Shown here piece after piece: positions 1 through 64,000 of a stretch of DNA of 64,000 bases. A program made the translations under genes and the position numbers. This DNA comes from Urbifossiella limnaea (GTDB taxonomy: Bacteria; Planctomycetota; Planctomycetia; Gemmatales; Gemmataceae): NCBI RefSeq assembly GCF_007747215.1, contig NZ_CP036273.1, positions 3,084,322-3,148,321 on the forward strand, given 5' to 3'. Within the stretch, counting starts at the first letter, position 1. Each line of letters opens with the position of its first letter. The notes under the pieces were generated by a model. That model was not told the DNA's origin and searched no databases. It worked only from the letters and a program-made list of their open reading frames with translations.

Positions 1-320
1 GGCACGCGGTGGTGGTCGGCCGGGCCGACTACGCCCAGAACCCGCGCGGCAAAATTATCGGCGACAAGTCCGGCTTCCTAAAGCTGGTGTTCGACGCGGC
101 GGACATGAAGCTGCTGGGCGTCCACGTGATCGGCGAGCAGGCGAGCGAACTGGTACACATCGGACTGCTGGCGCTGATGGCCGGCGGCGGGGCGAAGCTG
201 TTCCTGGACACGTGCTTCAACTACCCGACGCTCGGCGACCTGTACAAGCTGGCGACGCACGACGCCCTGATCCGGCGAGCCCGGCACGCCGGCCGCATCC
301 CGCGCGCGGTGGTGAGTTAG
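1..320 (+). CDS. sthA: Soluble pyridine nucleotide transhydrogenase, C-terminal part
   Basis: Cytosolic FAD flavoprotein that exchanges reducing equivalents between NADH and NADPH. The gene enters from the left edge, so only about the last 105 residues are seen. They form the dimerisation domain of the disulfide-reductase fold: 'LLGVHVIGEQASELVHIG' and then 'FNYPTLGDLYKLA'. Lipoamide dehydrogenases carry an active-site His just before the P-T-L step; here it is N-Y-P-T-L, which is the transhydrogenase pattern. The frame stays open to the window edge and stops at 318-320, 12 bases before the end of the convergent beta-propeller gene. Another member of the pyridine nucleotide-disulfide family is possible because the catalytic half is outside the window. 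Confidence 0.8.
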   Translation, partial: HAVVVGRADYAQNPRGKIIGDKSGFLKLVFDAADMKLLGVHVIGEQASELVHIGLLALMAGGGAKLFLDTCFNYPTLGDLYKLATHDALIRRARHAGRIPRAVVS

Positions 321-332
321 CTCAGCGAGCAC

Positions 333-1628
333 CTATCCCTTGACGGCGTAGCAGAACAGCAGCTCCTGGTCGCGGATGTACAGGTGGCCGTTGGCGACCA
401 CCGGGTGCGTCCACAGCATCCCCTGCGGCTTCCGCAGCTTCGACGTCGCCGGTAGCGACAGCCGGCCCGCTTCTTTCCAGCCGTCGGTCGCGGCGTCGAG
501 CAGCACCACGGCCCCGCCCTTCTCGGCGGCGCAGTAGAGTTTCCCGTCGGCGGCCGAGATCACCCCGCGGCCCAGCGCCTTCCCCTCGGTCCATAGCACC
601 TTGCCCGTCTTGAACTCGGCGCACACCCAGCCGCCCTGCTCGGAGTGGCCGTACAGGTGGTCGCCGAGCAGCACCAGACCGCCGTCGCGGTTCTGAATCT
701 CCTTCGAGGCGTACTGCTTCGTCGCCGTCAGCTTGCCGCCCGCGCCGGGGGCGACGGTTACGGCCTCGATCCCCTCGCCGAAGCCGACACTCACCGCGAC
801 GACGCCGTCGCGCACGACCGGAGTCGAGATCACCACGTCGTCGAACGCCGTGGCGCGGTCGTGCCGCCACAGGAGTTCGCCCTTCAGACCGACGCCGACG
901 AGCCCCTTGTTCGTGGCGCTCACGTACTGCGGCACGCCGCCGAGCTTCGCCGCCACCGGCGACGAGTACGGCGCCTGCTCCGGTACGTCGGCGCTGCGCC
1001 ACAGCAGCTTTCCGGTCGTCTTGTCGAGCCCGGCAAACAGGCCGCGTTTGCCCCCTACCACGCATACGAGCGTGCTGCCGTCCACGAGCGGGGCGGCGCT
1101 GTTCCCCCAGCCCAGCGGCGACGGCTGCGTCAGGCCGCCGCCGATCGGGTTCACCTCGCCGCCGAAGTCCTTGGCGTAGTTCGCGCGCCACAGTTCTTTC
1201 CCGGTCTTGGCCTCGACGCAGACGAGGTCGCCGAAGCCGCCGAGGGCGTAGACGCGGTCCCCGTCCACGGTGGGGGTGACGCTTGGGCCGGCGTTCCAGC
1301 TGTTTCCTTGCCACGTGAACAGCGGGCCGATCTTCGCCGACCACAGCACCGCCGCCGGGGTCTTTGTCAGGTCGAGGGCGTAGACGTACTCGTCACCGCC
1401 CTTGCCGCCGCAGGTGTAGAGGCGGTCGCCGACCACCGCCGGGCCGGCGTAGCCGACACCGCCCTCGGCGAACGTCCACAGCAGCTTCGGGCCGCCGGCC
1501 GGCCACGACTTCAGGAGTCCGGTGTCGGCGGAGTGCCCGTCGCGCGCCGGGCCGCGGAACTGCGGCCAATCGGCCGCGAGTGCGAGGGTGGGTGCGAGTG
1601 CAAGAAGGAGTGCGGCGCGGCGGAGCAT
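333..1628 (-). CDS. Exported PQQ-type beta-propeller protein
   Basis: A 431-residue secreted protein. The chosen ATG (1626-1628) begins a clean signal peptide (MLRRAALLLALAPTLALA), followed by 'ADWPQFRGPARDGHSA', the usual opening of planctomycete PQQ-like beta-propeller proteins. The rest is a series of blades with 'G.VY.LD..TGK.LW' type repeats, for example 'VCVEAKTGKELWRANYAK' and 'AGLDKTTGKLLWRSADV'. No cofactor-binding dehydrogenase motif could be assigned, so a structural or sugar/protein-binding role is as likely as a PQQ enzyme. An in-frame upstream start at 1751 would overlap dnaX and destroy the signal peptide, so it was not used. The gene is divergent from dnaX across a 107-bp spacer. 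Confidence 0.85.
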   Translation of the reverse strand: MLRRAALLLALAPTLALAADWPQFRGPARDGHSADTGLLKSWPAGGPKLLWTFAEGGVGYAGPAVVGDRLYTCGGKGGDEYVYALDLTKTPAAVLWSAKIGPLFTWQGNSWNAGPSVTPTVDGDRVYALGGFGDLVCVEAKTGKELWRANYAKDFGGEVNPIGGGLTQPSPLGWGNSAAPLVDGSTLVCVVGGKRGLFAGLDKTTGKLLWRSADVPEQAPYSSPVAAKLGGVPQYVSATNKGLVGVGLKGELLWRHDRATAFDDVVISTPVVRDGVVAVSVGFGEGIEAVTVAPGAGGKLTATKQYASKEIQNRDGGLVLLGDHLYGHSEQGGWVCAEFKTGKVLWTEGKALGRGVISAADGKLYCAAEKGGAVVLLDAATDGWKEAGRLSLPATSKLRKPQGMLWTHPVVANGHLYIRDQELLFCYAVKG

Positions 1629-1721
1629 GGTGACTCTCCCGAAGGGTGGGGTGATCGTACCCCGGGGGTTCGCGCCACGCCAGCGGCAATGACTGTGATG
1701 GCACCGGCCCCGGCCGGCGGG

Positions 1722-1727
1722 TAAGAT
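1722..1727 (+). promoter_or_regulatory. Candidate -10 box of dnaX (leaderless type)
   Basis: TAAGAT ends 8 bases before the dnaX ATG at 1736, and no Shine-Dalgarno sequence lies between. If it is a -10 element, transcription would begin at or within about two bases of the start codon. No convincing -35 hexamer is visible. The same layout occurs before 8309 and 12935. Confidence 0.4.
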
Positions 1728-1735
1728 GCCGAGAC

Positions 1736-3511
1736 ATGGCGAACAAACCACCCCCGCCGGACCCCGCCGCGGCCGAGTACACGGTCGTCGCGCGGCGCTA
1801 CCGGCCTCAACAGTTTGCCGAGCTCATCGGCCAGGAGCACGTCGCCCAGGCGCTCGTGAACGCCCTGCAGTCGGGCCGCGTCGCCCACGCCTACCTGTTC
1901 ACCGGCGCCCGCGGCGTCGGCAAGACGAGCGCCGCCCGCATCCTGGCCAAGGCGCTCAACTGCGAGACCGGCACCACCCCCACGCCGTGCGACAAGTGCG
2001 ACAGCTGCCTCGCCGTCGCCGCGGGCGAGGACGTGGACGTGCTGGAGATCGACGGGGCCAGCAACAACAAGGTGGAGGAGGTCCGCGACCTGCGGCAGAA
2101 CGTCGGCTTCCGCCCCACCCGCGGCCGCTACAAGATTTACATCATCGACGAAGTCCACATGCTGTCCACGAGCGCGTTCAACGCGCTGCTGAAGACGCTG
2201 GAGGAGCCGCCGCCGCACGTCAAGTTCATCTTCGCCACCACGGAAGTACAGAAGATTCCGGTCACGATCCTGTCGCGCTGCCAGCGGTTCGACTTCGCTT
2301 ACGTCGGCCCCGGCCGCATCTTCGACCAGCTCAAGGCGATCGTGAGCCGGGAAGGGCACCAGGCCGACGACGACGCCCTGAAGCTCGTCGCCCGCCGCGC
2401 CGCCGGCTCGATGCGCGACTCGCAATCACTGCTCGATCAGTTGCTCGCGTCGGCGACGGGCACGCTGACCGCCGATCACGTGAACGCGGTGCTGGGCACC
2501 TCCGGTGACGACCGCGTCATCGGGCTCGCCGCCGCGATCCTGGACCGCGACGCTGCGAAGGCACTGAACCTGCTCAGCGAGTGGATCGACCGCGGACTCC
2601 AGGTCGGCGAACTTCTCGACCAGCTGATCGAGTACTGGCGGGCGCTCATGCTTGTCAGTTGTGCTCCGGAGTTGAAAGAACTCCCGCATTCGCCACTCGT
2701 TCTGGAGAGCGTCAGTAAGGTCGTCGGGCGAATCAGCCTCGATACTGTGTTGGCCGGGCTCGACGTGTGGACGACGACGAAAGCCCGTGTGCGCGGCATG
2801 GGACACGGCCAGGTGCTGCTAGAAATGGCGGCCGTGCGGCTCGCCCGCATGGACGAGGCGCTTTCCGTCGGGCAATTGCTCCGGTCGATCGCCCAGGGTG
2901 GGCCGCCGCATGCCGCGCCTGGCGGCAACGGTGTGGCAACAATGGGCGGTGCGTCAGTCGACGGCGTAAAAAAAAACAGCCCGCTGACGCTGGCGTCGGA
3001 TCGAACCGGATGGGATAATTCGGCAGTTGGTGACGGTACTCCGCGAGACTTGACCGTGGAGTCGGTCGCCGCGGTGTGGCAGGACGCCAAGCGGATTCTG
3101 CACGAGCGGGCGCCGCTTCTCGCCAGTCAACTCGATTCGGCACTTGTGCCTGCAATTTTCGGGCCAAATTCGCTGGCAATCCGGTTTCCCCCCGGGTATA
3201 ATTCCGCTTACCAGGCGAGTGCCACCGAGCAGGGTCTGCTTCGCGTGCAGGACGCGCTGAAGCGTGTGACGGGCAAGCCGGTCACGGTCCGCTTCGACGC
3301 CCCGCCCAGTGGCGGGCCCGCCGAATCGCCCGCGAAGTTGCCGGCGACCTCTGCCGCGGAGCGAAAGAAGACGCTGATGACGCTGCCGTTCTTCCAGAAG
3401 GCGGCCGACTCGCTCGGGGCGCAGCTGTGGCACGTGGACGAGGCGTTCGACCCGGCCGCCGTCGCCCCCCAGCCCGCGACCCCGACCGACGACACCGACG
3501 AGGCGACGTGA
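1736..3511 (+). CDS. dnaX: DNA polymerase III subunits gamma/tau
   Basis: Clamp-loader ATPase of the replicative polymerase, 591 residues. Domain I has Walker A 'GARGVGKT' (57-64), four zinc-binding cysteines (C76, C85, C88, C91), the Walker B 'IIDEVH' (136-141) and the sensor/arginine finger segment 'LSRCQRFDF' (from 179). Domains II-III run to about residue 370, followed by a linker and the tau tail. Codons 411-414 contain nine consecutive A (2968-2976) with a hairpin 7 bases further on; a -1 shift gives a 427-residue gamma-like product ending at 3018, close to the 431 residues of E. coli gamma. The stop overlaps the ybaB ATG by one base (TGATG), so the two are probably translationally coupled. 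Confidence 0.95.
   Translation: MANKPPPPDPAAAEYTVVARRYRPQQFAELIGQEHVAQALVNALQSGRVAHAYLFTGARGVGKTSAARILAKALNCETGTTPTPCDKCDSCLAVAAGEDVDVLEIDGASNNKVEEVRDLRQNVGFRPTRGRYKIYIIDEVHMLSTSAFNALLKTLEEPPPHVKFIFATTEVQKIPVTILSRCQRFDFAYVGPGRIFDQLKAIVSREGHQADDDALKLVARRAAGSMRDSQSLLDQLLASATGTLTADHVNAVLGTSGDDRVIGLAAAILDRDAAKALNLLSEWIDRGLQVGELLDQLIEYWRALMLVSCAPELKELPHSPLVLESVSKVVGRISLDTVLAGLDVWTTTKARVRGMGHGQVLLEMAAVRLARMDEALSVGQLLRSIAQGGPPHAAPGGNGVATMGGASVDGVKKNSPLTLASDRTGWDNSAVGDGTPRDLTVESVAAVWQDAKRILHERAPLLASQLDSALVPAIFGPNSLAIRFPPGYNSAYQASATEQGLLRVQDALKRVTGKPVTVRFDAPPSGGPAESPAKLPATSAAERKKTLMTLPFFQKAADSLGAQLWHVDEAFDPAAVAPQPATPTDDTDEAT
2968..2999 (+). promoter_or_regulatory. Candidate dnaX frameshift/slippage signal
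   Basis: A9 run at 2968-2976, read in the zero frame as GTA AAA AAA AAC, so it contains the X-XXY-YYZ heptamer A-AAA-AAA. Seven bases later comes a stem-loop: 2984-2989 pairs with 2994-2999 (six pairs including one G-U) around the loop CTGG. In the -1 frame only 14 more residues follow before TAA at 3016-3018. Known parallels are ribosomal -1 frameshifting in E. coli dnaX and transcriptional slippage on A9 in Thermus thermophilus dnaX. Either mechanism fits here; no upstream Shine-Dalgarno-like enhancer was seen. Confidence 0.6.
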
Positions 3512-3855
3512 TGTTCGGAAAGCTCGGCTCGCTGATGTCCCTGATGGGGAACTCCGGCAAGCTCAAGGAGGAGATGGAGAAGCTGAACACCCAGCTCGGG
3601 ACAATCGTCGCCGAGGGGGCCGCCGGCGCCGGCTATGTGACTGCGAAGGTGAACGGCCGGATGGAGGTGGTGTCCGTGGCGATCACGCCCGACGCCATGA
3701 CCGACCGCGAGATGCTCGAAGACCTGGTTGCCGCGGCCGTGAACAACGCGATGGCCAAAGCCCGCGAGCAGGTCGCCACCGCGACGGCAAAGATGGCCGA
3801 GAACATGGGGCTGCCGCCGGGGATGCTGGGCGGCGGGCTGCCGGGGCTGTCGTGA
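3511..3855 (+). CDS. ybaB: YbaB/EbfC nucleoid-associated protein
   Basis: Small DNA-binding protein (114 residues) of the YbaB/EbfC family, which forms dimers that bind and bend DNA and is usually encoded between dnaX and recR, as here. It shows the typical amphipathic first helix rich in Glu/Lys/Met ('GKLKEEMEKLNTQLG'), the central 'VTAKVNGRMEVVSVAITP' beta sheet and a Met/Gly/Pro-rich tail ('AENMGLPPGMLGGGLPG'). The ATG at 3511 uses the last base of the dnaX stop codon. recR follows 25 bases downstream. Confidence 0.92.
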   Translation: MFGKLGSLMSLMGNSGKLKEEMEKLNTQLGTIVAEGAAGAGYVTAKVNGRMEVVSVAITPDAMTDREMLEDLVAAAVNNAMAKAREQVATATAKMAENMGLPPGMLGGGLPGLS

Positions 3856-3880
3856 CGAACCGCAAGTCTGTGAGGGCGTC

Positions 3881-4480
3881 GTGGGCGAACCGCAGGGGGT
3901 GATCGGGCGGCTGCTGGAGGAGTTGGCCAAACTCCCCGGCATCGGGCCGAAGAGTGCCGAGCGCATCGCCCACTTCCTGCTGGCGGGCGACCGGTCGCAG
4001 GCGACGAAGCTCGCGGACGCGCTGCGGGCCGTAGCCGACCGCGTCCGGCCGTGTCGGGAGTGTTTCACCCTCACGGACCGGGAAGTCTGCGAGATCTGCT
4101 CCGACCCGCGCCGCGACGCCGCCCTGCTGTGCGTCGTCGAGACGCCCCGCGACGTGGCCTCGTTCGAGCGCGCCGGCAGCTTCCGCGGGCTGTACCACGT
4201 CCTCGGCGGACGGCTCGCCCCGCTCGACGGCGTCGGCCCGGACCGGCTGACGTTCGCGCCGCTGGTCGATCGCGTGAAGCGCGGCGGCGTGCGGGAGGTG
4301 ATCCTGGCGACGAGCCCAACGCTGGAAGGCGACGGCACGGCGCTGTACGCGGCCGACGTACTTTCGGGGAGCGGTGCGGCGGTGACGCGGTTGGCACGCG
4401 GGTTGCCTTCCGGTGCGTCCCTTGAGTTGGCGAATGCGCAGATGCTGACCGACGCCCTCCAGGGGCGGCGGGCGTTCTGA
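3881..4480 (+). CDS. recR: Recombination protein RecR
   Basis: Component of the RecFOR pathway that loads RecA on gapped DNA. The 199-residue length matches the family. Visible in order: helix-hairpin-helix 'LAKLPGIGPKSAERIA' (about 15-30), four-cysteine zinc motif (C58, C61, C70, C73), and the Toprim domain from about residue 81 ('LLCVVETPRDVASFERAG', then 'YHVLGGRLAPLDGVGPDRL'). The start is GTG at 3881; no upstream ATG fits. Third gene of the dnaX-ybaB-recR operon, with rpoN starting 45 bases downstream in the same direction. Confidence 0.95.
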   Translation: MGEPQGVIGRLLEELAKLPGIGPKSAERIAHFLLAGDRSQATKLADALRAVADRVRPCRECFTLTDREVCEICSDPRRDAALLCVVETPRDVASFERAGSFRGLYHVLGGRLAPLDGVGPDRLTFAPLVDRVKRGGVREVILATSPTLEGDGTALYAADVLSGSGAAVTRLARGLPSGASLELANAQMLTDALQGRRAF

Positions 4481-4525
4481 CCCGACCCACCCGGGCGGCC
4501 CGGGTTGACCTTAGGCGGAGACGAT

Positions 4526-6064
4526 ATGAGCGGGATGCGGATCGGCATGGACCTTTCGGTGCGCATGAATCAGCAGATGATTCTCGCGCCGCGGATGATC
4601 CAGTCGATGGAGATCCTGCAGCTCCCCATCATCGACCTGCAGGCGAAGATCGAGAAGGAACTCCAGGAGAATCCGTTCCTGGAGCAGAAGGAGCAACTCG
4701 GCGAGAACGAGGAGGGGGCCGAGAAGGAGTTCAACCCCGACGCCCCGCTGAAGCACGACGACACCGGCGACCTGGAGTTCAGCCGGCTGGAGGCGCTGAA
4801 CCGCGACTGGGACGACCACTTCAACGAGGAGCACCGCGGCAGCCGCGGCGCCCTCGAAGAAGAGGGCGACCGCAAGATGGACGCGATGGCGAACATGCCG
4901 GACCGCCCGCGGTCGCTGCAGGACCACCTCGACGAGCAGCTCGGCGAGCTGGAACTCGACCCCGAGGTGCGGGCCCTCGCCAAGCACGTGTGCAGCTTCA
5001 TCGACCGCACCGGCTACCTCGGCTCCCGGATCAAGACGAAGCGCCGCGAGACCGACGACGAGTCGGAGGCGCGCGAGACGTTCAGCCCGATCACGCTCCT
5101 GGAGATCGCCCAGACCTACGACCAGCTCGTCACCGAGGACGAGGTCGAGGACGTGCTCGTCAGCGTGATCCAGAAGCTCGACCCGCCCGGCATCGGCGCC
5201 CGCACGCTCCGCGAGTGCCTGCTCCTGCAAATCACCGACGAGACGCCGTGTGCCGACGTGCTGCGCGTGCTCGTCCGCGACCACCTGGACGACATCGGCT
5301 ACAACCGCATCCCCGTGATCCAGAAGGCGACGCGGTTCGACATCCCCACCATTCAGGAGGCGGTGGAGGCGCTGCACCACCTCGACCCGAAGCCGGGCCT
5401 CAAGTTCGCGGAGAGCGGCGTGCAGTACGTCGTCCCCGACGTGGTGGTCGAGCGGAACGACGACGGCGACTACGACGTGCGGCTGACCGACGACTGGGTG
5501 CCGAACATCCGCATCAGCAAGCGGTACTTCGAGCTGTACAAGTCGAAGGGGCTCGACGAGGCGGCCAAGGAGAAGCTCCGGAAGTCGCTGCAGTCCGCAC
5601 AGTGGCTCGTGTCCGCCGTCGAGCAGCGGCGGAACACGCTGATGAAGGTGACGAAGGCCATCATCGACCACCAGCGGGCGTTCCTCGACGCCGGCCCCGA
5701 GCACATCCACCCGCTGAAGATGCAGCAGATCGCCGACCTGGTGAAGGTCCACGTGACGACCGTGAGCCGGGCCGTGGACGACAAGTGGGTGCAGACGCCG
5801 CGCGGCGTGTTCCCGCTGAAGCGGTTCTTCGGCGGCGGCAAGGTGAACGTCCAGACGCAGGAGGACGTGGCCTACGAGGTGATGAAGCAGAAGCTGATGG
5901 AGCTGGTGAGCGACGAGGACAAGGCGAACCCGCTTTCTGACGAGGAGTTGGTGACGAGGCTGAACGACGCCGGCTACCCGGTCGCCCGGCGGACGGTGAC
6001 GAAGTACCGCAAGATGCTGAAAATCCCGTCGAGCCGGCAGCGGAAGGACTGGTCGCGGGTGTGA
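4526..6064 (+). CDS. rpoN: RNA polymerase sigma-54 factor
   Basis: Alternative sigma factor that needs AAA+ enhancer-binding activators; 512 residues. Region I has the Gln/Leu-rich activator-interacting segment 'MILAPRMIQSMEILQLP' (18-34). Region II is strongly acidic (about 45-120), followed by the core-binding domain and the C-terminal DNA-binding domain with the RpoN box 'ARRTVTKYRK' (487-496) that reads the -24 element. The ATG at 4526 follows AGGCGGAG by about 5 bases; a GTG upstream was rejected because it would hide this site. Placed directly after recR rather than in the common lptB-rpoN-hpf setting, so it may be co-transcribed with the recombination genes. Confidence 0.95.
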   Translation: MSGMRIGMDLSVRMNQQMILAPRMIQSMEILQLPIIDLQAKIEKELQENPFLEQKEQLGENEEGAEKEFNPDAPLKHDDTGDLEFSRLEALNRDWDDHFNEEHRGSRGALEEEGDRKMDAMANMPDRPRSLQDHLDEQLGELELDPEVRALAKHVCSFIDRTGYLGSRIKTKRRETDDESEARETFSPITLLEIAQTYDQLVTEDEVEDVLVSVIQKLDPPGIGARTLRECLLLQITDETPCADVLRVLVRDHLDDIGYNRIPVIQKATRFDIPTIQEAVEALHHLDPKPGLKFAESGVQYVVPDVVVERNDDGDYDVRLTDDWVPNIRISKRYFELYKSKGLDEAAKEKLRKSLQSAQWLVSAVEQRRNTLMKVTKAIIDHQRAFLDAGPEHIHPLKMQQIADLVKVHVTTVSRAVDDKWVQTPRGVFPLKRFFGGGKVNVQTQEDVAYEVMKQKLMELVSDEDKANPLSDEELVTRLNDAGYPVARRTVTKYRKMLKIPSSRQRKDWSRV

Positions 6065-6149
6065 GCCGGTGGGGAGTTCGGGTTGACCTCGGGACCGAAG
6101 AATGGGTAATTCCGGCGGTCGAGCCTCCACTGGCCGCCGAGAACCCGTC

Positions 6150-6986
6150 ATGCCCAAGGCAGGTGAAGTCGCCCAGATCGAGCGGTTCTTCGCGGGTGTC
6201 GATGCCCAGGCCGGCACCCGCTTCATGCTGGACAAGCCCTTCTCGCACGACGACTGCCCGCGCTACCTCGTCGAACTCGGCAGGGTGCTCACCCTCCTGC
6301 CCCCGCCGCCGGCGCGAGTCCTCGACCTCGGGGTCGGGATGGGCTGGACGACGGTATTCCTGGCGCTCCGCGGGTACCACGTTGTCGGTCAGGACATCTG
6401 TGGCGACGCCATCGAGCTGGCCCGGCGGAACGCGGCGCGGTACGGGGTGACGACGGCCGAGTTCGCCGTCACGGATTACGAATCGATGACGTACCGGGAC
6501 GAGTTCGACGCCGCGCTGTTCTACGACGCCCTCCACCACGCCGAGGACGAGCGGGCGGCCCTCGCGGGCGTGTCCGCCGCGCTGAAGCCGGGCGGCGTGT
6601 GCCTCGCCGTGGAACCCGGCGAGGGGCACGCCACCTCCGCCCCCACGCTCGAATACGTGGCCAGGTACGGCGTCACAGAGAAGGACATGCCCCCGCGGCA
6701 CGTCATCGACGTCGCGCGTGGCGTCGGGTTCCGGTCGTTCCGCGTCTACTCCCGCGACCTCGAACCGACGCCGGTACTGGTCGCCGACCTGGACGCCCGC
6801 CCCGCCGCCTCGCGGGCGGCACCGTTTCCGGGCCGCATCGCCACCTCCCTGCGGTTCGCCCGCAAGGCCCTGAGGGCGCTGCTGAAGGGGACGTGTGCGG
6901 AGGACGGGCAGCAGTTGTTCGGCACTCCGGTTCCGAAGCCCGAACCCGAGCTGCGCGAGTCGGCGATCATCTGGATGCGGAAGTAG
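6150..6986 (+). CDS. Class I SAM-dependent methyltransferase
   Basis: A 278-residue methyltransferase of unknown substrate. The Rossmann core shows motif I 'RVLDLGVGMGW', the acidic end of strand 2 ('VVGQDI'), 'FAVTDYESM' and the post-core 'ALFYDALHHAEDERAAL' typical of the Methyltransf_11/25 type. The C-terminal quarter is basic and unassigned. The ATG at 6150 was preferred to one at 6102 because the extra residues are not conserved-looking and lie close to the rpoN stop. Followed after 21 bases by an epimerase gene, so both may modify the same sugar or lipid, which is inference from position only. Confidence 0.8.
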   Translation: MPKAGEVAQIERFFAGVDAQAGTRFMLDKPFSHDDCPRYLVELGRVLTLLPPPPARVLDLGVGMGWTTVFLALRGYHVVGQDICGDAIELARRNAARYGVTTAEFAVTDYESMTYRDEFDAALFYDALHHAEDERAALAGVSAALKPGGVCLAVEPGEGHATSAPTLEYVARYGVTEKDMPPRHVIDVARGVGFRSFRVYSRDLEPTPVLVADLDARPAASRAAPFPGRIATSLRFARKALRALLKGTCAEDGQQLFGTPVPKPEPELRESAIIWMRK

Positions 6987-7007
6987 CTTGCCCCGGTGGC
7001 CGGAGTG

Positions 7008-8051
7008 ATGAACGACTGGACCAGTGAGTTCTGGGCGGGCCGGCAGGTCCGCGTCCTCGGCGGCAACGGCTTCCTCGGCCGGCACCTCGTCCGCCAACTC
7101 GTCGAGCAGGGCGCGACCGTCCGGACCCTGTCGCTCGGCGGGGCACCGCTCGAGATTTTCGGCGTCGAGGAAGTGACCGGCGACGCCACCGACCCCGACG
7201 CCGTGCGCCGCGTACTAGACGGCGGCATGGTCGTGTTCGTGACCGCGGGCCCGGTGGGCGTCGGCGGCGCGAAGGCCCGGTCGATGGGCGCCCACACGGC
7301 CGTCATCCGCACCGCCCTCGACGCTCTACCACCCGGTGCGCGGCTCGTCCTCACGTCCAGCGTCGTTACCCTGGGTGCCACCCGTGGCGCCGTACTGACG
7401 GAAGGTTGCACCGACGGCGAAGACGTGGGCGTCGAGTACGTCCGCGCCAAGCGGGCTGCCGAGGACGTGGCGCTCGCCGCGACCGGGCGCGACGTGGTCG
7501 TCGTGAACCCGGGCTACCTGTTCGGCCCCGACGACCCCGGCCCGTCGGTGATGGGTGACCTGTGCCTGCACTACTGGCGCGGCCACTTGCCGTTCGCCCC
7601 GCCCGGCGGGATCAACGCCGTGGACGTGCGCGACGTGGCTCGCGGGCACCTGTTGGCGGCCGAACGAGGGGCGACCGGTCGCCGCTACGTCCTCGGCGGC
7701 GAGAACGTCCGCACCCCCGTGCTGTTCGCCGCGCTGGCCGAAGCCGCCGGGCTGCGACGGCGGTTCCTCCCGCGGCTCGGGCCGGTGCTGATCACGCAAT
7801 GGATGCGGACGTTGGCGGCGGGCGCCGAGGTGCATCACCGCCTCACGGGCCGCGAGCCGTTCCCGTCGTTCGAGATGGTGCGGATGAACACCCGCTGCTG
7901 GTTCGCGTCGTCGGCGCGGGCGGCGGCCGAGCTGGGCTACCGGTCGCGCCCGCTGGCGGATTCCCTGGCCGACGCCTTCGCGTGGCACGCCGCCCGGACC
8001 CGGGTCGCCCCGCGCGGGCTGAACCGACTCTGGCTCCGGCCCGCGGCCTGA
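7008..8051 (+). CDS. NAD(P)-dependent epimerase/dehydratase (extended SDR)
   Basis: Rossmann-fold oxidoreductase of 347 residues. Evidence: the glycine motif 'GGNGFLG' (18-24), an 'LTSSVVTLG' catalytic Ser strand, the Y-x-x-x-K pair in 'EYVRAKRAAED', and 'VVNPGYLFGPDD' in the substrate loop. Length and order match the NAD-dependent epimerase or 3-beta-hydroxysteroid dehydrogenase-like branch that includes dihydroflavonol reductase-like proteins. Substrate unknown. ATG 7008 was chosen over a GTG at 6996. The gene lies 21 bases after the methyltransferase and is probably in one transcript with it. Confidence 0.82.
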   Translation: MNDWTSEFWAGRQVRVLGGNGFLGRHLVRQLVEQGATVRTLSLGGAPLEIFGVEEVTGDATDPDAVRRVLDGGMVVFVTAGPVGVGGAKARSMGAHTAVIRTALDALPPGARLVLTSSVVTLGATRGAVLTEGCTDGEDVGVEYVRAKRAAEDVALAATGRDVVVVNPGYLFGPDDPGPSVMGDLCLHYWRGHLPFAPPGGINAVDVRDVARGHLLAAERGATGRRYVLGGENVRTPVLFAALAEAAGLRRRFLPRLGPVLITQWMRTLAAGAEVHHRLTGREPFPSFEMVRMNTRCWFASSARAAAELGYRSRPLADSLADAFAWHAARTRVAPRGLNRLWLRPAA

Positions 8052-8296
8052 GCCGCCCCGGAGACGCGGGCATGGGGTCGCCCCGCGGTCGCTCGGCCTG
8101 CCCCGCGGCCGGAGGTTGCTGCTCGACTGGCTCCACTTCTGCCGGACCGCTACCGTCATCACCCTTGAGCGGCGAATCCACGTCCCCGAGGTTGCCGCCG
8201 CCCGCCTCGCAGCCGACCCGCGGCCGGGCTGGTTCGCGGCAGTGCTGAAGGCGTACAGCTCCGCCGCGCAAGAAGTCCCGGACCGACTCCCCCGGG

Positions 8297-8302
8297 TATA
8301 AT
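8297..8302 (+). promoter_or_regulatory. Perfect -10 box TATAAT (leaderless type)
   Basis: A consensus TATAAT ends 6 bases before the ATG at 8309. A start site 6-7 bases downstream would fall on the start codon itself, so the carboxyltransferase mRNA is predicted to be leaderless. No Shine-Dalgarno sequence is present. The -35 position (about 8274-8279) does not resemble TTGACA. Confidence 0.5.
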
Positions 8303-8308
8303 CGCGGC

Positions 8309-9874
8309 ATGAGCAGCGCACCGTTTGACCTGGCCGCGGACGAAGCCGCGATCCGCCTCGGCGGCGGGTCGAAGGCCATCGCCCGCCAGCACGAGAAGGG
8401 CCGCCTCACCGCCCGCGAGCGGATCGCCAAGCTGCTCGACGAACCGTTTTTCGAGCTCGGCCTGTGGGCCGGCTGGGGCATGTACGCCGAGTGGGGCGGC
8501 GCCCCGTCCGGTGGCGTCGTCACCGGCATTGGCACGGTGTCCGGCCGGCGTGTGCTGGTGATCGCCAACGACGCAACGGTAAAGGCCGGGGCGTTCTTCC
8601 CGATCACGGCCAAGAAGGTGCTCCGCGCCCAGCGAGTGGCGTTGGAGAACCGACTGCCCCTGGTGTACCTCGTCGATTCCGCGGGCGTGTTCCTACCGCT
8701 CCAGGACGAGGTTTTCCCGGACGAAGACGACTTCGGCCGCATCTTCCGCAACAACGCCGTCATATCCGCGGCCGGGGTGCCGCAGTTGGCCGCGATTATG
8801 GGGAACTGCGTCGCCGGCGGCGGCTACCTGCCCGTACTCTGCGACACGCTCTTGATGACGGAGGGGAGCGGCCTGTACCTCGCGGGCCCGGCGCTGGTGA
8901 AGGCGGCGATCGGCCAGGTGGTCGATCACGAGTCGCTCGGCGGGGCCGCGATGCACGCCGCCGTCAGCGGCACGATCGACTTCCGCGAGAAGGACGACGA
9001 GGCGTGCATCGAGCGGCTCAAACGGCTGATCGGGCTGCTACCAGGTGAGCAACACCCACCGAGCGCGGCCGTCGGGCCTGCTTCCGCGGACTTCACCCCT
9101 TTCACCTCCGGCGGCGAGTACGACGTGCGAGCCTTGCTCGCCCTGCTGCTCGACGCCGACGCTCGGTTCGACGAGTACAAGGCCGACTACGGTCAGAGCC
9201 TCGTGTGCGGCTTCGGCCGGATCGGCGGCCGGCCGGTCGGGGTTGTCGCCAACCAGAAGAAGCGGGTGAAGCCGGCCGACGGGGCGTGGCAGTTCGGCGG
9301 CGTCATCTACGTCGATTCGGCCGACAAGGCGGCGCGGTTCGTCATGGACTGCAACCAACTTCGAGTGCCGCTGTTGTTCGTGCAGAACGTCAATGGCTTC
9401 ATGGTGGGCCGCGAGAGCGAGCAGGCCGGCATCATCCGCGCGGGTGCGAAACTGGTCAACGTCATCTCCAACAGCGTCGTCCCGAAAGTGACGCTGATCA
9501 CGGGCGGCTCGTTCGGAGCCGGCAACTACGCCCTGTGCGGCAAGGCGTTCGACCCGCGGCTCATGCTGGCGTGGCCGACCGCGCGCTACGCCGTGATGGG
9601 CGGCGATCAGGCCGCGTCCACGCTCCTCGACGTGCAGGTGCAGGCGCTCAAGCGCGCGGGAAAGGAGCCGGACGCGGCCGAGCTGGCGGCCTTGCGCGAC
9701 AAGGTGAAAGCGAGCTACGAGGCCCAAACGGACATCCGGTACGCCGCGGCCCGGTTGTGGGTGGACGCGGTGATCTGCCCCGAGGACACGCGGGCGGCGC
9801 TGCTGACGGCGCTGGAAATCGCCACCCGTCACGACGACGGGCGGGCGTTCAAGACGGGTGTCTTGCAGGTGTGA
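8309..9874 (+). CDS. Acyl-CoA carboxylase carboxyltransferase (methylcrotonyl/propionyl-CoA type)
   Basis: Beta subunit of a biotin-dependent carboxylase that moves carboxyl from carboxybiotin to an acyl-CoA, 521 residues. Two crotonase-like halves are seen: the N half with 'GRLTARERIAKLLD' and 'GNCVAGGGYLPVLCD', the C half with 'LLFVQNVNGFMVGRESEQAG', 'ITGGSFGAGNYALCGKAF' and 'WPTARYAVMGGDQAAS'. These are closest to the 3-methylcrotonyl-CoA carboxylase beta pattern, but substrate choice among branched acyl-CoA and propionyl-CoA cannot be decided by eye. The matching biotin carboxylase subunit is not in the window. The end lies one base from the end of the convergent hydrolase gene. Confidence 0.88.
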   Translation: MSSAPFDLAADEAAIRLGGGSKAIARQHEKGRLTARERIAKLLDEPFFELGLWAGWGMYAEWGGAPSGGVVTGIGTVSGRRVLVIANDATVKAGAFFPITAKKVLRAQRVALENRLPLVYLVDSAGVFLPLQDEVFPDEDDFGRIFRNNAVISAAGVPQLAAIMGNCVAGGGYLPVLCDTLLMTEGSGLYLAGPALVKAAIGQVVDHESLGGAAMHAAVSGTIDFREKDDEACIERLKRLIGLLPGEQHPPSAAVGPASADFTPFTSGGEYDVRALLALLLDADARFDEYKADYGQSLVCGFGRIGGRPVGVVANQKKRVKPADGAWQFGGVIYVDSADKAARFVMDCNQLRVPLLFVQNVNGFMVGRESEQAGIIRAGAKLVNVISNSVVPKVTLITGGSFGAGNYALCGKAFDPRLMLAWPTARYAVMGGDQAASTLLDVQVQALKRAGKEPDAAELAALRDKVKASYEAQTDIRYAAARLWVDAVICPEDTRAALLTALEIATRHDDGRAFKTGVLQV

Positions 9875-9875
9875 T

Positions 9876-11012
9876 TCACTTCTCGTCGAACAGCTTCCCC
9901 AACTCCAGCCGCACGGGGCGTAGCTTCGTCGCTGGCCCCTCGCCGTGGGCGAAGTGGAGCACCCGCGCCCGCGGCTCGAACACCATACTTTGCAGCGTCG
10001 CCTTCCCCTGGTTCACCTCGTCGAGCCGGGCGAACACGTCGGTCACCCCGAGCTTCGCCTCCGCGGTGTAGAGCGGGGCCAGCTTGTCGAACCGCCAGCA
10101 CTTATTGCCGACGCTCAGGTCGTCGGTGCGGAAGTGGTTCGTGCAGCAGCACACGCCGTTCTCGGCCGGTCGCACGGCCAGCGTCTTCGGGGTGATTTCG
10201 AACACCGCGCCGCCGCTCACGTCGCAGAGTGTCAGGCAGCAGCTGGTCGTGCGCTCCATAGCGCGTAGCACCGTCTCGGCCTCGGCGACGGTCTTGCACT
10301 CCTCCAGGACCCGTCGGAAGGCCAGCAACATCGGCGTCCCCTTCCAGTTGAACGCGGCCTGGTCCTTCGACCGGCGCAGGTGAATCTCGTTCACCGTCAG
10401 GCACAGCCCGGCGTCGTTCATGCCGCTGACGACGCCGCTGATGGGGCTGACGGTCACGGCCGCGAACGCCCGCTTGCCGGTGCCGCGGTACACGGCCACG
10501 AGCGTGTGCTCGGTGATGCCGCGGGTCGGCGTCCAGTCGAAGTTGCGGCCGAACAGCGGCGTGCCCGTCTTGCTCCGCTCGGGCTCGACGACGATCGTGG
10601 AGCAGCCCATGCCGCTGGACAGGTCCGCAACCGTGTTGGCGAAGACGTGCCGGCCAAGGTCACTGTTCCCGGCCTTCGCACAGGCCTCCATCTCGGTGCG
10701 GTGGTGCGTCGGGAAGCCGGGTAACAGTCGCGTGCCCATCGCCAGCACGAGCGGGTAGCGGCCCTTCTGCCCGGTGTCTTCCAGGAAGCGGTGGATGAGG
10801 CCGTCCAGGTCGGGCGCCGGCTTCACCGCGAGCGCGCCGAACTGCTCACCCATCTCGGCGGGGCTCCCGCGGACGGTCAGCACGGGGACCCCCTCGACGT
10901 AGCGCAGCTCGCCGGCGCCGTGTTTCCCGGAAGGGAAGCGCTTCACGTCCTGCGCGCGGGCGACCGGGGCGAGCAGAAGGATTGCGACGAGCGCGAGCAG
11001 GCGGCGAGTCAT
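9876..11012 (-). CDS. Exported C45-type N-terminal nucleophile hydrolase
   Basis: A 378-residue secreted protein of the acyl-CoA:6-aminopenicillanate acyltransferase / acid-ceramidase-like family (Ntn hydrolases, peptidase C45). A signal peptide (MTRRLLALVAILLLAPVARA) precedes the chain. The likely autoprocessing nucleophile is C137 in 'SSGMGCSTIVVEP', followed by 'LFGRNFDWTP', the family's conserved R-N-x-D segment, and later 'VCCCTNHFR'. The family cleaves amide bonds of acyl-amino acids, bile salts or similar; the substrate here is unknown. The start at 11012 keeps the signal peptide; an upstream in-frame start at 11045 would not. Confidence 0.78.
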   Translation of the reverse strand: MTRRLLALVAILLLAPVARAQDVKRFPSGKHGAGELRYVEGVPVLTVRGSPAEMGEQFGALAVKPAPDLDGLIHRFLEDTGQKGRYPLVLAMGTRLLPGFPTHHRTEMEACAKAGNSDLGRHVFANTVADLSSGMGCSTIVVEPERSKTGTPLFGRNFDWTPTRGITEHTLVAVYRGTGKRAFAAVTVSPISGVVSGMNDAGLCLTVNEIHLRRSKDQAAFNWKGTPMLLAFRRVLEECKTVAEAETVLRAMERTTSCCLTLCDVSGGAVFEITPKTLAVRPAENGVCCCTNHFRTDDLSVGNKCWRFDKLAPLYTAEAKLGVTDVFARLDEVNQGKATLQSMVFEPRARVLHFAHGEGPATKLRPVRLELGKLFDEK

Positions 11013-11051
11013 GTCGGCTCCGGAAACACGGCCGGTCGGCTTCACACGGTA

Positions 11052-12857
11052 TCATTCATCGGCCAGCAGGGTCGTCCGGCCCAGGGCCACGTCGAACTCG
11101 CTGAGCAGCGGCACCAACATCGCCGCGATGGCGAACCCGAACGCCCCGCCGAGCACCACAAACGGCCCGAGCGGGTCGGCCGACTCCTCCGTGCCGGGCT
11201 TCGCGATGAGGATGTTTACGACGCAGAAGAACATCGCCAACGGACACGCCGTCGCCGCGAGGCTGAGCGCCCAGGAGGGGCGGTCGGCGTTGAGCACGTA
11301 CATGAGGCCGCCGATCCCGAGCACCAGGAACGACACGAAGCTCACCCACTGGCTGCCGAAGCTGCCGCCGTTGATGACGATGAGGTAGATGCTGATGAGC
11401 GTGCCGACCGACAGGAAGAACACGGTGCCGAGCGTCTGCACGATTGCCAGCCGGCTGGCGGTCACACGCAGGGCGACGTGGAGGCCGAGCATCATGGCGA
11501 AGGCCAGTAGTACGGCCAGTGCCACCAGCACAGCCAGCAAGGGGCCGAAGTTGATGGCGAACGCCGTGCCCGCGCCCACGTCCGCGGGCGTGCGTGTGAG
11601 CGCCCCCATGGCGGCGTAATAGACCGACAGCAGGAACGGTGGGAGGAGATATTCCTTCGTGTTGTACGCGACGCCGAGCAGCTTCCCGAACACGAACTCG
11701 TTCGGCGAGATGTCGGTGACGAGGAGCACGTCCAGCGCCCCGCCGTCCCGCTCGGACGTGACCGCCGTTACCGCCTGGGCGGACACGAGGAGTAGGCTCA
11801 GCACCGCTACGGGGACGAGGCCGTACGCGGCGGCGAACGACGGCCGGCCGCCGGGACGCTGTAACTCGCTGACGGCGAAGTACAGGATTGCGGCCAGGGC
11901 AACGCCGAAGGCCAGCTTCACGAGCAGCGGCCGGCGGCCGTAGGCCAGCGTGCGGATCTCGCGCCACAGCACCGGGTTGGGCCACACCTCGCGCGCCGCC
12001 CCGGGTGCGGCGTGGGCCTTCGCCCGCTTCTCGATCTCCTCCGTCTCGTTCGCCGCGGCCGCGACGCCTGGCCCCTCGCGCTGCATGATCGGCTCGCCGC
12101 TCGGGTTCCACGCCCGCAGCCGGGCGATGCCCACGCCGTTGAGTAGAACCGCCCAGCCGAGCATCACGAGCACGAACCCGTAGGCCGGGGCGAGGCCGGC
12201 CGTCGGAGCCGCTTCCAGGACGGACTGCATCGCCGCGAACGGGTCGAGCCACGCCTGCGCCGCGGGGGTCACGATCACGCCGACGGCCTGGGCCGCACTC
12301 ACGTACAGAACCAGGAACAGCACCGCGAGCGCCAGCGCCTGGAAGGTACGTTCCCGCCAGAGCGCGACGAGCCCGCCGAGCGACCCGGCCGCGACCGCCG
12401 ACGCCGCCAGCACCAGCACCGCCTGCACAACCTGCTCGGGATCGATGCCGCCGAGTAACAGGAACAGCGCGAGTACCGGCGCCGTCACGAGCAACTGCAC
12501 GCTGATCGGCAGCAGCGCCCCGAGCAGCTTGCCGAGCACGATCTCGTAGTCGCGCATGTCGGTGATGAGCAGGAGCACGAACGTGCGGCGGTCCTTCTCC
12601 TGCGACACGGCGCTGGCCGCGGACAGCGCGGCGAAGAAGATCGTCAGCAGCAGCTGCACGAAGACGACGATCTGGAACAGGAGCAGCCCGAACGCGGCCG
12701 TCTCGCCGAGGGTGGCGTCGCGGGCGAAACCGACCGTGGCCTGCCAGGTGGTGACGCCGAGGATGGCGAGGAGGCCGACCACGGCGGCGCGGCCAGCGTA
12801 GTGGCCGGACCGGCGCGGGACGGTCACCAACTCGCGGTTGAAGATCGGGCCGAGCAA
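11052..12857 (-). CDS. ABC-2 type transporter permease, two fused copies
   Basis: A 601-residue inner-membrane protein with many hydrophobic segments in two blocks of about six, separated by a charged cytoplasmic stretch (about 265-300, 'EETEEIEKRAKAHAAPGA'). Each half carries the ABC-2 pattern near a helix end: 'VSQEKDRRTFVLLLITDM' in the first, 'VTSERDGGALDVLLVTDIS' in the second, followed by 'GKLLG'. This looks like an internal duplication or fusion of two permeases. No ATPase gene is adjacent, so the partner must lie elsewhere. Substrate unknown. It is transcribed towards the C45 hydrolase gene with 39 bases between, possibly as one unit. Confidence 0.8.
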   Translation of the reverse strand: MLGPIFNRELVTVPRRSGHYAGRAAVVGLLAILGVTTWQATVGFARDATLGETAAFGLLLFQIVVFVQLLLTIFFAALSAASAVSQEKDRRTFVLLLITDMRDYEIVLGKLLGALLPISVQLLVTAPVLALFLLLGGIDPEQVVQAVLVLAASAVAAGSLGGLVALWRERTFQALALAVLFLVLYVSAAQAVGVIVTPAAQAWLDPFAAMQSVLEAAPTAGLAPAYGFVLVMLGWAVLLNGVGIARLRAWNPSGEPIMQREGPGVAAAANETEEIEKRAKAHAAPGAAREVWPNPVLWREIRTLAYGRRPLLVKLAFGVALAAILYFAVSELQRPGGRPSFAAAYGLVPVAVLSLLLVSAQAVTAVTSERDGGALDVLLVTDISPNEFVFGKLLGVAYNTKEYLLPPFLLSVYYAAMGALTRTPADVGAGTAFAINFGPLLAVLVALAVLLAFAMMLGLHVALRVTASRLAIVQTLGTVFFLSVGTLISIYLIVINGGSFGSQWVSFVSFLVLGIGGLMYVLNADRPSWALSLAATACPLAMFFCVVNILIAKPGTEESADPLGPFVVLGGAFGFAIAAMLVPLLSEFDVALGRTTLLADE

Positions 12858-12920
12858 GGGCGGTCCTTTCGCGGCGGGTTCAGGTTCAGCGTATTCCCCG
12901 CCGCGCCGGCGGCGACCCGG

Positions 12921-12926
12921 TAGAAT
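12921..12926 (+). promoter_or_regulatory. Candidate -10 box TAGAAT (leaderless type)
   Basis: TAGAAT ends 8 bases before the ATG at 12935 with no Shine-Dalgarno sequence, the same layout as before dnaX and the carboxyltransferase gene. No clear -35. Confidence 0.4.
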
Positions 12927-12934
12927 CGGACGGC

Positions 12935-14152
12935 ATGAGTGTGATCGTGTTCGCCGCCCGCGGCCTGCCGGCTTGGTGGCTCGGCCCCTACGGCAACGAG
13001 TGGGTCGTCACCCCCACCCTCGACCGCCTCGCGGCCGAGGGCGTCACCTTCGACCGCCACCTGTCCGACTGCCCCGACCCGGACGCCGCCGGCCGGGCCT
13101 GGCTGAGCGGGCGGCAACAGGTGCCGCCGATGGACGGGAACACAGGGCTGACGCCCGAGGCTCGCCCTGTACTACTGGAAACACTCGCCGAGGCCGGCGT
13201 CCGCACGGTGCTGGTGCGCGCGAACTACCCCGACACCGACGGCCCACCCTCCTACTACGCCGGCTGGGCCGAAGTGTTCGACGCCCGGCCCGACGCCGAC
13301 GACGCCTCCCCGCTCGACGCCCTTCTCCGCGAGCTGCCCGGCGTGCTGGACCGCCTACCCGCCGACGGCCGCTGGCTGCTGTGGGTGGATACGGACCGCT
13401 GCGTACCGCCGTGGGACGTGCCGCAGGACGTTTTCGATGCGTACCTCGACGACGGGGCCGAGACCGAGGCGCCCGACGACGCCGAGCCGGTGTCGCCGTT
13501 CGCCGACCCGCCGACCGGGCTGTTCGACCGCTCCGACCCGTCGGCGCTCGACTTCCTGCACCGCACCTTCGCCGCGGTCGTCACGAAGCTCGACGACGAA
13601 CTCGGCAGGGCGTTCGAGGCCTTTCGCTCGCGCGGACTCGACCGCACGGCCGCGTGGCTGATCACGTCGGACCGAGGCTACCCCCTCGGCGAGCACGGCC
13701 AGGTCGGACCGCACCGGCCGTGGCTCCATCAGACCGTGGTGCAGGTGCCGCTTCTGCTTCGACTGCCCGGGGCGCAGGAGGCGGGTCGGCGGGTCGGGGT
13801 GCTGACGCAGCCGGCGGACCTGACGGCGACGCTGCTGTCGCTGTTCGGCGCCCGCGTCGAACCTGGGGACGGATTCGACCTGCTCCCGCTGGCCTCCGGC
13901 GGGGAGGGGCGGGTGCGGCCGGAGGCAGTTTCGGGCTGGGTCGTGAACGGCGTCGGCGAGTGGGCGCTCCACACCGCAGACCGCACGCTGCTTCTGCCGG
14001 GGCCGCAACCGCACGGCGAGGAGCGGCCGGTGCAGCTGTACGTGAAGCCCGAGGACCGCTGGGAGGCGAACGACGTGCGAGCAGCGTTTCTGGATCAGGC
14101 GGACGAGATGGAAGCGCGGCTGCACTCGGCGACCCGCTCGCCACCGGTGTAG
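12935..14152 (+). CDS. Sulfatase-fold protein lacking catalytic residues
   Basis: A 405-residue alkaline-phosphatase/sulfatase superfamily protein that appears catalytically dead. The fold is recognisable from 'LPAWWLGPYGNEWVVTPTLD' (normally 'D-D-x-R...GxxGN..v.TPnlD'), 'WLSGR' and 'ITSDRGYPLGEHGQVG'. The metal-binding Asp pair near the N-terminus is replaced by 'AARG' (7-10). The Cys that would become formylglycine is not in place: 'DAAGRAWLSGR' replaces C-x-P-S-R-x-x-x-x-T-G. The His of T-S-D-H-G is Arg. No signal peptide is seen. Its 3' end overlaps the end of fdhD by 58 bases, tail to tail. A binding or regulatory role is inferred. Confidence 0.75.
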   Translation: MSVIVFAARGLPAWWLGPYGNEWVVTPTLDRLAAEGVTFDRHLSDCPDPDAAGRAWLSGRQQVPPMDGNTGLTPEARPVLLETLAEAGVRTVLVRANYPDTDGPPSYYAGWAEVFDARPDADDASPLDALLRELPGVLDRLPADGRWLLWVDTDRCVPPWDVPQDVFDAYLDDGAETEAPDDAEPVSPFADPPTGLFDRSDPSALDFLHRTFAAVVTKLDDELGRAFEAFRSRGLDRTAAWLITSDRGYPLGEHGQVGPHRPWLHQTVVQVPLLLRLPGAQEAGRRVGVLTQPADLTATLLSLFGARVEPGDGFDLLPLASGGEGRVRPEAVSGWVVNGVGEWALHTADRTLLLPGPQPHGEERPVQLYVKPEDRWEANDVRAAFLDQADEMEARLHSATRSPPV

Positions 14153-14934
14153 ACGTTGAACCGCCCGCCCCGCAGGAACCCGACCAGCGTCATCCCGAAC
14201 CGCCGGGCGGCATCCGCGGCCAGGCTCGACGGCGCCCCGACCGCGGCGAGGAAGCCGATCCCGGCACGTCCCGCCTTTTGCACCAACTCGAAGCTCGCCC
14301 GGCCGGACACGAGCAGCACGCCCGGTCCCGCCGGCAACTGGCCGCTCAAGAGCAACGCCCCCACCACCTTGTCCACGGCGTTGTGCCGGCCCACGTCCTC
14401 GCGGACGAGCCGCACCCGAGCGTCAGCGTGGAACAGCGCGGCGGCGTGCAGCCCGCCGGTGACCGCGAACACGCCCTGTGCTTCGGCGAGCAGTCGCGGG
14501 AGCTCGACGAGCACGTCGGGACCCATCACGAAACCGCCAGCCAAGTCCGGGATTCGGCGATGGATGCGGTCGATGGTGCGTGTGCCGCACAGGCCGCAAG
14601 AGCTCGAGAGGTACAGCTCGCGCCGCGCCGCGTTGCACTGCGCGGGCCAGCGAACGGCGGCTTGGCCGGCGAGCGTGACGTTCACCACGTTGCCGTAGTC
14701 GGACAGGGTGCAGGGCTCGGCGCGCTCCAACTCGTCGGGGTGATCGATGAGTCCTTCCGTGAGGCAGAACCCGGCGGCGAGCTCGGCGTCGTGGCCGGGC
14801 GTCCGCATGGTCACGACGAAGGGTTCGCCGTCCACTCGAATTTCCAACGGCTCCTCGGTCGCCAGCCGATCGGCGTCGGCGATGCCGCCGGGGAAGCGGG
14901 TGACACGCACGTCGGTCGTCTCGCCCACACTCAT
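14095..14934 (-). CDS. fdhD: Formate dehydrogenase accessory sulfurtransferase FdhD
   Basis: Transfers sulfur (from IscS) to the molybdenum cofactor of formate dehydrogenase-like enzymes; 279 residues. Evidence: 'EEPLEIRVDGEPF' and 'MRTPGHDAELAAGFCLTEGL' near the N-terminus, the conserved 'SSSCGLCGTRT' loop with C113 and C116 that carries the persulfide, 'GGLHAAALF', and 'VREDVGRHNAVDKVVG'. The ATG (14932-14934) overlaps the TGA of the upstream molybdoenzyme gene in an ATGA junction, so the two are coupled and probably act together. Confidence 0.93.
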   Translation of the reverse strand: MSVGETTDVRVTRFPGGIADADRLATEEPLEIRVDGEPFVVTMRTPGHDAELAAGFCLTEGLIDHPDELERAEPCTLSDYGNVVNVTLAGQAAVRWPAQCNAARRELYLSSSCGLCGTRTIDRIHRRIPDLAGGFVMGPDVLVELPRLLAEAQGVFAVTGGLHAAALFHADARVRLVREDVGRHNAVDKVVGALLLSGQLPAGPGVLLVSGRASFELVQKAGRAGIGFLAAVGAPSSLAADAARRFGMTLVGFLRGGRFNVYTGGERVAECSRASISSA

Positions 14935-17207
14935 GCTCCCGCCACGATCGTGATCGGGATGAATTTCGACAGCGGCGTCCGGCTGCGGTGCGCGAAGCTG
15001 TCCTTCGACACCAGGCCGTTCGTCTCGGGGAAGTAAGCCGCGGCGCAGCCGCGGGGGATGTCGTAGGCTACGGCCCGGAAGCCGCGGGCGGTGCGCGTCA
15101 GGCCGTCCTCGATGGTGTGGCTGTGCAAGTCGATCGCGTCGCCGTCCTTGAGCCCGCGCTCGGCCAGGTCGGCAGGGTGGATAAAGACCACCATGCGGGT
15201 GCCGTGGACGCCGCGGTAGCGGTCGTGCAGGTCGTACACCGTCGTGTTGAACTGGTCGTGGGAGCGGATCGTCATCAGCCGCAGTTGCCCGGCCGGGAGT
15301 GCCATCGGGTGGACGGGGTGCGGCATGAACCGCGCCTTGCCGGTGGCCGTGTTCCAGCGCCGCTCGCGGGCCGCGTTGCCGAGGTAGAAGCCGCCGGGAG
15401 TTTGCAACTTCTCCTCGTAGCCGTCGAACAGTTGGGGCAACGTCGCGGTGATCTTCTCGCGGACGCGGCGGTAGTCGGCGCGGAACCCGGCCCAGTCGAT
15501 GCCGGCGCCGTCGGGGAAGGTCGCTTCCGCGATGCCGCACACGACCGCGACTTCGGACAGCAGGTGTTCGGACGCCGGCGGGTTGCTTCCGGCCGAGGCG
15601 TGGACCATGCTCATCGAGTCCTCGACGGTCACGCGCTGCGGGCCCGTCGCCTGCACGTCACGCTCGCTGCGGCCGAGGCACGGCAGAATCAGCGCGTCCT
15701 TCCCGGGGCACAGGTGGCTGCGGTTCAGCTTCGTGCTGACGTGGACCGTCAGGGCGCACTTCCGCAGCGCCTCCTCAGTGAACTCGGTGTCCGGCGTCGC
15801 GGCGGCGAAGTTGCCGCCCATGCCGATGAACACGGTCGCCGAACCGTCGGCCATCGCGTTGATCGCGCCAACGGTGTCGTGCCCGTGCCCGCGCGGCGGG
15901 TCGAAGCCGAACGCCCGTTGCAACCCGTCCAGAAACACCGCCGGAGGCTTCTCGTTGATCCCCATCGTGCGGTCGCCCTGCACGTTCGAGTGGCCGCGCA
16001 CCGGGCACACCCCCGCCCCCTCCCGGCCGACGTTACCCCGCATCAACAGCAGGTTCACAACCATCTGAATCGTGGCGACGGCGTGCTTGTGCTGCGTCAG
16101 GCCCATCGCCCAGCACGCGATCACCTTCTTGCCCTGCCGGTACACCTCGGCCGCCTCGCGGAGTTGGTCGCGCGTCAGTCCCGACTCGCGCTCGATGGTG
16201 GGCCAGTCGGCGGCGTTCACCTGCGCGGCGAACGCCTCGAAGCCGTCGGTGTGATGGCGGATGAAGTCGTGGTCGATCACCTTGCCGGGGTCGGCCGCCT
16301 CGGCGTACAGGAGGTGGGCGCAGATGCCCGTGAGGGCAGCCAGGTCGCCGCCGACGAGCACCTGGTAGTAGTGCGTACTCAGCGACGTGCCGCGGTTCAG
16401 GAGCGTCCGCACCGGGTGCTTGGGGTGGACGAAGCTCACGAGTCCCGGCTCCCGGAGCGGGTTGAGGGTCATGATCTTCGCCCCGCGCTCGGCCGCCTTC
16501 TGGAGCTCGGCCAGCATCCGCGGGTGGTTCGTGCCGGGGTTCTGGCCGATCACCAGGATCAGGTCGGCGTGGTCGAAGTCCTCCAGCGTCACCGTCCCTT
16601 TGCCGACGCCGAGTTGCTCGCCGAGGGCCGTGCCGCTCGACTCGTGGCACATGTTCGAGCAGTCCGGCAGGTTGTTCGTGCCGAACCGGCGGGCGAGGAG
16701 TTGGTACAGGAACGCCGCCTCGTTGCTGGTGCGGCCCGACGTGTAGAACAGGGCCCGGTCGGGCGAGTCGAGCCCGCGCAGGGTGCCGCCGACGAGCGCG
16801 AAGGCGTCGGCCCAGGTCACCGGTTCGTAGTGGTCCGTGGCGGGGTTGTACCGCATCGGGTGCGTGAGGCGGCCCTGGTTTTCGAGCCAGTGGTGCGTCT
16901 GGCCGCGGAGCCAGCCGACGGTGTGACGCGCAAAGAACTCGGGCGTCACTCGCTTGGCCGTGGTCTCGAACGTGACCGCCTTCACGCCGTTCTCGCAGTA
17001 CTCGCCGACGCGCGACGGGTCCTTCGGCTCCGGCCAGGCGCAACCGGGGCAGTCGAACCCGTCGGGCTGGTTGACGCGGAGTAGCGATCGCAAGTTGCGC
17101 ACGACGCCGCGGTTCTGCACGACGTGCTTGAGGCTCGACACCAGCGCCCCCAACCCGGCTGCGGGGCTGGGGTAGGGAGGCGGGTTCGGCTGCGACGGGT
17201 CGCTCAT
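14931..17207 (-). CDS. YdeP/FdhF-like molybdopterin oxidoreductase
   Basis: Molybdenum-bis-MGD oxidoreductase of the FdhF/YdeP family, 758 residues, the usual size for YdeP (E. coli YdeP is implicated in acid resistance). It lacks the N-terminal four-cysteine [4Fe-4S] motif of true formate dehydrogenases and keeps only 'FDCPGCAWPEP' (C53, C56). The metal-ligand region reads 'LPDCSNMCHESSGTAL'. MGD-binding pieces are 'GQNPGTNHPRMLAELQKAAE', 'MGLTQHKHAV' and 'FIGMGGNFAAATPDTEFT'. The start is ATG 17207; upstream in-frame codons to 17267 are low-complexity. Electron partner and substrate are unknown. Coupled to fdhD through ATGA, which supports a need for cofactor sulfuration. Confidence 0.85.
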   Translation of the reverse strand: MSDPSQPNPPPYPSPAAGLGALVSSLKHVVQNRGVVRNLRSLLRVNQPDGFDCPGCAWPEPKDPSRVGEYCENGVKAVTFETTAKRVTPEFFARHTVGWLRGQTHHWLENQGRLTHPMRYNPATDHYEPVTWADAFALVGGTLRGLDSPDRALFYTSGRTSNEAAFLYQLLARRFGTNNLPDCSNMCHESSGTALGEQLGVGKGTVTLEDFDHADLILVIGQNPGTNHPRMLAELQKAAERGAKIMTLNPLREPGLVSFVHPKHPVRTLLNRGTSLSTHYYQVLVGGDLAALTGICAHLLYAEAADPGKVIDHDFIRHHTDGFEAFAAQVNAADWPTIERESGLTRDQLREAAEVYRQGKKVIACWAMGLTQHKHAVATIQMVVNLLLMRGNVGREGAGVCPVRGHSNVQGDRTMGINEKPPAVFLDGLQRAFGFDPPRGHGHDTVGAINAMADGSATVFIGMGGNFAAATPDTEFTEEALRKCALTVHVSTKLNRSHLCPGKDALILPCLGRSERDVQATGPQRVTVEDSMSMVHASAGSNPPASEHLLSEVAVVCGIAEATFPDGAGIDWAGFRADYRRVREKITATLPQLFDGYEEKLQTPGGFYLGNAARERRWNTATGKARFMPHPVHPMALPAGQLRLMTIRSHDQFNTTVYDLHDRYRGVHGTRMVVFIHPADLAERGLKDGDAIDLHSHTIEDGLTRTARGFRAVAYDIPRGCAAAYFPETNGLVSKDSFAHRSRTPLSKFIPITIVAGA

Positions 17208-17292
17208 CGGTCGGTCCGGAGGGAGGGGTTCTGTTATCGTAGCCCGTCCGGGCGGAGGCGGATACACTCGCCGGGTGGCCCGAGGGATAGCG

Positions 17293-18114
17293 ATGGCGTC
17301 GTGGCTGGTTCGCGCCTGGGAGCGGTGGTTCGCCGGGCCGCTGCGCCGCGTCGAGGCCGACTCGCTCGCCTACCGGCAGACGGCGACCGGGTTCGACGGC
17401 AAGACGGTCACCGTCGTTGTGGTCGCGGCCGTGAGCCTGGTGGTGCAGAACTACTACAGCGGCCCCGGCACCCTGATCGCGCCGCTGCGGTGGCTCGGCG
17501 CCTCGGACGATAGCGTGATTGACACGCTGTTCCGGTGGGAGTCGTCGCAGTCGGCCCGCCTGATGTGGTTCGCGTTGTGCGCGTTCACGACCTACGCCGT
17601 GCTGCCGGGTCTCGTCGTCACGCTGGCGTTCCGCGAGAGGTTGACCGACTATGGCGTCGGCGTCCGCGGCGTGGCCGCCGACTGGCCGGTGTACCTGGCG
17701 TTCGCGGCGGTCATGGTGCCGCTGGTGTACCTGTGCTCGGCCCTTCCACGGTTTCAAGAAGTGTACCCGTTCTACCGCGTCGGCTCGCGGGCCGACGTGG
17801 ACGCGGGCCTGATCCGCTGGGAACTGGCGTACGCGCTGCAGTTCATCGGCCTGGAGTTCTTCTTCCGCGGGTTCCTGGTCCACGGCACGAAGCACCGCTT
17901 CGGCGCGTACTCGGTGTTCCTGATGGTCATCCCGTACTGCATGATCCACTTCCACAAGCCGGTCGCGGAGTGCTTCGCGTCGATCATCGCTGGCGTGGCT
18001 CTCGGTGTGGTCAGCCTGGTAACGAAGTCGGTGTGGCCGGGTGCTGGGCTGCACATCCTCGTGGCCTGGGGGATGGACACGTCCGTACTGGTGCGGCGGG
18101 GGATGTTGTTCTGA
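17293..18114 (+). CDS. CPBP-family intramembrane metalloprotease
   Basis: A 273-residue membrane protein of the CPBP (CAAX protease/bacteriocin-processing) family, with about seven hydrophobic segments. Motif 1 is 'GLEFFFRGFLVHG' (E-x-x-x-R), with Phe in place of the second Glu of the common E-E-x-x-x-R. Motif 3 is 'MIHFHKPVAE'. A third motif near 'GAGLHILVAWGMD' supplies a late His. The ATG at 17293 follows GAGGGA by 5 bases; a GTG at 17275 is less likely. Divergent from the molybdoenzyme gene. Substrate unknown, and loss of one Glu may weaken protease activity. Confidence 0.75.
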   Translation: MASWLVRAWERWFAGPLRRVEADSLAYRQTATGFDGKTVTVVVVAAVSLVVQNYYSGPGTLIAPLRWLGASDDSVIDTLFRWESSQSARLMWFALCAFTTYAVLPGLVVTLAFRERLTDYGVGVRGVAADWPVYLAFAAVMVPLVYLCSALPRFQEVYPFYRVGSRADVDAGLIRWELAYALQFIGLEFFFRGFLVHGTKHRFGAYSVFLMVIPYCMIHFHKPVAECFASIIAGVALGVVSLVTKSVWPGAGLHILVAWGMDTSVLVRRGMLF

Positions 18115-18356
18115 CGCGCAGGGAGAAAAATGTGGTCGTCACGCTTGAATAGTGTACAAATGTATATTACGTTTCTGGTGGCGTCAAGCAACCGGCCGAA
18201 TTCTCGGCCCCCGGAACCCTGTCACGACGCCGATCCGCTCACGTCTGTCCTCGGTTGCTCCTCCCAACAAGATGGACGGACTTGACTTCCACTCACTGGT
18301 GGCCGATGCTTATCCCTAGCCTCCCCGCCCGCACCCGCCTCCGGGTCGTCTGCACG

Positions 18357-20663
18357 ATGCCGTTTCGCACCTCCCACACCCTCGCGGTCCTGGTCGCGCT
18401 CCTGGCGTGCCCCGCAGGCGCAGTCGCGCAGGCGACCAAGAGCGGTGAGCAGCTGTATGTCGAGCACTGCGTCCGCTGCCACGGCAAGGACGGGCAGGGG
18501 GCCAAGAAGACGATCGCGCCGCTGGCCGGCGAGAAGTCGGTGGCCCAACTCGCCAAGGTCATCGACGACACGATGCCGGAGGACGACCCGGACAAGCTGA
18601 ACGCCGCGGAGTCGGCCCGCGTCGCGGAGTACATCCACGGCGCCTTCTACTCGCCCACGGCTCAAGCCCGCGTTCGCCCGGCCCGCATCGACCTCGCCCG
18701 CCTCACCGTCGGCCAGTACCGCAACGCCGTCGCCGACGTCGTCGGTGGCTTCCGCCCGGCCGCGAAGCTCGACGGCAAGCAGGGGCTCAAGGGCGAGTAC
18801 TACAACGCCCGCAACTTCCAGGGGAACAAGAAGGTCATCGACCGCATCGACCCCGAGGTGAAGTTCGATTGGGGGAAGGCCGCGCCCGGCGAGAAGTTCG
18901 ACGCCCCGCACACGTTCGCAGTCCGCTGGGAAGGCTCGGTCGTGCCCCCGGAGTCGGGCGTTTACGAGTTCGTCGTCCGCACCGAGCACGCGGTCAAGCT
19001 GTTCGTCAACGACACCCGCACGCCCCTGATCGACGCCTGGGTGAAGTCCGGGAAGGACACCGAGTTCCGCGGCGCGCTGCACCTGCTGGCCGGGCGGGCG
19101 GTTCCGATCCGACTCGAATTCTCGAAGGCCAAGCAGGGTGTCGACGACTCCAAGAAGAACCCGAACCCGCCGCTGCTGCCGGCGTCGATGACGCTGCTTT
19201 GGAAGCCCCCGCACGGGGCCGTGACCGTGATTCCGGCGCGGCACCTATCGCCGGCGCGGACGGCCGAGAGCTACGTAGTTTCGACCGCGTTCCCGCCCGA
19301 CGATCGGAGCCTGGGCTGGGAACGCGGCACGACCGTGTCGAAGGAGTGGGACGCGGCGGCGACCGAGGCGGCGCTCGAAACGGTCTCGTACCTCGCGACG
19401 CGGCTCAACGAGCTGGCCGGCACCCGCGACGACGCCCCCGACCGCGCCGCGAAGCTGAAGGCGTTCGCGGCCAAGTTCGCCGAGCGGGCCTTCCGCCGGC
19501 CGCTGACGACGGAAGAAACCAAGCTCTACATCGACTCGCAGTTCGGCGGTACGCCGGACGCCGAGCTGGCGGCGAAGCGCGTCATCGTACTGGTGCTGAA
19601 GTCGCCGCGGTTCCTGTACAGGGAGGTCGGCGGCACCACCGACGGCTACGCAGTCGCGTCGCGGCTGGCGTTCGCGCTGTGGGACAGCGGCCCCGACGCC
19701 GAGCTACTGCGGGCCGCCGCCGCGGGGCAGCTGGCGACCCCGGGCCAGGTGCAAGCCCACGCCGAGCGGATGCTGAACGACCCACGGGCGCGGGCCAAGA
19801 TTCGCCAGTTCCTGCTGACGTGGCTGCGCGTGGACCAGCCGCACGACGTGAGCAAGAACCCGCTCCGCTTCCCCGGCTTTGACGAGGCCGCGGCCGCGGA
19901 CCTGCGCACGTCGCTGGAGCTGTTCCTCGACGATGTCGTCTGGAGCCCCGAGAGCGACTTCCGCAAGCTATTCCTGACAGACACCGTGCCGCTGAACGCT
20001 CGGCTTGCCAAGCTGTACGGGGGCACTGCCGCCGACGACGTGGGCTTCCGGCCGGTGCGGCTCGACGACGGCAAGCGGTTCGGCGTGCTGACGCACCCGT
20101 ACCTGATGGCCACGTTCGGCTACACCAGCGACAGCGCCCCGATCCACCGCGGCGTCTTCATCGCCCGCGGCGTACTCGGACTGACGCTGCGGCCGCCGCA
20201 GGACGCTTTCGCCCCGTTCGCCGCCGAGCTCCACCCGACGCTCACCACCCGCGAGCGGACCGCGCTGCAAACGCGACCCGCGGCGTGCGTGACGTGCCAC
20301 AGCGTTATCAACCCGCTCGGATTCACGCTCGAGAATTTCGACGCCATCGGCCGACACCGCGACCGCGACGCCGGCAAGGCAGTCGATTCGAGCGGCAGCT
20401 ATCACACCCGGGCCGGCGCCGACGTGACCTTTGCGGGCCCCGGGGAGCTCGCACGCTTCCTGGCGACGAGCCCGGAGGTTCACACGGCCTTCGCCGAGCA
20501 GCTGTTCCACCACCTGGCGAAGCAGCCGACCCGCGCCTACGGCCCGCGCACGCCCGACGAACTCGGCGCGTCCCTGAGCCGTGACGGGTTCAGCGTCCGG
20601 AAGCTGATTGTGCGGGCCGCCGTGATTTCGGCTTTACCGCCGCCCGTTCCCCCGAAACAATAA
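18357..20663 (+). CDS. Planctomycete cytochrome c / PA14 / DUF1592 protein
   Basis: A large exported protein (768 residues) of the planctomycete type. Order: signal peptide ending near 'AGAVAQA', N-terminal haem-binding 'CVRCH' (C38, C41, H42), a DUF1587-like segment '[15 protein letters not shown]', a PA14 domain (about 150-300, '[14 protein letters not shown]'), then DUF1595 ('[13 protein letters not shown]'), DUF1592 ('[17 protein letters not shown]'), DUF1588 with a second haem site ('[18 protein letters not shown]') and DUF1585 at the end. Such proteins are thought to work in the periplasm, often on polysaccharides, but no activity is established. The start at 18357 keeps the signal peptide. 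It forms a two-gene unit with the DUF1552 gene 29 bases downstream, the usual pairing. Confidence 0.88.
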
Positions 20664-20692
20664 ATACCACAGCCCCAAGCCCGGAGCCCCCG

Positions 20693-22000
20693 ATGGTCCA
20701 CTCGCGCCGCGACTTCCTCCGCGACCTCGGGGTCGGCGCCGCCGCGCTCCCGTTCGTCGGGAACCTGCCCGGCCTCGGGTTCGCCAACCAGACGCGCCGC
20801 AAGCAGCGCCTCGTCGTGATGTTCAGCCCGAACGGCGTCATCCCCGGCGCGTTCTGGCCGAAAGAGGAAGGGGCCGACTTCACTCTCCCCGAGTCGCTGA
20901 CGCCGCTCGCCCCGTTCAAGGACAAGACACTTATCCTGAACGGCGTCTGCGACCGCGTCCGCGGCGACGGCGACGCGCACATGCGCGGCATCGGCTGTTT
21001 GCTCACCGGCGTCGAGCTTTTCCCCGGCAACATCCAGGGCGGCTCGCACACGCCCGCAGGCTGGGCCAGCGGCAACTCCATCGATCAGGAAATCCGCACG
21101 TTCTTGCAGCGTGACGCCGCCACCCGCACGCGGTTCGGCTCGCTCGAGTTCGGCGTCATGGTCCCCGACCGCGCCGACACGTGGACGCGGATGGTGTACA
21201 CCGCCGCGAACAAGCCGGTGGCGCCGATCGACGACCCGTACCAGATGTTCAACAAGCTCTACGGCCGCACCAAGGACCGTGAGCTGCTCGGCAGTGTCCT
21301 CGACGACGTCAGCGCCGACTTGAACCGCGTCGCGGGGGCCGTGGGCGCCGCCGACCGCCGGCTCCTCGACGAGCACGCCACGTTCGTCCGTGAGATGGAG
21401 CAGGAGCTACGGGCCGCCCGCGCCGCGGCCGGGCACGAGGTGCCGCGGCTCGAACCCGGCGTGCGGAAGGACAACGACCGCATCCCGCAGATCAGCCGGA
21501 TGCAGATCGACCTGATGGTGAACGCCTTCAAGGCCGACTTCAGCCGCGTCGCCACGCTCCAGTACACGAACTCCGTGGGCATGGCGCGAATGCGGTGGCT
21601 CGACATCACCGAGGGGCACCACGAGCTGAGCCACGAGCCGGACACCAACCAGGCGGCGGTGGACAAGCTGACGCGGATCAACAAGTGGTTCGCCGGGGAA
21701 CTGGCCTACCTCGCCCGCAAGCTGGCCGACACCCCCGAGCCGGGCGGCACCGGCACCATGCTCGACAACACCGTCATCGTGTGGACGAACGAGTTGGGGA
21801 AGGGGAACTCGCACACGCTGGACAACATCCCGTTCCTGCTCGTCGGCGGCGGGCTCGACTTCAAGACGGGCCGGTCACTGAAGTTCCCGCGCGTCGCACA
21901 CAATCGGCTGCTGATGAGCCTGGCCCACGGGTTCGGGCACCGCGTCGAGCGGTTCGGCAGCGGCGAGTTCTGCGGCGCGGGTGCGCTGAACCTGAGCTAA
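20693..22000 (+). CDS. DUF1552 exported protein
   Basis: A 435-residue protein of the DUF1552 family, almost always encoded next to a DUF1592 protein in planctomycetes. The N-terminus '[18 protein letters not shown]' has a twin Arg and a hydrophobic stretch, so Tat export is likely. Family features are '[13 protein letters not shown]', '[16 protein letters not shown]', '[11 protein letters not shown]' and '[11 protein letters not shown]'. The overall pattern resembles DUF1501/sulfatase-fold phosphoesterases, with His-rich segments that could bind metal; no activity is proven. A long palindrome starts 6 bases after the stop. Confidence 0.88.
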
Positions 22001-22006
22001 CTCTTC

Positions 22007-22050
22007 CGCCGCCTGCGGCGTAGCACCGCGGTGCTACGCCGCAGGCGGCG
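22007..22050. terminator. Perfect 22-bp palindrome between convergent genes
   Basis: Two perfectly complementary 22-base arms (22007-22028 and 22029-22050) with no spacer lie between the end of the DUF1552 gene (22000) and the end of the SGNH hydrolase gene (22058). The position suggests a two-way terminator or transcript-end structure, although neither side has a proper U tract (only AAAA on the right). Confidence 0.6.
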
Positions 22051-22057
22051 AAAACCA

Positions 22058-23749
22058 TCAGCCCACATACACCCCGTAGCTGCGCCCGGCGTCGTTGAGC
22101 CCGAACACGTCGCCCTGCTCGCCGCGGTACGTCCGCGCCGCCCCCGCCGTCAGCAACACGTCCGCCGCTTCACGCAGCACGCCGAGTCGCACCGCGCCTG
22201 CCACCGGCGCGAAGAAACTGGCCCGCTCCGCACCCGTCGCGGCGTCCGTCAGCTTGACGTGCGGTGCCCCAGAAACCGGGGCAGTGGCCACGTCGCTGTT
22301 CACGACCGCGACCCACACGCCCGTCCGCACTCCGGCGTCGTATGCGGCGTAGCTGAACACCGGCCGCGACTCGCCCAGGCGGTACACCTTCACGACCGGC
22401 CCGCCGCCGTTCCCCGCCCCCGTCACGATCGCCGGGCCAACGCCATCCACCTCACCCGCCGCGACGTTGACGCCGCCGCGGAACGACGACTCGTACGCGA
22501 AGAAGCGGGCCACTTCGGCGAAGTCGCCGCCGCGGTACACGGCCACCGCCGGGCCGCCGCCCTCACCCGCGCCGGCTACGACCTCGGCGACGCCGTCGCC
22601 GTCGAGGTCCGAGGCCGCGACGTTGACGCCGCCGCGGAACGACGACTCGAACGCGAAGAAACTTGCCGCCTCTGAGCCGTCCGCGCCGCTGAACACCTTC
22701 ACCGCCGGCGCCCCACCCAGGCCCGCCCCGACGACTATGTCGGGCACGCCGTCGCCGGTCACGTCGGCCGTCGCCACGCGGACGCCGCCGGTGAAGTCGG
22801 GGCCGAACGCCAGGTACTCGTTCCGCACGTGACCGGCGGCGTCGAACACGTTTACGACTGCGGCCTGCCCGATGTCCCGACCGGTGGCAAACACCGCTTC
22901 ATGTTTTGCCAGTGGTGACCAGGCCCGCGCGGCCGGCACGTCGGCCGGGGCCGTCACCACGCGGCGGAACCAAGCCAGGACGTCGAGCGCCTCCAGGTTG
23001 CGGACGTTCTGCGACGCCCCGTTCACACTGGCACCGTCGCCCTCGTAGACGAGGTGAACGCCGTCCGGAGCCAGGCCGCCGCCGGGCAGCGACGCGACGC
23101 CGCGCCACAGGTTCCACACCGGCACGCGGAACTCGTCCGCCACGTCGGCGACGATCTGGTTCAACTCCAGTACGCGACCCGCGAGCACGCCGCCGTTGTA
23201 CGTGTTCGGCGGGATCGTGCTCAGCAGCGGCACGACGCCCGCCGCGGTGAGCGTCCGAACGATGGCGCGCAGTTGCTCGCGGTACGCCTCGGCCTGATTC
23301 CAAAACAGGTCGTTCGTGCCGATCATCACCAGGGCGACGCCGACGTTCGAGGACGCCAACGCGCCGGGGATCGTGGCCGCCAGGTCTGTCGCGCGAAAGC
23401 CCGGGACCGCGCTCGTCGTCGGCCGCACGAACGAGCCGCCGGCGCGGAACTCGGTCACGGTGGCCACCAGGTCCGGCCGCACGGCGGCGAGGCCGGCCGG
23501 GTTGTAGAACGGTTTGCCGTACCCGGCCAGGAAGCCGCTGTAGTAGCTGCCGATCGTCGCCGAGTTACTGTCCCCGGCGACCAACAGTGACGTCGTGGAG
23601 CGGCCGGCGAGTTGCCCCCGCAGCGCGATCGCACGTACGGAGTCGATGACCGCCGCGTCGTCGGCCGGTACGACGGGCAGCGTCTCGAACGCGGCGGCGG
23701 GAACCTCACGAGCTTCGAGCAGTTCGACCGTGAGCGGCGGACGGGGCAT
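22058..23749 (-). CDS. SGNH-type hydrolase with FG-GAP repeats, surface tag
   Basis: A 563-residue surface protein. The chosen ATG (23749) starts with 'MPRPPLTVELLEAREVPAAA', the 'LE.LE.R.(V/T)PA' tag common at the N-terminus of Gemmata-type exported proteins. Residues about 50-300 form an SGNH/GDSL hydrolase: Ser61 in 'VAGDSNSATIG', 'MIGTNDLFW' (block III) and 'LAPDGVHLVYEG' (D-x-x-H). Residues about 320-520 are FG-GAP/VCBS repeats with Ca-binding-like 'DVTGDGVPDIVVGAG' and 'DLDGDGVAEVVAGAG'. Probably an esterase or carbohydrate deacetylase anchored to or acting on polymers; the substrate is unknown. The longer reading to 23995 lacks the tag and is not used. Confidence 0.82.
   Translation of the reverse strand: MPRPPLTVELLEAREVPAAAFETLPVVPADDAAVIDSVRAIALRGQLAGRSTTSLLVAGDSNSATIGSYYSGFLAGYGKPFYNPAGLAAVRPDLVATVTEFRAGGSFVRPTTSAVPGFRATDLAATIPGALASSNVGVALVMIGTNDLFWNQAEAYREQLRAIVRTLTAAGVVPLLSTIPPNTYNGGVLAGRVLELNQIVADVADEFRVPVWNLWRGVASLPGGGLAPDGVHLVYEGDGASVNGASQNVRNLEALDVLAWFRRVVTAPADVPAARAWSPLAKHEAVFATGRDIGQAAVVNVFDAAGHVRNEYLAFGPDFTGGVRVATADVTGDGVPDIVVGAGLGGAPAVKVFSGADGSEAASFFAFESSFRGGVNVAASDLDGDGVAEVVAGAGEGGGPAVAVYRGGDFAEVARFFAYESSFRGGVNVAAGEVDGVGPAIVTGAGNGGGPVVKVYRLGESRPVFSYAAYDAGVRTGVWVAVVNSDVATAPVSGAPHVKLTDAATGAERASFFAPVAGAVRLGVLREAADVLLTAGAARTYRGEQGDVFGLNDAGRSYGVYVG
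22461..22649. repeat. Tandem repeat inside the FG-GAP region
   Basis: A 33-base stretch is identical at 22461-22493 and 22617-22649, a period of 156 bases (52 codons). It encodes the repeated 'FRGGVNVAA' blade edge of the beta-propeller in the minus-strand gene. This is recent internal duplication of protein repeats, not a mobile or CRISPR-like repeat. Confidence 0.8.
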
Positions 23750-23994
23750 GAGCGCGTCCTGGCCGGGTGAGGCATGGGCGCGTCCTGGCCGCGTGGGCGA
23801 TCCGTCCCCCGTAGTCTGCGCCGCTTCACGCGGTCGGGCTACCTCCAGTCGCGCCGATCCGCCCGAACGCTCCGGAAGCCGTTGACACGACCCGCAGCCG
23901 CGGTATGGTCCCCGGCCTGAACGTGGGTCGCCGCCGCAGGGGGAAACTGTACGGCGGCGACCCCGCAGAAGCCGATTAACCCGGACAGCCCGCA

Positions 23995-24375
23995 ATGTCG
24001 GACGCGACCACCCCGGTGGCGGCGCTCAAAGAGAACATGCGCCGGTTCGCCGACGCCCGCGGGTGGGAGCCGTACCACTCGCCCAAGAATCTCGTCATGG
24101 CCCTCGCCAGCGAGGTCGGCGAGCTGTGTACCGTGTTCCGCTGGCTGACGGCCGACGAGTCGCGGCGGCTGGACGACGCCCCGGGCTTACGCGAGGCGGT
24201 GGCCGACGAGATGGCGGACGTGGCCAACTGCCTGTTCCTGCTGAGCGTCCACACGGGCATCGACTTGAGCGACGCGGTGCGGGCGAAGACGGCGAAAAAC
24301 GCGATCAAGTACCCGGCCCCGCCGCCTTCGGGGGAAGGCGGCGGGGCCGGGGGAGACACGCCGGCCGCGGGCTGA
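23995..24375 (+). CDS. MazG-like nucleotide pyrophosphohydrolase
   Basis: A 126-residue all-alpha NTP pyrophosphatase (MazG/dCTPase-like) that would hydrolyse (d)NTP to the monophosphate and pyrophosphate in house-cleaning. The metal-binding helices are seen: 'NLVMALASEVGELCTVFRW' with E-x-x-E and 'EAVADEMADVANCLFLL' with E-x-x-D. The C-terminal 25 residues are Gly/Pro-rich and low-complexity. Divergent from the SGNH hydrolase gene; start ATG 23995. The preferred nucleotide cannot be inferred. Confidence 0.85.
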   Translation: MSDATTPVAALKENMRRFADARGWEPYHSPKNLVMALASEVGELCTVFRWLTADESRRLDDAPGLREAVADEMADVANCLFLLSVHTGIDLSDAVRAKTAKNAIKYPAPPPSGEGGGAGGDTPAAG

Positions 24376-24421
24376 CGCGGCACTCGGGGACAGGGATTTT
24401 TTCGCCCAGGGGGACCAGGCC

Positions 24422-26692
24422 GTGCGTTCTCGAACCCTATTCCGCGCCGCGGTGTCGGCCGCCGCGGTCGGGCTGGCCGCCTTCGGGACGGTTACCGCCC
24501 AGCAGCCGCCGACCGGCAAGCTGCCGCCCGCCGGGCAGCCGGCTACCACCGTGCGGCCGTTCGGTGAGTGGTCGCCGACGCCCGCCCCGCCCGGGGGCTT
24601 CACGCCGAAGCAGAGCGGCGTTCAGCCTGCCGGCGGCGTGCTCCCGACGCCCCCCGGTTACCTCCAGTCGTCGCAGGCGGGCAACAAGGGCCGCCTCACC
24701 ACGCCGGTGATGGCTGGCGCCGACGGTGTCCGTCCCGCGAGCGGATTCGACCTGCCGCCGCCGAATCTCAATATTCCGAACTTCAAGGGCGGCACCGCGC
24801 CGTCAACGGCCGAGCCGAACCTGACGAAGTTCGGCCCGCTTCCGACGACCGACGACCCGAAGCCGCCGGTGCCCGTAGTGCCGCCGGTGGGCCGCGCCCC
24901 GGCCACGCCGCCGGTCGTACCGACCCCGGTCGCACTGCCAGCCCCGCCGCTGGTCCCACCTGTGGCGGCGCCGGTGACGCCCCTCCCGATTCCCGCTCCC
25001 GCGGCGCTACCGCCGGTCGGACAGGCGGCCCCGGTCGTGCCGCCGGCACCCGCCGTCGTGCCGCCGGTCGCCACGCCGCTGGTGCCGCCCATCGGTGCCG
25101 CACCGACCGCGCCCCCGATCACACCGGTAGCACCGCCGGCCACGAACCCGGCCTTTACACCGCGGCCGACGCCTGCCGTCGCCGTGCCGCCGGCCGCTGC
25201 CCCGGTCGCCACGCCGGCCGCAGCCCTGCCGCCGCGGGCCACACCTTCGGTCGTGGTCGAGACCGTCTGCCCCGAATCGGTGTCGTTCGGCCAGGAGTAC
25301 CAGTACAAGCTGATCGTTCGTAACGGCGGCAGCGGGGCCGTGGCCCACGTTCGCGTTGAGAACGAACTGCCCGGCGGCGCCCGCTTCGTCGGTTGCGAGC
25401 CGCAGGGTGAGTTGAACGGCGACCGCCTCGTGTGGTCGCTAGGTTCACTCGACGCGGGTGCGGAGCGGCACTTCACGGTGAAGGTGAAGGCCGGAGACGA
25501 GGGCGAGGCCCGTACCCGCGCCACGGTGACGTTCTCCGCCGCCGTGTCCGGCCGCACGCACGTAACCCGGCCGCGGCTCACCACGACGGTCCGCGGGCCG
25601 GAGTCGGCGCGTGCCGGCGACGACGCCCGGTTCGTCATCAACGTCACGAACAGCGGCTCCGGCCCGGCCAACCGCGTGCTCGTTCAGGCCACGCTGTCCG
25701 ACGGGCTCTACCACGCCCAGGCCCAGAAGGGCGGGCTGATCGAGGCCGAGCTGCCGATGGTGAAGGCCGGCGAGACGCGCACCGTCGAACTGAAGCTCGG
25801 TGCGGCCAAGTCCGGCCTCCAGAGCCTGCAGATCGTTACCGCCGCGGACGGCAGCCCGGACGCGACGGCGAAGGCGGCGATGAACGTCATCGAGCCGATG
25901 CTGGCGGTCCGGCAGGCCGGGCCGGGCAAGTGCCTGGTCGGCGGCACCGACCCGACCTTCGAGATTGAACTGACCAACCCCGGCACCGCGGCGACGGACC
26001 CGGTTCAGTTGCACTCGGTGCTGCCCGACGGGTTCGACTTCGCCAGCGCCAGCGACGGCGGGGCGGTGGCGACGGGGAACGCCCGGACGGTGTCGTGGCG
26101 GCTGCCGGGCCTGCCGGCCGGTGGGAACAAGAAGGTGACGCTGCGGCTGCGGGCGACGACCGCGACCGACGGTAGCCCGCTGCGGACGGTGGCCCAGTCG
26201 GTGCCGGGCGAGGTCACGCCGGCCGGGGCGACGGCCTCCGGCGTGGCCGTGCGGCCGGCCGGCCGCGGGCTGGAGGCGCGAACGGAGTCGGTAATCGTCG
26301 CCGAGGGTGTCGCCGCCGTTCGCTTCGACGTGACCGTGCTGGAGAACCCGGTGATGGTCGGTCGCGAGGCGACCTACGAGATCAAGGTCTCGAACCGCGG
26401 CACCGGCCCGTGCCAGAACGTGCAACTGGTGGCGGTCCTCGCCGACGGCACCGAGTTCATGGGCGCCACCGCCGGTGCGACGAACCAGGCCGCGGCGGTG
26501 CGGGCGCAAGGCCAGCAGGTGACGTTCGAGGTGATCCCGAGCCTGGGCGCCCGGGCCGACCACGTGTACCGCGTGCGGGTGAAGGCGAACGCCGCGGGCG
26601 CCCTGCCGTTCCGCGTGCAGCTGTCGTCCGACCAGCTGCGGGCGCCGCTGGTCAAGGAAGAGAGCACGACGTTCTACATGGAGCAGCGGTGA
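24422..26692 (+). CDS. Exported Pro-rich protein with DUF11 repeats
   Basis: A 756-residue secreted protein starting at GTG 24422. A signal peptide (up to 'GTVTAQ') is followed by a Pro/Ala/Val-rich region (about 25-275) that could span or extend through the envelope. Then come about four Ig-like DUF11 (COG1361) modules of roughly 110 residues, each with the pattern 'NxGsgpa.nV.v...LP.G..f': 'RNGGSGAVAHVRVENELPGG', 'TNSGSGPANRVLVQATLSDG', 'TNPGTAATDPVQLHSVLPDG' and 'SNRGTGPCQNVQLVAVLADG'. Probably a cell-surface structural or adhesion protein. No enzymatic motif. The downstream gene at 27535 has a similar Pro-rich design. Confidence 0.8.
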   Translation: MRSRTLFRAAVSAAAVGLAAFGTVTAQQPPTGKLPPAGQPATTVRPFGEWSPTPAPPGGFTPKQSGVQPAGGVLPTPPGYLQSSQAGNKGRLTTPVMAGADGVRPASGFDLPPPNLNIPNFKGGTAPSTAEPNLTKFGPLPTTDDPKPPVPVVPPVGRAPATPPVVPTPVALPAPPLVPPVAAPVTPLPIPAPAALPPVGQAAPVVPPAPAVVPPVATPLVPPIGAAPTAPPITPVAPPATNPAFTPRPTPAVAVPPAAAPVATPAAALPPRATPSVVVETVCPESVSFGQEYQYKLIVRNGGSGAVAHVRVENELPGGARFVGCEPQGELNGDRLVWSLGSLDAGAERHFTVKVKAGDEGEARTRATVTFSAAVSGRTHVTRPRLTTTVRGPESARAGDDARFVINVTNSGSGPANRVLVQATLSDGLYHAQAQKGGLIEAELPMVKAGETRTVELKLGAAKSGLQSLQIVTAADGSPDATAKAAMNVIEPMLAVRQAGPGKCLVGGTDPTFEIELTNPGTAATDPVQLHSVLPDGFDFASASDGGAVATGNARTVSWRLPGLPAGGNKKVTLRLRATTATDGSPLRTVAQSVPGEVTPAGATASGVAVRPAGRGLEARTESVIVAEGVAAVRFDVTVLENPVMVGREATYEIKVSNRGTGPCQNVQLVAVLADGTEFMGATAGATNQAAAVRAQGQQVTFEVIPSLGARADHVYRVRVKANAAGALPFRVQLSSDQLRAPLVKEESTTFYMEQR

Positions 26693-26927
26693 CGGGGACA
26701 GGAGACAGGGGACAGGAACCAGGCGGAATGATCCGAGGGTTTCTTGTCTCCCGTGTCCTGCCTCCTGTCTTCTCGGGAACCCGGTGACGTACGCGTCACC
26801 GCATGACGTAGAGCAGTACGGAAGCGCACCTCCGCTGGGGGGCGGGGTTGCGGGTTGGCGGGGGTGAAGGATACCATCCGGCGGCTTTCGACCCGGGTTG
26901 TGCCCGGGCGGGGGAAGGAGCCCGTTC
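26693..26927. other. Intergenic spacer with short repeats and a UACG-loop hairpin
   Basis: No gene is seen. Bases 26695-26722 carry repeats of the unit 'GGGACAGGAGACA', and a loosely complementary copy occurs at about 26743-26772, so an imperfect foldback is possible. A perfect 7-bp hairpin (26783-26789 with 26794-26800, loop TACG) follows and could end the DUF11 transcript; there is no U tract. Confidence 0.5.
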
Positions 26928-27485
26928 ATGAGCGTAGGACGTGCGCAGCGCCAGCGGCAGAAGCTGCACATCCGGTGGATGATCCGGCGCGACATGCCGG
27001 ACGTACTCGCGGCCGAGCGGGCCAGCTTCGAGTACGCGTGGACGGAGGACGACTTCCTCCGCTGCCTCCGCCAGCGGAACTGCATCGGCATGGTCGCCGA
27101 GAGCGACGACCCGGTCGGCCCCGCCCCCGGCGTGCGGGTGGCCGGGTTCATGATCTACGAGCTCCACAAGACCCGCCTGCACATCCTGAACTTCGCTGTC
27201 CACCCGCTGGCCCGGCGGAACGGGATCGGCGGGCAGATGCTCGGCAAGCTCGTCCACAAGCTCACGACGCACCGCCGGCTCAAGATCACGCTCGCGGTGC
27301 GGGAGCGGAACATCGACGCCCAGGTGTTCTTCCGCGACCACGACTTCCGCGCCACCAAGGTGCTGCGGAATTACTACGAGGACAGCGGCGAGGACGCCTT
27401 CCAGATGGAGCTCTGGGCGCCGTCCGACTACGCCGACGAGGACGACGGCCCGGTCAACCGGATTGCCCAGTACGAGGAGCGCTAG
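26928..27485 (+). CDS. GNAT acetyltransferase (RimI-like)
   Basis: A 185-residue GNAT N-acetyltransferase that uses acetyl-CoA. Motif A 'NFAVHPLARRNGIGGQML' contains the R-x-x-G-x-G pyrophosphate loop; motif B follows with 'VRERNIDAQVFFRDHDF', close to ribosomal-protein S18 acetyltransferase RimI, and 'YYEDSGEDAFQMEL' near the end. AAGGAG sits 7 bases before the ATG at 26928, which decides that start over a GTG at 26898. True RimI function is not proven; another protein or small-molecule target is possible. Confidence 0.85.
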   Translation: MSVGRAQRQRQKLHIRWMIRRDMPDVLAAERASFEYAWTEDDFLRCLRQRNCIGMVAESDDPVGPAPGVRVAGFMIYELHKTRLHILNFAVHPLARRNGIGGQMLGKLVHKLTTHRRLKITLAVRERNIDAQVFFRDHDFRATKVLRNYYEDSGEDAFQMELWAPSDYADEDDGPVNRIAQYEER

Positions 27486-27534
27486 GAACCGAGCCCGGGG
27501 CCGCCCCGGGCTTTCGGTCTAGGGAGGGACGCCC

Positions 27535-28860
27535 ATGCGGACGGTGACGCGGCGGTGGTGGAAGGCGGCTGTGGCGGTCGTGGTGGCCGCGTGCGGCGTC
27601 GCGCTGCTTGCCCCGGACCGCCGCGCGACGGCCCAGACCCCGCCGCAGTGGATGCGGTCGTCGTCGCCGCTGTCGCCAGCCGCCGCCGCAAGCACGCCGC
27701 TTCCGCCGGCGCCGGGTGCAATCATTCCCGCGAGTGCCGTGCTGCCCGCCGCTCTTCAACCGCCAGTCCCGCCGCTCCCCGCGCTGCCGGGGACGCCCCC
27801 GGTTCCGCCGCCGCCGGTGCAACTCGATTTCAAAGCGCCGGTCGCGCCGAAGGTACCCGCCGTACCGCCGATCGCGCCGGTGCTCCCGCTTACCCCGCCC
27901 GCGCCACCCGCAAAGTCGGCCCCGCCGGCAGAACCGCCGACCCCGTCGAAGACGGTTTCACCCTTGCGTCCGGCTGATACGGGGAATAGTGTCAAAACAG
28001 ACGCCGCGTGGAAGTCCGCGCCGCCGGTCGCACCGACGCCCCGCGTCGCGGACCGGGCCAAGCCGGCTCAGGGGCCAGTGCCACCGTCGGAGCGCGACGT
28101 GTTCGCGTTGCCCCCGCCGCCGGCACCGACCCCGGTAGCACCTGTACCGGTTCCCGCGCCGGTCGCCGGCCCGGTGGCACCGCCTACGATGCCTCCGATG
28201 CCGGTCCCGGTCGCCGGCCCGGTGGCACCCGCGCTGCCCGTGCCCCCGCCCGCCGTACCCGTAGCGACGACACCCGGAGCCGACCCCATGATGTTCAAGT
28301 CGACCGCCGCCGCGGCCGTCCTCGGCGGCGCCCTGATGCTCCCGCAACCGGCCGCCGCCCAGGACAAGGGCGCCGCAAAGACCACCGACCAGAAGCTGGA
28401 AGACATCCAGAAGTCGCTCACCAAGCTCACCGAGATGCTGGAGGGCAAGAAGGACGAGACCGGCGTCGTGCTGCCGTCCGACCCCGGCGTCGTGCGGCAG
28501 CTGAAGGAACTGCGTGACGAAGTGGCGTCGTTGAAGTCGCAGTTCGAGACGTTGAAGTCCACGTCGCTGCGGCCGGCGGCCACCGGACCTGCGATCCCCG
28601 GTGTGCCGAACCAGATGCCGGGTGGCAACCCGGCGCCCGCCGCCCCTCAACAGGGCACGGTGCGCGTGGTGAACGAGTACCCGGTCGAAATCACGATGGT
28701 GGTCAACGGCCGGACGCACCGCGTGGCCCCGAACGCCACGCAGGACATCGCCGTCGTGTCCGGCGAATTCAGCTACCAACTGCTGTCGGCGAACACCGCC
28801 GCGGCGCCGACCCGCAGCACCATCCGCCCCGGCGAGGTGGTGACGCTGCGGATCAAGTAG
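27535..28860 (+). CDS. Exported Pro-rich / coiled-coil protein, possibly two genes in one frame
   Basis: A 441-residue protein with a signal peptide ('AAVAVVVAACGVALLA', then 'RRATAQ'), a Pro/Ala/Val-rich region (about 35-245), then a second signal-peptide-like segment 'MMFKSTAAAAVLGGALMLPQ' at 252-271. After it come a Lys/Glu-rich coiled coil ('TTDQKLEDIQKSLTKLTEML') and a beta-sandwich-like C-terminus ('VRVVNEYPVEITMVVNGRTH'). The inner ATG at 28288 has GGAG 8 bases upstream and could start a separate 190-residue secreted protein in the same frame. DNA of the Pro-rich region has a repeated segment near 28157 and 28207. Function unknown. A strong terminator follows. Confidence 0.72.
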   Translation: MRTVTRRWWKAAVAVVVAACGVALLAPDRRATAQTPPQWMRSSSPLSPAAAASTPLPPAPGAIIPASAVLPAALQPPVPPLPALPGTPPVPPPPVQLDFKAPVAPKVPAVPPIAPVLPLTPPAPPAKSAPPAEPPTPSKTVSPLRPADTGNSVKTDAAWKSAPPVAPTPRVADRAKPAQGPVPPSERDVFALPPPPAPTPVAPVPVPAPVAGPVAPPTMPPMPVPVAGPVAPALPVPPPAVPVATTPGADPMMFKSTAAAAVLGGALMLPQPAAAQDKGAAKTTDQKLEDIQKSLTKLTEMLEGKKDETGVVLPSDPGVVRQLKELRDEVASLKSQFETLKSTSLRPAATGPAIPGVPNQMPGGNPAPAAPQQGTVRVVNEYPVEITMVVNGRTHRVAPNATQDIAVVSGEFSYQLLSANTAAAPTRSTIRPGEVVTLRIK

Positions 28861-28880
28861 TATCAATCCGAGTCGCCGCG

Positions 28881-28912
28881 AAGCCCGGGGACGGCCGTCC
28901 CCGGGCTTTTTT
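28881..28912 (+). terminator. Strong intrinsic terminator
   Basis: Perfect 14-bp arms (28881-28894 and 28895-28908) followed by a T run to 28912, 20 bases after the stop at 28860. The T run overlaps the last codon of the convergent glycerate kinase gene. Confidence 0.93.
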
Positions 28913-30185
28913 ATGTCACCAGCACGACCCGCACGTCCATGACGTTGGTGCCCGTCAGGCCGGGCTTCAGCAGGTCGCCCGTTGCGGCGAAGTAAGGGTA
29001 GGCGTCGTGTCGTCGAAGGTGCTCGGCGGCGTCTCGGCCGCGCTCCAGGGTGCCGGCGTCGGCCACCGCCCCGGCGGCGTCGGTGGGGCCGTCTTCTCCG
29101 TCGGTGCCGCCGCTGAGCACGGTCACGCCTGCCATCCCCTCGGGCGTCGCGGCGAGCTTTAGCATCAGAGCGAGAACGAACTCCTGGTTCCTGCCGCCCT
29201 TCCCAGGATGGTCGCCGAGGGTCACCGTCGTCTCGCCGCCGATCAGGACGCACGCCGGAGAGGCGATCGGCTTCGCGTCGCGGCGGATGCTGCGAACCAC
29301 GCCGGCGACGGCCGCAGCCACCGCGGCCGTCTCGCCTTCGACGAATGCCCCGAGGTCGAGGACGCGGTAGCCACGCCGCTCGGCCTCTGCGGCCGCGGCG
29401 TCGAGCGCGACGCGGTTGCTGCCGATGACGCGGTTCACAACGTGCGGCGGCAGCACTTTCAGTGTCTCGGACGTGCCGCGGGCGAGCAGTTGGTTCACCG
29501 CCGGCGGCACGTGCTTGGTCAGGCCGTACCGCGCCAGCACGGCAACGGCGTCGGCGAAGGTGGTGGGGTCGGGTGCGGTCGGGCCGGAGGCGATCACGTC
29601 GAGCGGGTCGCCGACCACGTCCGATACGATCAGCGTGAGAAGGAGCTTGCCGCGGAACGCGGCCGCGAGGCGTCCGCCCTTCACCCGCGACAGGTGCTTG
29701 CGGACGCAGTTCATCTCGTCGATCGTCGCCCCGCTCCGGTGGAGCAACCGGGTAACGGCGAGCTTGTCGTCGAGTGTGACACCGGCTGCCGGCGCCGGCA
29801 ACAGCGCCGACCCGCCGCCCGACAGCAGGCACACGGCCACGTCATCGGGACCGGCGTCGGCGAGGAGTTTCAGCATCTCCTCGGCACCGGCTACACCCGC
29901 CGCGGTCGGCTCGTTCACGCCCGCCGGGCGAGCGGCGTGCAATCGAACGCTACCCCGCATCCCCTCCTGGCCGGCAGGGACGTTGACGATGCCGGTTGCG
30001 GCGTCGAGGTAGTCGCCGAGGCCGGCGAGCATCGCGGCCCCGGCCTTGCCGGCGCCGAGGATGAGGAGCCGCTGGCCTGGCGGGAGCGGTTCGCGCGCCA
30101 GCGATTCCCGCACGAGCCGCTCGGGGTCGGCGGCGCGGACAGCCGCCGACCAGATTGCCAGCGCGTCGTCGCGCACCGCGCTCAC
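28911..30185 (-). CDS. Glycerate 2-kinase (MOFRL family)
   Basis: Phosphorylates D-glycerate, probably to 2-phosphoglycerate; 424 residues with an N-terminal DUF4147 domain and C-terminal MOFRL domain. Seen: 'LILGAGKAGAAML' (about 41-53), 'CLLSGGGSALLPAPAAGV', 'NCVRKHLSRVKGGRLA', 'VSDVVGDPLDVIASGPT', then 'LIGGETTVTLGDHPGKGGRN' and 'SGGTDGEDGPTDAAGA' of MOFRL. Start is GTG 30185, overlapping the TGA of the ThuA-like gene upstream (GTGA), so the two are translated together. It may feed sugar-acid breakdown products of the neighbouring carbohydrate genes into glycolysis. Confidence 0.88.
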   Translation of the reverse strand: MSAVRDDALAIWSAAVRAADPERLVRESLAREPLPPGQRLLILGAGKAGAAMLAGLGDYLDAATGIVNVPAGQEGMRGSVRLHAARPAGVNEPTAAGVAGAEEMLKLLADAGPDDVAVCLLSGGGSALLPAPAAGVTLDDKLAVTRLLHRSGATIDEMNCVRKHLSRVKGGRLAAAFRGKLLLTLIVSDVVGDPLDVIASGPTAPDPTTFADAVAVLARYGLTKHVPPAVNQLLARGTSETLKVLPPHVVNRVIGSNRVALDAAAAEAERRGYRVLDLGAFVEGETAAVAAAVAGVVRSIRRDAKPIASPACVLIGGETTVTLGDHPGKGGRNQEFVLALMLKLAATPEGMAGVTVLSGGTDGEDGPTDAAGAVADAGTLERGRDAAEHLRRHDAYPYFAATGDLLKPGLTGTNVMDVRVVLVT

Positions 30186-31078
30186 TTCTTGGCGGCCGTC
30201 GGCGTGGCGTCGACCTCCAGGTCGCCCAGGGCGTACTGGATGCCGGCCAGGTAGTGCCGCAGCACCGCGGGATTCCAGAAGATCGCCTCGTTGTGGCCGA
30301 GGGAGCAGTAGAAGTTGCGCCCCTTGTCGTAGGTCGTCACCCAGCTGATGGGGTAGAACCCGTCCGCCCGCTTGCCGATCTTCAGGTTCGTCTTCTCCCC
30401 GTCGAGCGCCAGCAGGTAGCGGCGCTCGCCCTGCACGGCGGTGTCGGCGCGGAACTGGTAAATCTCGTCGGTGATGTCGAACCCGCCGCCGTTGAACGAG
30501 GCGTTGATCGGGTGCGTCGGGTCGAGGTTCTTGACGCCGACCTTACCGCCTGCGTTCCACGGGTGGCCGTCGAACGCCCCGCCCATCATCTTGTTGTAAG
30601 CCTTCCACCCGCCGTAGGTGTCGGTCGCCGAGTGGACGCCGATCAACCCCTTCCCGGACGCCACGAACGCCTCCAGGCTCTTCTTGAGCGCCTCCTCGCG
30701 GGCGTCCTGCGTGGCCTTGTCGCCGCTCTTCGGGCGGAGGCAGTTGCCGGTGGTGTTGAGCATGAACACGGCGTCGAACTTCGCCAGCTTCTCCGGCTCG
30801 AAGAACGACTCGTCCTCGGTGGCGAACGCGGTGTACGCCTTCGTCTTGTCGCCCATCAGGATGATGGCACGCGTGCCGATCGCGATGGAGCTGTGTCGGA
30901 ACCCGGCGGTGCGACTGTAGATCAGGATGTTCCGCGGCGCCTTCGGGGTGGCGGGCGCCTTGTCGGGCAGTGCCGCCTCGACCTTGGCGAGCTGGTCCGG
31001 CGGCTGGGCGGACGCGGAGAGGCTGACGAGGGCGGCGGCGACGAGTCCGAGTGCCGCGGCGACGAGCGGGCGGGTCAT
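30182..31078 (-). CDS. Exported ThuA-like protein
   Basis: A 298-residue secreted protein of the ThuA (trehalose utilisation) superfamily, a class I glutamine-amidotransferase-like fold. A signal peptide starts at ATG 31078 ('MTRPLVAAALGLVAAALVSL'), the reason to reject a start at 31111. Family motifs: 'RNILIYSRTAGFRHSSIAIG', 'FDAVFMLNTTGNCL', 'GKGLIGVHSATDTYGGW', 'FDGHPW' and 'VTTYDKGRNFYCSLGHNEA'. Often next to DUF1080 and Gfo/Idh proteins in planctomycetes, as here, which suggests a role in breakdown of oxidised glycosides. Activity unproven. Confidence 0.85.
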   Translation of the reverse strand: MTRPLVAAALGLVAAALVSLSASAQPPDQLAKVEAALPDKAPATPKAPRNILIYSRTAGFRHSSIAIGTRAIILMGDKTKAYTAFATEDESFFEPEKLAKFDAVFMLNTTGNCLRPKSGDKATQDAREEALKKSLEAFVASGKGLIGVHSATDTYGGWKAYNKMMGGAFDGHPWNAGGKVGVKNLDPTHPINASFNGGGFDITDEIYQFRADTAVQGERRYLLALDGEKTNLKIGKRADGFYPISWVTTYDKGRNFYCSLGHNEAIFWNPAVLRHYLAGIQYALGDLEVDATPTAAKK

Positions 31079-31151
31079 TGGGGTCCGCGGGGCAGGGGGG
31101 AGGGTGGGCACGGGGAACAGCCTATCCCGCCCCCGCGATGGTTGCCAGGGG

Positions 31152-31958
31152 TCACGGCTTCTTCGGCTCCGGCGGCGGGGTGCCGTCTTCGTCGTAGTCC
31201 TTCAACTTCCGCACCCACACGTTGCGGTACCGCACCGGGTTGCTGTGGTCCGAGAGGTGCAACTGGAACTCGTTGGCGTTCCCGCCGAACTCGACGGCGT
31301 GGTGAACCAGTACGCCGTTGTGCAGCACCGTGATCAGTGCCGGCTTCGTCACCTTTCCGGCGTCGTCCTTCCGCGCCAGGCGGGTGATGATGTCGTAAGT
31401 CTGCCACGCGCCGGGGCGGCGACTTGCGTTCACCAGCGGCGGGAAGCGGTTGTACAACGCCGCGGCCTGACCGTCGGGGTACGTGTCGTTCCCGAACGAG
31501 TCGAGCACCTGAATCTCGCCGAAGCCGCCGAGGTGGACGCCGCTGTTGCCGCGGCCCTGGCCGTTGCCCTTCACCTCCTTCGGCGTCGCCCACTCGATGT
31601 GGAGTTGGGCGTCACCGAACTTCGCTTTCGTGGTGATGCCGCCGCCGCGGGTTACCTCGGCGTACCCGCTCTCGACCTTCCAGTGCGGCACCGCGTCCGG
31701 GTCGCCGGCCTTCTTCCCCGACTTGAACCACGCCGCAAGGTTGGTGCCGTCGAACAGCACGGTTGCATCCGCCGGCGGCTTCCCGGGCGCGTCGTCGCTC
31801 CCCCAGCCCGGCGGCTCCACGACCGGGGGCCGGGGCCGCTTCATGTCGCCGGCCCGGTACTTCACCGGTTCTTTCTTCACGAGCCGCGGCGGCGGGATGT
31901 CCTGGGCGAGTGCAAACGCCGCCACCGCGAACAGGGTGCAGGTTGCGAGGGCGCGCAT
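31152..31958 (-). CDS. DUF1080 protein (3-keto-disaccharide hydrolase family)
   Basis: A 268-residue exported protein with signal peptide 'MRALATCTLFAVAAFALA' and a concanavalin-like DUF1080 domain: 'ADATVLFDGTNLAAWF', 'WKVESGYAEV', 'GDAQLHIEWATP', 'GNSGVHLGGFGEIQVLDSFG', 'NVWVRKL'. Family members hydrolyse 3-keto-glycosides made by Gfo/Idh-type dehydrogenases. It lies 73 bases before the ThuA-like gene in the same direction and is divergent from the Gfo/Idh gene at 32067, consistent with one periplasmic pathway. Confidence 0.87.
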   Translation of the reverse strand: MRALATCTLFAVAAFALAQDIPPPRLVKKEPVKYRAGDMKRPRPPVVEPPGWGSDDAPGKPPADATVLFDGTNLAAWFKSGKKAGDPDAVPHWKVESGYAEVTRGGGITTKAKFGDAQLHIEWATPKEVKGNGQGRGNSGVHLGGFGEIQVLDSFGNDTYPDGQAAALYNRFPPLVNASRRPGAWQTYDIITRLARKDDAGKVTKPALITVLHNGVLVHHAVEFGGNANEFQLHLSDHSNPVRYRNVWVRKLKDYDEDGTPPPEPKKP

Positions 31959-32066
31959 GAGGTGGGTTCTCCGGGCGGGTGTGAATAGCGTAAACCGCGG
32001 GGTTGCGTGCCGCCAGCCCCTCCCTTACGCTCTGGGTTCCGCCCGCGTTCCCCTCCGGAGTCTCTC

Positions 32067-33380
32067 ATGCCGACGCCCCGTCCCACCCGCCGCGCCGCGC
32101 TCGCGGCCGGGTTCGCCGCGCCGTTCGTGTTCCGCCACTTCGCCCAGGCCCGGCCGAGCGAGACCGTCCTGCACGCCAGCTTCGGCGCCGACGGCATGGC
32201 ATGGTCCGATATCCAGTCGCTCGCCGCCAGCCCGCACCTCAAGCTCGTTGCCGTGTGTGAGGTGGACGAGGCCCGGCTGGCGAACGTGAAGCGCCGCTTC
32301 CCCGACGTCCGCGTCTACACCGACTACCGGCAGTTGCTGGAGCGCGAGCGCGACCTGCACTCGGTGAACGTCTCGACGCCGGACCACATGCACGCCCCGA
32401 TCGCCATGACGGCGATGCAGCGCGGCCTGCACGTCTACGGCCAGAAGCCGCTGACGCAGACGATCCACGAGGCCCGCCGGCTGACCGAGGTCGCGGCCGA
32501 GAAACGGCTCATCACGCAAATGGGGATTCAGATCCACTCGCACCCGGTCCACAAGCAGGTGGTGGCGCTCGTCCACGCCGGCGCGATCGGGAAGGTGAAG
32601 GAGGTTCACTCCTGGAGCGGCAAGTCGTGGGGCGACACGGCCGCGAAGCCGGACCGCAAGGACGACATCCCGAAGGGGCTCGACTGGGACAAGTGGCTCG
32701 GCGTGGCGGCGGACCGGCCGTTCATCGGCAACGGCTACTACCACCCGGGCAACTGGCGGAAGCGGCTCGACTTCGGCACAGGTACATTCGGCGACATGGG
32801 TTGCCACATCCTCGACCCGGTGTTCGGCGCCCTCGGCGTCGGCAACCCGCTGACGATCCGCTCCGAGCTGCCGGGGCCGAACGCGTACAACTGGTCGCTG
32901 GACGTGAAGGTGCGCTACGTGTTCCCCGGCACCCGGCACACGACCGAGCGGGTGGCGCTGACGTGGTACAACGGAAACGCCCGTCCGCCGGCCGACGTGG
33001 CCGCGCTGATCGGCGACCGCAAGCTGAACGACCAGGGTTCCATCTACATCGGCGAGGCGGGCGTGATGTACTCGCCGTACATCGGGCCGCCGGTGCTTCT
33101 ACCGGCCGACAAGTTCCGCGACTACCGAATGCCTGCGACGACCGGAGACGACCACTACCGCCAGTTCGTCGAGGCCGTGCGCGGCAACGGCACGACGAGC
33201 GCGCCCTTCAGCTACTCCGGCCCGCTGACGGAGATGGTGCTGCTGGGCTGCCTGGCGACGCGCTTCCCGCAGGCGGACCTGACGTGGGACACGAAGGCGC
33301 TGCGGGTGACGAACAACGACGCGGCGAACCGGTTCGTGCGGCGTGAGTACCGCCGCGGGTGGGACGTGCCCGGCATGTAA
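32067..33380 (+). CDS. Gfo/Idh/MocA-family oxidoreductase, Tat-exported
   Basis: A 437-residue NAD(P)-dependent oxidoreductase probably acting on sugars in the periplasm. The N-terminus 'TRRAALAAGFAAPFVFRHFA' is a twin-Arg signal. The Rossmann half includes 'LKLVAVCEVDEARLANVK' and 'VNVSTPDHMHAPIAMTAM'. The catalytic E-K-P motif is changed to 'YGQKPLTQT' (Q-K-P), as in several planctomycete members. C-terminal half: 'GTFGDMGCHILDPVFGALG'. ATG 32067 was chosen over 32007 because it starts the Tat signal. Divergent from DUF1080 and likely to work with it. Confidence 0.86.
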   Translation: MPTPRPTRRAALAAGFAAPFVFRHFAQARPSETVLHASFGADGMAWSDIQSLAASPHLKLVAVCEVDEARLANVKRRFPDVRVYTDYRQLLERERDLHSVNVSTPDHMHAPIAMTAMQRGLHVYGQKPLTQTIHEARRLTEVAAEKRLITQMGIQIHSHPVHKQVVALVHAGAIGKVKEVHSWSGKSWGDTAAKPDRKDDIPKGLDWDKWLGVAADRPFIGNGYYHPGNWRKRLDFGTGTFGDMGCHILDPVFGALGVGNPLTIRSELPGPNAYNWSLDVKVRYVFPGTRHTTERVALTWYNGNARPPADVAALIGDRKLNDQGSIYIGEAGVMYSPYIGPPVLLPADKFRDYRMPATTGDDHYRQFVEAVRGNGTTSAPFSYSGPLTEMVLLGCLATRFPQADLTWDTKALRVTNNDAANRFVRREYRRGWDVPGM

Positions 33381-33543
33381 CGGCACACGGGGTGCATGGC
33401 GGCACCCGCATGGCTTCCGTCGGGCATCAGCGGGATGTCGGTCGGTCGCAGGCAGGCGGGCCGTCGGGGGCAACCCCGGCGACTCGTTCTACTTCAAGGC
33501 TGGTCGCGGAACGGTCAGCGTGGTCGGCGCTAAGACAACGCAA

Positions 33544-33617
33544 GCTCACGCAAAGGCACAAAGCCGCCAAGAACACAGCCCTTAGTGCTCTTGGCGGCTT
33601 TGCACCTTTGCGTGAGC
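33544..33617. repeat. REP/MITE-like inverted repeat between convergent genes
   Basis: Arms of 33 bases (33544-33576 and 33585-33617) match at 30 of 33 positions around an 8-base loop. The arms contain the GCAAAGGC-CAAAGCCGCCAAG unit, so this is likely one copy of a dispersed palindromic repeat. It sits 7 bases from the end of the beta-propeller gene at 33625 and may also end transcripts from both sides. Confidence 0.65.
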
Positions 33618-33624
33618 CGCTTCT

Positions 33625-34659
33625 TCACTCTTTCGGCGGCGTGAAGTCCGCGATGTAAAGCTGTGTCGGGCTACGGCCGTCGCGGCTGGTGGTCCACATC
33701 ACTTTCGTGTAGTCCGGGCTGAACACCGGCAGCACGTCCTGCCCCGGGGCGTGCGTGATGCGGGTCGTCTTCCCCGTCTCGACGTTCATCCAGTACAGGT
33801 CGTAGTTCGGCCGCGCGAGTTCGTTCGAGTGGTCGGCCGCCGTGTAAATGATGTGCTTGCCGTCCTTGTACCAGTACGGCGCCCAGTACACCCACTTGTC
33901 GTCACTGGTCAACGCCTTTTCGCCGGTGCCGTCGGCGTTGATGACGAACAGCTGGAGCCGGTCCTTTTCCTTGCGGTCGGCGCGAAACACCACCTTCGTG
34001 GCGTCCGGGCTGAAGAACGGGCCGCCGTTGTAACAGTTCGCAACGTTCGTCAGTTGTTTCGCGCCCGTGCCGTCGGCGTTCATCGTGAACAGCTGCACGT
34101 TCCCCGCTGTGCCGGCGCTGTAGACGAGCTTCTTGCCGTCGGCCGAGTAGCTCCCTTCGGCGGTGTATACTTTCGAGTCTGGCGTCAGGCACTTCAGGTC
34201 GGTACCGTCCGGGTTGGCCTCGTAAATCTTCATGAACGGGTCGAAGTCCCAGGCGTATCGTCGGCGGACGTTGTTCTTCTTGTCCTGCTCGCGCTGCACG
34301 AACTCGGCGATCTGGTGCTTCTTCGCGTCCGGGTCTTCGTGGCTGCTGGCGAAGATGACCCGCTTCCCGTCCGGGCGGAAGTAGGCGCACGTGGTGCGGC
34401 CCACGCCGGGGCTGATGCGGCGGCGGTTCCCCGTCGCCAGGTCCTGCACGAAAATCTGGTAAAACGGGTTCCCTGCGTCGCTCTCCTCGGCCTGGTAGAT
34501 GACCTGCTTGCCGTCCGGCGAGAAGTACCCCTCGCCGGCGCGGACGAAGTTGCTCGTCACCTGCTTGATGTTCTTCAGGTACGGCGACTCGGCCATCTGC
34601 CAGTCCGCGGCCGGCGGCTGGCCGGGGGCGAACGTCAGTGCCAGAACCAAAGGCGTCAT
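33625..34659 (-). CDS. TolB/WD40-like beta-propeller protein
   Basis: A 344-residue protein built of PD40-type blades: 'GYFSPDGKQVIYQAEE', 'AYFRPDGKRVIFASS', 'SYSADGKKLVYSAG', 'PFFSPDATKVVFRADR', 'PVFSPDYTKVMWTTS', with 'MNADGTG' and 'INADGTGEKAL' links, as in TolB and in S9 peptidase propellers. The start at 34659 gives a short hydrophobic N-terminus ('MTPLVLALTFAPGQPPAA') that may be a signal peptide. No protease domain follows, so this is a stand-alone propeller. Partner unknown. Confidence 0.82.
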   Translation of the reverse strand: MTPLVLALTFAPGQPPAADWQMAESPYLKNIKQVTSNFVRAGEGYFSPDGKQVIYQAEESDAGNPFYQIFVQDLATGNRRRISPGVGRTTCAYFRPDGKRVIFASSHEDPDAKKHQIAEFVQREQDKKNNVRRRYAWDFDPFMKIYEANPDGTDLKCLTPDSKVYTAEGSYSADGKKLVYSAGTAGNVQLFTMNADGTGAKQLTNVANCYNGGPFFSPDATKVVFRADRKEKDRLQLFVINADGTGEKALTSDDKWVYWAPYWYKDGKHIIYTAADHSNELARPNYDLYWMNVETGKTTRITHAPGQDVLPVFSPDYTKVMWTTSRDGRSPTQLYIADFTPPKE

Positions 34660-34736
34660 CGCGGTTCCTCGCGTGTGGTGGCGTCGTCTATCATTCTTGC
34701 GTTGTCCGACCCGCCCGGCCACCGCGAGCCGCCCTG

Positions 34737-35039
34737 ATGCCGCCGCCGAAGCCTCCGGAGCCGTGCCGCCTGTGCGGCCGCCCGTTCCCGCCGGACCGGC
34801 TGACGAAGCACCACTGCAAACCGAAGGCGAAGGGCGGCACGACCAAGGACGTGGAGCTGGTCTGCTCGCAGTGCCATGGCATGGTTCACGCCACGTTCAC
34901 GAACACGACGCTCGCGGTGCTGTACCCGACGATCGACCAGCTGCGGACGGCGCCGGAGCTGGGGCCGTTCCGGACGTGGGTGCGGAAGCAGCCGCCGTCG
35001 CGGAGGAAGCGGAACAAGGAGCGGCGCCGGAAGGTGTGA
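34737..35039 (+). CDS. HNH nuclease-like small protein
   Basis: A 100-residue protein with a treble-clef zinc fold of HNH type: C-x-x-C in 'CRLCGRPFPP', 'LTKHHCKPKAKGG' with the His-His pair, and 'ELVCSQCHGMVHATF' with the second C-x-x-C and the final His. The tail is very basic ('KQPPSRRKRNKERRRKV'), suiting nucleic-acid binding. It resembles stand-alone HNH proteins encoded in many genomes; whether it cuts DNA is unknown. ATG 34737 is the nearest start to the domain. Its end is 2 bases from the end of the convergent DUF4013 gene. Confidence 0.75.
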   Translation: MPPPKPPEPCRLCGRPFPPDRLTKHHCKPKAKGGTTKDVELVCSQCHGMVHATFTNTTLAVLYPTIDQLRTAPELGPFRTWVRKQPPSRRKRNKERRRKV

Positions 35040-35041
35040 GG

Positions 35042-35818
35042 TCACCGCTCGTCGTCGTACAGTTCGTCCTCTTCGTCTTCCTCACGCCGGCGGCGCCGCC
35101 GGCGTTCGGCATCCGTCGGCGTCTTCACGATCTCTTCGCCGCCGCGGTCCAGGTAGTCGAGGTACAGCTGCACCATCAGGTGCTGCCCCGCCATCATGCC
35201 GACGATGCTCGCCGGGTAGACGCCGACGAAGCACGCCAGCATGCCAAGGAAAAGCAGTGGCACCGTCAGCAGCATCAGCACCAGGAGGGCGACGACCGCT
35301 CGGCCACCGACCAGCTTCATGAACGACAGCGTGAATCGGACCGCCCCGCCGAGGTCGAAGCGGTTCGCCATCTCGGCGTAGAACTGGACCGGGATCATGA
35401 TCGCGTTCACGCCGATGATGCCGAAGAAGTACACGGCCACCGCGAGGGCGGCCCCGACACCCGGCGAGTTCGCGGCGGCGCCGACCGCGACGGCCGCGAA
35501 CACGGCGGCAATCAGCACCGGAATGAAGACGAGGGCCGCGATGAGGCTGAGAAGGAACGGCCACAACCCGCGGGTGAGGAGCTCGACGAACCGGTCGAAC
35601 GAGAAGTCGGGGTAGCGCCGCAGGTCGGGGTCGCGGACGAGGCGCTCGGCCATCTCGGCCTGGTAGCCGAGGAGCACGAGCGGGCCGACGACGGGGATGA
35701 ACAGGCAGACGGTGGCGAGGAGGAGATTCGTCCAGCCGTTCGGCTTCTGGCCGATGAAGAATCCGAACGCGAGCTGGTACTGCACGGCGGCCCCCGGCGT
35801 GGTAGGGTACGCCCCCAC
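35042..35818 (-). CDS. DUF4013 membrane protein
   Basis: A 258-residue inner-membrane protein with about six hydrophobic segments ('LLLATVCLFIPVVGPLVLLG', 'FLLSLIAALVFIPVLIAAVF', 'VALLVLMLLTVPLLFLGMLA'). The pattern 'GYQAEMAERLVRDPDLRRYP' and 'FDRFVELLTRGLWPF' is typical of DUF4013. The C-terminal tail is highly charged (Arg run, then Asp/Glu run). Start is GTG 35818. No transport motif is apparent; function unknown. Confidence 0.75.
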   Translation of the reverse strand: MGAYPTTPGAAVQYQLAFGFFIGQKPNGWTNLLLATVCLFIPVVGPLVLLGYQAEMAERLVRDPDLRRYPDFSFDRFVELLTRGLWPFLLSLIAALVFIPVLIAAVFAAVAVGAAANSPGVGAALAVAVYFFGIIGVNAIMIPVQFYAEMANRFDLGGAVRFTLSFMKLVGGRAVVALLVLMLLTVPLLFLGMLACFVGVYPASIVGMMAGQHLMVQLYLDYLDRGGEEIVKTPTDAERRRRRRREEDEEDELYDDER

Positions 35819-35848
35819 GCTACCCGCCGCCGCCCCGTCCGGCCAGCC

Positions 35849-36724
35849 TCACGGCGGGCCGAGCACCCAGTTCACGGCGCGGTCCACGACGTTCGGCTCC
35901 GGCACCACGGTCGCCCCGGCCTGCACCACCTGATTCCACCGGGCCGGGTCGGCGGGGATTCGCTGGCCCGTCAGGTTGACGAGGCCGTCGTGCGCCCGAC
36001 CGACCACGGCCGCGTCCTTGCCGTGCTCGGCGGTCATCACCTGGGCCAGCGCCGTCACCGCCTCGGGGTGCCGGCACTGGCCGAGACCGCGAACGGCCGC
36101 GAGTCGTACGTCGCGGTCTTCGGAGCCTTCGGGCCCCTGCCCGGGCGCGCTGCTGCCGGCGATCGACGCCAGGAACGCGATCGTCTCCGGCCGCCCGCCG
36201 CGGCCGAGCGACTCGACGACGCGGCAGCGGATCGTCGTGACCGTGTCGGGGGCGAACCCGGTCGGCACCGCCAGCGGCGGCCGCGCGCCGGGGACGCGCG
36301 CCGTCGGCACGGTCGCGTCCTCGCTGCGGCCGTGGGCGTTCTGGTACGCGAGCATCAGCACGCCGGCGGCGCGCTGGTCCTGGAAGCGGGCGAGCGCCTC
36401 GATCGCCGACAGCCTCAGTACGGGGCTCGGGTCGCTGGTCGCGGCGCGGGCAAGGGTGTCGATCATCTCGTCCTGGTCGGCCTGGCTGCCGCCGTTGGTC
36501 AGCGGCTCTTGTAGCCGCAGCATCGCCTTCGCCCGGTCGTCGCCGGACCGCGGCGGGTTCGCCCGCAGCACGACGAGCGGGTCTTCCGGCCGCACCATCT
36601 TTACGGTGGTGTCGAACGGGGAGGAGCGGAACGTGCGGCTGGTGACGGTGTCGAGGGTGGACGCGCAGCCGGTGAGGGCGACGCACGTTCCCACGACGCC
36701 GGCGATCGGCAGTACCCGGAGCAC
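35849..36724 (-). CDS. HEAT-repeat lipoprotein
   Basis: A 291-residue putative lipoprotein: signal peptide 'MLRVLPIAGVVGTCVALTGC' ends in a lipobox (L-T-G-C). The mature part holds helical HEAT/PBS-lyase-like repeats: 'AKAMLRLQEPL', 'VLRLSAIEALARFQD', 'TTIRCRVVESLGRGG', 'DVRLAAVRGLGQCRHPEAV'. These usually form protein-binding solenoids. No enzyme motif. It is the last chromosomal gene before tRNA-Pro and the integrated element. Confidence 0.78.
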   Translation of the reverse strand: MLRVLPIAGVVGTCVALTGCASTLDTVTSRTFRSSPFDTTVKMVRPEDPLVVLRANPPRSGDDRAKAMLRLQEPLTNGGSQADQDEMIDTLARAATSDPSPVLRLSAIEALARFQDQRAAGVLMLAYQNAHGRSEDATVPTARVPGARPPLAVPTGFAPDTVTTIRCRVVESLGRGGRPETIAFLASIAGSSAPGQGPEGSEDRDVRLAAVRGLGQCRHPEAVTALAQVMTAEHGKDAAVVGRAHDGLVNLTGQRIPADPARWNQVVQAGATVVPEPNVVDRAVNWVLGPP

Positions 36725-36837
36725 GGTCCCCTCCCGTCAGCGCCCGACGCGGTTTCGCGGCCGCATACCGGGGTGGCGAGCGGGGGTCAACCGGAACCGC
36801 GAACCGGAACGGGGTGGCGGGTGTCCGGGGTGGTAGG

Positions 36838-36843
36838 TAGGAT
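36838..36843 (+). promoter_or_regulatory. Candidate -10 box of the tRNA-Pro gene
   Basis: TAGGAT ends 10 bases before the mature 5' end of the tRNA. A -35 element is not clear. Position is the main support. Confidence 0.35.
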
Positions 36844-36853
36844 GGGCGGGTAT

Positions 36854-36927
36854 CGGGGCGTAGCGCAGTCTGGTAGCGCGCCTGCCTTGGGAGCAGGAGG
36901 CCGTCGGTTCAAATCCGGCCGCCCCGA
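36854..36927 (+). tRNA. tRNA-Pro (anticodon UGG)
   Basis: A 74-base cloverleaf: acceptor stem CGGGGCG/CGCCCCG, anticodon stem CCTGC/GCAGG around the loop CTTGGGA with anticodon TGG at 36888-36890, T arm GTCGG-TTCAAAT-CCGGC, discriminator A at 36927. CCA is not encoded. The 3' part from the anticodon arm onward (36884-36929) is repeated exactly at 63737-63782, so this tRNA is the integration site of the following element and remains intact. Confidence 0.95.
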
Positions 36928-36929
36928 CT
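36884..36929 (+). repeat. Left attachment site (attL), 46-bp direct repeat
   Basis: Exact 46-base repeat of 63737-63782, running from the anticodon stem of tRNA-Pro to two bases past its 3' end. This is the usual core for tyrosine integrases that use tRNA 3' halves. The integrase gene begins 124 bases further inward. Confidence 0.92.
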
Positions 36930-37014
36930 CGGTTGGTCAGTGACGATTGCCTTGCAGCCGAAGCGTTTTTCGCTTACCCCAGCTTCCGCTGGGTGCGGCT
37001 TCCGAACCAAGCGA

Positions 37015-37036
37015 ACTGTGGAATCATTCCACAATC
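37015..37036. promoter_or_regulatory. Possible integrase/excisionase arm sites near attL
   Basis: ACTGTGGAA at 37015-37023 and TTCCACAATC at 37027-37036 form an inverted pair upstream of the integrase start. Both words recur at the other end of the element (63601-63619), adjacent and in swapped order. Shared short words just inside both ends are what arm-type sites would look like; they may also regulate the integrase gene. Confidence 0.5.
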
Positions 37037-37052
37037 GCATCGGAGCCCGAGC

Positions 37053-38249
37053 GTGAACCGTAATCCCTTCCCGACGTACGTCCTTCACAAGCAGTCCGGC
37101 CGCGGCCGCGTCATCTGGTACGACGCCGCCGGCAACCGGCAGCAGAGACTCCTTCCCGGGCTGTTCAACTCGCCTGAATCTCGGACCGCGTTCGTCCGCT
37201 TCCAGCTCGAACTGGAAGTCTCTCCGACCGCTGCCGTGGCGACCCGCGAGGGCCTCACCGTCGCGGAAGTGTTGGCCGCCTTCCTCGAACATGCCAAGCA
37301 GCACTACCGCCACCCGGACGGCACGCCGACCAGTGAAGTGAGCGTGCTCAAGGGCGTGATCCGGGCGGTGCGCGAGCTGCACGCCGAAACCCCCGCTGCC
37401 GAGTTCGGGCCGCTGGCGCTAAAGACCGCTCGGCAGCTGTGGGTCAACGAGGGGCTCGCCCGCACAGGCTGCAACCGCCGGGTGCGAATCGTCCGCCGCA
37501 TCTTCAAGTGGGCGGTCTCCGAGGAACTGATCCCGCCCGCCGTCTACCAGAGGCTCGCCGCCGTCGCCGCGCTCCAGCGCGGGCGAACCGCGGCGCCCGA
37601 CCTCGACCCTGTCCGGCCGGTCGAGGAGAACGTCGTCGATGCGACGCTCCCGTACCTCAACCGATTCGTTCGCGGGCTCGTCGAGTTCCAGCGGTTGACG
37701 GGTTGTCGGCCGGGCGAGGCCTGCCGGGTCCGCCGGACCGACATCGACACGGGGGGCGAGGTGTGGCTGTATACGCCGCGGCGCCACAAGAATTCCCACC
37801 GCGGCAAGTCCCGAGTTGTAGCCATCGGGCCGAAGGCGCAGGCGCTTCTGCGGGAATTCTTCGTCCCCAATCTCGACGCCCCGCTGTTCAGCCCGATGCG
37901 GGCCACTGAGGAGGTGCGGGCCGCTCGGGCCGCCGCCCGGAAGACGCCCCGCTGGCCGTCGCACCTGGCCCGCAACGCGGCCAAGCGGGTTAAGCTCCCG
38001 AAGCGTACTCCGAAGGACGCGTACGACGCGACGAGTTACGCACGGGCCGTCAGAAAGGCCGCGATCAAGGCCGGCGTGCCCCACTGGCACCCGAACCAGT
38101 TACGGCACAGCTACGCCACCAAGGCCCGGAAGATGTTTTCGCTGGAGCACGCCGGAGCTGCCCTCGGGCACTCGAAGATGAGCGTCACCGAGGTCTACGC
38201 CGAGCGGGACGGGGCACTCGCCGCGACGGTTGCCGCGAAGATCGGGTAA
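37053..38249 (+). CDS. int: Tyrosine recombinase (integrase)
   Basis: Site-specific recombinase of 398 residues that would insert and excise the element at tRNA-Pro. The N-terminal part holds an Arg/Lys-rich arm-binding region and a SAM-like core-binding domain ('VAEVLAAFLEHAKQHYRH', 'ALKTARQLWVNEGLARTGC'). The catalytic domain shows the first Arg in 'TGCRPGEACRVR', a basic beta hairpin 'RRHKNSHRGKSRVV', H-x-x-R in 'HPNQLRHSYAT', the late His in 'GAALGHSKMS', and the nucleophile Tyr in 'VTEVYAERD'. All five residues appear intact. GTG 37053 was chosen over 36933, which lies inside a spacer next to attL. Confidence 0.92.
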   Translation: MNRNPFPTYVLHKQSGRGRVIWYDAAGNRQQRLLPGLFNSPESRTAFVRFQLELEVSPTAAVATREGLTVAEVLAAFLEHAKQHYRHPDGTPTSEVSVLKGVIRAVRELHAETPAAEFGPLALKTARQLWVNEGLARTGCNRRVRIVRRIFKWAVSEELIPPAVYQRLAAVAALQRGRTAAPDLDPVRPVEENVVDATLPYLNRFVRGLVEFQRLTGCRPGEACRVRRTDIDTGGEVWLYTPRRHKNSHRGKSRVVAIGPKAQALLREFFVPNLDAPLFSPMRATEEVRAARAAARKTPRWPSHLARNAAKRVKLPKRTPKDAYDATSYARAVRKAAIKAGVPHWHPNQLRHSYATKARKMFSLEHAGAALGHSKMSVTEVYAERDGALAATVAAKIG

Positions 38250-38370
38250 GGTTTGGTGTCGGACGGCTGGGAGTCGCTTACCCCCAGCCGTGGTCGCGGT
38301 CACCCACCCTCGGTACTCAACTTCCTTGCCCTCGCCAGCGCCGATCGTGGGCACCGTGGCCGAGAAACGA

Positions 38371-38400
38371 AGAACGCCCCGACCGACACCAGGGCGTTCT
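38371..38400 (-). terminator. Hairpin downstream of the 38424 gene
   Basis: Nine-base complementary arms (38371-38379 and 38392-38400, AGAACGCCC/GGGCGTTCT). Read on the minus strand it lies 23 bases after the stop of the small exported protein and is followed by TCGTTTCTC, a weak U-rich tract. Confidence 0.55.
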
Positions 38401-38423
38401 CTGCTTCCCGCGTGTCGCCGCCC

Positions 38424-38816
38424 TTACTTCGCCCTCTTCGCTTCCCAATCCTTCTTCTGCTCCTTACCCCCGACCGTCGTCTCGTAGGACCCCTTGATGG
38501 AGTCCGCGCTCAGCTTGCCGCTGTACTTGCTCGTGAACTTCTCGCCGCCGCGCTCGCGGGTGACGCTGAACCGCACCTCGCCGTCCTTGAAGGTCCCGTC
38601 CTCGATCTTGGACTCGCCGTCCTTGCCGGTGGACACCGTCCCGGTCAGCTTCCCGCCCGCGTTCGCCAGCTTGAGGGTGACGTCCCGCTTCTCCCCCTTC
38701 CGCTCGACCGTCCATGTCCACGTGCCGGTCGGGTCGGCCGCCTGGTCCTGGGCCTGGGTGGTGCCGGTCATGACGACCAGGCCGGCCGCCATGAGTCCGA
38801 GTGCGAGATGCTTCAC
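38424..38816 (-). CDS. Small exported protein of unknown function
   Basis: A 130-residue protein starting at GTG 38816 with signal peptide 'LALGLMAAGLVVMTGTTQAQ'. The mature part is a short beta-rich domain: 'DPTGTWTWTVERKGEKRDVT', 'GGKLTGTVSTGKDGESK', 'DGEVRFSVTRERGGEKF', 'ADSIKGSYET'. The repeated G-T-W / G-x-L-x-G-T / G-x-Y strands resemble lipocalin-like or DUF-type beta-barrel fragments common in planctomycetes. Cargo of the integrated element. No assigned role. Confidence 0.65.
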   Translation of the reverse strand: MKHLALGLMAAGLVVMTGTTQAQDQAADPTGTWTWTVERKGEKRDVTLKLANAGGKLTGTVSTGKDGESKIEDGTFKDGEVRFSVTRERGGEKFTSKYSGKLSADSIKGSYETTVGGKEQKKDWEAKRAK

Positions 38817-38922
38817 GATCGTTCCTCCGTGGGGGTGCGGCCGCCCCGGCCGCGGGGGGGCTGTTATACCGCCACCGGAAAAGGGCGGCGTGCCCCGCGA
38901 CGGCGCGGGCACGGTGGTTCGC

Positions 38923-39042
38923 ATGATCGACCGTCGGTTCAGCCCGTCCGGCTTGTTCCGTCCCTACCGCCGTCGCGACGAGCTCGCGCAGCACTCGCCC
39001 ATCCTGCCACCTTGCGACGACCTGCCGCCCGCCGCACCATAG
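38923..39042 (+). CDS. Possible 39-residue protein
   Basis: A short reading frame from ATG 38923, 'MIDRRFSPSGLFRPYRRRD' onward, Arg- and Pro-rich, ending in 'PPCDDLPPAAP'. It lies 20 bases before the next small gene and could be the first of three co-transcribed small genes. No clear Shine-Dalgarno site. It may be chance coding in GC-rich DNA. Confidence 0.3.
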   Translation: MIDRRFSPSGLFRPYRRRDELAQHSPILPPCDDLPPAAP

Positions 39043-39062
39043 CCGCTCCGCGGAGGGACGGC

Positions 39063-39275
39063 ATGAGCGAGCAGGTGCGGATCAACGGCGTGGCGGTGTT
39101 CGCCTACGCCGAGGGCGGGCGGCTACGGGTCTCGCTGGACGACTGGGAGCGGCTCGGCATGGTGCCCGGCCAGCAGGTCACGATCGGCGACGAGCGGCAC
39201 CTCTTGGTGGGAACCGAGGACCAGCCGCCGTTCGTGTGGCTATGGCTGCAGGCACTCTCGCGGAAGGTGGGGTGA
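39063..39275 (+). CDS. Small hypothetical protein (70 aa)
   Basis: A 70-residue protein starting at ATG 39063, with GGAGG 6-10 bases upstream supporting this start. It reads as a small beta-type domain, 'VRINGVAVFAYAEGGRLRVS', 'LGMVPGQQVTIGDERHLLV', ending in 'PPFVWLWLQALSRKVG'. Not recognised. Only two bases separate it from the next gene, so they form a unit. Confidence 0.55.
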   Translation: MSEQVRINGVAVFAYAEGGRLRVSLDDWERLGMVPGQQVTIGDERHLLVGTEDQPPFVWLWLQALSRKVG

Positions 39276-39277
39276 CC

Positions 39278-39481
39278 ATGCACGACCGCGCGTGGCAGGT
39301 GCCCGAGGAGGCGTTCGTGGCGGCGTGGAATGGGGCCGGATCTCTGGACGAGGCGGTACAGCGGGTCAGGGAGTTGGTGGGTGGGAAGAACGTGCCACGG
39401 TGGGCGGTGTTGGCGAGGGCGACCGCCCTGCGGAAGGCGGGCAAGTCCATGAAGGACTTGCGGCCCGCTGCGGCGGCGTGA
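39278..39481 (+). CDS. Small hypothetical protein (67 aa)
   Basis: A 67-residue helical protein from ATG 39278: 'MHDRAWQVPEEAFVAAWNG', 'SLDEAVQRVRELVGG', 'WAVLARATALRKAGKSMKDL'. The second half resembles a small DNA-binding or adaptor helix bundle; 'VPRWAVLARATALRKAG' has a helix-turn-helix look but is not diagnostic. The end of the preceding gene is 2 bases away. Element cargo or control gene; function unknown. Confidence 0.55.
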   Translation: MHDRAWQVPEEAFVAAWNGAGSLDEAVQRVRELVGGKNVPRWAVLARATALRKAGKSMKDLRPAAAA

Positions 39482-39529
39482 GTACTGCACGCGAGGGCGA
39501 TCTCGGGTGCGGCGCGCCGGTGGGTCGGG

Positions 39530-39814
39530 TCAGTACTCTTTCCGAAGGGGCGGCTCCGCCCCGAGGATAGTCCCCGAGTCGTCGGCCGTCACGTAGTAGC
39601 TGTTCGGGATCTCGACCCCGGCCGCACTCCCGGTCATCACGTTCACCCGGAAGCGGTTCCCCCAGAGGGGAGCGACCGTCACCCGGTACAGTTCGGCCGG
39701 GCGGCCGAGTCTCGCGAGCACCTCGGCCCGGATGCCGTCCGAACGCGTCCGGCACGTCGGCTCCGGCTGCGGGATCCCGGGTTCCGCCGGCGGGGGTGTG
39801 GTCATGGTGCTCAT
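39530..39814 (-). CDS. Small hypothetical protein (94 aa)
   Basis: A 94-residue protein starting at ATG 39814. A Pro-rich start ('MSTMTTPPPAEPGIPQPEPT') is followed by a compact alpha/beta stretch 'VLARLGRPAELYRVTVAPLW' and 'FRVNVMTGSAAGVEIPNSYY'. The ending 'VTADDSGTILGAEPPL' resembles small planctomycete proteins of unknown function. No signal peptide. Convergent with the two small genes before it. Confidence 0.55.
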   Translation of the reverse strand: MSTMTTPPPAEPGIPQPEPTCRTRSDGIRAEVLARLGRPAELYRVTVAPLWGNRFRVNVMTGSAAGVEIPNSYYVTADDSGTILGAEPPLRKEY

Positions 39815-40023
39815 GGCGTCACTCCGGTATGGTCTCCGCCGCACGGGGGGCGGCAGGCAGGTGTCACGTTGTAGATGGCGTCAATGCCGGGAGGATTCCG
39901 TCGTCGACCGGTTCTCGCCCGTCGGGCGGGAGCGTACCGCGGTGCCACACGTGATCGCAAGGGGATGTGACACACCCCTGTGAACCGTGTAAGTAGCGCG
40001 GGGTTGGACAGGTATCTCTGACG

Positions 40024-40080
40024 GGCCGGCCGCGGTCTCTCTGACTGAATAGGCGACAGTCAGGGGCGCGGCCGGTCTTT
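40024..40080 (+). ncRNA. Two-tier hairpin with U-rich tail, possible small RNA end or terminator
   Basis: Outer stem of 11 pairs (40024-40034 with 40067-40077, one G-U), inner stem CTGACTG/CAGTCAG (40041-40047 with 40057-40063), then TCTTTTCGTTT. On the plus strand this has the form of an intrinsic terminator, but the nearest plus-strand gene ends at 39481, over 500 bases earlier. It could close a small RNA made in 39845-40080, or be the minus-strand transcript end of the gene at 40085, where no U tract follows. Confidence 0.4.
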
Positions 40081-40084
40081 TCGT

Positions 40085-40369
40085 TTACCGGTGGCGGCGG
40101 ACCACCTCGATGCTGGCGTCCCGGCCCTGCCGCTCCAGCCGCCAGACCGCCCGCTGGGCGTCGTCCCAGTCGTCGAACACCCGGTAGCGGTCCCAGTGCC
40201 CGTGGTGCCGGACCAGTACCAAATAGTCGTCGCGGTCGGGGAAGCCCGGGCCGTGCGGCTCCTTCAGGCCGGGGAACGGCGGCTGGGCGGAGGCGGTGGC
40301 AGGGGAATTGGTCAGCCCGACGGCGGTCCCGGTCGCGACCACGGCCGTCAGGATCATTTTCCGGAGCAT
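40085..40369 (-). CDS. Small exported protein of unknown function
   Basis: A 94-residue protein with a signal peptide ('MILTAVVATGTAVGLTNSPA', cleavage near 'TASA'). The mature 65 residues have many His, Arg, Asp and Trp: 'DDYLVLVRHHGHWDRYRVF', 'WDDAQRAVWRLERQGRDA'. The pattern is similar to other small secreted planctomycete proteins with a W-R/D-x-Y core. Not recognised. The convergent-side hairpin at 40024 follows its stop. Confidence 0.6.
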   Translation of the reverse strand: MLRKMILTAVVATGTAVGLTNSPATASAQPPFPGLKEPHGPGFPDRDDYLVLVRHHGHWDRYRVFDDWDDAQRAVWRLERQGRDASIEVVRRHR

Positions 40370-40601
40370 GACTCGGTCTCCTCTCGGGTGTCCCGTCTAG
40401 TTCCTCCCTTCACGCCGAAGTAACGAGTGCCCCGGCCAACTTGCGTCGCCCGGCGCCGTGCCTCATTCGGGTTTCACGTCTGGTGATGATCGGCCGCGTG
40501 GGTGGTTGCGACTCCGGCGTCGGTCGCCGCGCCCGCGGTGGTGTAACCCGGCGCGACCCTGCCGGTATCTTTCGTGGTGGCGCACACCCCGGGGCACCGT
40601 G

Positions 40602-41627
40602 ATGAAAGTAATGTCCGACATCCCGTTCTCGGTCCTCGACCTGTCGCCCGTCTGCCAAGGTGGAACGGCGGCCGAGTCGTTCCGCGACACCCTCCACCTC
40701 GCCCGGCACGCCGAGCGGCTGGGGTTCCACCGGTACTGGCTGGCCGAGCACCACAGCCTGCCGGGCATCGCCAGTGCCGCGACGGCCGTGGTCATCGCCC
40801 ATGTCGCCGGCGGCACGTCCACGATCCGCGTCGGGTCCGGCGGGATCATGCTCCCGAACCACGCCCCGCTGGTGATCGCCGAGCAGTTCGGCACGCTGGA
40901 GTCGCTGTTCCCGGGCCGGATCGACCTCGGGCTCGGCCGCGCCCCCGGCGGGAGCATGCCGACGGCCCGCGCGCTGCGGCGGGGCCTCGGGAGCAGCGGC
41001 GACACGTTCCCGCACGACGTGCAGGAGTTGATGGCGTACTTCCGCGCCGGCGGGCCGGGGAACGGGGTCCACGCCGTCCCGGGCGAGGGCCTGGACGTGC
41101 CCGTCTGGCTCCTCGGGTCGAGCGACTTCTCGGCCCTACTCGCGGCCGAGCTGGGCCTGCCGTTCGCGTTCGCGTCGCACTTCGCCCCGGACCTCCTGCA
41201 CGAGGCCCTCGCGCTGTACCGCCGGCACTTCGAGCCGTCGGCGCGCCTGGACAAGCCCCACGTGATGGTCGCGGCGAACGTGTTCGCGGCCGACACGGAC
41301 GCCGCCGCCCTGCGGCTGTTCACCTCGGCGCAGCAGCAGTTCCTGAACCTGGTCCGCGGCACCCCGGGGCTGCTACCGCCGCCGGTCGAGTCGATGGAAC
41401 GGGTATGGCTCCCGCATGAGCGGCAGCACGTCGAGCGGATGACCCGGTGCTCGGCCGTCGGGTCGCCCGAGACCGTGAGCCAGTGGCTGGAGCGGTTCGC
41501 GGAGGAGACACAGGCGGACGAGATGATCCTGGCCGGGCAGATCTACGACCACGCCGCCCGCCTCCGGTCGTTCGAGATCGCGGCTGACGTTCATGCCGGC
41601 CTCGGTCGGGAAGCGGCCGGCGTTTGA
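40602..41627 (+). CDS. Luciferase-like (LLM) flavin-dependent oxidoreductase
   Basis: A 341-residue class I FMN-dependent monooxygenase-like protein of the LLM group, MsnO8 type. Seen: '[14 protein letters not shown]', '[20 protein letters not shown]', '[12 protein letters not shown]' and '[20 protein letters not shown]'. These match the bacterial luciferase-like barrel with the usual N-terminal 'S.LDLSP...G'. Start ATG 40602; another at 40611 is equally possible. The substrate is unknown and no flavin reductase is adjacent. Part of the element's cargo. Confidence 0.85.
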
Positions 41628-41702
41628 CCGCCGTGCCGGGCGGCGTACATCGACCCCACTTCCTCGCCCTCACCCCCGCCGACCGAGGGGACCCTGGCCG
41701 AC

Positions 41703-42154
41703 AAACCCGTTGCGGGTGACCCGCACGACCTGGCCCGCTTTGTGGACGCGCAGGAGGGCGTCTCGACCGGGCGCTCGCCGAGGTGCGGGCGGGGCGGAAG
41801 CGGTCGCACTGGATGTGGTTCGTCTTCCCGCAGATCGACGGCCTCGGCTTCAGCTCGATGGCCCGCCGGTACGCGATCTGGAACCGGGCGGAGGCCGAGG
41901 CGTACCTCGCGCACCCGGTCCTGGGGCCGCGGCTAGTGGCGTGCGCCGAGACGGCCGCGGCGGTGCCAATGCCCGCGTCCGCACTCGACGTGTTCGGCTC
42001 GCCCGATGACCTGAAGTTGCGGTCGTCGGCCACGCTGTTCGCGGCCGTGTCGCCCGCCGGCTCGGTGTTCGAGCGGGTACTCGACCGGTACTTCCCGGGC
42101 GAGAGTGACCCGGCGACGCTCCGGCTCCTGGGCACGTCGCCCGACCCGGCCTGA
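41703..42154 (+). pseudogene. DUF1810 gene with a one-base frameshift
   Basis: DUF1810 proteins start with 'DP.DL.RFV.AQ..vyd.aL.E...GrK.sHWMWFvFPQ'. Here 'GDPHDLARFVDAQEGV' is read in one frame up to about 41763, and 'DRALAEVRAGRKRSHWMWF' continues one frame back from about 41764. The join GTC-TCG-ACC looks like a lost base in an expected GTC-TxC-GAC. The remainder to 42154 ('FPQIDGLGFSSMARRYAIW', 'GSPDDLKLRSSATLFA') is intact. A protein could only start at GTG 41783, missing the N-terminus. No start codon with a good ribosome site is seen before 41703. A sequencing error is the alternative. Confidence 0.65.
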
Positions 42155-42165
42155 CGGACCCGCCG

Positions 42166-42942
42166 ATGAAGATCGCCACCTACAACGTGAATAGCGTGAA
42201 CGCCCGGCTGCCGGTGCTGCTCCGGTGGCTCGCCGAGACGCGGCCCGACGTGGCGTGCCTGCAAGAGTTGAAGGCCGTGCAGGAGAAGTTCCCCACCGAG
42301 GCCATTCGGGAGGCGGGGTATCACGCCATCTGGCACGGGCAGAAGGCGTGGAACGGCGTCGCCATCCTGGCGCGGGCGGGCGAGCCGGCCGAGACGGGGC
42401 GCGGCCTTCCCGGCGACCCGGACGACTTTCACAGCCGGTATCTCGAAGGCACGGTCGGCGGCGTGGGGGTCGGCTGCCTCTACCTGCCGAACGGGAACCC
42501 GGCACCGGGGCCGAAGTTCGACTACAAGCTCCGCTGGATGGACCGGTTCGCGGCGCGGGCGGCGGAACTGGTGGCCTCGCCCGACCCGGTGGTCCTCGCG
42601 GGCGACTACAACGTGATCCCCGAGGAACTCGACGTGTACGACCCGGCGGGCTGGGAGGCCGACGCGCTGTTCCGCCCGGAGACTTGCGAGGCGTACCGCC
42701 GGCTGCTCGCCCAGGGGTGGACGGACGCGCTGCGTCACCTGAACCCCGGCGAGCGGGTGTTCACCTTCTGGGACTACACGGCCGGGGCGTGGCGGCGGAA
42801 CGCCGGGCTGCGGATCGACCACCTGCTGCTGAACCCGGCCGCCGCGGGCCGGCTCGTCGCGGCGGGCGTGGACCGGCACGTCCGCGGGTGGGAGAAGACC
42901 AGCGACCACGCCCCGACGTGGGTCGAGTTGCGGGACGTGTAG
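42166..42942 (+). CDS. xth: Exodeoxyribonuclease III family protein
   Basis: A 258-residue Mg-dependent endonuclease/exonuclease/phosphatase-fold enzyme of the ExoIII (AP endonuclease) type, acting in base-excision repair. Motifs: 'KIATYNVNSVNARLPVLLRW', the metal Glu in 'VACLQELKAVQEKFP', 'WNGVAILAR', the catalytic 'VVLAGDYNVIPEELDVYDP', 'FTFWDYTAGAWRRNAGLRID' and the final 'EKTSDHAPTWVEL' with the S-D-H triad. The start is ATG 42166, 11 bases after the DUF1810 remnant. A chromosomal copy probably exists elsewhere, so this may be an extra gene brought in by the element. Confidence 0.9.
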   Translation: MKIATYNVNSVNARLPVLLRWLAETRPDVACLQELKAVQEKFPTEAIREAGYHAIWHGQKAWNGVAILARAGEPAETGRGLPGDPDDFHSRYLEGTVGGVGVGCLYLPNGNPAPGPKFDYKLRWMDRFAARAAELVASPDPVVLAGDYNVIPEELDVYDPAGWEADALFRPETCEAYRRLLAQGWTDALRHLNPGERVFTFWDYTAGAWRRNAGLRIDHLLLNPAAAGRLVAAGVDRHVRGWEKTSDHAPTWVELRDV

Positions 42943-43019
42943 GCGCGCGGGTGGGTTGCGGTGAGCCCGTGCGTCCCGGGGCGGGTCCGTAGGGAACACG
43001 GGACGGGTCAAGGAGGATA

Positions 43020-44216
43020 GTGGTGGGGTCGAACGAACCGGTGCGGGCGGGCGGGGGGACGGCGGTCGCGATTCTTGTGGCGCTGAGCGTCTCGCACCTG
43101 CTCAACGACACCATCCAGTCCCTGATCGCGGCCGTCTACCCGGTCCTCAAGGACACCTACGCCCTCACCTACACCCAGATCGGGCTCGTCACCCTCGCCT
43201 TCCAGTGCACCGCGTCGCTGCTCCAGCCGCTGGTCGGGCTGGCCACCGACCGGCGTCCGCAGCCGTTTTCCCTCGCCCTCGGCATGGGCGTTACCCTCGG
43301 CGGGCTGCTACTCCTGTCGGTCGCCGACAGCTTCCCCCTGATCCTCACCGCGGCCGCGCTCGTCGGCGTCGGGTCGGCGGTGTTCCACCCGGAGGCGTCG
43401 CGGATGGCCCGCCTCGCGTCCGGCGGGCGGCACGGGCTGGCGCAGTCGCTGTTCCAGGTCGGCGGGAACGGCGGGTCGGCGCTCGGGCCGCTGCTGGCGG
43501 CGTTCGTCGTCGTGCCGTGGGGGCAGCGCAGCCTGGCCTGGTTCTCCGTCGCGGCCGTCGCCGCGATGCTGCTCCTGGTCGGCGTCGGGCGGTGGTACAA
43601 GGCGCACCTGGCCGACCGGGCCGCGAAGAGAGCGACCGCGACGCCGTCGCCGCTGTCCCCGCGCCGGGCCGCGTTCGCCGTCGGCGTGCTGTTGTGCCTG
43701 ATTTTTTCGAAGTACTTCTACCTGGCGAGCCTGACGAGCTACTACACCCTGTACCTGATCGACACGTTCGGCGTGGGCGTCGCGGACGCCCAGCTGCGGC
43801 TGTTCGTGTTCCTCGGGGCGGTCGCGGCCGGCACGTTCCTCGGCGGCCCGGTCGGGGACCGGGTCGGGTTCAAGGCGGTGATCTGGGGGTCGATCCTCGG
43901 GGTGCTGCCGTTCACCCTGATCCTGCCGCACGCCGACCTGTTCTGGACGACCGTGCTGACCGTGCCCATCGGGCTGATCCTGGCGTCGGCGTTCTCCGCG
44001 ATCATGGTGTACGCGCAAGAGTTGCTGCCGAGTCGGGTGGGGCTCGTGGCGGGGCTGTTCTTCGGGTTCGCGTTCGGGATGGGCGGGATCGGGGCCGCCG
44101 CGCTCGGCTGGCTCGCCGACCAGACGAGCATCCGGTTCGTGTACGAGGTCTGCGCGTACCTGCCGCTGATCGGGCTCCTGACGGCGCTCCTGCCGAACCT
44201 CCGGCGGCCCGTGTAA
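43020..44216 (+). CDS. MFS transporter, fosmidomycin-resistance (Fsr) type
   Basis: A 398-residue major-facilitator exporter with twelve predicted membrane segments. The N-terminal 'LVALSVSHLLNDTIQSLIAA' and 'FQCTASLLQPLVGLATDRRP' are typical of the Fsr branch; also 'VGSAVFHPEASRMARLASGG' and 'LFQVGGNGGSALGPLLAAF'. GTG 43020 is supported by AAGGAGG just upstream. Probably exports small toxic compounds; the substrate cannot be inferred. A second MFS exporter follows after 80 bases. Confidence 0.87.
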   Translation: MVGSNEPVRAGGGTAVAILVALSVSHLLNDTIQSLIAAVYPVLKDTYALTYTQIGLVTLAFQCTASLLQPLVGLATDRRPQPFSLALGMGVTLGGLLLLSVADSFPLILTAAALVGVGSAVFHPEASRMARLASGGRHGLAQSLFQVGGNGGSALGPLLAAFVVVPWGQRSLAWFSVAAVAAMLLLVGVGRWYKAHLADRAAKRATATPSPLSPRRAAFAVGVLLCLIFSKYFYLASLTSYYTLYLIDTFGVGVADAQLRLFVFLGAVAAGTFLGGPVGDRVGFKAVIWGSILGVLPFTLILPHADLFWTTVLTVPIGLILASAFSAIMVYAQELLPSRVGLVAGLFFGFAFGMGGIGAAALGWLADQTSIRFVYEVCAYLPLIGLLTALLPNLRRPV

Positions 44217-44296
44217 GGTCCGGCCGCCGGCGGGCCTATCCCCGGAATCTCCCCGCCGTATTTGCCAACGCCCTCACCCACGGAAGGTGCCGACCC

Positions 44297-45583
44297 TTGC
44301 GCGCGACCCGATCCGGCCTGTTCGTCATCTCGCTGCTCGGCGCCCTGAGCGTTGTCAGCCCGTTCGCCATCGACATGTACCTCCCCGCGTTCCCGGAACT
44401 GGCCGCCGGGTTCGGGGTGCCGAGCACGACCGTCGCGCTCACGCTGTCGAGCTACTTCATCGGGCTGGCCCTCGGGCAGGTGGTGTACGGCCCGCTCCTC
44501 GACCGGTTCGGGCGGAAGCCGCCGCTGGTCGTCGGGCTGTCGCTGTTCGTCGTCACGTCGGTCGGCTGTGCGTTCGCCCCGGACGTGTACACGCTCATCG
44601 CACTGCGGTTCGTCCAGGCACTGGGCGGGTGCGTGGCGCAGGTGGCGTCGGTGGCGATGGTCCGCGACTTCTTCCCGCGCGACCAGGCGGCCCGGGTGCT
44701 GTCCCGGCTGTTCCTGTTCATCGCCGTGTCGCCGCTGCTGGCCCCGACCGTCGGCACGCTGGTGATCGGGCTCGGCGGGTGGCCGGCGGCGTTCGTCTCA
44801 CTGGCGGTGGTGGTGGCCGGCATCCTCGCGCTCGTACTCACGCTGCTGCCCGAGGGGCACACCCCGGACCCGGGCATCTCGCTGCGGCCGGGGCCGATCG
44901 TGGCCGAGTACCTGTCGATCCTGCGGCACCCGCGGTTCCACACCTACGCCGGGGCCGGGGCGTTCTCGTTCGCCGGGCTTTTCACGTTCGTGGCCGGGTC
45001 GCCGGTACTGTTCATGGACGGGTTCGGGGTGGACGGCCGCACCTACAGCCTGATCTTCGCCCTGCTCGCCGGCGGGTTCATCGGCGCGAGCCAGGTGAAC
45101 GTCGTACTGCTCCGGCGGTGGCGGAGCGAGACGCTATTCCTCGCCTTCCTGGCGGCGCAGGTCGTGTTCGGCGCGGTGTTTCTGATCGGCACCTGGGCCG
45201 GGGTACTCGGCCTCGGAGGGACGCTGGCGGTGCTGTTCGGGTTCCTGTGCTGCGTCGGGGTGACGAACCCGAATGCGTCGGCCCTGGCGATCGGCCCGTT
45301 CTCGCGGAACGCCGGGAGCGCGTCGGCCCTGCTCGGGTTCTTCCAGCTCGGCACCGGGGCGGTGATCTCGACGGCGATCGGCGCCGCCAGCCCGGGCGAC
45401 CGGGTGCCGATCGTGGCCGTGTTCGGGGTGACGGCCGCGGTCGGGTTGACGATTCTGCAGGTGGGCCGGCGGCGGGCGGAGGCCAGCCCGGTGGCGGAGG
45501 AACTGGCCCCGCCCGCCGAGCTGGAAGAGCCGGCCTGCCAGCACAACAACGTGGCGGGCGAGTGCGAGGTCTGCCGCGTGTAG
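44297..45583 (+). CDS. MFS multidrug exporter, Bcr/CflA type, with Cys-rich tail
   Basis: A 428-residue drug:proton antiporter of the Bcr/CflA family, 12 membrane segments. Family motifs: 'SPFAIDMYLPAFPELAAGFG', 'LSSYFIGLALGQVVYGPLLD', 'RFGRKPPLVVGL' and 'RFVQALGGCVAQVASVAMVR'. TTG 44297 is the only sensible start, with GGAAGG 9 bases upstream. The C-terminus ends with 'CQHNNVAGECEVC', a four-residue-spaced Cys/His tail unusual for the family and possibly metal-binding. It lies in tandem with the Fsr-type exporter. Confidence 0.85.
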   Translation: MRATRSGLFVISLLGALSVVSPFAIDMYLPAFPELAAGFGVPSTTVALTLSSYFIGLALGQVVYGPLLDRFGRKPPLVVGLSLFVVTSVGCAFAPDVYTLIALRFVQALGGCVAQVASVAMVRDFFPRDQAARVLSRLFLFIAVSPLLAPTVGTLVIGLGGWPAAFVSLAVVVAGILALVLTLLPEGHTPDPGISLRPGPIVAEYLSILRHPRFHTYAGAGAFSFAGLFTFVAGSPVLFMDGFGVDGRTYSLIFALLAGGFIGASQVNVVLLRRWRSETLFLAFLAAQVVFGAVFLIGTWAGVLGLGGTLAVLFGFLCCVGVTNPNASALAIGPFSRNAGSASALLGFFQLGTGAVISTAIGAASPGDRVPIVAVFGVTAAVGLTILQVGRRRAEASPVAEELAPPAELEEPACQHNNVAGECEVCRV

Positions 45584-45688
45584 GGGGTGTCTACAGTTCG
45601 ACCGCGACGAGGTGCTCAAGGTGTGATCGGTAGGCGGTATGATGCCGTATCGGCCGAGAGCCGCAAGCGTACCCGTTCGGGGACAGTC

Positions 45689-45988
45689 GTGAGTCAGGGC
45701 AGAACTAAAACACCGGAACCGTTACCCAAGACGCTGCCGGGTGTGGTCTGCGCCCAACGAGTGCGCTGCGGTAAGCCGGGCTGCCATTGCGCCAACGGGC
45801 AAGGCCACCTCGCCTTTTATCGGTTCTGGCGTGAGGGCGGCCGGCTGCGAAAGCGCTACGTCCGACGCGCCGACCTGGCGGCGGTGCGGACCGCCTGTGC
45901 GGCCCGTCAGCGGGAGCGCCAGGAGCTTGCCGACTCGTGGCGTAAGTGGCGGAACCTGGTGGCCGTCGTGCGGGAGGTGTCAGTATGA
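45689..45988 (+). CDS. DUF6788-like small zinc-finger-type protein
   Basis: A 99-residue basic protein starting at GTG 45689 (in-frame GTG codons upstream are possible). The signature is 'RVRCGKPGCHCANGQGH' with C-x-K-P-x-C-x-C and a following His, then 'YRFWREGGRLRKRYV', as in DUF6788 proteins found on mobile DNA. It likely binds zinc and nucleic acid. The C-terminus is a long Arg-rich helix. The stop codon overlaps the next start (ATGA), so the two proteins are made together. Function unknown. Confidence 0.6.
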   Translation: MSQGRTKTPEPLPKTLPGVVCAQRVRCGKPGCHCANGQGHLAFYRFWREGGRLRKRYVRRADLAAVRTACAARQRERQELADSWRKWRNLVAVVREVSV

Positions 45989-46734
45989 GCGCGGTCGCAA
46001 CCACAGCAGCGGCGCCGAGCGAGGCCGGCGTGATCGCCGGGGAACTGGTCAATTCGTTCGGCCAGATGGTGCAGAGCTACGAGAAGCACTATCGCCTATC
46101 GCGGGGGGAAGCGCTTCAACGCGCCGCCGAATCACCGGCGGACGAAGGCGAGCGAGCGCTGCACGGGCCACCCGATCAGGTCAGTTGGTTCGACCTGCAC
46201 GCCCTCACCAGTACGGACCCCGACCGCGCGACCGCCCGCTGGGAGGAGGTCAAGCGGGCCGCGCTGGACGAACTCCGGACCGGCCACCGGGCCGCCGTCG
46301 CCGTCGAGACGGTCAACGACGACGCCTGGCAGCGGGCCCAGTTCCTGGCGCTGCGGGCGGAGCTGTCGGCCGAGTGGCAGCCCCGCAACGGCGTCGAGCG
46401 CCAGCTCATCGACGGCATGGCGCAGGCGCAGCATGGCTTTCTGACGTGGCTGCGGACGTTAACGATCCGCACCAGTCTGGAGAGCGTCACCAACGACCGG
46501 CGGCACCAGGACGAGGGGAAGTGGGGGCCGCCGCGGCAGAGCGATGCCGACGCCGTCGAGCAGGCCGCGACGATGATGGACCGGTTCAACCGGATCTTCC
46601 TGCGGACCCTCCGCGCCTTGTGCGACATGCGGCGGCACAGCGGCCCCGTCATCGTCAAGAAGGGCGGTCAGATGAACGTGGCGCAGCAGCAGGTGAACGT
46701 GGTTGCCGAGCCCAAAGGCTGCCCAACGCTGTAG
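45985..46734 (+). CDS. Hypothetical partner of the DUF6788-like protein
   Basis: A 249-residue soluble, mostly helical protein with no recognised domain. It has 'LVNSFGQMVQSYEKHYRLSR', a Trp-rich centre ('DQVSWFDLHALTSTDPDRAT'), 'NGVERQLIDGMAQAQHGFLT' and a C-terminal 'MDRFNRIFLRTLRALCDMRR', ending in a Gln/Asn/Val-rich tail ('QMNVAQQQVNVV'). Starts at ATG 45985 within the stop of the preceding gene. Ends 21 bases before the IS630 insertion. The pairing suggests one small system whose function is unknown; DNA-binding or phage-related roles are guesses. Confidence 0.55.
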   Translation: MSAVATTAAAPSEAGVIAGELVNSFGQMVQSYEKHYRLSRGEALQRAAESPADEGERALHGPPDQVSWFDLHALTSTDPDRATARWEEVKRAALDELRTGHRAAVAVETVNDDAWQRAQFLALRAELSAEWQPRNGVERQLIDGMAQAQHGFLTWLRTLTIRTSLESVTNDRRHQDEGKWGPPRQSDADAVEQAATMMDRFNRIFLRTLRALCDMRRHSGPVIVKKGGQMNVAQQQVNVVAEPKGCPTL

Positions 46735-46754
46735 GCGCGGTGTGAGGTGCGCTT

Positions 46755-47786
46755 CTAAGCAGCCGGCCGTAGTTGTTTCCCAGGTTCTGGGCGGAGCTTT
46801 TGGGCATATGAGTTGAAGCCCTGCTCGACGGCCGCCCGCAGATCGGACCGGGTGGCGTAACTGCGGGTCGGGATCTCGTGGTGCTTGACCTGCTTGAACA
46901 CGGCCTCGATCCGGTTCAACTCGGGGCTGTACGCCGGCAGGTAGTACAGGTAGACCCCCGACTTCGCCAGCTCGGGCCGGGCGGCCTTGACCACCTTGCT
47001 GGTGTGGATCGGGGCGTTGTCCAGAACCACCACCCGGGGTCGCCCGACCGCGGGCCTCCCCCGCAGGTAGGCCACGAGGTCGTCCGACGTGAGCGTCCGC
47101 TCGAACGGCACGGCATCCAAGCGGGGGGCCGGGCCGAGCGGCTCGTAGGTGGCCAGGACGTTGACCCGCCGACCTTGGGGGTACTCGTACCGGACCCGCT
47201 TCCGCTGGCCCGGCAGGCACCACGAGTACCCACCGGGCAGCGACGGGGCGAACCCGCACTGGTCGAGATAGTCCAGGACCAGCCGGCCCTCCCGGGCCTT
47301 CCGTTGCAGGCCGCCCAGGACGGCCGCCGCCCGGGCGACCTTGGGCCGGTTCTGCTTGTGCTCCAGGGTCGAGGCCGTCCGCCGGTACCCGGCCCGCAGT
47401 CGGGCGAGGTACCGACGGACCTGACGGGCACGGAGCCGGATCCCGTTGGGGCGGAGGGCGTCGGCCAGTTGGGCCGCCGTCCACGTCCGGTCCTGGCCGA
47501 GCAGGTCGGTCAGCCGGGCGGCCACCTGATCCCGGCGGGCGTAGTTGGGGGCCGGCCCGGGCTTGCCGGGGTAGAGGGCCGGCACCCCCCGGGCGTTGAA
47601 CCCGTGGATCACGGCCCGGGCGGTCTGCGGGTCACACCCGAGGTGCCGGGCGATCCGGGGCGGGGACCACCCGGCGTCGGACAGCAGGACCATCTCCAGC
47701 CGATCCCGTACCCGGGGCGGGAGGGGGTCCCGCCGGAGAGCCTGCAACTCGGACTGCGTCGCAACGGTGAGGTGAACGCGGATCAT
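46755..47786 (-). CDS. IS630-family transposase
   Basis: A 343-residue DDE transposase, apparently intact. N-terminal helix-turn-helix region: 'LEMVLLSDAGWSPPRIARHL', 'DPQTARAVIHGFNARGVPAL'. Catalytic domain: 'LVLDYLDQCGF' (first Asp), 'VVVLDNAPIHTSKVV' (second Asp) and 'LPAYSPELNRIEAVFKQVKH' (Glu). The stop codon TAG borrows the TA of the target site at the left end of the element. Confidence 0.9.
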   Translation of the reverse strand: MIRVHLTVATQSELQALRRDPLPPRVRDRLEMVLLSDAGWSPPRIARHLGCDPQTARAVIHGFNARGVPALYPGKPGPAPNYARRDQVAARLTDLLGQDRTWTAAQLADALRPNGIRLRARQVRRYLARLRAGYRRTASTLEHKQNRPKVARAAAVLGGLQRKAREGRLVLDYLDQCGFAPSLPGGYSWCLPGQRKRVRYEYPQGRRVNVLATYEPLGPAPRLDAVPFERTLTSDDLVAYLRGRPAVGRPRVVVLDNAPIHTSKVVKAARPELAKSGVYLYYLPAYSPELNRIEAVFKQVKHHEIPTRSYATRSDLRAAVEQGFNSYAQKLRPEPGKQLRPAA

Positions 47787-47819
47787 GAAACATGGTACGC
47801 AATCGGGGCCAACTGCTTA
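46756..47819 (-). mobile_element. IS630-family insertion sequence
   Basis: Bounded by TA dinucleotides at 46756-46757 and 47818-47819, as expected for IS630/Tc1 elements that duplicate TA. The ends are inverted: left CTAAGCAGCCGGCC, right (complement) CTAAGCAGTTGGCC. Length 1064 bases with one intact transposase gene. It inserted between the hypothetical gene ending at 46734 and the last codons of the broken hsdM gene. Confidence 0.85.
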
Positions 47820-47827
47820 GTGTCGCA

Positions 47828-47935
47828 TCAGGCAGCGGGTTCCCATTCGTAGAGGAAGCGCTGGAACCCCGCGAACGCCTTCCCAATCTCGTCGGGCTTG
47901 CCAAGCTCGGTGACGGCGTCAGCGATGGCGGTGTA
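47828..47935 (-). pseudogene. Terminal fragment cut off by the IS3 element
   Basis: A 35-codon end of a gene, 'TAIADAVTELGKPDEIGKAF' then 'FQRFLYEWEPAA' and stop at 47828-47830. It begins at a GTA (47933-47935) that also occurs just beyond the other end of the IS3 element (49173-49175). Joining the two copies puts this fragment in the same frame as hsdM. It could be the true hsdM end after an internal deletion, or the end of another gene such as hsdR brought in by a deletion. Not resolvable here. Confidence 0.5.
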
Positions 47936-48000
47936 TATAGTGGACCCCGAAAACTGGACCGCCGGTTAAGCTACACCGGCGAGCCAGGAAAGGGGAACCG

Positions 48001-48288
48001 ATGGCGGGCAAGCGGAAGAGCCACTCGGCGGCGTTCAAGGCTCAGGTCGCCCTGGCGGCGGTCAAGGGTGACAAGACCATCAACGAACTGGCGTCCCACT
48101 ACGGCGTCCACCCGACGTTGATCCACGGGTGGAAGAAGCAACTCCTGGCCGGGGTCGAGGCCGTGTTCGCCTCGGGAGCCAAGACCACCGGACCCCCGGA
48201 GGACAAGACGGCCGAGCTGTTCGAGCAGATCGGGCGACTCAAGGTCGAACTCGACTGGGTGAAAAAAAAATCTGCCCCCCTCGGCTGA
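48001..48288 (+). CDS. IS3-family OrfA (helix-turn-helix subunit)
   Basis: A 95-residue DNA-binding part of the IS3 transposase: 'KSHSAAFKAQVALAAVKGDK', 'INELASHYGVHPTLIHGWKK' is the helix-turn-helix. A leucine-zipper-like helix follows ('DKTAELFEQIGRLKVELDWV'). It ends in KKK encoded by nine A (48262-48270). The matching OrfB frame is one base ahead, so making OrfAB needs a +1 shift or a lost A in the transcript. AGGAAAGGGG lies upstream of the ATG. Confidence 0.88.
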   Translation: MAGKRKSHSAAFKAQVALAAVKGDKTINELASHYGVHPTLIHGWKKQLLAGVEAVFASGAKTTGPPEDKTAELFEQIGRLKVELDWVKKKSAPLG

Positions 48289-48301
48289 CGCCCGGCGGGC
48301 G

Positions 48302-49120
48302 TTGATCGACGAGGATCACCCCGAGCTGAGCATCCGCCGGCAGTGCGAGTTGGTCGGTCTGAACCGCTCGACCCGGTACTACGAGCCGACCCCGGAGACG
48401 CCCGAGAACCTGGAGTTGATGCGGCTCATCGACCAGGAGTACACGGCCCACCCGTTCTTCGGGAGCCGAAAGATCACGCAGTGGCTCATCGGCCGGGGCC
48501 ACGAGGTGAACCGCAAGCGGGTGCGGCGGCTGATGCGGGTGATGGGGCTGGAGGCCATCTACCCCAAGCCGAAACTGTCGCTGGCAGGCCGTGGGCACAA
48601 GGTCTACCCGTACCTGCTGAGGGGCGTGGCGGTCGAGCGGGTCAACCAGGTGTGGAGTGCCGACATCACCTACGTGCCGCTGCCGGGTGGGTTCATGTAC
48701 CTGGCGGCGACGATCGACTGGTTCAGCCGGTACGTGGTCGCCTGGCGGCTGTCCAACACGCTCGACGGGGCGTTCTGCCAGGAGATGCTGGAGGAGGCGT
48801 TGGGCCGGGGCAGACCGGAGGTGTTCAACACGGACCAGGGGGTGCAGTTCACGGCCGGTGCGTGGACCGGGCGGCTGGAGCGGGCCGGGGTGGCGGTGAG
48901 CATGGACGGTCGGGGGCGGTGCCTGGACAACGTGTTCGTCGAGCGGCTGTGGCGGAGCGTGAAGTACGAGGACGTGTACCTGAAGGGGTACGAGCGGGTG
49001 CCGGAGTTGGAGGGCGGGCTGCGGGCGTACTTCGGGTTCTACAACACCGAGCGGCGGCACCAGTCCCTGGACTACCGCACCCCGGCCGAGGTGTACGGCG
49101 TCGGGGCCAAGACGGCCTGA
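48302..49120 (+). CDS. IS3-family OrfB (DDE catalytic subunit)
   Basis: Catalytic half of the IS3 transposase, 272 residues if started at TTG 48302. In the natural fusion it would continue from the A9 run through 'NLPPSADARRALIDEDHPEL'. Catalytic residues are intact: Asp in 'VWSADITYVPLPGG', Asp in 'EVFNTDQGVQFTA', Glu in 'CLDNVFVERLWRSVKYEDVY'. Ends 'SLDYRTPAEVYGVGAKTA'. Probably still able to move. Confidence 0.88.
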   Translation: MIDEDHPELSIRRQCELVGLNRSTRYYEPTPETPENLELMRLIDQEYTAHPFFGSRKITQWLIGRGHEVNRKRVRRLMRVMGLEAIYPKPKLSLAGRGHKVYPYLLRGVAVERVNQVWSADITYVPLPGGFMYLAATIDWFSRYVVAWRLSNTLDGAFCQEMLEEALGRGRPEVFNTDQGVQFTAGAWTGRLERAGVAVSMDGRGRCLDNVFVERLWRSVKYEDVYLKGYERVPELEGGLRAYFGFYNTERRHQSLDYRTPAEVYGVGAKTA

Positions 49121-49172
49121 CGAAACAGTAGCGAAGGATCGCCACTTTTTGGTCTAGACAATGGGGTCCACT

Positions 49173-50108
49173 GTACCGCTCGCCGGTACGGATCGGGAAA
49201 TTCTGCTGCACCTCCTTCCGCTCGCTGCCGCCGAACGGCGGGTTCGCCAGCACCACGTCGAACCGGTCCTTGTCCTGCACGTCGGCGACGTTCTCGCTCA
49301 GCGTGTTCGTGTGGGCGATGTTCGGCGCCTCGATCCCGTGCAGGATCATGTTCATGATCCCGATGACGTAGGCGAGCGGCTTCTTCTCCTTGCCGTAGAA
49401 CGTCTTCTCCTGGAGCGTCTTCACGTCCTTCGTCGTCAGGTTAGGCTTCGCCCGCAGGTACTCGAACGCCTCGCACAAGAACCCCGCCGACCCGACCGCC
49501 CCGTCGTAGACGCGCTCGCCGATCTTCGGCTTCACGACCCGCACGACGGCGCGGATGAGCGGGCGCGGCGTGTAGTACTCGCCGCCGTTCCGCCCGGCGT
49601 TGCCCATGTTCTTGATCTTGGCTTCGTACAGGTGGCTCAGCTCGTGCTTCTCGGTCTGCGACCGGAACCGCAGCTCGTCGATGTGGTCGATGATGTCGCG
49701 GAGGTTGTGCCCGCTCTGGATCTTGTTTTTGATCTCGCCGAAGATCTCGCCGATCTTGTACTCGATGGTGTTCGGCCCGCTCGCCTTCTGCTTGAAGTCG
49801 TGCAGGTACGGGAACAGCTTCTGGTTCACGAAGTCCCGCAGGTCGTCGCCGCCGAGCGCCTTGTTGTGGTCGATCTGCCCGCCCTTGTCCTTCGGCGCGG
49901 CCCAACTCTCCCAGCGGTACGGCTTGTCGAGGATGAAGGCGTACTTCTTGCCCTCCAGCGCCGCCTCGTCCGCCCGGTCCTGTTCCAGCCCGTAGAGGTA
50001 CTTCAGGAAGAGGAGCCACGACGTTTGCTCGGTGTAGTCGAGCTCGGTCGTGCAGCCGGCTTCTTTCCGAAGCGCGTCGTCGATGTTCTTGAACGCCTGC
50101 TCGAACAT
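49173..50108 (-). pseudogene. hsdM: Type I restriction-modification methyltransferase HsdM, truncated by IS3
   Basis: The first 312 codons of an N6-adenine DNA methyltransferase subunit. Seen: N-terminal helical domain 'IDDALRKEAGCTTELDYTEQ' with 'WLLFLKYLYGLEQ', 'GRNGGEYYTPRPLIRAVVRV', SAM-binding 'VYDGAVGSAGFLCEAFEYLR' and the catalytic N-P-P-F in 'DVVLANPPFGGSERKEV'. The chain is interrupted right after 'NFPIRTGERY' by the IS3 element; the usual family length is near 500 residues. No hsdS or hsdR gene is present. ATG 50108 is the start. It is a relic, not a working defence system. Confidence 0.88.
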
Positions 50109-50396
50109 GGGGCGAACCCGGTGTGGTCGCGTGGCCGTCGCGGCGCCGGGCACACCCAGTCGCGCCTGCTTGAATCTGTCGCGGGGAAGTAGTTTAGTCC
50201 AACCGCGCCGACCCTGAAAGGTGCGAAGTGGGCGCTTCGCAGGGGAACCTGACACCCGATAGGTACGGCGACCACCGACCCGCGGGTGGCAGCTGTTCGG
50301 CCACCGGCTCCGGGTGGAGCGGTAGCCAGGAGAGGGTCGTAACCGGCCTTCCGGGTGCTACCGTTCGGGTGTACACTACCCATTCAACCGGTTGAC

Positions 50397-50486
50397 GGGA
50401 GTAGCTACCCGCCGAAATCCGGGGCCGTGGCGGCGGGTGAGTAGTTCCCCCCGTCGCCCGGCCCTGGCCCGCCGGCCGGGAACTAC
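50397..50486 (+). promoter_or_regulatory. Possible RNA switch before the 50490 gene
   Basis: Three segments can pair in two ways. A (50397-50414) is complementary to B (50431-50449) with a few mismatches. The right half of B, GTAGTTCCC (50441-50449), is perfectly complementary to C, GGGAACTAC (50478-50486), which ends 3 bases before the ATG at 50490. A:B would leave the start region free; B:C would hide it. This resembles an attenuator or translational switch. The rest of the 50109-50489 spacer has only a 7-bp hairpin (50222-50228 with 50234-50240) and no gene. Confidence 0.4.
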
Positions 50487-50489
50487 GCC

Positions 50490-51869
50490 ATGTCGATCGG
50501 CCCATCATCCACCGGGGGCTCCCCGGTGAGCAAGTTCGACCAACTCCGCGCCGCCGCCGCGAGCATCGAGCAACTCGCTGCCGATTACCACGCCGCCTTG
50601 AAGCCCGTGTATGACGCGCTCCAGGCCGTCGCGGATGCCTCGTTCGACGACCGCGAGAAGTGGGCGGCCGCGGTGGTGGCCCTGGCACGGCGGCTGGCGG
50701 AGAACGGTCTCGGGGACGTGCCTGCGAGCCGGCAGGGCGCCGGGCGCTGGGCCATCCAGTTCGACAACGGGAAGCCGGGTAACGCGTTCGCGGGACACGC
50801 GTTCTTCGCCGCCCTCGCCGCCGCGATCGCCGACGGCTCCTCGCCGGTCACGTTTTTCACCACGCTCGACCAGTACTCCTTCGTTCCCCGGGCCGCGGGA
50901 CAGGAGGTCTGCGCCGCGCTCTCCAACCTCCTGTACGTACACAAGGAGCGCGTCGCGCCAAACTTTACCGCCGCCTACAGACGGATGCTCAACGCGGTGG
51001 AGATGGACGGCTCCTTGCTCTGCCTCCGGCTCCACCGGTGCGACATCCGGCTGTCGAGCGATACCCTTGCAGCCATGCACGACTGGGACGAGTGCGCGAC
51101 GGGCGTGGCGCCGTGCTACACCGCCGACATTCGCCCGTCGCAACCGGTGTGGGCGAAGGCGATCGACGAGCAGGTGTCAAAGTTGTGCGTCGAGCCGCCC
51201 CCGCACTTGGACCCGGAGCTGGCCGAAGCGTTTACCACCGTCGCCGTCGGCATCCGAGAATGTACTCGGCTGATCGCCTCGGTCCCCTACCTTTGGTCGA
51301 ACCTGGACCAGTACCGCCGCCTGGCCGCGCGCGTGGCCGAGTCTGCCGCCGCCGCACGGGCCGCTTACCGGAGTGTTGACGTCCTCCTCAGGCGCGCCGG
51401 CGACCCGAACGCGATCCTCGAAGCGCTCAACGACGTGCTGACCGTCCACCGCCGCGCCCCGCTCGACCCGAACCCACGGCGGGACGGGTTGAACGCAGCC
51501 ATCACCGGGTTGTACACGAAGCGAGCGGGACTGTTCGCCCGGGTCGAAGGGAGGGGCATCATCGACCGGATGCTCGACCAGTTGGCCCGCGTCCCGCCAG
51601 CGACCAGCACCACGGTCGCCCATCCGCCCCAGAACGCCACACCACCGGCCGATTCCACGCCCCAGGCACTGACGGAAAAACAACGAGAGATCCTGAGAGC
51701 ACTCGACGCCAAGGCCTTGACTCTCGACGAACTCGCGACTCGGCTCGACTGTGACAAGTCCCGCCTCCATCGCGACCACCTGACGCCTCTGAAGAAGCTC
51801 GGGCGAGTGGCCAATGACCGAAAGGTCGGAGGGTATTACCGCCCCGACGCCCCGCCAACGGTGGCGTGA
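50490..51869 (+). CDS. Large hypothetical protein with C-terminal winged helix
   Basis: A 459-residue soluble protein, not recognised over most of its length. The last 65 residues look like a winged helix-turn-helix: 'LTEKQREILRALDAKALTLD', 'LATRLDCDKSRLHRDHLTPL', 'GRVANDRKVGGYYRPD'. The N-terminal part is rich in Ala and Leu helices ('DQLRAAAASIEQLAADYHAA', 'EKWAAAVVALARRLAENG') with His/Cys-containing stretches, and no catalytic motif. It stands before the DUF1580 and primase genes in the same direction and may control the element. GTG 50526 is an alternative start. Confidence 0.6.
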   Translation: MSIGPSSTGGSPVSKFDQLRAAAASIEQLAADYHAALKPVYDALQAVADASFDDREKWAAAVVALARRLAENGLGDVPASRQGAGRWAIQFDNGKPGNAFAGHAFFAALAAAIADGSSPVTFFTTLDQYSFVPRAAGQEVCAALSNLLYVHKERVAPNFTAAYRRMLNAVEMDGSLLCLRLHRCDIRLSSDTLAAMHDWDECATGVAPCYTADIRPSQPVWAKAIDEQVSKLCVEPPPHLDPELAEAFTTVAVGIRECTRLIASVPYLWSNLDQYRRLAARVAESAAAARAAYRSVDVLLRRAGDPNAILEALNDVLTVHRRAPLDPNPRRDGLNAAITGLYTKRAGLFARVEGRGIIDRMLDQLARVPPATSTTVAHPPQNATPPADSTPQALTEKQREILRALDAKALTLDELATRLDCDKSRLHRDHLTPLKKLGRVANDRKVGGYYRPDAPPTVA

Positions 51870-51973
51870 CGATGGCGTGATGATGGCGTGAAAGATGCCA
51901 TCACCACGCCAATTCCAGCCCTGCAACGCATCGGCCATGCTGAACCCCGTCGCAACCGCGAGGGAGGCTCAGC

Positions 51974-52330
51974 ATGGCCGATGGCGTTTCCGAAGTTCCA
52001 CTCGTCCTGACCGAGATCCGGGCCGGCGGGGGGATGTCCCTGTCCGGCGTCGGCCGTCAGTTCCCCGGCCACCGGGGCGGGCCGGCCGTCGATCCGAGCA
52101 CAGTTTTCAGGTGGGCAACGAAGGGGCTCAACCTCGCCGGGCGAACCGTCAAGTTGGAGGCCGTCCGCGTCGGCCACAGGTGGCTAACTTCTTCCCAGGC
52201 CGTGGCCCGGTTCGTCGCCGCACTGACCCCTGTTGACCCGCCGCCGGCCCCAGCGCCGATCGCCCCAACCACCGACCCGGCCCGCCGGGCGAAGGCCGCA
52301 ATCAAGACGCTGATCGACCAGGGTGCGTGA
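51974..52330 (+). CDS. DUF1580 excisionase-like DNA-binding protein
   Basis: A 118-residue protein of the DUF1580 type, typical of planctomycete mobile elements. It has the MerR/excisionase-like winged helix: 'MSLSGVGRQFPGHRG', 'VDPSTVFRWATKGLNLAGR', 'LEAVRVGHRWLTSSQAVARF', then a Pro/Ala tail. It probably acts as recombination directionality factor or as regulator of the primase gene, which begins 70 bases after its end. The start ATG 51974 is preceded by GGGAGG at a suitable distance. Confidence 0.78.
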   Translation: MADGVSEVPLVLTEIRAGGGMSLSGVGRQFPGHRGGPAVDPSTVFRWATKGLNLAGRTVKLEAVRVGHRWLTSSQAVARFVAALTPVDPPPAPAPIAPTTDPARRAKAAIKTLIDQGA

Positions 52331-52400
52331 AGACGCCCGGCAGCGCGAACTGCCGGGCGCGAGGAGCGTGAACCCACCATCAGACCATAGGACCAACCGC

Positions 52401-54941
52401 ATGATACCCCCGAATCGTCCGGGTGACAACCCGGTGTCACTGACGCCCGGCCACCGCGCCGACCTCGCGAAGAGCGGGCTGACCGACGCCACCATCATCG
52501 CCGCGGGCCTCCACAGCATCCTCGACAGCTCGCGGGTGCGGGAACTGCTGGGCGACTACCTGAGCCGCACGACCGCGAACAAGATGGGCGCGTGCCTGGC
52601 GTTCCCGTACCTCGACGCCGCCGGCGAGCCGATGACGTTCGCCAACGGCGACGGGACGCAACACCCCTTCGTGCGGCTGAAGCCGTCGGCGCCGCGGACG
52701 GACAAGAAGAACAAGGACCGCAAGATCAAGTACGAGTCGCCGGCGGCCGGGCCGTGCCGCGCGTACCTCCCGCCGTGGACGCGGGCCGCGCTCGCGGACC
52801 CGACCGTCGCCCTTCTCATCACCGAGGGTGAAAAAAAGGCCCTCTGCGCCGACCAGCACGGGCTCCCGTGCGTCGGGCTCGGCGGGGTGTGGGCGTGGCA
52901 GAAGAAGCGAGACCGCGACGCCGACGGCAAGGGGACCGGGCCGCGCGAGTTGATCCCCGACCTGGACGGCGTCGCGTGGCCGGGGCGGAAGGTGTTCATC
53001 ACCTTCGACTCGGATCTGACCGACAAGCTCGACGTGCAGTGGGCCGAGTACCACCTCGCCGACGTGCTGCGCCAGTGCGGGGCCGACGTCCGGGTCGTCC
53101 GACTGCCGGCCGAACCCGACGGCTCGAAGAACGGGCTGGACGATTACCTCGTCCTCCACGGCCCCGACGAGCTGCGGAAGCTCGTCGCTGCCGCGGTGGC
53201 GCCGGCGCGGCCTACCGGCGGCGACGACCGCCCCAAGATCATCATCGGGACCGACCAGTACCGGGTGAATGCCGAGGCGATCGCCGCCCTTGCCGCCGGC
53301 GCCAACGTGTACCAGCGCGGGAACATGCTGGTGCGGGCCGTGCGGACGGAGACCGACCCGGACCCGAACGCCGTCGTCCGCCGGCCGCCGGGCTCGCCGG
53401 TGGTGCGTCCGTTGCCCCCGCCGCTGCTGCGGGAGTTGTTCACCCGCTGCGCCCGCTGGGTGCAGCTAAGGGGCAAACCGGAGAAACAAGAGGAAGTCCC
53501 CGCCCATCCGCCGGAGTGGTGCGTGTCCGCCGTCCACGTCCGGGAGCGGTGGCCGGGCATCCGCCACCTCGAGGCCGTCGTCGATCACCCGGTGATCCTG
53601 CGTGACGGCACGATCCTCGGAGCAAACGGGTACGACCCGCGGTCGCAGCTGCTGGTGTCGGTGCCGGCCGGCCTGAGGATCACCGTCCCCGATCGGCCGA
53701 CCCCTGCGGACTTGGCCGCCGCCGTCGCCGCCATCGACGACGTGATCCAGAACTTCCCGTTCGAGAAGCCCGAACACCGGGCCGCGTGGTTCGCCGGTCT
53801 GCTGACCCCGCTGGCGTGGTTCGCGTTCGACGGCCCCGCCCCGCTCCTCCTGATCGACGGCAACACCCGCGGCTGCGGCAAGGGGCTGCTGGCGGACGTG
53901 ATCGCGCTGATCGTCACCGGCCGGCGGTTCCCGGTCATGTCGTACACCGCCGACAAGGAAGAGTTGCGGAAGAAGATCACGTCCTTGGCGATGGAGGGCG
54001 AGCGGCTGGTCCTGCTCGACAACCTGGCCGGCGCGGTCGGCAACGACGTGCTGGACATGGCGCTGACCGCCGACCGGTGGAAGGACCGGGTGCTGGGTGT
54101 CAACAAGGTGTTCGACGGCCCGCTGAACGTCGCGTGGTACGCCACCGGCAACAACGTCCAGCTCCACGCCGACACGTCCCGTCGGTGTTCCCACTGCCGC
54201 ATCGAAACGCAGCACGAACGCCCCGAGCTGCGCGACGACGTGAAGTACAAGGACCTGCGGGCCCACGTCCGCGAGTACCGCGGCCCGCTGCTGTCCGCCG
54301 CCCTCACTATCCTCCGGGGGTGGTTCGCCGCCGGGACGCCCCGCCACAACCTCGCCCCGTGGGGGTCGTTCGAGGGGTGGTCCGGCGTCGTCCGCGAGGC
54401 GGTGGTGTTCGCCGGGTTGCCCGACCCGGGCGAGACCCGGCTCGCGTTGCAGACGACCGCCGACCGCGACGCGATGACGATGTCCGCCATGATCGACGCG
54501 ATGGAGCGGATGGACCCCGACCGCAAGGGGCTGACGGCCGCCGGCATCATCGACGCCGTACGCAAGCCGAGCGACCGCCCGCCCGAGTGGTTCGAGGACC
54601 TCAAGAGCGCGGTCGAGGAGCTCTGCGGCAAGCTGGACGGCCGCGTCCTGGGGTATCGGTTCCGGGCGTTCGCCCGCCGCAACTTCGGCGGGAGGATGAT
54701 CGACCGCGCCCCGGGCGTCAGCTCCAACAACTCGGCCCGGTGGATTGTCAAGTCCGTTGGCGGGCCAGCGCGGGCCGGATCATCACCAGTATCACCAGCA
54801 TCACCAGCACCGGCCCCGACTGGTGATGCTGGTGATACTGGTGATGATCCGGCCCAACCGGGGAACGCGAAGGGCGCGAAGCCGACCCGCCGCCGGTTCA
54901 AGAACGACGACCGCGAGCACGACCAGCGGGGGGCGAAATGA
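52401..54941 (+). CDS. Primase-helicase (Toprim/DUF3854 plus P-loop ATPase)
   Basis: An 846-residue replication protein of phage/plasmid type. The N-terminal third has a DUF3854 Toprim-like domain: 'VALLITEGEKKALCADQHG' (about residue 136 on) and 'VFITFDSDLTDKLDVQWAEY' with the acidic D-x-D. The central part is a superfamily III-like ATPase: Walker A in 'LLLIDGNTRGCGKGLLADVI' (about 480-500), Walker B 'ERLVLLDNLAGAVGND', and 'VAWYATGNNVQLHADTSRR' as sensor with arginine finger. The C-terminal tail is low-complexity (S-P and G-D repeats) and is encoded by a perfect 36-bp inverted repeat. Its stop overlaps the next start in ATGA. Likely drives replication of the excised element. Confidence 0.82.
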   Translation: MIPPNRPGDNPVSLTPGHRADLAKSGLTDATIIAAGLHSILDSSRVRELLGDYLSRTTANKMGACLAFPYLDAAGEPMTFANGDGTQHPFVRLKPSAPRTDKKNKDRKIKYESPAAGPCRAYLPPWTRAALADPTVALLITEGEKKALCADQHGLPCVGLGGVWAWQKKRDRDADGKGTGPRELIPDLDGVAWPGRKVFITFDSDLTDKLDVQWAEYHLADVLRQCGADVRVVRLPAEPDGSKNGLDDYLVLHGPDELRKLVAAAVAPARPTGGDDRPKIIIGTDQYRVNAEAIAALAAGANVYQRGNMLVRAVRTETDPDPNAVVRRPPGSPVVRPLPPPLLRELFTRCARWVQLRGKPEKQEEVPAHPPEWCVSAVHVRERWPGIRHLEAVVDHPVILRDGTILGANGYDPRSQLLVSVPAGLRITVPDRPTPADLAAAVAAIDDVIQNFPFEKPEHRAAWFAGLLTPLAWFAFDGPAPLLLIDGNTRGCGKGLLADVIALIVTGRRFPVMSYTADKEELRKKITSLAMEGERLVLLDNLAGAVGNDVLDMALTADRWKDRVLGVNKVFDGPLNVAWYATGNNVQLHADTSRRCSHCRIETQHERPELRDDVKYKDLRAHVREYRGPLLSAALTILRGWFAAGTPRHNLAPWGSFEGWSGVVREAVVFAGLPDPGETRLALQTTADRDAMTMSAMIDAMERMDPDRKGLTAAGIIDAVRKPSDRPPEWFEDLKSAVEELCGKLDGRVLGYRFRAFARRNFGGRMIDRAPGVSSNNSARWIVKSVGGPARAGSSPVSPASPAPAPTGDAGDTGDDPAQPGNAKGAKPTRRRFKNDDREHDQRGAK
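54772..54855. repeat. Perfect 36-bp inverted repeat with 12-base loop
   Basis: Arms 54772-54807 and 54820-54855 are perfectly complementary over 36 bases around a 12-base loop. Each arm contains three 9-base units of ATCACCAG(T/C) or the complement. It lies inside the primase coding region, about 90 bases from its end, where it encodes alternating S-P and G-D residues. It could be an origin-like or primer-loading structure, or a transcript-stabilising hairpin. Confidence 0.85.
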
Positions 54942-55510
54942 CCGCGGTCGCCTTGCTCGAATCGCTGGCCCCGTACCGACCGATCGTCGAGGACGGCGAG
55001 CTCGTGGTTGAGCTCGACCCGCCAGCGGGGTTAGTGGCCCGACTTGAGATCTTGCACACCGGCGTACGGGCAGTCCTGTCCGGCCGGGGGTGGCAGGGCG
55101 GGGCAGCTGTCACCCGCGACCGTCTAACCATCGTGGCTCTCGACCCGGCGAAGCCGATCCCCCCAAGCGTCACGCTCCTGCGGGTCGAAGGCGATTCTAG
55201 CTGGGACAGGGTCCCGGCAAGCGCGAGGAGCGGCGCGCCGGACTTGTTTGTTCAACCGAGGGAGTCGGGACCAACCCGCCTCGGCGGCACGCCGCCCGTC
55301 TGGGACGCGACTGCGGCGATCGCCCTACTGAACGCCGGGGATGATCTCGTCGAGCGGCTCGATGTGTCCGGGAGCGATCCAGCCATCCAGCGCGCTGCCG
55401 AGATGTTTACGATCGCCTACCGGGCTCGCGACCTGGACGGGGTACGGCTCGCGGCCCGTAGGTTCGAAGACGAAGTCCGCCGTGTGGCGGGCCTCGTTGC
55501 GCCAAGCTGA
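54938..55510 (+). CDS. Hypothetical protein coupled to the primase
   Basis: A 190-residue protein whose ATG (54938) sits in the primase stop codon (ATGA), so it is translationally coupled. No known domain. It has 'VVELDPPAGLVARLEILHTG', a W-rich 'SGRGWQGGAAVTRDRLTI' loop and a helical C-terminus ('AAEMFTIAYRARDLDGVRLA', 'RFEDEVRRVAGLVAPS'). Probably a replication or regulation accessory of the element. The N-terminal part resembles small phage proteins, but this is only impression. Confidence 0.55.
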   Translation: MTAVALLESLAPYRPIVEDGELVVELDPPAGLVARLEILHTGVRAVLSGRGWQGGAAVTRDRLTIVALDPAKPIPPSVTLLRVEGDSSWDRVPASARSGAPDLFVQPRESGPTRLGGTPPVWDATAAIALLNAGDDLVERLDVSGSDPAIQRAAEMFTIAYRARDLDGVRLAARRFEDEVRRVAGLVAPS

Positions 55511-55521
55511 CACACCTGGAC

Positions 55522-55551
55522 CGACGAGTGGGCGAATCCGCCCACTCGTCG
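55522..55551 (+). terminator. Perfect 13-bp hairpin after the replication genes
   Basis: Arms 55522-55534 and 55539-55551 (13 perfect pairs, loop AATC), starting 12 bases after the stop of the coupled gene. It has no U tract but the position suits a transcript end. Confidence 0.6.
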
Positions 55552-55870
55552 CCGTATGCGGTGCTCCTGCCCCAGTCATACTGCACGATAGTTGTGTATT
55601 TCTCGAAGGCTTATCCGGTTCCGCGCCCCCGAATGACACTCGCAGTCCTTGTTCGGCACAGATCGTGCCTTTCCCGGCTTCTGTCACAGCGATCGGATCT
55701 TGTGGGAGCCGCGACCGTAGTCCCGGGGGTTCACCCCGGGACTGTGGTTGTTGCGCGTCAGTACCGGGCTTCGCACGATTCGGGCAGGTGCCGTGACTGT
55801 TCGAACATCGCTGCCGTCAAGGTGCAAGCGTGCGACAGTTCGAATCCCGGCGAGCGCATGAGGCGAGATC
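55552..55870. other. Spacer before the rhodanese gene, no gene seen
   Basis: About 320 bases between the replication block and the redox block. Reading frames here are short and have no protein-like composition. It is somewhat less GC-rich than its surroundings and may hold the promoter of the rhodanese gene; no clear hexamers could be assigned. Confidence 0.4.
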
Positions 55871-56467
55871 ATGACGGGACCCACGACTGCCCGCCTTGCC
55901 TTCACCCTGGCCGCTGTGTTTGCCGCCGGTGCGGCCGTCGGTGACGAACCCGCATCGACGCCCCGGCGCGAGATTCCCAAGGAGAAGCGGACGACCCTGC
56001 GCCTCTACCTGACGGCGAAGGAGGCTTACGAGAAGTGGAAGGCGGACCCCAAGAAGGTGAAGGTCCTCGACGTGCGGACCCCCGAAGAGTACGTGTTCGT
56101 CGGCCACGCGGAGATGGCCTGGAACATCCCCCTCGCCCTCCAGACCTACCAGTGGGTGGCGGGCAAGAAGGAACTCGCCGTGAGGCCGAACGCCGAGTTC
56201 GTCACCCGGGTGAAGGAGTGGGCCAAGCCCGGCGACACGATCCTGGTCATGTGCCGCTCCGGGGGCCGCAGCGCGATGGCGGTGAACGCCCTGGCAGAGG
56301 CAGGCTTCACGAACGTCCACAACATCGTCGACGGCATGGAAGGGGACACGGTCGAGGACCCGGACAGTGCCTTCTTCGGCAAGCGGATGAAGAACGGCTG
56401 GAAGAACGCCGGACTCCCCTGGACGTACGACCTCGAACCGGAGCAGATGCGGCTCCCCAAGCCTTGA
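55871..56467 (+). CDS. Exported rhodanese-domain protein
   Basis: A 198-residue protein with signal peptide 'ARLAFTLAAVFAAGAAVG' and one rhodanese domain. Core features are 'VKVLDVRTPEEYVFVGHAEM', the active loop 'VMCRSGGRSAMAVNALAEAG' with Cys128, and 'NVHNIVDGMEGD'. It would carry a persulfide on Cys128 and transfer sulfane sulfur in the periplasm. The active loop C-R-S-G-G-R matches single-domain sulfurtransferases of the PspE/GlpE kind. First gene of a redox block with cupin, AhpD-like and CoA-disulfide reductase genes; it lies 144 bases before the cupin. Confidence 0.85.
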   Translation: MTGPTTARLAFTLAAVFAAGAAVGDEPASTPRREIPKEKRTTLRLYLTAKEAYEKWKADPKKVKVLDVRTPEEYVFVGHAEMAWNIPLALQTYQWVAGKKELAVRPNAEFVTRVKEWAKPGDTILVMCRSGGRSAMAVNALAEAGFTNVHNIVDGMEGDTVEDPDSAFFGKRMKNGWKNAGLPWTYDLEPEQMRLPKP

Positions 56468-56611
56468 TGTCAAGGGCGGGCCACTCGAATGACAGTGTGT
56501 GGCACGCAATCCGTGCCGCGATGGTAACTCGGTTTGTCCAGGCGACCGGGTCTGGCTCTCAACAACTCGCCATCACCGCCGGTCCGGTGAGGCACAAGTC
56601 GGAGGAATCGA

Positions 56612-57010
56612 ATGCACAAGAAACTGACGGACATGAACCCGGTGGACGACTTCGTCACCCAGAACACCCCGGGCCTCAAGATCTGGGATGAGCGATGGGG
56701 CGGCATGCAGTGCGCGTACCACGTCTTTGCCCCGGGTACTGACTTCACCGACATCCTGAAGGGCAAGGGACTGGAGCACGATCTGTGCGGGGTCGAACAC
56801 TGGGCTTACGTTCTGAAGGGCACGGTGGAGGTCATCTACCTTGACGGGACCATTGAGGTATGCCGCGCTGGGGAAGTGTGCTTCTGGCCGGCTCCGCACA
56901 ACTTCAAGTCGAAGGAAGGAGCCGAGATCATCCAGTTCAGCACCGACGGAGGGTTGGCTGCGCAGGGCAAGAGAATCAAGGAGTATGTCGCGAGCCACAT
57001 GAAGAAGTAA
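56612..57010 (+). CDS. Cupin-domain protein
   Basis: A 132-residue single-domain cupin from ATG 56612, with GGAGGAA upstream. Beta-barrel motifs: 'CGVEHWAYVLKGTVEVIYLD' with the first metal His, 'GEVCFWPAPHNFKSKEG' with the second. Of the usual metal set (H-H-E-H), one His pair is reduced, so binding may be altered. Four Cys (34, 59, 84, 90) suggest thiol or redox chemistry. Length suits a small sensor or dioxygenase-like protein. Part of the redox block; the exact role is unknown. Confidence 0.75.
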   Translation: MHKKLTDMNPVDDFVTQNTPGLKIWDERWGGMQCAYHVFAPGTDFTDILKGKGLEHDLCGVEHWAYVLKGTVEVIYLDGTIEVCRAGEVCFWPAPHNFKSKEGAEIIQFSTDGGLAAQGKRIKEYVASHMKK

Positions 57011-57041
57011 GTGTTGATGCGATCTGCATTCCTTAAAGCCA

Positions 57042-57074
57042 TGATCGGGGCGCGGTATTTCCGCGCCCCGATCA
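57042..57074 (+). terminator. Perfect 14-bp hairpin between the cupin gene and 57093
   Basis: Arms 57042-57055 and 57061-57074 (14 perfect pairs, loop TATTT), 31 bases after the cupin stop and 18 before the next ATG. Followed by CCCAAAAGGAGAA, which is the ribosome site of the next gene rather than a U tract. It may attenuate read-through or protect the upstream mRNA. Confidence 0.6.
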
Positions 57075-57092
57075 CCCAAAAGGAGAATCTCC

Positions 57093-57776
57093 ATGAAACT
57101 CAGAATCGCATTGCACGGTGATCGCCGCACTGCCAAGAACACGCGCGGACGGCCGTTCTGCGGGCTCGGTGCCTTCGTCGGAACGGGCGCGACCCAACGG
57201 GCCCATGTCTACACGGCGGCCAATCTCGACGAGATCACCATAGACAGCCACAAGAGGATGGACGGGGCGCGACTGGCCAAGCAGTTCGAGGTCGACATGT
57301 GCATGGTCAACGGTGGCCGCTACTGGCTGATGGACGAGCAGGATGTCCAGGGCGGTGACGTCGTGAACTTCGATGGCGTCAATCTGCTCTACGGCGGCGA
57401 GATGACCGCGGCCGAGATGACGGCCCAGATGCAGACGCCGTATGCGCCCAACCTGATCTACCGCAACACTAACTGGATCTGGCACGCCGGCACGCCGGTG
57501 CACCTGATTCGCGAGCCGAACGGCACGGTGTGGGTGATGCAGGAGTACACGAAGGACGTCGACCCGAGCCTGACGCTCGACAACCTGCACCAGGTGGGCG
57601 GCAAGCTGATGAGCCTGCCCAAGGGCTGGGTCTTCGAGACCAAGGTGCTCACGAAGGAGCTATCGCTCAACACCGCCCGGTGCGACGGCTGGGCGGCCAT
57701 CATGCGCGACGAGTTGCATTGCACCTACCAGGGCTGTGGTTACGGCGCCGACACGAGCGCCAACTACGTGCCGTAG
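57093..57776 (+). CDS. Unrecognised protein in the redox block (227 aa)
   Basis: A 227-residue soluble protein with AAGGAGAA before ATG 57093. No signal peptide. Conserved-looking segments: 'NFDGVNLLYGGEMTAAEM', 'YRNTNWIWHAGTPVHLIREP', 'VWVMQEYTKDVDPSLTLDNL', 'GKLMSLPKGWVFETKVLTKE', and a C-terminal Cys pair, 'DELHCTYQGCGYG'. The C-x-x-x-x-x-C pair and repeated Trp/Tyr suggest a metal, haem or redox-active ligand site. I do not recognise the family. It sits between a cupin and an AhpD-like gene, all in one direction, so a small-molecule oxidation role is inferred. Confidence 0.65.
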   Translation: MKLRIALHGDRRTAKNTRGRPFCGLGAFVGTGATQRAHVYTAANLDEITIDSHKRMDGARLAKQFEVDMCMVNGGRYWLMDEQDVQGGDVVNFDGVNLLYGGEMTAAEMTAQMQTPYAPNLIYRNTNWIWHAGTPVHLIREPNGTVWVMQEYTKDVDPSLTLDNLHQVGGKLMSLPKGWVFETKVLTKELSLNTARCDGWAAIMRDELHCTYQGCGYGADTSANYVP

Positions 57777-57799
57777 CTCGCCCGCTGCCGGCACACTCA

Positions 57800-58495
57800 A
57801 TGGGGAAGAAGGGGACGACCGTGACAACGAGTACCGAAGAGCCGACCGGCACGCCGCCGAAGCACTCCGGCAAGGCCAAGCGTACGCTGACACCGGGCAA
57901 CTTCTTCAGGACGGTCGCGCGCGTCGCGGCCTCGTCCCCCGTCCTTTTCAGGGCGTTCATCAGGCCAAAGCTGTCCTTTGCGTTGCGCGAGAAAGTCTTT
58001 CTCGCCGTGACGGCGATCAACGACTGCCGCTTCTGCGCGTGGGGGCACACGCACTGGGCGATGGCACACGGGGTGCCCCTGGAAGAAGTCAACGAGATCC
58101 TCGGGCATCAGAACGAGTCGATGGCCGCGAAGGACCCGGCCGAGGCCGCGGCGATGCTCTTCGCCCAGCACTACGCGGAGTACCACGACAAGTACGACCC
58201 GGCGTCGATCGAGAACCTGCGCCAGTACTTCAGCGACGCCCAGGTGAAGGAGATCCTCGCCTACGTCCGCTTCATTACGTTGACCAACCTGAGCGGCAAC
58301 ACCGTGGACGCGGTTCTCGACCGCCTCCGCGGCAAGGGTCAACCCATCAGCTTCTTCCAGGGCGTGATGGGTCTTGCGCTCGCGCCGGTGTTGTTCGCGG
58401 TGATTCTGGCTGCCAAGATCGAGCAGAAACTGGGCCTCGCCAAACTGCGGGCCCGTCTCCACCGACCACGCGCAGAAAATGGGGAACCCAAATGA
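57800..58495 (+). CDS. Carboxymuconolactone decarboxylase/AhpD-like peroxidase-type protein
   Basis: A 231-residue all-helical protein of the AhpD/CMD family. The active motif is 'INDCRFCAWGHTHWAMAHG', with C76-x-x-C79-x-x-x-H83, the redox pair that reduces peroxiredoxin-type partners in AhpD. The upstream helix 'KLSFALREKVFLAVTAI' and downstream 'YFSDAQVKEILAYVRFITL' match the family. It has a C-terminal hydrophobic segment ('VMGLALAPVLFAVILAA'), so it may be membrane-tethered. Its stop overlaps the next start (ATGA), coupling it to the CoA-disulfide reductase gene. Confidence 0.83.
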   Translation: MGKKGTTVTTSTEEPTGTPPKHSGKAKRTLTPGNFFRTVARVAASSPVLFRAFIRPKLSFALREKVFLAVTAINDCRFCAWGHTHWAMAHGVPLEEVNEILGHQNESMAAKDPAEAAAMLFAQHYAEYHDKYDPASIENLRQYFSDAQVKEILAYVRFITLTNLSGNTVDAVLDRLRGKGQPISFFQGVMGLALAPVLFAVILAAKIEQKLGLAKLRARLHRPRAENGEPK

Positions 58496-60195
58496 AGGTG
58501 ATCATTGTCGGTGGAGTGGCGGGCGGAGCATCTTGCGCGGCACGATTGCGGCGACTGGACGAGAAGGCCGAGATCGTCATGGTGGAACGCGGCCCGTACG
58601 TCTCGTACGCGAACTGCGGGCTGCCGTACTACGTCGGCGACGTGATCAAGACGGAGTCCAGCCTGCTGGTGGCCAGCGAGGCCATGTTCCGGAACATGTT
58701 CGCGATCGACTGCCGGACCAACTGCGAGGCCGTCGCGGTCGACCGCAGCAAGAAGACCGTGGACCTCCGCGACACGAAGACCGGCGCGGTGACGACCGAG
58801 TCCTACGACAAACTCGTCCTCTCGCCGGGCGCGCCGTCCTTCCGCCCACCGCTGCCGGGGATTGACCTGCCGGGCATCTTCCACGTCCGCACCGTGCCCG
58901 ACGCGCGTGCCATCCGCGAGTGGATCGAGAAGGGCACCGCGTTCCTGGCCGGGATGAGCAACTACACCGGCATCCAGATGGTCAAGCCGAAGCGCCGGGC
59001 GGTGGTGGTCGGCGGCGGGTTCATCGGCCTCGAAACGGCGGAGAACCTGGTCCACGCCGGGTTCGAGGTCACGGTGCTTCAGAAGCCGCCGCACGTCCTC
59101 GGGCCGCTGGACCCGGAAATCGCCTGCCTCCTCGAAGGGCACCTGCAACGAAACGGCGTACAGCTCGTGCTCAACGACGGTGCGGCCGGGTTCAAACAGG
59201 CCGCGAACGGCACACTCGAAGTCCAGGCCCTCTCCGGCAAGACGTTCCCGGCGGACGTCGTGATCTTCGCGATCGGCGTGCGACCCGACACGACACTCGC
59301 CAAGTCGGCCGGGATCGAGGTCGGCGAACGCGGGGGCATCCGCGTCGACGAGCACATGCGGACGAGCGACCCCGACATCTTCGCCGTCGGCGACGCCATC
59401 GAGGTCAAGGACTTCGTGACCGGCCGGTGGAGCCTCGTGGCGCTGGCCGGGCCGGCGAACCGGCAAGGCCGCATCGCCGCCGACGTGATCGCCGGCCGCG
59501 ACTCCCGCTACCGCGGCACCCAGGGCACGTCGATCATCGGCGTGTTCGGCGGGGCCGCCGCCTGGACCGGGGTCAGCGAGAAGACCCTCAACAGGCTCGG
59601 CGACACTGACTACGAGAAGGTCTACCTGTTCCCGAACTCGCACGCCGGGTACTACCCCGGGGCCAAGCCGATCCACCTGAAGGTCATCTTCCGGAAGTCC
59701 GACGGTCGCCTCCTCGGCGCGCAGGCGATCGGCGAGGACGGGCCGGCGGTGGACAAGCGGATCAGCGCCCTGGCGATGGCCCTCCAGCTGGGCGGGACGG
59801 TCTACGACCTCGAGGAGGCCGAGCTGTGCTACGCGCCCCAGTTCGGGAGCGCGAAGGATCCGGTGAATTTCGCCGGGATGGTCGCCGCGAACGTCCTCCG
59901 CGGGGACATGCCGCTGAGCCACTGGGGTGAGACCGAGGGTCGCCTGCTGCTCGACGTGCGCGACCCCGCGGAGCTGGTGCTGGAGAGTGTGCCGGGCGCG
60001 GTCAACATCCCGCTGCCGCAACTCCGCTCGCGGCTGGGCGAACTCCCGCGCGACCGCGAGATCCACGTCATCTGCCGTTCCGCCCAGCGGGCGTACTACG
60101 CCACCCGCGTGCTCCTGCAGAACGGCTTCACGGCCCGGACGCTCGGCGGGGGCATGCTGTCGCGCGCCGTGAAGGCCGTTGCCGGAGCAAAGTAA
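58492..60195 (+). CDS. CoA-disulfide reductase with C-terminal rhodanese domain
   Basis: A 567-residue FAD flavoprotein: N-terminal FAD/NAD(P) oxidoreductase with 'IIVGGVAGGASCAARLRRL' (dinucleotide fold) and the single active Cys42 in 'SYANCGLPYYVGD'. A second dinucleotide fold 'VVVGGGFIGLETAENL' and 'TSDPDIFAVGDAIEV' follow, then a rhodanese domain (about 470-567, 'LLLDVRDPAELVLESVPGA') with Cys528 in 'VICRSAQRAYYA'. This is the CoADR-RHD architecture, known to reduce CoA-disulfide, CoA persulfide and polysulfide with NAD(P)H. ATG 58492 lies in the stop of the AhpD-like gene. The partner rhodanese at 55871 could supply sulfane sulfur. Confidence 0.9.
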   Translation: MKVIIVGGVAGGASCAARLRRLDEKAEIVMVERGPYVSYANCGLPYYVGDVIKTESSLLVASEAMFRNMFAIDCRTNCEAVAVDRSKKTVDLRDTKTGAVTTESYDKLVLSPGAPSFRPPLPGIDLPGIFHVRTVPDARAIREWIEKGTAFLAGMSNYTGIQMVKPKRRAVVVGGGFIGLETAENLVHAGFEVTVLQKPPHVLGPLDPEIACLLEGHLQRNGVQLVLNDGAAGFKQAANGTLEVQALSGKTFPADVVIFAIGVRPDTTLAKSAGIEVGERGGIRVDEHMRTSDPDIFAVGDAIEVKDFVTGRWSLVALAGPANRQGRIAADVIAGRDSRYRGTQGTSIIGVFGGAAAWTGVSEKTLNRLGDTDYEKVYLFPNSHAGYYPGAKPIHLKVIFRKSDGRLLGAQAIGEDGPAVDKRISALAMALQLGGTVYDLEEAELCYAPQFGSAKDPVNFAGMVAANVLRGDMPLSHWGETEGRLLLDVRDPAELVLESVPGAVNIPLPQLRSRLGELPRDREIHVICRSAQRAYYATRVLLQNGFTARTLGGGMLSRAVKAVAGAK

Positions 60196-60560
60196 CGGCG
60201 GGGGTGTCGGTCGGTCACGCGAGTGGCACTCGCGCCACTGTCGCTGTCCTGGTGATCCGGTGCGGCTCGCAAGGTCCCGCTAGTCGTGTTCGGTAGACCC
60301 TTGTTGGCACGGCACAGCCGGCAGAACCGGTGCGACCGCCGGTCCGCTCCCTCGCCACCAGCATCACCGCCACCGTCCGCCCTGCCGCCCGGTGTCACGG
60401 GATGATTCAATACTTGGATCGAGATCATTATTGACTTTGGCTGGCGTCAGTCGAACCACACCCCGGACCGGCGTCCACCGGTCCGGCGGTAGACCAGTCA
60501 CCCCCACCCCCACGAACCGGCCGACGATCATCGCGCGGCGTGTGGATCCGAGTCGTCACC
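60196..60560. other. Spacer before the DUF2252 gene, one hairpin
   Basis: No gene is seen. A 7-bp hairpin (60218-60224 with 60228-60234, loop GGC) 23 bases after the reductase stop could end that transcript; no U tract follows. The region 60400-60440 is less GC-rich and could hold a promoter for the DUF2252 gene, but no hexamers are convincing. Confidence 0.4.
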
Positions 60561-61985
60561 ATGGCGAAAGTCCGAGTCGCGGCCAGAACCCGACCCACCC
60601 TTGAAATCGGCCCGTCGCCCCGGCCGCACCCGACCCGAGAAGAGCTCCGCGCAATGGGGAAGAGCCTGCGGGACAAGTGCCCGCGCGAGTCGCACGCGGC
60701 CTGGCGGCCCGCCGCCGATCGGCCCGACCCGCTCGCCCTGTTGGAGGAGTCGAACAAGGGGCGCATGCCCCACCTCGTCCCGGTCCGCCACGGCCGCATG
60801 CTGCACTCGCCGTTCACGTTCTACCGCGGCGCGGCCCTCAACATGGCCGCGGACCTGGCCGGCACGCCCTCGACCGGGCTCCGCGTGCAGGCGTGCGGCG
60901 ACTGCCACCTGTGTAACTTCGGCGCGTACGCCACCCCCGAGCGGCGCGTCATCTTCGACCTCAACGACCTGGACGAGACCCTTCCCGCCCCCTGGGAGTG
61001 GGACGTGAAGCGCCTGGCCGCCAGCTTCGTGCTCGCCTGCCGTGACAACGGCTTCCGCGAGGACGCCGCCCGCGACGCCGCGCTGAGTTGCGTGCGGTCG
61101 TACCGCGAGCGCATGGCCGAGTACGGCGACATGCGGGTGCTGGACGTGTGGTACGCGAGCATCGACGTCGAGAAACTGCTCGCGGTGATCGACGACAGGG
61201 AGGCCTCCAGGCGACTCCGTAAGCGGCTGGCGAAGGCCCGCGAGCGGAGCGTCCTGGAACACGACTTCCCGGAGCTCGCGACAGACGCCGGCCCGGCCCC
61301 GACGATCCGGGACAACCCCCCGCTGATCTTCCACCCGCCGGACCGGGCCCGCGAGGAGCTGATGGCCAGCGCCGAGAAGCACTTCGCCGGCTACCGGGCG
61401 TCCCTGCGGGAGGACCGACGGCTCCTCCTGGACCGGTTCGTGCTCAAGGACGCGGCGGCGAAGGTGGTCGGGGTCGGGAGTGTCGGGACGTACTGTGCCG
61501 TCCTACTGCTGATGGCGGGCGAGCACGACCCCCTGTTCCTTCAGGTCAAGCAGGCCCGCCCGTCCGTCCTCGAACCCTACGCGGGTAAGGACCCGCACGC
61601 CAACCACGGCGAGCGCGTCGTGCACGGCTGCCGGATGCTACAGTCGGCCAGCGACACCTTTCTGGGCTGGGTCAAGGGGGAGGCCGGGCGGCACTACTAC
61701 GTCCGCCAGCTCCGGGACATGAAGATCAAGCCGGTGGTCGAGGCCTTCACGCCGGGCGTCATGGTGCAGTACGCCGACTTCTGCGGCTGGGCGCTGGCCC
61801 ACGCGCACGCCCGCTCCGGCGAGCCCGCCGCCATCAGCGGCTACCTGGGGAAGGGCGACAAGTTCGACGAGGCCGTCGCCGACTTCGCGGCCGCGTATGC
61901 CGACCAGAGCGAACGCGACCACGAGATCCTGGTGAAGGCGGCACGCGCGGGCAAGTTGGAAGTCGTCGTCGAAGAGGGGCGGTAG
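60561..61985 (+). CDS. DUF2252 protein
   Basis: A 474-residue cytosolic protein of the DUF2252 family, a distant kinase-like/aminoglycoside-phosphotransferase-like group. Seen: 'HGRMLHSPFTFYRGAALNMA', 'QACGDCHLCNFGAYATPERR', 'VIFDLNDLDETLPAPWEWDV', 'RLAASFVLACRDNGF', 'VGVGSVGTYCAVLLLMAG', 'DPLFLQVKQARPSVLEPYAG', 'GERVVHGCRMLQSASDTFLG', 'YYVRQLRDMKIKP' and 'CGWALAHAHARSGEPAAISG'. The D-x-N-D-x-D stretch may bind metal. ATG 60561 was chosen; a GTG at 60540 is also in frame. Function unknown. Confidence 0.85.
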   Translation: MAKVRVAARTRPTLEIGPSPRPHPTREELRAMGKSLRDKCPRESHAAWRPAADRPDPLALLEESNKGRMPHLVPVRHGRMLHSPFTFYRGAALNMAADLAGTPSTGLRVQACGDCHLCNFGAYATPERRVIFDLNDLDETLPAPWEWDVKRLAASFVLACRDNGFREDAARDAALSCVRSYRERMAEYGDMRVLDVWYASIDVEKLLAVIDDREASRRLRKRLAKARERSVLEHDFPELATDAGPAPTIRDNPPLIFHPPDRAREELMASAEKHFAGYRASLREDRRLLLDRFVLKDAAAKVVGVGSVGTYCAVLLLMAGEHDPLFLQVKQARPSVLEPYAGKDPHANHGERVVHGCRMLQSASDTFLGWVKGEAGRHYYVRQLRDMKIKPVVEAFTPGVMVQYADFCGWALAHAHARSGEPAAISGYLGKGDKFDEAVADFAAAYADQSERDHEILVKAARAGKLEVVVEEGR

Positions 61986-62012
61986 CGTGGCGCCGGGGTG
62001 AGAGGGACCGAC

Positions 62013-63200
62013 ATGGGCGGCGTCCTGGCGAACGAGGCCGAGCTGTACTTCGACCGGGGCGGGCCGGTCCAGCGGTTCTTCCACCGGCTCGCCCTGCGCC
62101 TGCGCGTGGACTTGACCCTCCGCGGTCGTATCCTCGGGTTCCTGGTCCTCACCTGGGTCCCGCTACTGCTGTTCGCCCTGATTGAGGGCCGCGCCCTCGG
62201 CGCCTCGCCGAAGGAGTCACTGCTCCAGGACTTCGCCACGTACGTGCGGTTCTTCGTGGCCGTGCCCCTCCTCATCATCGCGGAGTTGGTCGTGGGGCCG
62301 CGCCTCCGGGGGGCGGGGTTACAGTTCGTGCACGGCGGCCTGGTCCGGGCCAAGGACTTCCCCGCGTTCGACGGCGCGATCGCCCGCGCGGCGAAATGGC
62401 GGGAGTCGGCGTGGGCCGATTTCATCATCCTGGGCGTGGCCGTGATCGTCTCGTGGACGGCGACGATTGACACGGTGTACGGGGAGGGGCTCGCGACCTG
62501 GCGTTCGCCCACGCGGAGCGGCGGCCCCGGGGTGTCGTTGACCGGGCTGTGGTATCACCTCGTCGCCGTGCCCGTCCTGCTGTACTTCTGGCTCCGCTGG
62601 CTCTGCCGTCTGCTCGTCTGGGGCAAGTTCCTGTGGTCCGTCTCCCGGCTCGACCTCGCCCTGATTGCCACGCACGCCGACCGGGCGGGTGGCCTGGGGT
62701 TCCTCGGCACGGCGCACACCTCACTCGGGATCTTCGCCTTCTGCCTGAGCGCCGTCCTGAGCGCCGAGGCCGCCTTCCTCATCGTGTTCGAGCAGGTCGA
62801 CATCGAGACGTTCAAGGTCCCGTACGCCGCGCTTCTGGTGGTCGCCGAACTGCTCCTGCTCGGGCCGCTGCTCGTGTTCGTCCCGATCCTGGTCCGGACC
62901 CGGCTGGCGGCGTTGCGCGAGTACAGCCTGCTCGTGGACCGGTACAACCGGGGCTTCCACGACAAGTGGATCGGGGGGGCGGCCCCGGCGGACGAACCGC
63001 TACTGGGCAGCGCCGACATTCAGTCGCTGGCCGACCTGGGGAACAGCTTCCGGTTCATCCAAGAAATGACGGCCTACCCGTTCAGCGTGCGTGCGATCCT
63101 CCAGTTGGCGCTCGTGACGAGCCTTCCCTGCCTGCCTCTGTTGCTCCTGGTCATGCCGGTCGGCCAGATCATCGAACTGCTCGCCAAGGCGGTGGCGTAA
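62013..63200 (+). CDS. Multi-pass membrane protein of unknown function
   Basis: A 395-residue inner-membrane protein with about six hydrophobic segments: 'ILGFLVLTWVPLLLFALIEG', 'FFVAVPLLIIAELVVGPRL', 'FIILGVAVIVSWTATIDTVY', 'YHLVAVPVLLYFWLRWLCRL', 'AALLVVAELLLLGPLLVFVP', 'LVTSLPCLPLLLLVMPVGQI'. There is a soluble loop with 'ATHADRAGGLGFLGTAHTSL'. The last part resembles unassigned bacterial membrane proteins. Start ATG 62013, 27 bases after the DUF2252 stop, so the two are likely co-transcribed. Last gene inside the element. Confidence 0.7.
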   Translation: MGGVLANEAELYFDRGGPVQRFFHRLALRLRVDLTLRGRILGFLVLTWVPLLLFALIEGRALGASPKESLLQDFATYVRFFVAVPLLIIAELVVGPRLRGAGLQFVHGGLVRAKDFPAFDGAIARAAKWRESAWADFIILGVAVIVSWTATIDTVYGEGLATWRSPTRSGGPGVSLTGLWYHLVAVPVLLYFWLRWLCRLLVWGKFLWSVSRLDLALIATHADRAGGLGFLGTAHTSLGIFAFCLSAVLSAEAAFLIVFEQVDIETFKVPYAALLVVAELLLLGPLLVFVPILVRTRLAALREYSLLVDRYNRGFHDKWIGGAAPADEPLLGSADIQSLADLGNSFRFIQEMTAYPFSVRAILQLALVTSLPCLPLLLLVMPVGQIIELLAKAVA

Positions 63201-63736
63201 CTACGGGACAGACGAGTTGGCGCGGATCGATCCTGGGAACGATGTGCGAAGCGTCTGGGCTGGACTCGGAATCGACAGTTTGGTTCGGAGGGAAGAGCCC
63301 CAGCCGTCCCGAGAGTCCGGACGCACTTCCTGGTCGGCATGGCCGCGGATCGGCTGGGCGGCCGGGGGAGGCGCCACGGTTGCCCAAAATTGATGGCACA
63401 CCAGTACAGCCGCGGCAACCATGAGACCGAGGTGCGGGATGATCACCGCTTGGTCTCGTCGGCCACGGTCCAGGTGCGGTACTGCCGCGTCACCATTCAC
63501 CCCCGTTCGCCAAGCGGAAGCGATACGGTCCGCTGTTGCTGAGCGTTATCCACGTTCACGAGCGGGGGATACACGGTGGCAAACCGCCTTCCACAGTCCG
63601 TTCCACAATCACTGTGGAAGTTCCACAATTCCAAGCCATTCCACGCAACGCATGTTGACCCCTGCACGACCGGCGGGTAGGGTGGAAATGCTGGAAAACG
63701 TAGTGGTTCGGAGTGTTTTCGGGTCGATCGTCGCTG
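63201..63736. other. Right-end spacer of the integrated element
   Basis: About 535 bases between the last cargo gene and the right attachment site. No credible gene: reading frames here run into the tRNA-derived repeat on both strands and have no protein-like composition. The last 150 bases hold the repeated TTCCACA words described separately. Confidence 0.6.
63589..63644. promoter_or_regulatory. Possible recombinase arm sites near attR
   Basis: TTCCACA occurs at 63589-63595, 63601-63607 and 63621-63627, with ACTGTGGAA at 63611-63619 as an inverted copy and a further TTCCAC at about 63639-63644. The ten-base word TTCCACAATC (63601-63610) also occurs near attL at 37027-37036. A cluster of this kind about 100-150 bases inside the core site fits arm-type binding sites. 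Confidence 0.5.
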
Positions 63737-63782
63737 GCCTTGGGAGCAGGAGGCCGTCGGTTCAAATCCGGCCGCCCCGACT
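63737..63782 (+). repeat. Right attachment site (attR), 46-bp direct repeat
   Basis: Exact copy of 36884-36929, that is, the 3' part of tRNA-Pro without its 5' half. It cannot form a full tRNA and marks the right border of the element. The sequence after it differs from that after the left copy from the next base on. Confidence 0.92.
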
Positions 63783-63794
63783 GACTTGGGCACT

Positions 63795-64000
63795 TCAGTC
63801 CGACGCCGGGTGCGCCTCCAGGAACCGGGCCACCACACGGGCGAATTCCTCGCTGGCGAGGTTGTGGCCGGCACCTTCCGTGCGATGAAGCTCCTTCGGC
63901 TCGTTCGAGGCGTGGAACAACGCCTCTCCCTGCCAAAAGGGCACGACGTGGTCGTCGGTGCTGTGACCCACGAGCAGGGGCCGGGTGCAACGGCCGATCC
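63795..64000 (-). CDS. Alpha/beta hydrolase, C-terminal part
   Basis: The last 67 residues of an alpha/beta hydrolase that runs off the right edge. It shows 'PLLVGHSTDDHVVPFWQGEA' (the acidic catalytic residue with V-P), then 'LHRTEGAGHNLASEEFARVV' with the catalytic His in G-A-G-H-N. This C-terminal pattern matches prolyl-oligopeptidase/FrsA-like peptidases and small esterases. The stop is at 63795-63797, 13 bases outside attR, so this gene is chromosomal and was the original neighbour of tRNA-Pro. Confidence 0.82.
   Translation of the reverse strand, partial: IGRCTRPLLVGHSTDDHVVPFWQGEALFHASNEPKELHRTEGAGHNLASEEFARVVARFLEAHPASD

Follow-up and report, generated by a model that had tools for sequence, protein, structure and literature searches.

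The palindrome that ranks first among the short-range inverted repeats of the 64-kb window (the whole stretch of Urbifossiella limnaea DNA analyzed here, 64,000 nt) lies within the last 60 codons of a primase-helicase gene. As judged by sequence comparison, it is probably a cis-acting replication origin, composed of Rep-binding iterons, that belongs to a tRNA-Pro island and, in one Gemmataceae clade, has moved into the coding tail of the presumed initiator. Origins of this kind are already known; what is new is the compact variant, embedded in coding sequence and with a 12-bp spacer that is GC-rich. In the literature that we searched, we found no origin of this kind described in the Gemmataceae, and for a mobile island in this family a likely origin can now be proposed together with its initiator.

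The palindrome consists of two 36-nt arms that are 100% complementary around a 12-nt loop (Table 1). A previous sequence-only reading of this DNA had described perfect 36-base arms made of 9-base units with a 12-base loop, and its coordinates and pairing proved exact. We resolved each arm into three 9-bp units and, outside them, a flank of 10 bp. The unit is ATCACCAG plus one variable base, repeated with a period of 9, and the outer 10-bp flanks, GGGCCGGATC and GATCCGGCCC, are likewise fully paired. As RNA the palindrome folds with -79.5 kcal/mol (z = -11.7) and as DNA with -48.6 (z = -11.1), with 0 of 200 shuffles as good in either case. Genome-wide unit counts were obtained by pattern searches, which placed the doubled tandem unit ATCACCAGN at a single site in the 7.8-Mb genome, the palindrome itself. 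Across the 397 genomes examined from this class, the full palindromic array was detected at 2 sites (the window and genome G072), both in tails of the same gene family, and the exact array was absent from the viral contigs scanned. The sole match in an Rfam scan was a tRNA. A terminator reading of the palindrome was dropped, as the terminator scan was empty here and the stem is not followed by a T-run. Elsewhere in the window, we observed another strong inverted repeat at 33544-33617 (33-nt arms, 91% complementary, 8-nt loop) that adjoins the end, at 33625, of an ORF on the minus strand.

Table 1. Positions in the window of the palindrome, the gene that contains it, neighboring genes, and the island attachment repeats
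Feature	Position	Strand	Description or basis
Attachment repeat	36884..36929	+	3' half of tRNA-Pro (TGG)
Tyrosine integrase	36933..38249	+	Adjoins tRNA-Pro
DUF1580 protein	51974..52330	+	Directly upstream of helicase gene; Pfam
Primase-helicase, 872 aa, presumed initiator	52323..54941	+	ORF, Pfam, PHROG primase matches, AlphaFold/Foldseek, hhalign
Left arm	54772..54807	+	Flank GGGCCGGATC, then ATCACCAGT, ATCACCAGC, ATCACCAG
Spacer, 12 bp	54808..54819	none	83% GC
Right arm	54820..54855	-	CTGGTGAT, GCTGGTGAT, ACTGGTGAT, then flank GATCCGGCCC
Tail motif RRRFxNDDRxHDxRG	54888..54938	+	Codons after the array; translations; in-frame in several compact-clade relatives
190-aa ORF, overlaps helicase stop	54938..55510	+	No family found
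Attachment-repeat copy, exact, 46 bp	63737..63782	+	Far island end

The primase-helicase contains a DUF3854 domain (amino acids 157 to 282; Pfam), a D5/SF3-like ATPase, and a C-terminal winged-helix-like region, and its gene overlaps the 190-aa ORF at ATGA. Foldseek searches with the predicted structure (mean pLDDT of 71) matched mpox E5, poxvirus D5, the C-terminal region (CTR) of NrS-1, and the SaPI5 primase-helicase (7ola; E = 1.8e-3), the last with a modest TM-score of ~0.35. Because the TM-scores were modest, these matches give the type of enzyme and not its family; the modeled protein is thus predicted to be an SF3/D5-type enzyme. A PDB profile search by sequence returned weak, unrelated matches only, and an NCBIfam search gave no match.

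A tyrosine integrase gene follows tRNA-Pro, and the 3' half of this tRNA recurs as an exact copy of 46 bp at 63737-63782, so that the helicase gene is inside a 26.9-kb att-flanked island, the cargo of which includes a methyltransferase, an MFS transporter, a rhodanese, and others. At 48001-49120, IS3-type transposase genes extend over the 3' end of a minus-strand HsdM-like gene (48849-50255), which appears cut by the IS3-type insertion. The layout of the island bears on whether the palindrome could be a recombination or integrase arm-type site and not an origin. The arm repeats of phage P4 attP lie close to its crr origin region, and in the relative G001 a break occurs at the array edge, but the att repeats of the island are elsewhere (at 36884 and 63737, 18 and 9 kb off), and homologous arrays adjoin the helicase on plasmids. 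We rejected an att or integrase arm site on the position of the att repeats, and an arm-type function is extremely improbable.

Codon usage in the arms supports the earlier claim that coding constraint cannot explain them. G or C occupies the third position in only 3 of the 22 arm codons (A or T in the other 19), as opposed to a GC3 of 93% elsewhere in the gene, and GC3 over 17 coding arrays showed the same kind of difference (arms, 0.43 versus 0.79). These values also address the proposal that a functional tripeptide-repeat protein tail (SPA/GDA) is what matters and that the palindrome is a by-product. The frame does remain open through the array, with a C-terminal motif after it. However, the peptides vary among relatives (SPA, HHA, PHT, TPS/VDG, and RIP), the codon third positions disregard host bias, and arrays also occur outside coding sequence, which makes this proposal highly improbable.

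Comparison of the window with its nearest array, L029, revealed two differences per arm, all of which are paired changes. Compensating changes had been proposed as a check for selection on structure, and these differences suggest selection for exact hairpin pairing, but template-switch correction could give the same pattern. The same prior reading considered that relatives with the same protein tail but no inverted repeat, or with arms diverging independently, would speak against a selected structure, and here the outcome was mixed. L081 has a similar tail with an eroded array, as does L080, another close relative that kept its protein tail, and this erosion counts against the origin reading. 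L032, L083, and L084 keep the units without exact arm pairing. In coding arrays, identity was 0.94 for paired arms versus 0.81 for arms shifted by one unit. That units outlast exact pairing and that shifted-arm identity is high favors a model, drawn from these alignments, in which unit recognition would come first and hairpin pairing second.

In the same-genus relative G001, the helicase body on contig C17 (L028; 94% identical) runs up to the left edge of the array, where it passes into other sequence, whereas the array and C-terminal motif (L029) are on a separate contig, C646, with no helicase body found beside them. Contig C17 also carries a decayed array copy elsewhere, away from the helicase. 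The split at the palindrome represents either a rearrangement or a misassembly. Some of these features could be expected of a selfish or mutational palindrome without function, either a mobile repeat or arms matched by template switching: the arms are exact, the paired changes between the window and L029 could stem from strand-switch correction, and the decayed copy lies away from the helicase. Against this interpretation, both sites of the array among the class genomes are in the same gene tail, and across phyla this position is occupied by arrays of other units. We consider a palindrome without function very unlikely, although strand-switch correction may add to arm exactness.

Recurrence of arrays 3' of the helicase domain argues for the origin reading. 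We detected helicase homologues in 16 of 59 relatives by protein query; a profile detected them in 37 of 95 genomes of the family, and more were found in Phycisphaerae, viral contigs, plasmids, and phages. The loci compared numbered 74 after removal of redundancy; at each, the top-scoring inverted repeat in the 700 nt that follow the C-terminal domain of the helicase was compared with shuffles, with a cutoff above the 99th percentile and with the 74 segments just upstream as controls. The inverted-repeat score was used since a simple 9-mer count was too noisy in GC-rich DNA. A significant inverted repeat followed the C-terminal domain at 50 of 74 loci, some of which are probably ordinary terminators (L087, with its best match at +598, and L108), versus 0 of 74 upstream controls. 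Approximately one-third of the 74 homologues had no detectable array within 700 nt, which counts against an origin.

The majority of the 50 inverted repeats are composed of tandem units of 8 to 11 nt in inverted sets. The tandem period was 9 in 16 of 17 coding arrays and mostly 8 to 12 in other arrays. Unit sequence varies across loci, as seen for CATCTCCTG (L031), GATGGTGTC (L038), GTGGGTTTA (Azospirillum), AGGTAGGGAT (pA32H2), and TTCCCTACGTT (L093), and different unit sequences occur at the same place across phyla, whereas the position, the inverted arrangement, and a period close to 9 are constant. In plasmids and distant relatives, the array comes after the stop codon, on both sides of a spacer of 40 to 130 bp. 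Inverted units directly follow the helicase stop codon on plasmids pA32H2, pMNOD06, pA17P3, pCM32, and pMt-1, and the Azospirillum locus has a perfect 31-bp array directly after this stop codon.

We also observed several other arrangements among homologues. L079 and L101 contain at least three repeated ~100-nt blocks, each with one half-array of GGTGGACATGGTGGCGATGGTGGACATGTTTCCGCCC or near, all in one orientation and not inverted. The distant paralogues L093, L094, L102, and L107 have downstream imperfect palindromes with arms of ~90 to 105 nt, and each arm also holds a short facing unit pair. An 86-nt inverted repeat with a loop of 213 lies downstream of a distant helicase homologue on the archaeal Methanothrix plasmid pGP6 (L146). 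Finally, the genome that contains the window encodes another related helicase (L032; C1 near 6.75 Mb), whose coding array is built from a different unit, of the CATCTCCAC type; this match contains an in-frame TGA.

The positions of the homologous arrays are also informative about the suggestion in the sequence-only reading that a hairpin sets the ratio of primase to the downstream protein. An mRNA hairpin controlling translational coupling or stability of the helicase and downstream ORF would be consistent with the very stable RNA fold and with the overlap of the downstream ORF and the helicase stop codon. However, such control is unsupported because homologous arrays follow stop codons with spacers of 50 to 230 nt. 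Furthermore, the arms are tandemly repeated, which a hairpin does not need, three loci (L032, L083, and L084) lose exact pairing as described above, and a homologue, RepA of pWTY27, binds DNA repeats. We therefore view an mRNA hairpin as very unlikely.

Arrays were found in two layouts. Most loci have a spaced layout, usually located past the stop codon, with G-rich units first and a spacer of ~40 to 230 bp that in many cases has a higher AT content than the adjoining DNA. In contrast, the compact layout of the window's clade has C-rich units first and a GC-rich spacer of 10 to 41 bp within the coding tail. In a tree of the helicases, one 18-row branch (support of 84), nested among spaced, mostly non-coding rows, held 13 of the 14 compact rows (compact status of L033, L080, and L083 being assigned by eye); the sole compact row outside this branch was L036, which is a partial sequence and has a long branch. 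Because compact arrays form one clade nested among spaced ones, the coding-embedded form looks derived, as far as the tree indicates. Selection on the DNA, in line with an origin, is also indicated by L030, which keeps a perfect 29-bp repeat though a stop codon within the left arm closes its frame, and by L087, in which the array is after the stop codon. Two features of the compact type count against an origin: unit orientation is flipped relative to the spaced type, and no compact-type array was found on free plasmids.

Together, these findings lead us to propose a model for the window in which protein binding, melting, priming, excised-island replication, and any cruciform role are inferred. 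In the window's clade, the origin would have left its usual site past the stop codon for the coding tail, and its spacer would have become shorter. The primase-helicase may bind the 9-bp units through its C-terminal domain, and the two opposed sets of three units may each load a helicase ring, so that the two rings point in opposite directions. The rings would then melt the DNA, with cruciform formation being one possibility for melting the 12-bp GC-rich spacer, and the fused primase domain would prime the excised circle so that the excised island could replicate from the palindrome. A bolder idea, which we consider possible but doubtful, is that the initiator gene holds its own origin as a compact hairpin that opens by cruciform extrusion and not through an AT-rich spacer, with units that change with the initiator. 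If true, many mutually compatible replicons could exist in one bacterial family, with two in this genome (the window and L032). The helicase tail would represent a natural case of an origin imposing sequence on protein-coding DNA, and a search for inverted 9-nt units where D5/SF3 primase-helicase genes end may provide a simple origin predictor for many uncharacterized elements.

Comparison with known systems links plasmid, satellite, and island origins through one layout with an ever-changing repeat sequence. Homologues give good support to the earlier suggestion of an origin structure beside its own replication protein, and for one of them, from the Streptomyces plasmid pWTY27, genetics and footprinting have been published. 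Replication of pWTY27 requires repA, repB, and 300 bp directly 3' of repA, RepA footprints this region, and its authors proposed that RepA may recognize a long stem-loop (PMC3583192). When we placed the published footprint on the sequence record, it covered GTGGGAAGG GTGGGAACC, a spacer, and GGTTCCCAC TGTTCCCAC, which are inverted sets of 9-nt units. The window helicase is homologous along the length of RepA, including the helicase and C-terminal domain (hhalign probability of 100%, E = 2.3e-41 over 444 columns; tblastn E = 2e-31), and in both systems inverted ~9-nt units are on the 3' side of the initiator domain. Unlike the coding array of the window with its 12-bp spacer, the pWTY27 origin is non-coding, after the stop codon, with a spacer of ~60 nt and outer repeat sets, and its primase is encoded by a separate gene, repB, whereas the DUF3854 primase domain of the window is fused to the helicase.

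Similarities extend to less closely matching systems. Plasmid pRN1 has an essential stem-loop 3' of its primase-SF3-helicase gene, and a stem mutant was rescued by restored symmetry (PMC4234260). The window resembles pRN1 in having a single large stem-loop on the 3' side of a gene for a primase, SF3 helicase, and winged helix, and the pRN1 family, as here, combines low sequence conservation with high structural conservation of the origin (PMC4234260). However, pRN1 is described as without iterons and with a 58-nt loop and an archaeo-eukaryal primase (PMC4234260), in contrast to the 9-bp units and 12-bp loop of the window, and its stem-loop is outside the gene rather than inside it. In PICI origins, which directly adjoin the 3' side of rep, an AT-rich region is flanked by two sets of iterons (PMC6092414). 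The window shares with PICIs and SaPIs an integrated island, a (here putative) origin on the 3' side of rep, and two unit sets, but the PICI sets come after the gene, whereas the window array is coding and its spacer is GC-rich. We located phage P4 crr 46 nt 3' of alpha, with inverted type 1 repeats GGTGAACA at 9-nt spacing in both orientations. No homology of the window initiator to P4 alpha was detected (hhalign probability of 1.6%). P4 crr is non-coding for alpha, has a 35-bp AT-rich spacer, and is accompanied by a second ori elsewhere; the absence from the window array of the AT-rich spacer found in PICI and P4 origins counts against the origin reading. As in P4 crr, the window has inverted repeats with a GGTGA core at 9-nt spacing just 3' of a primase-helicase initiator domain.
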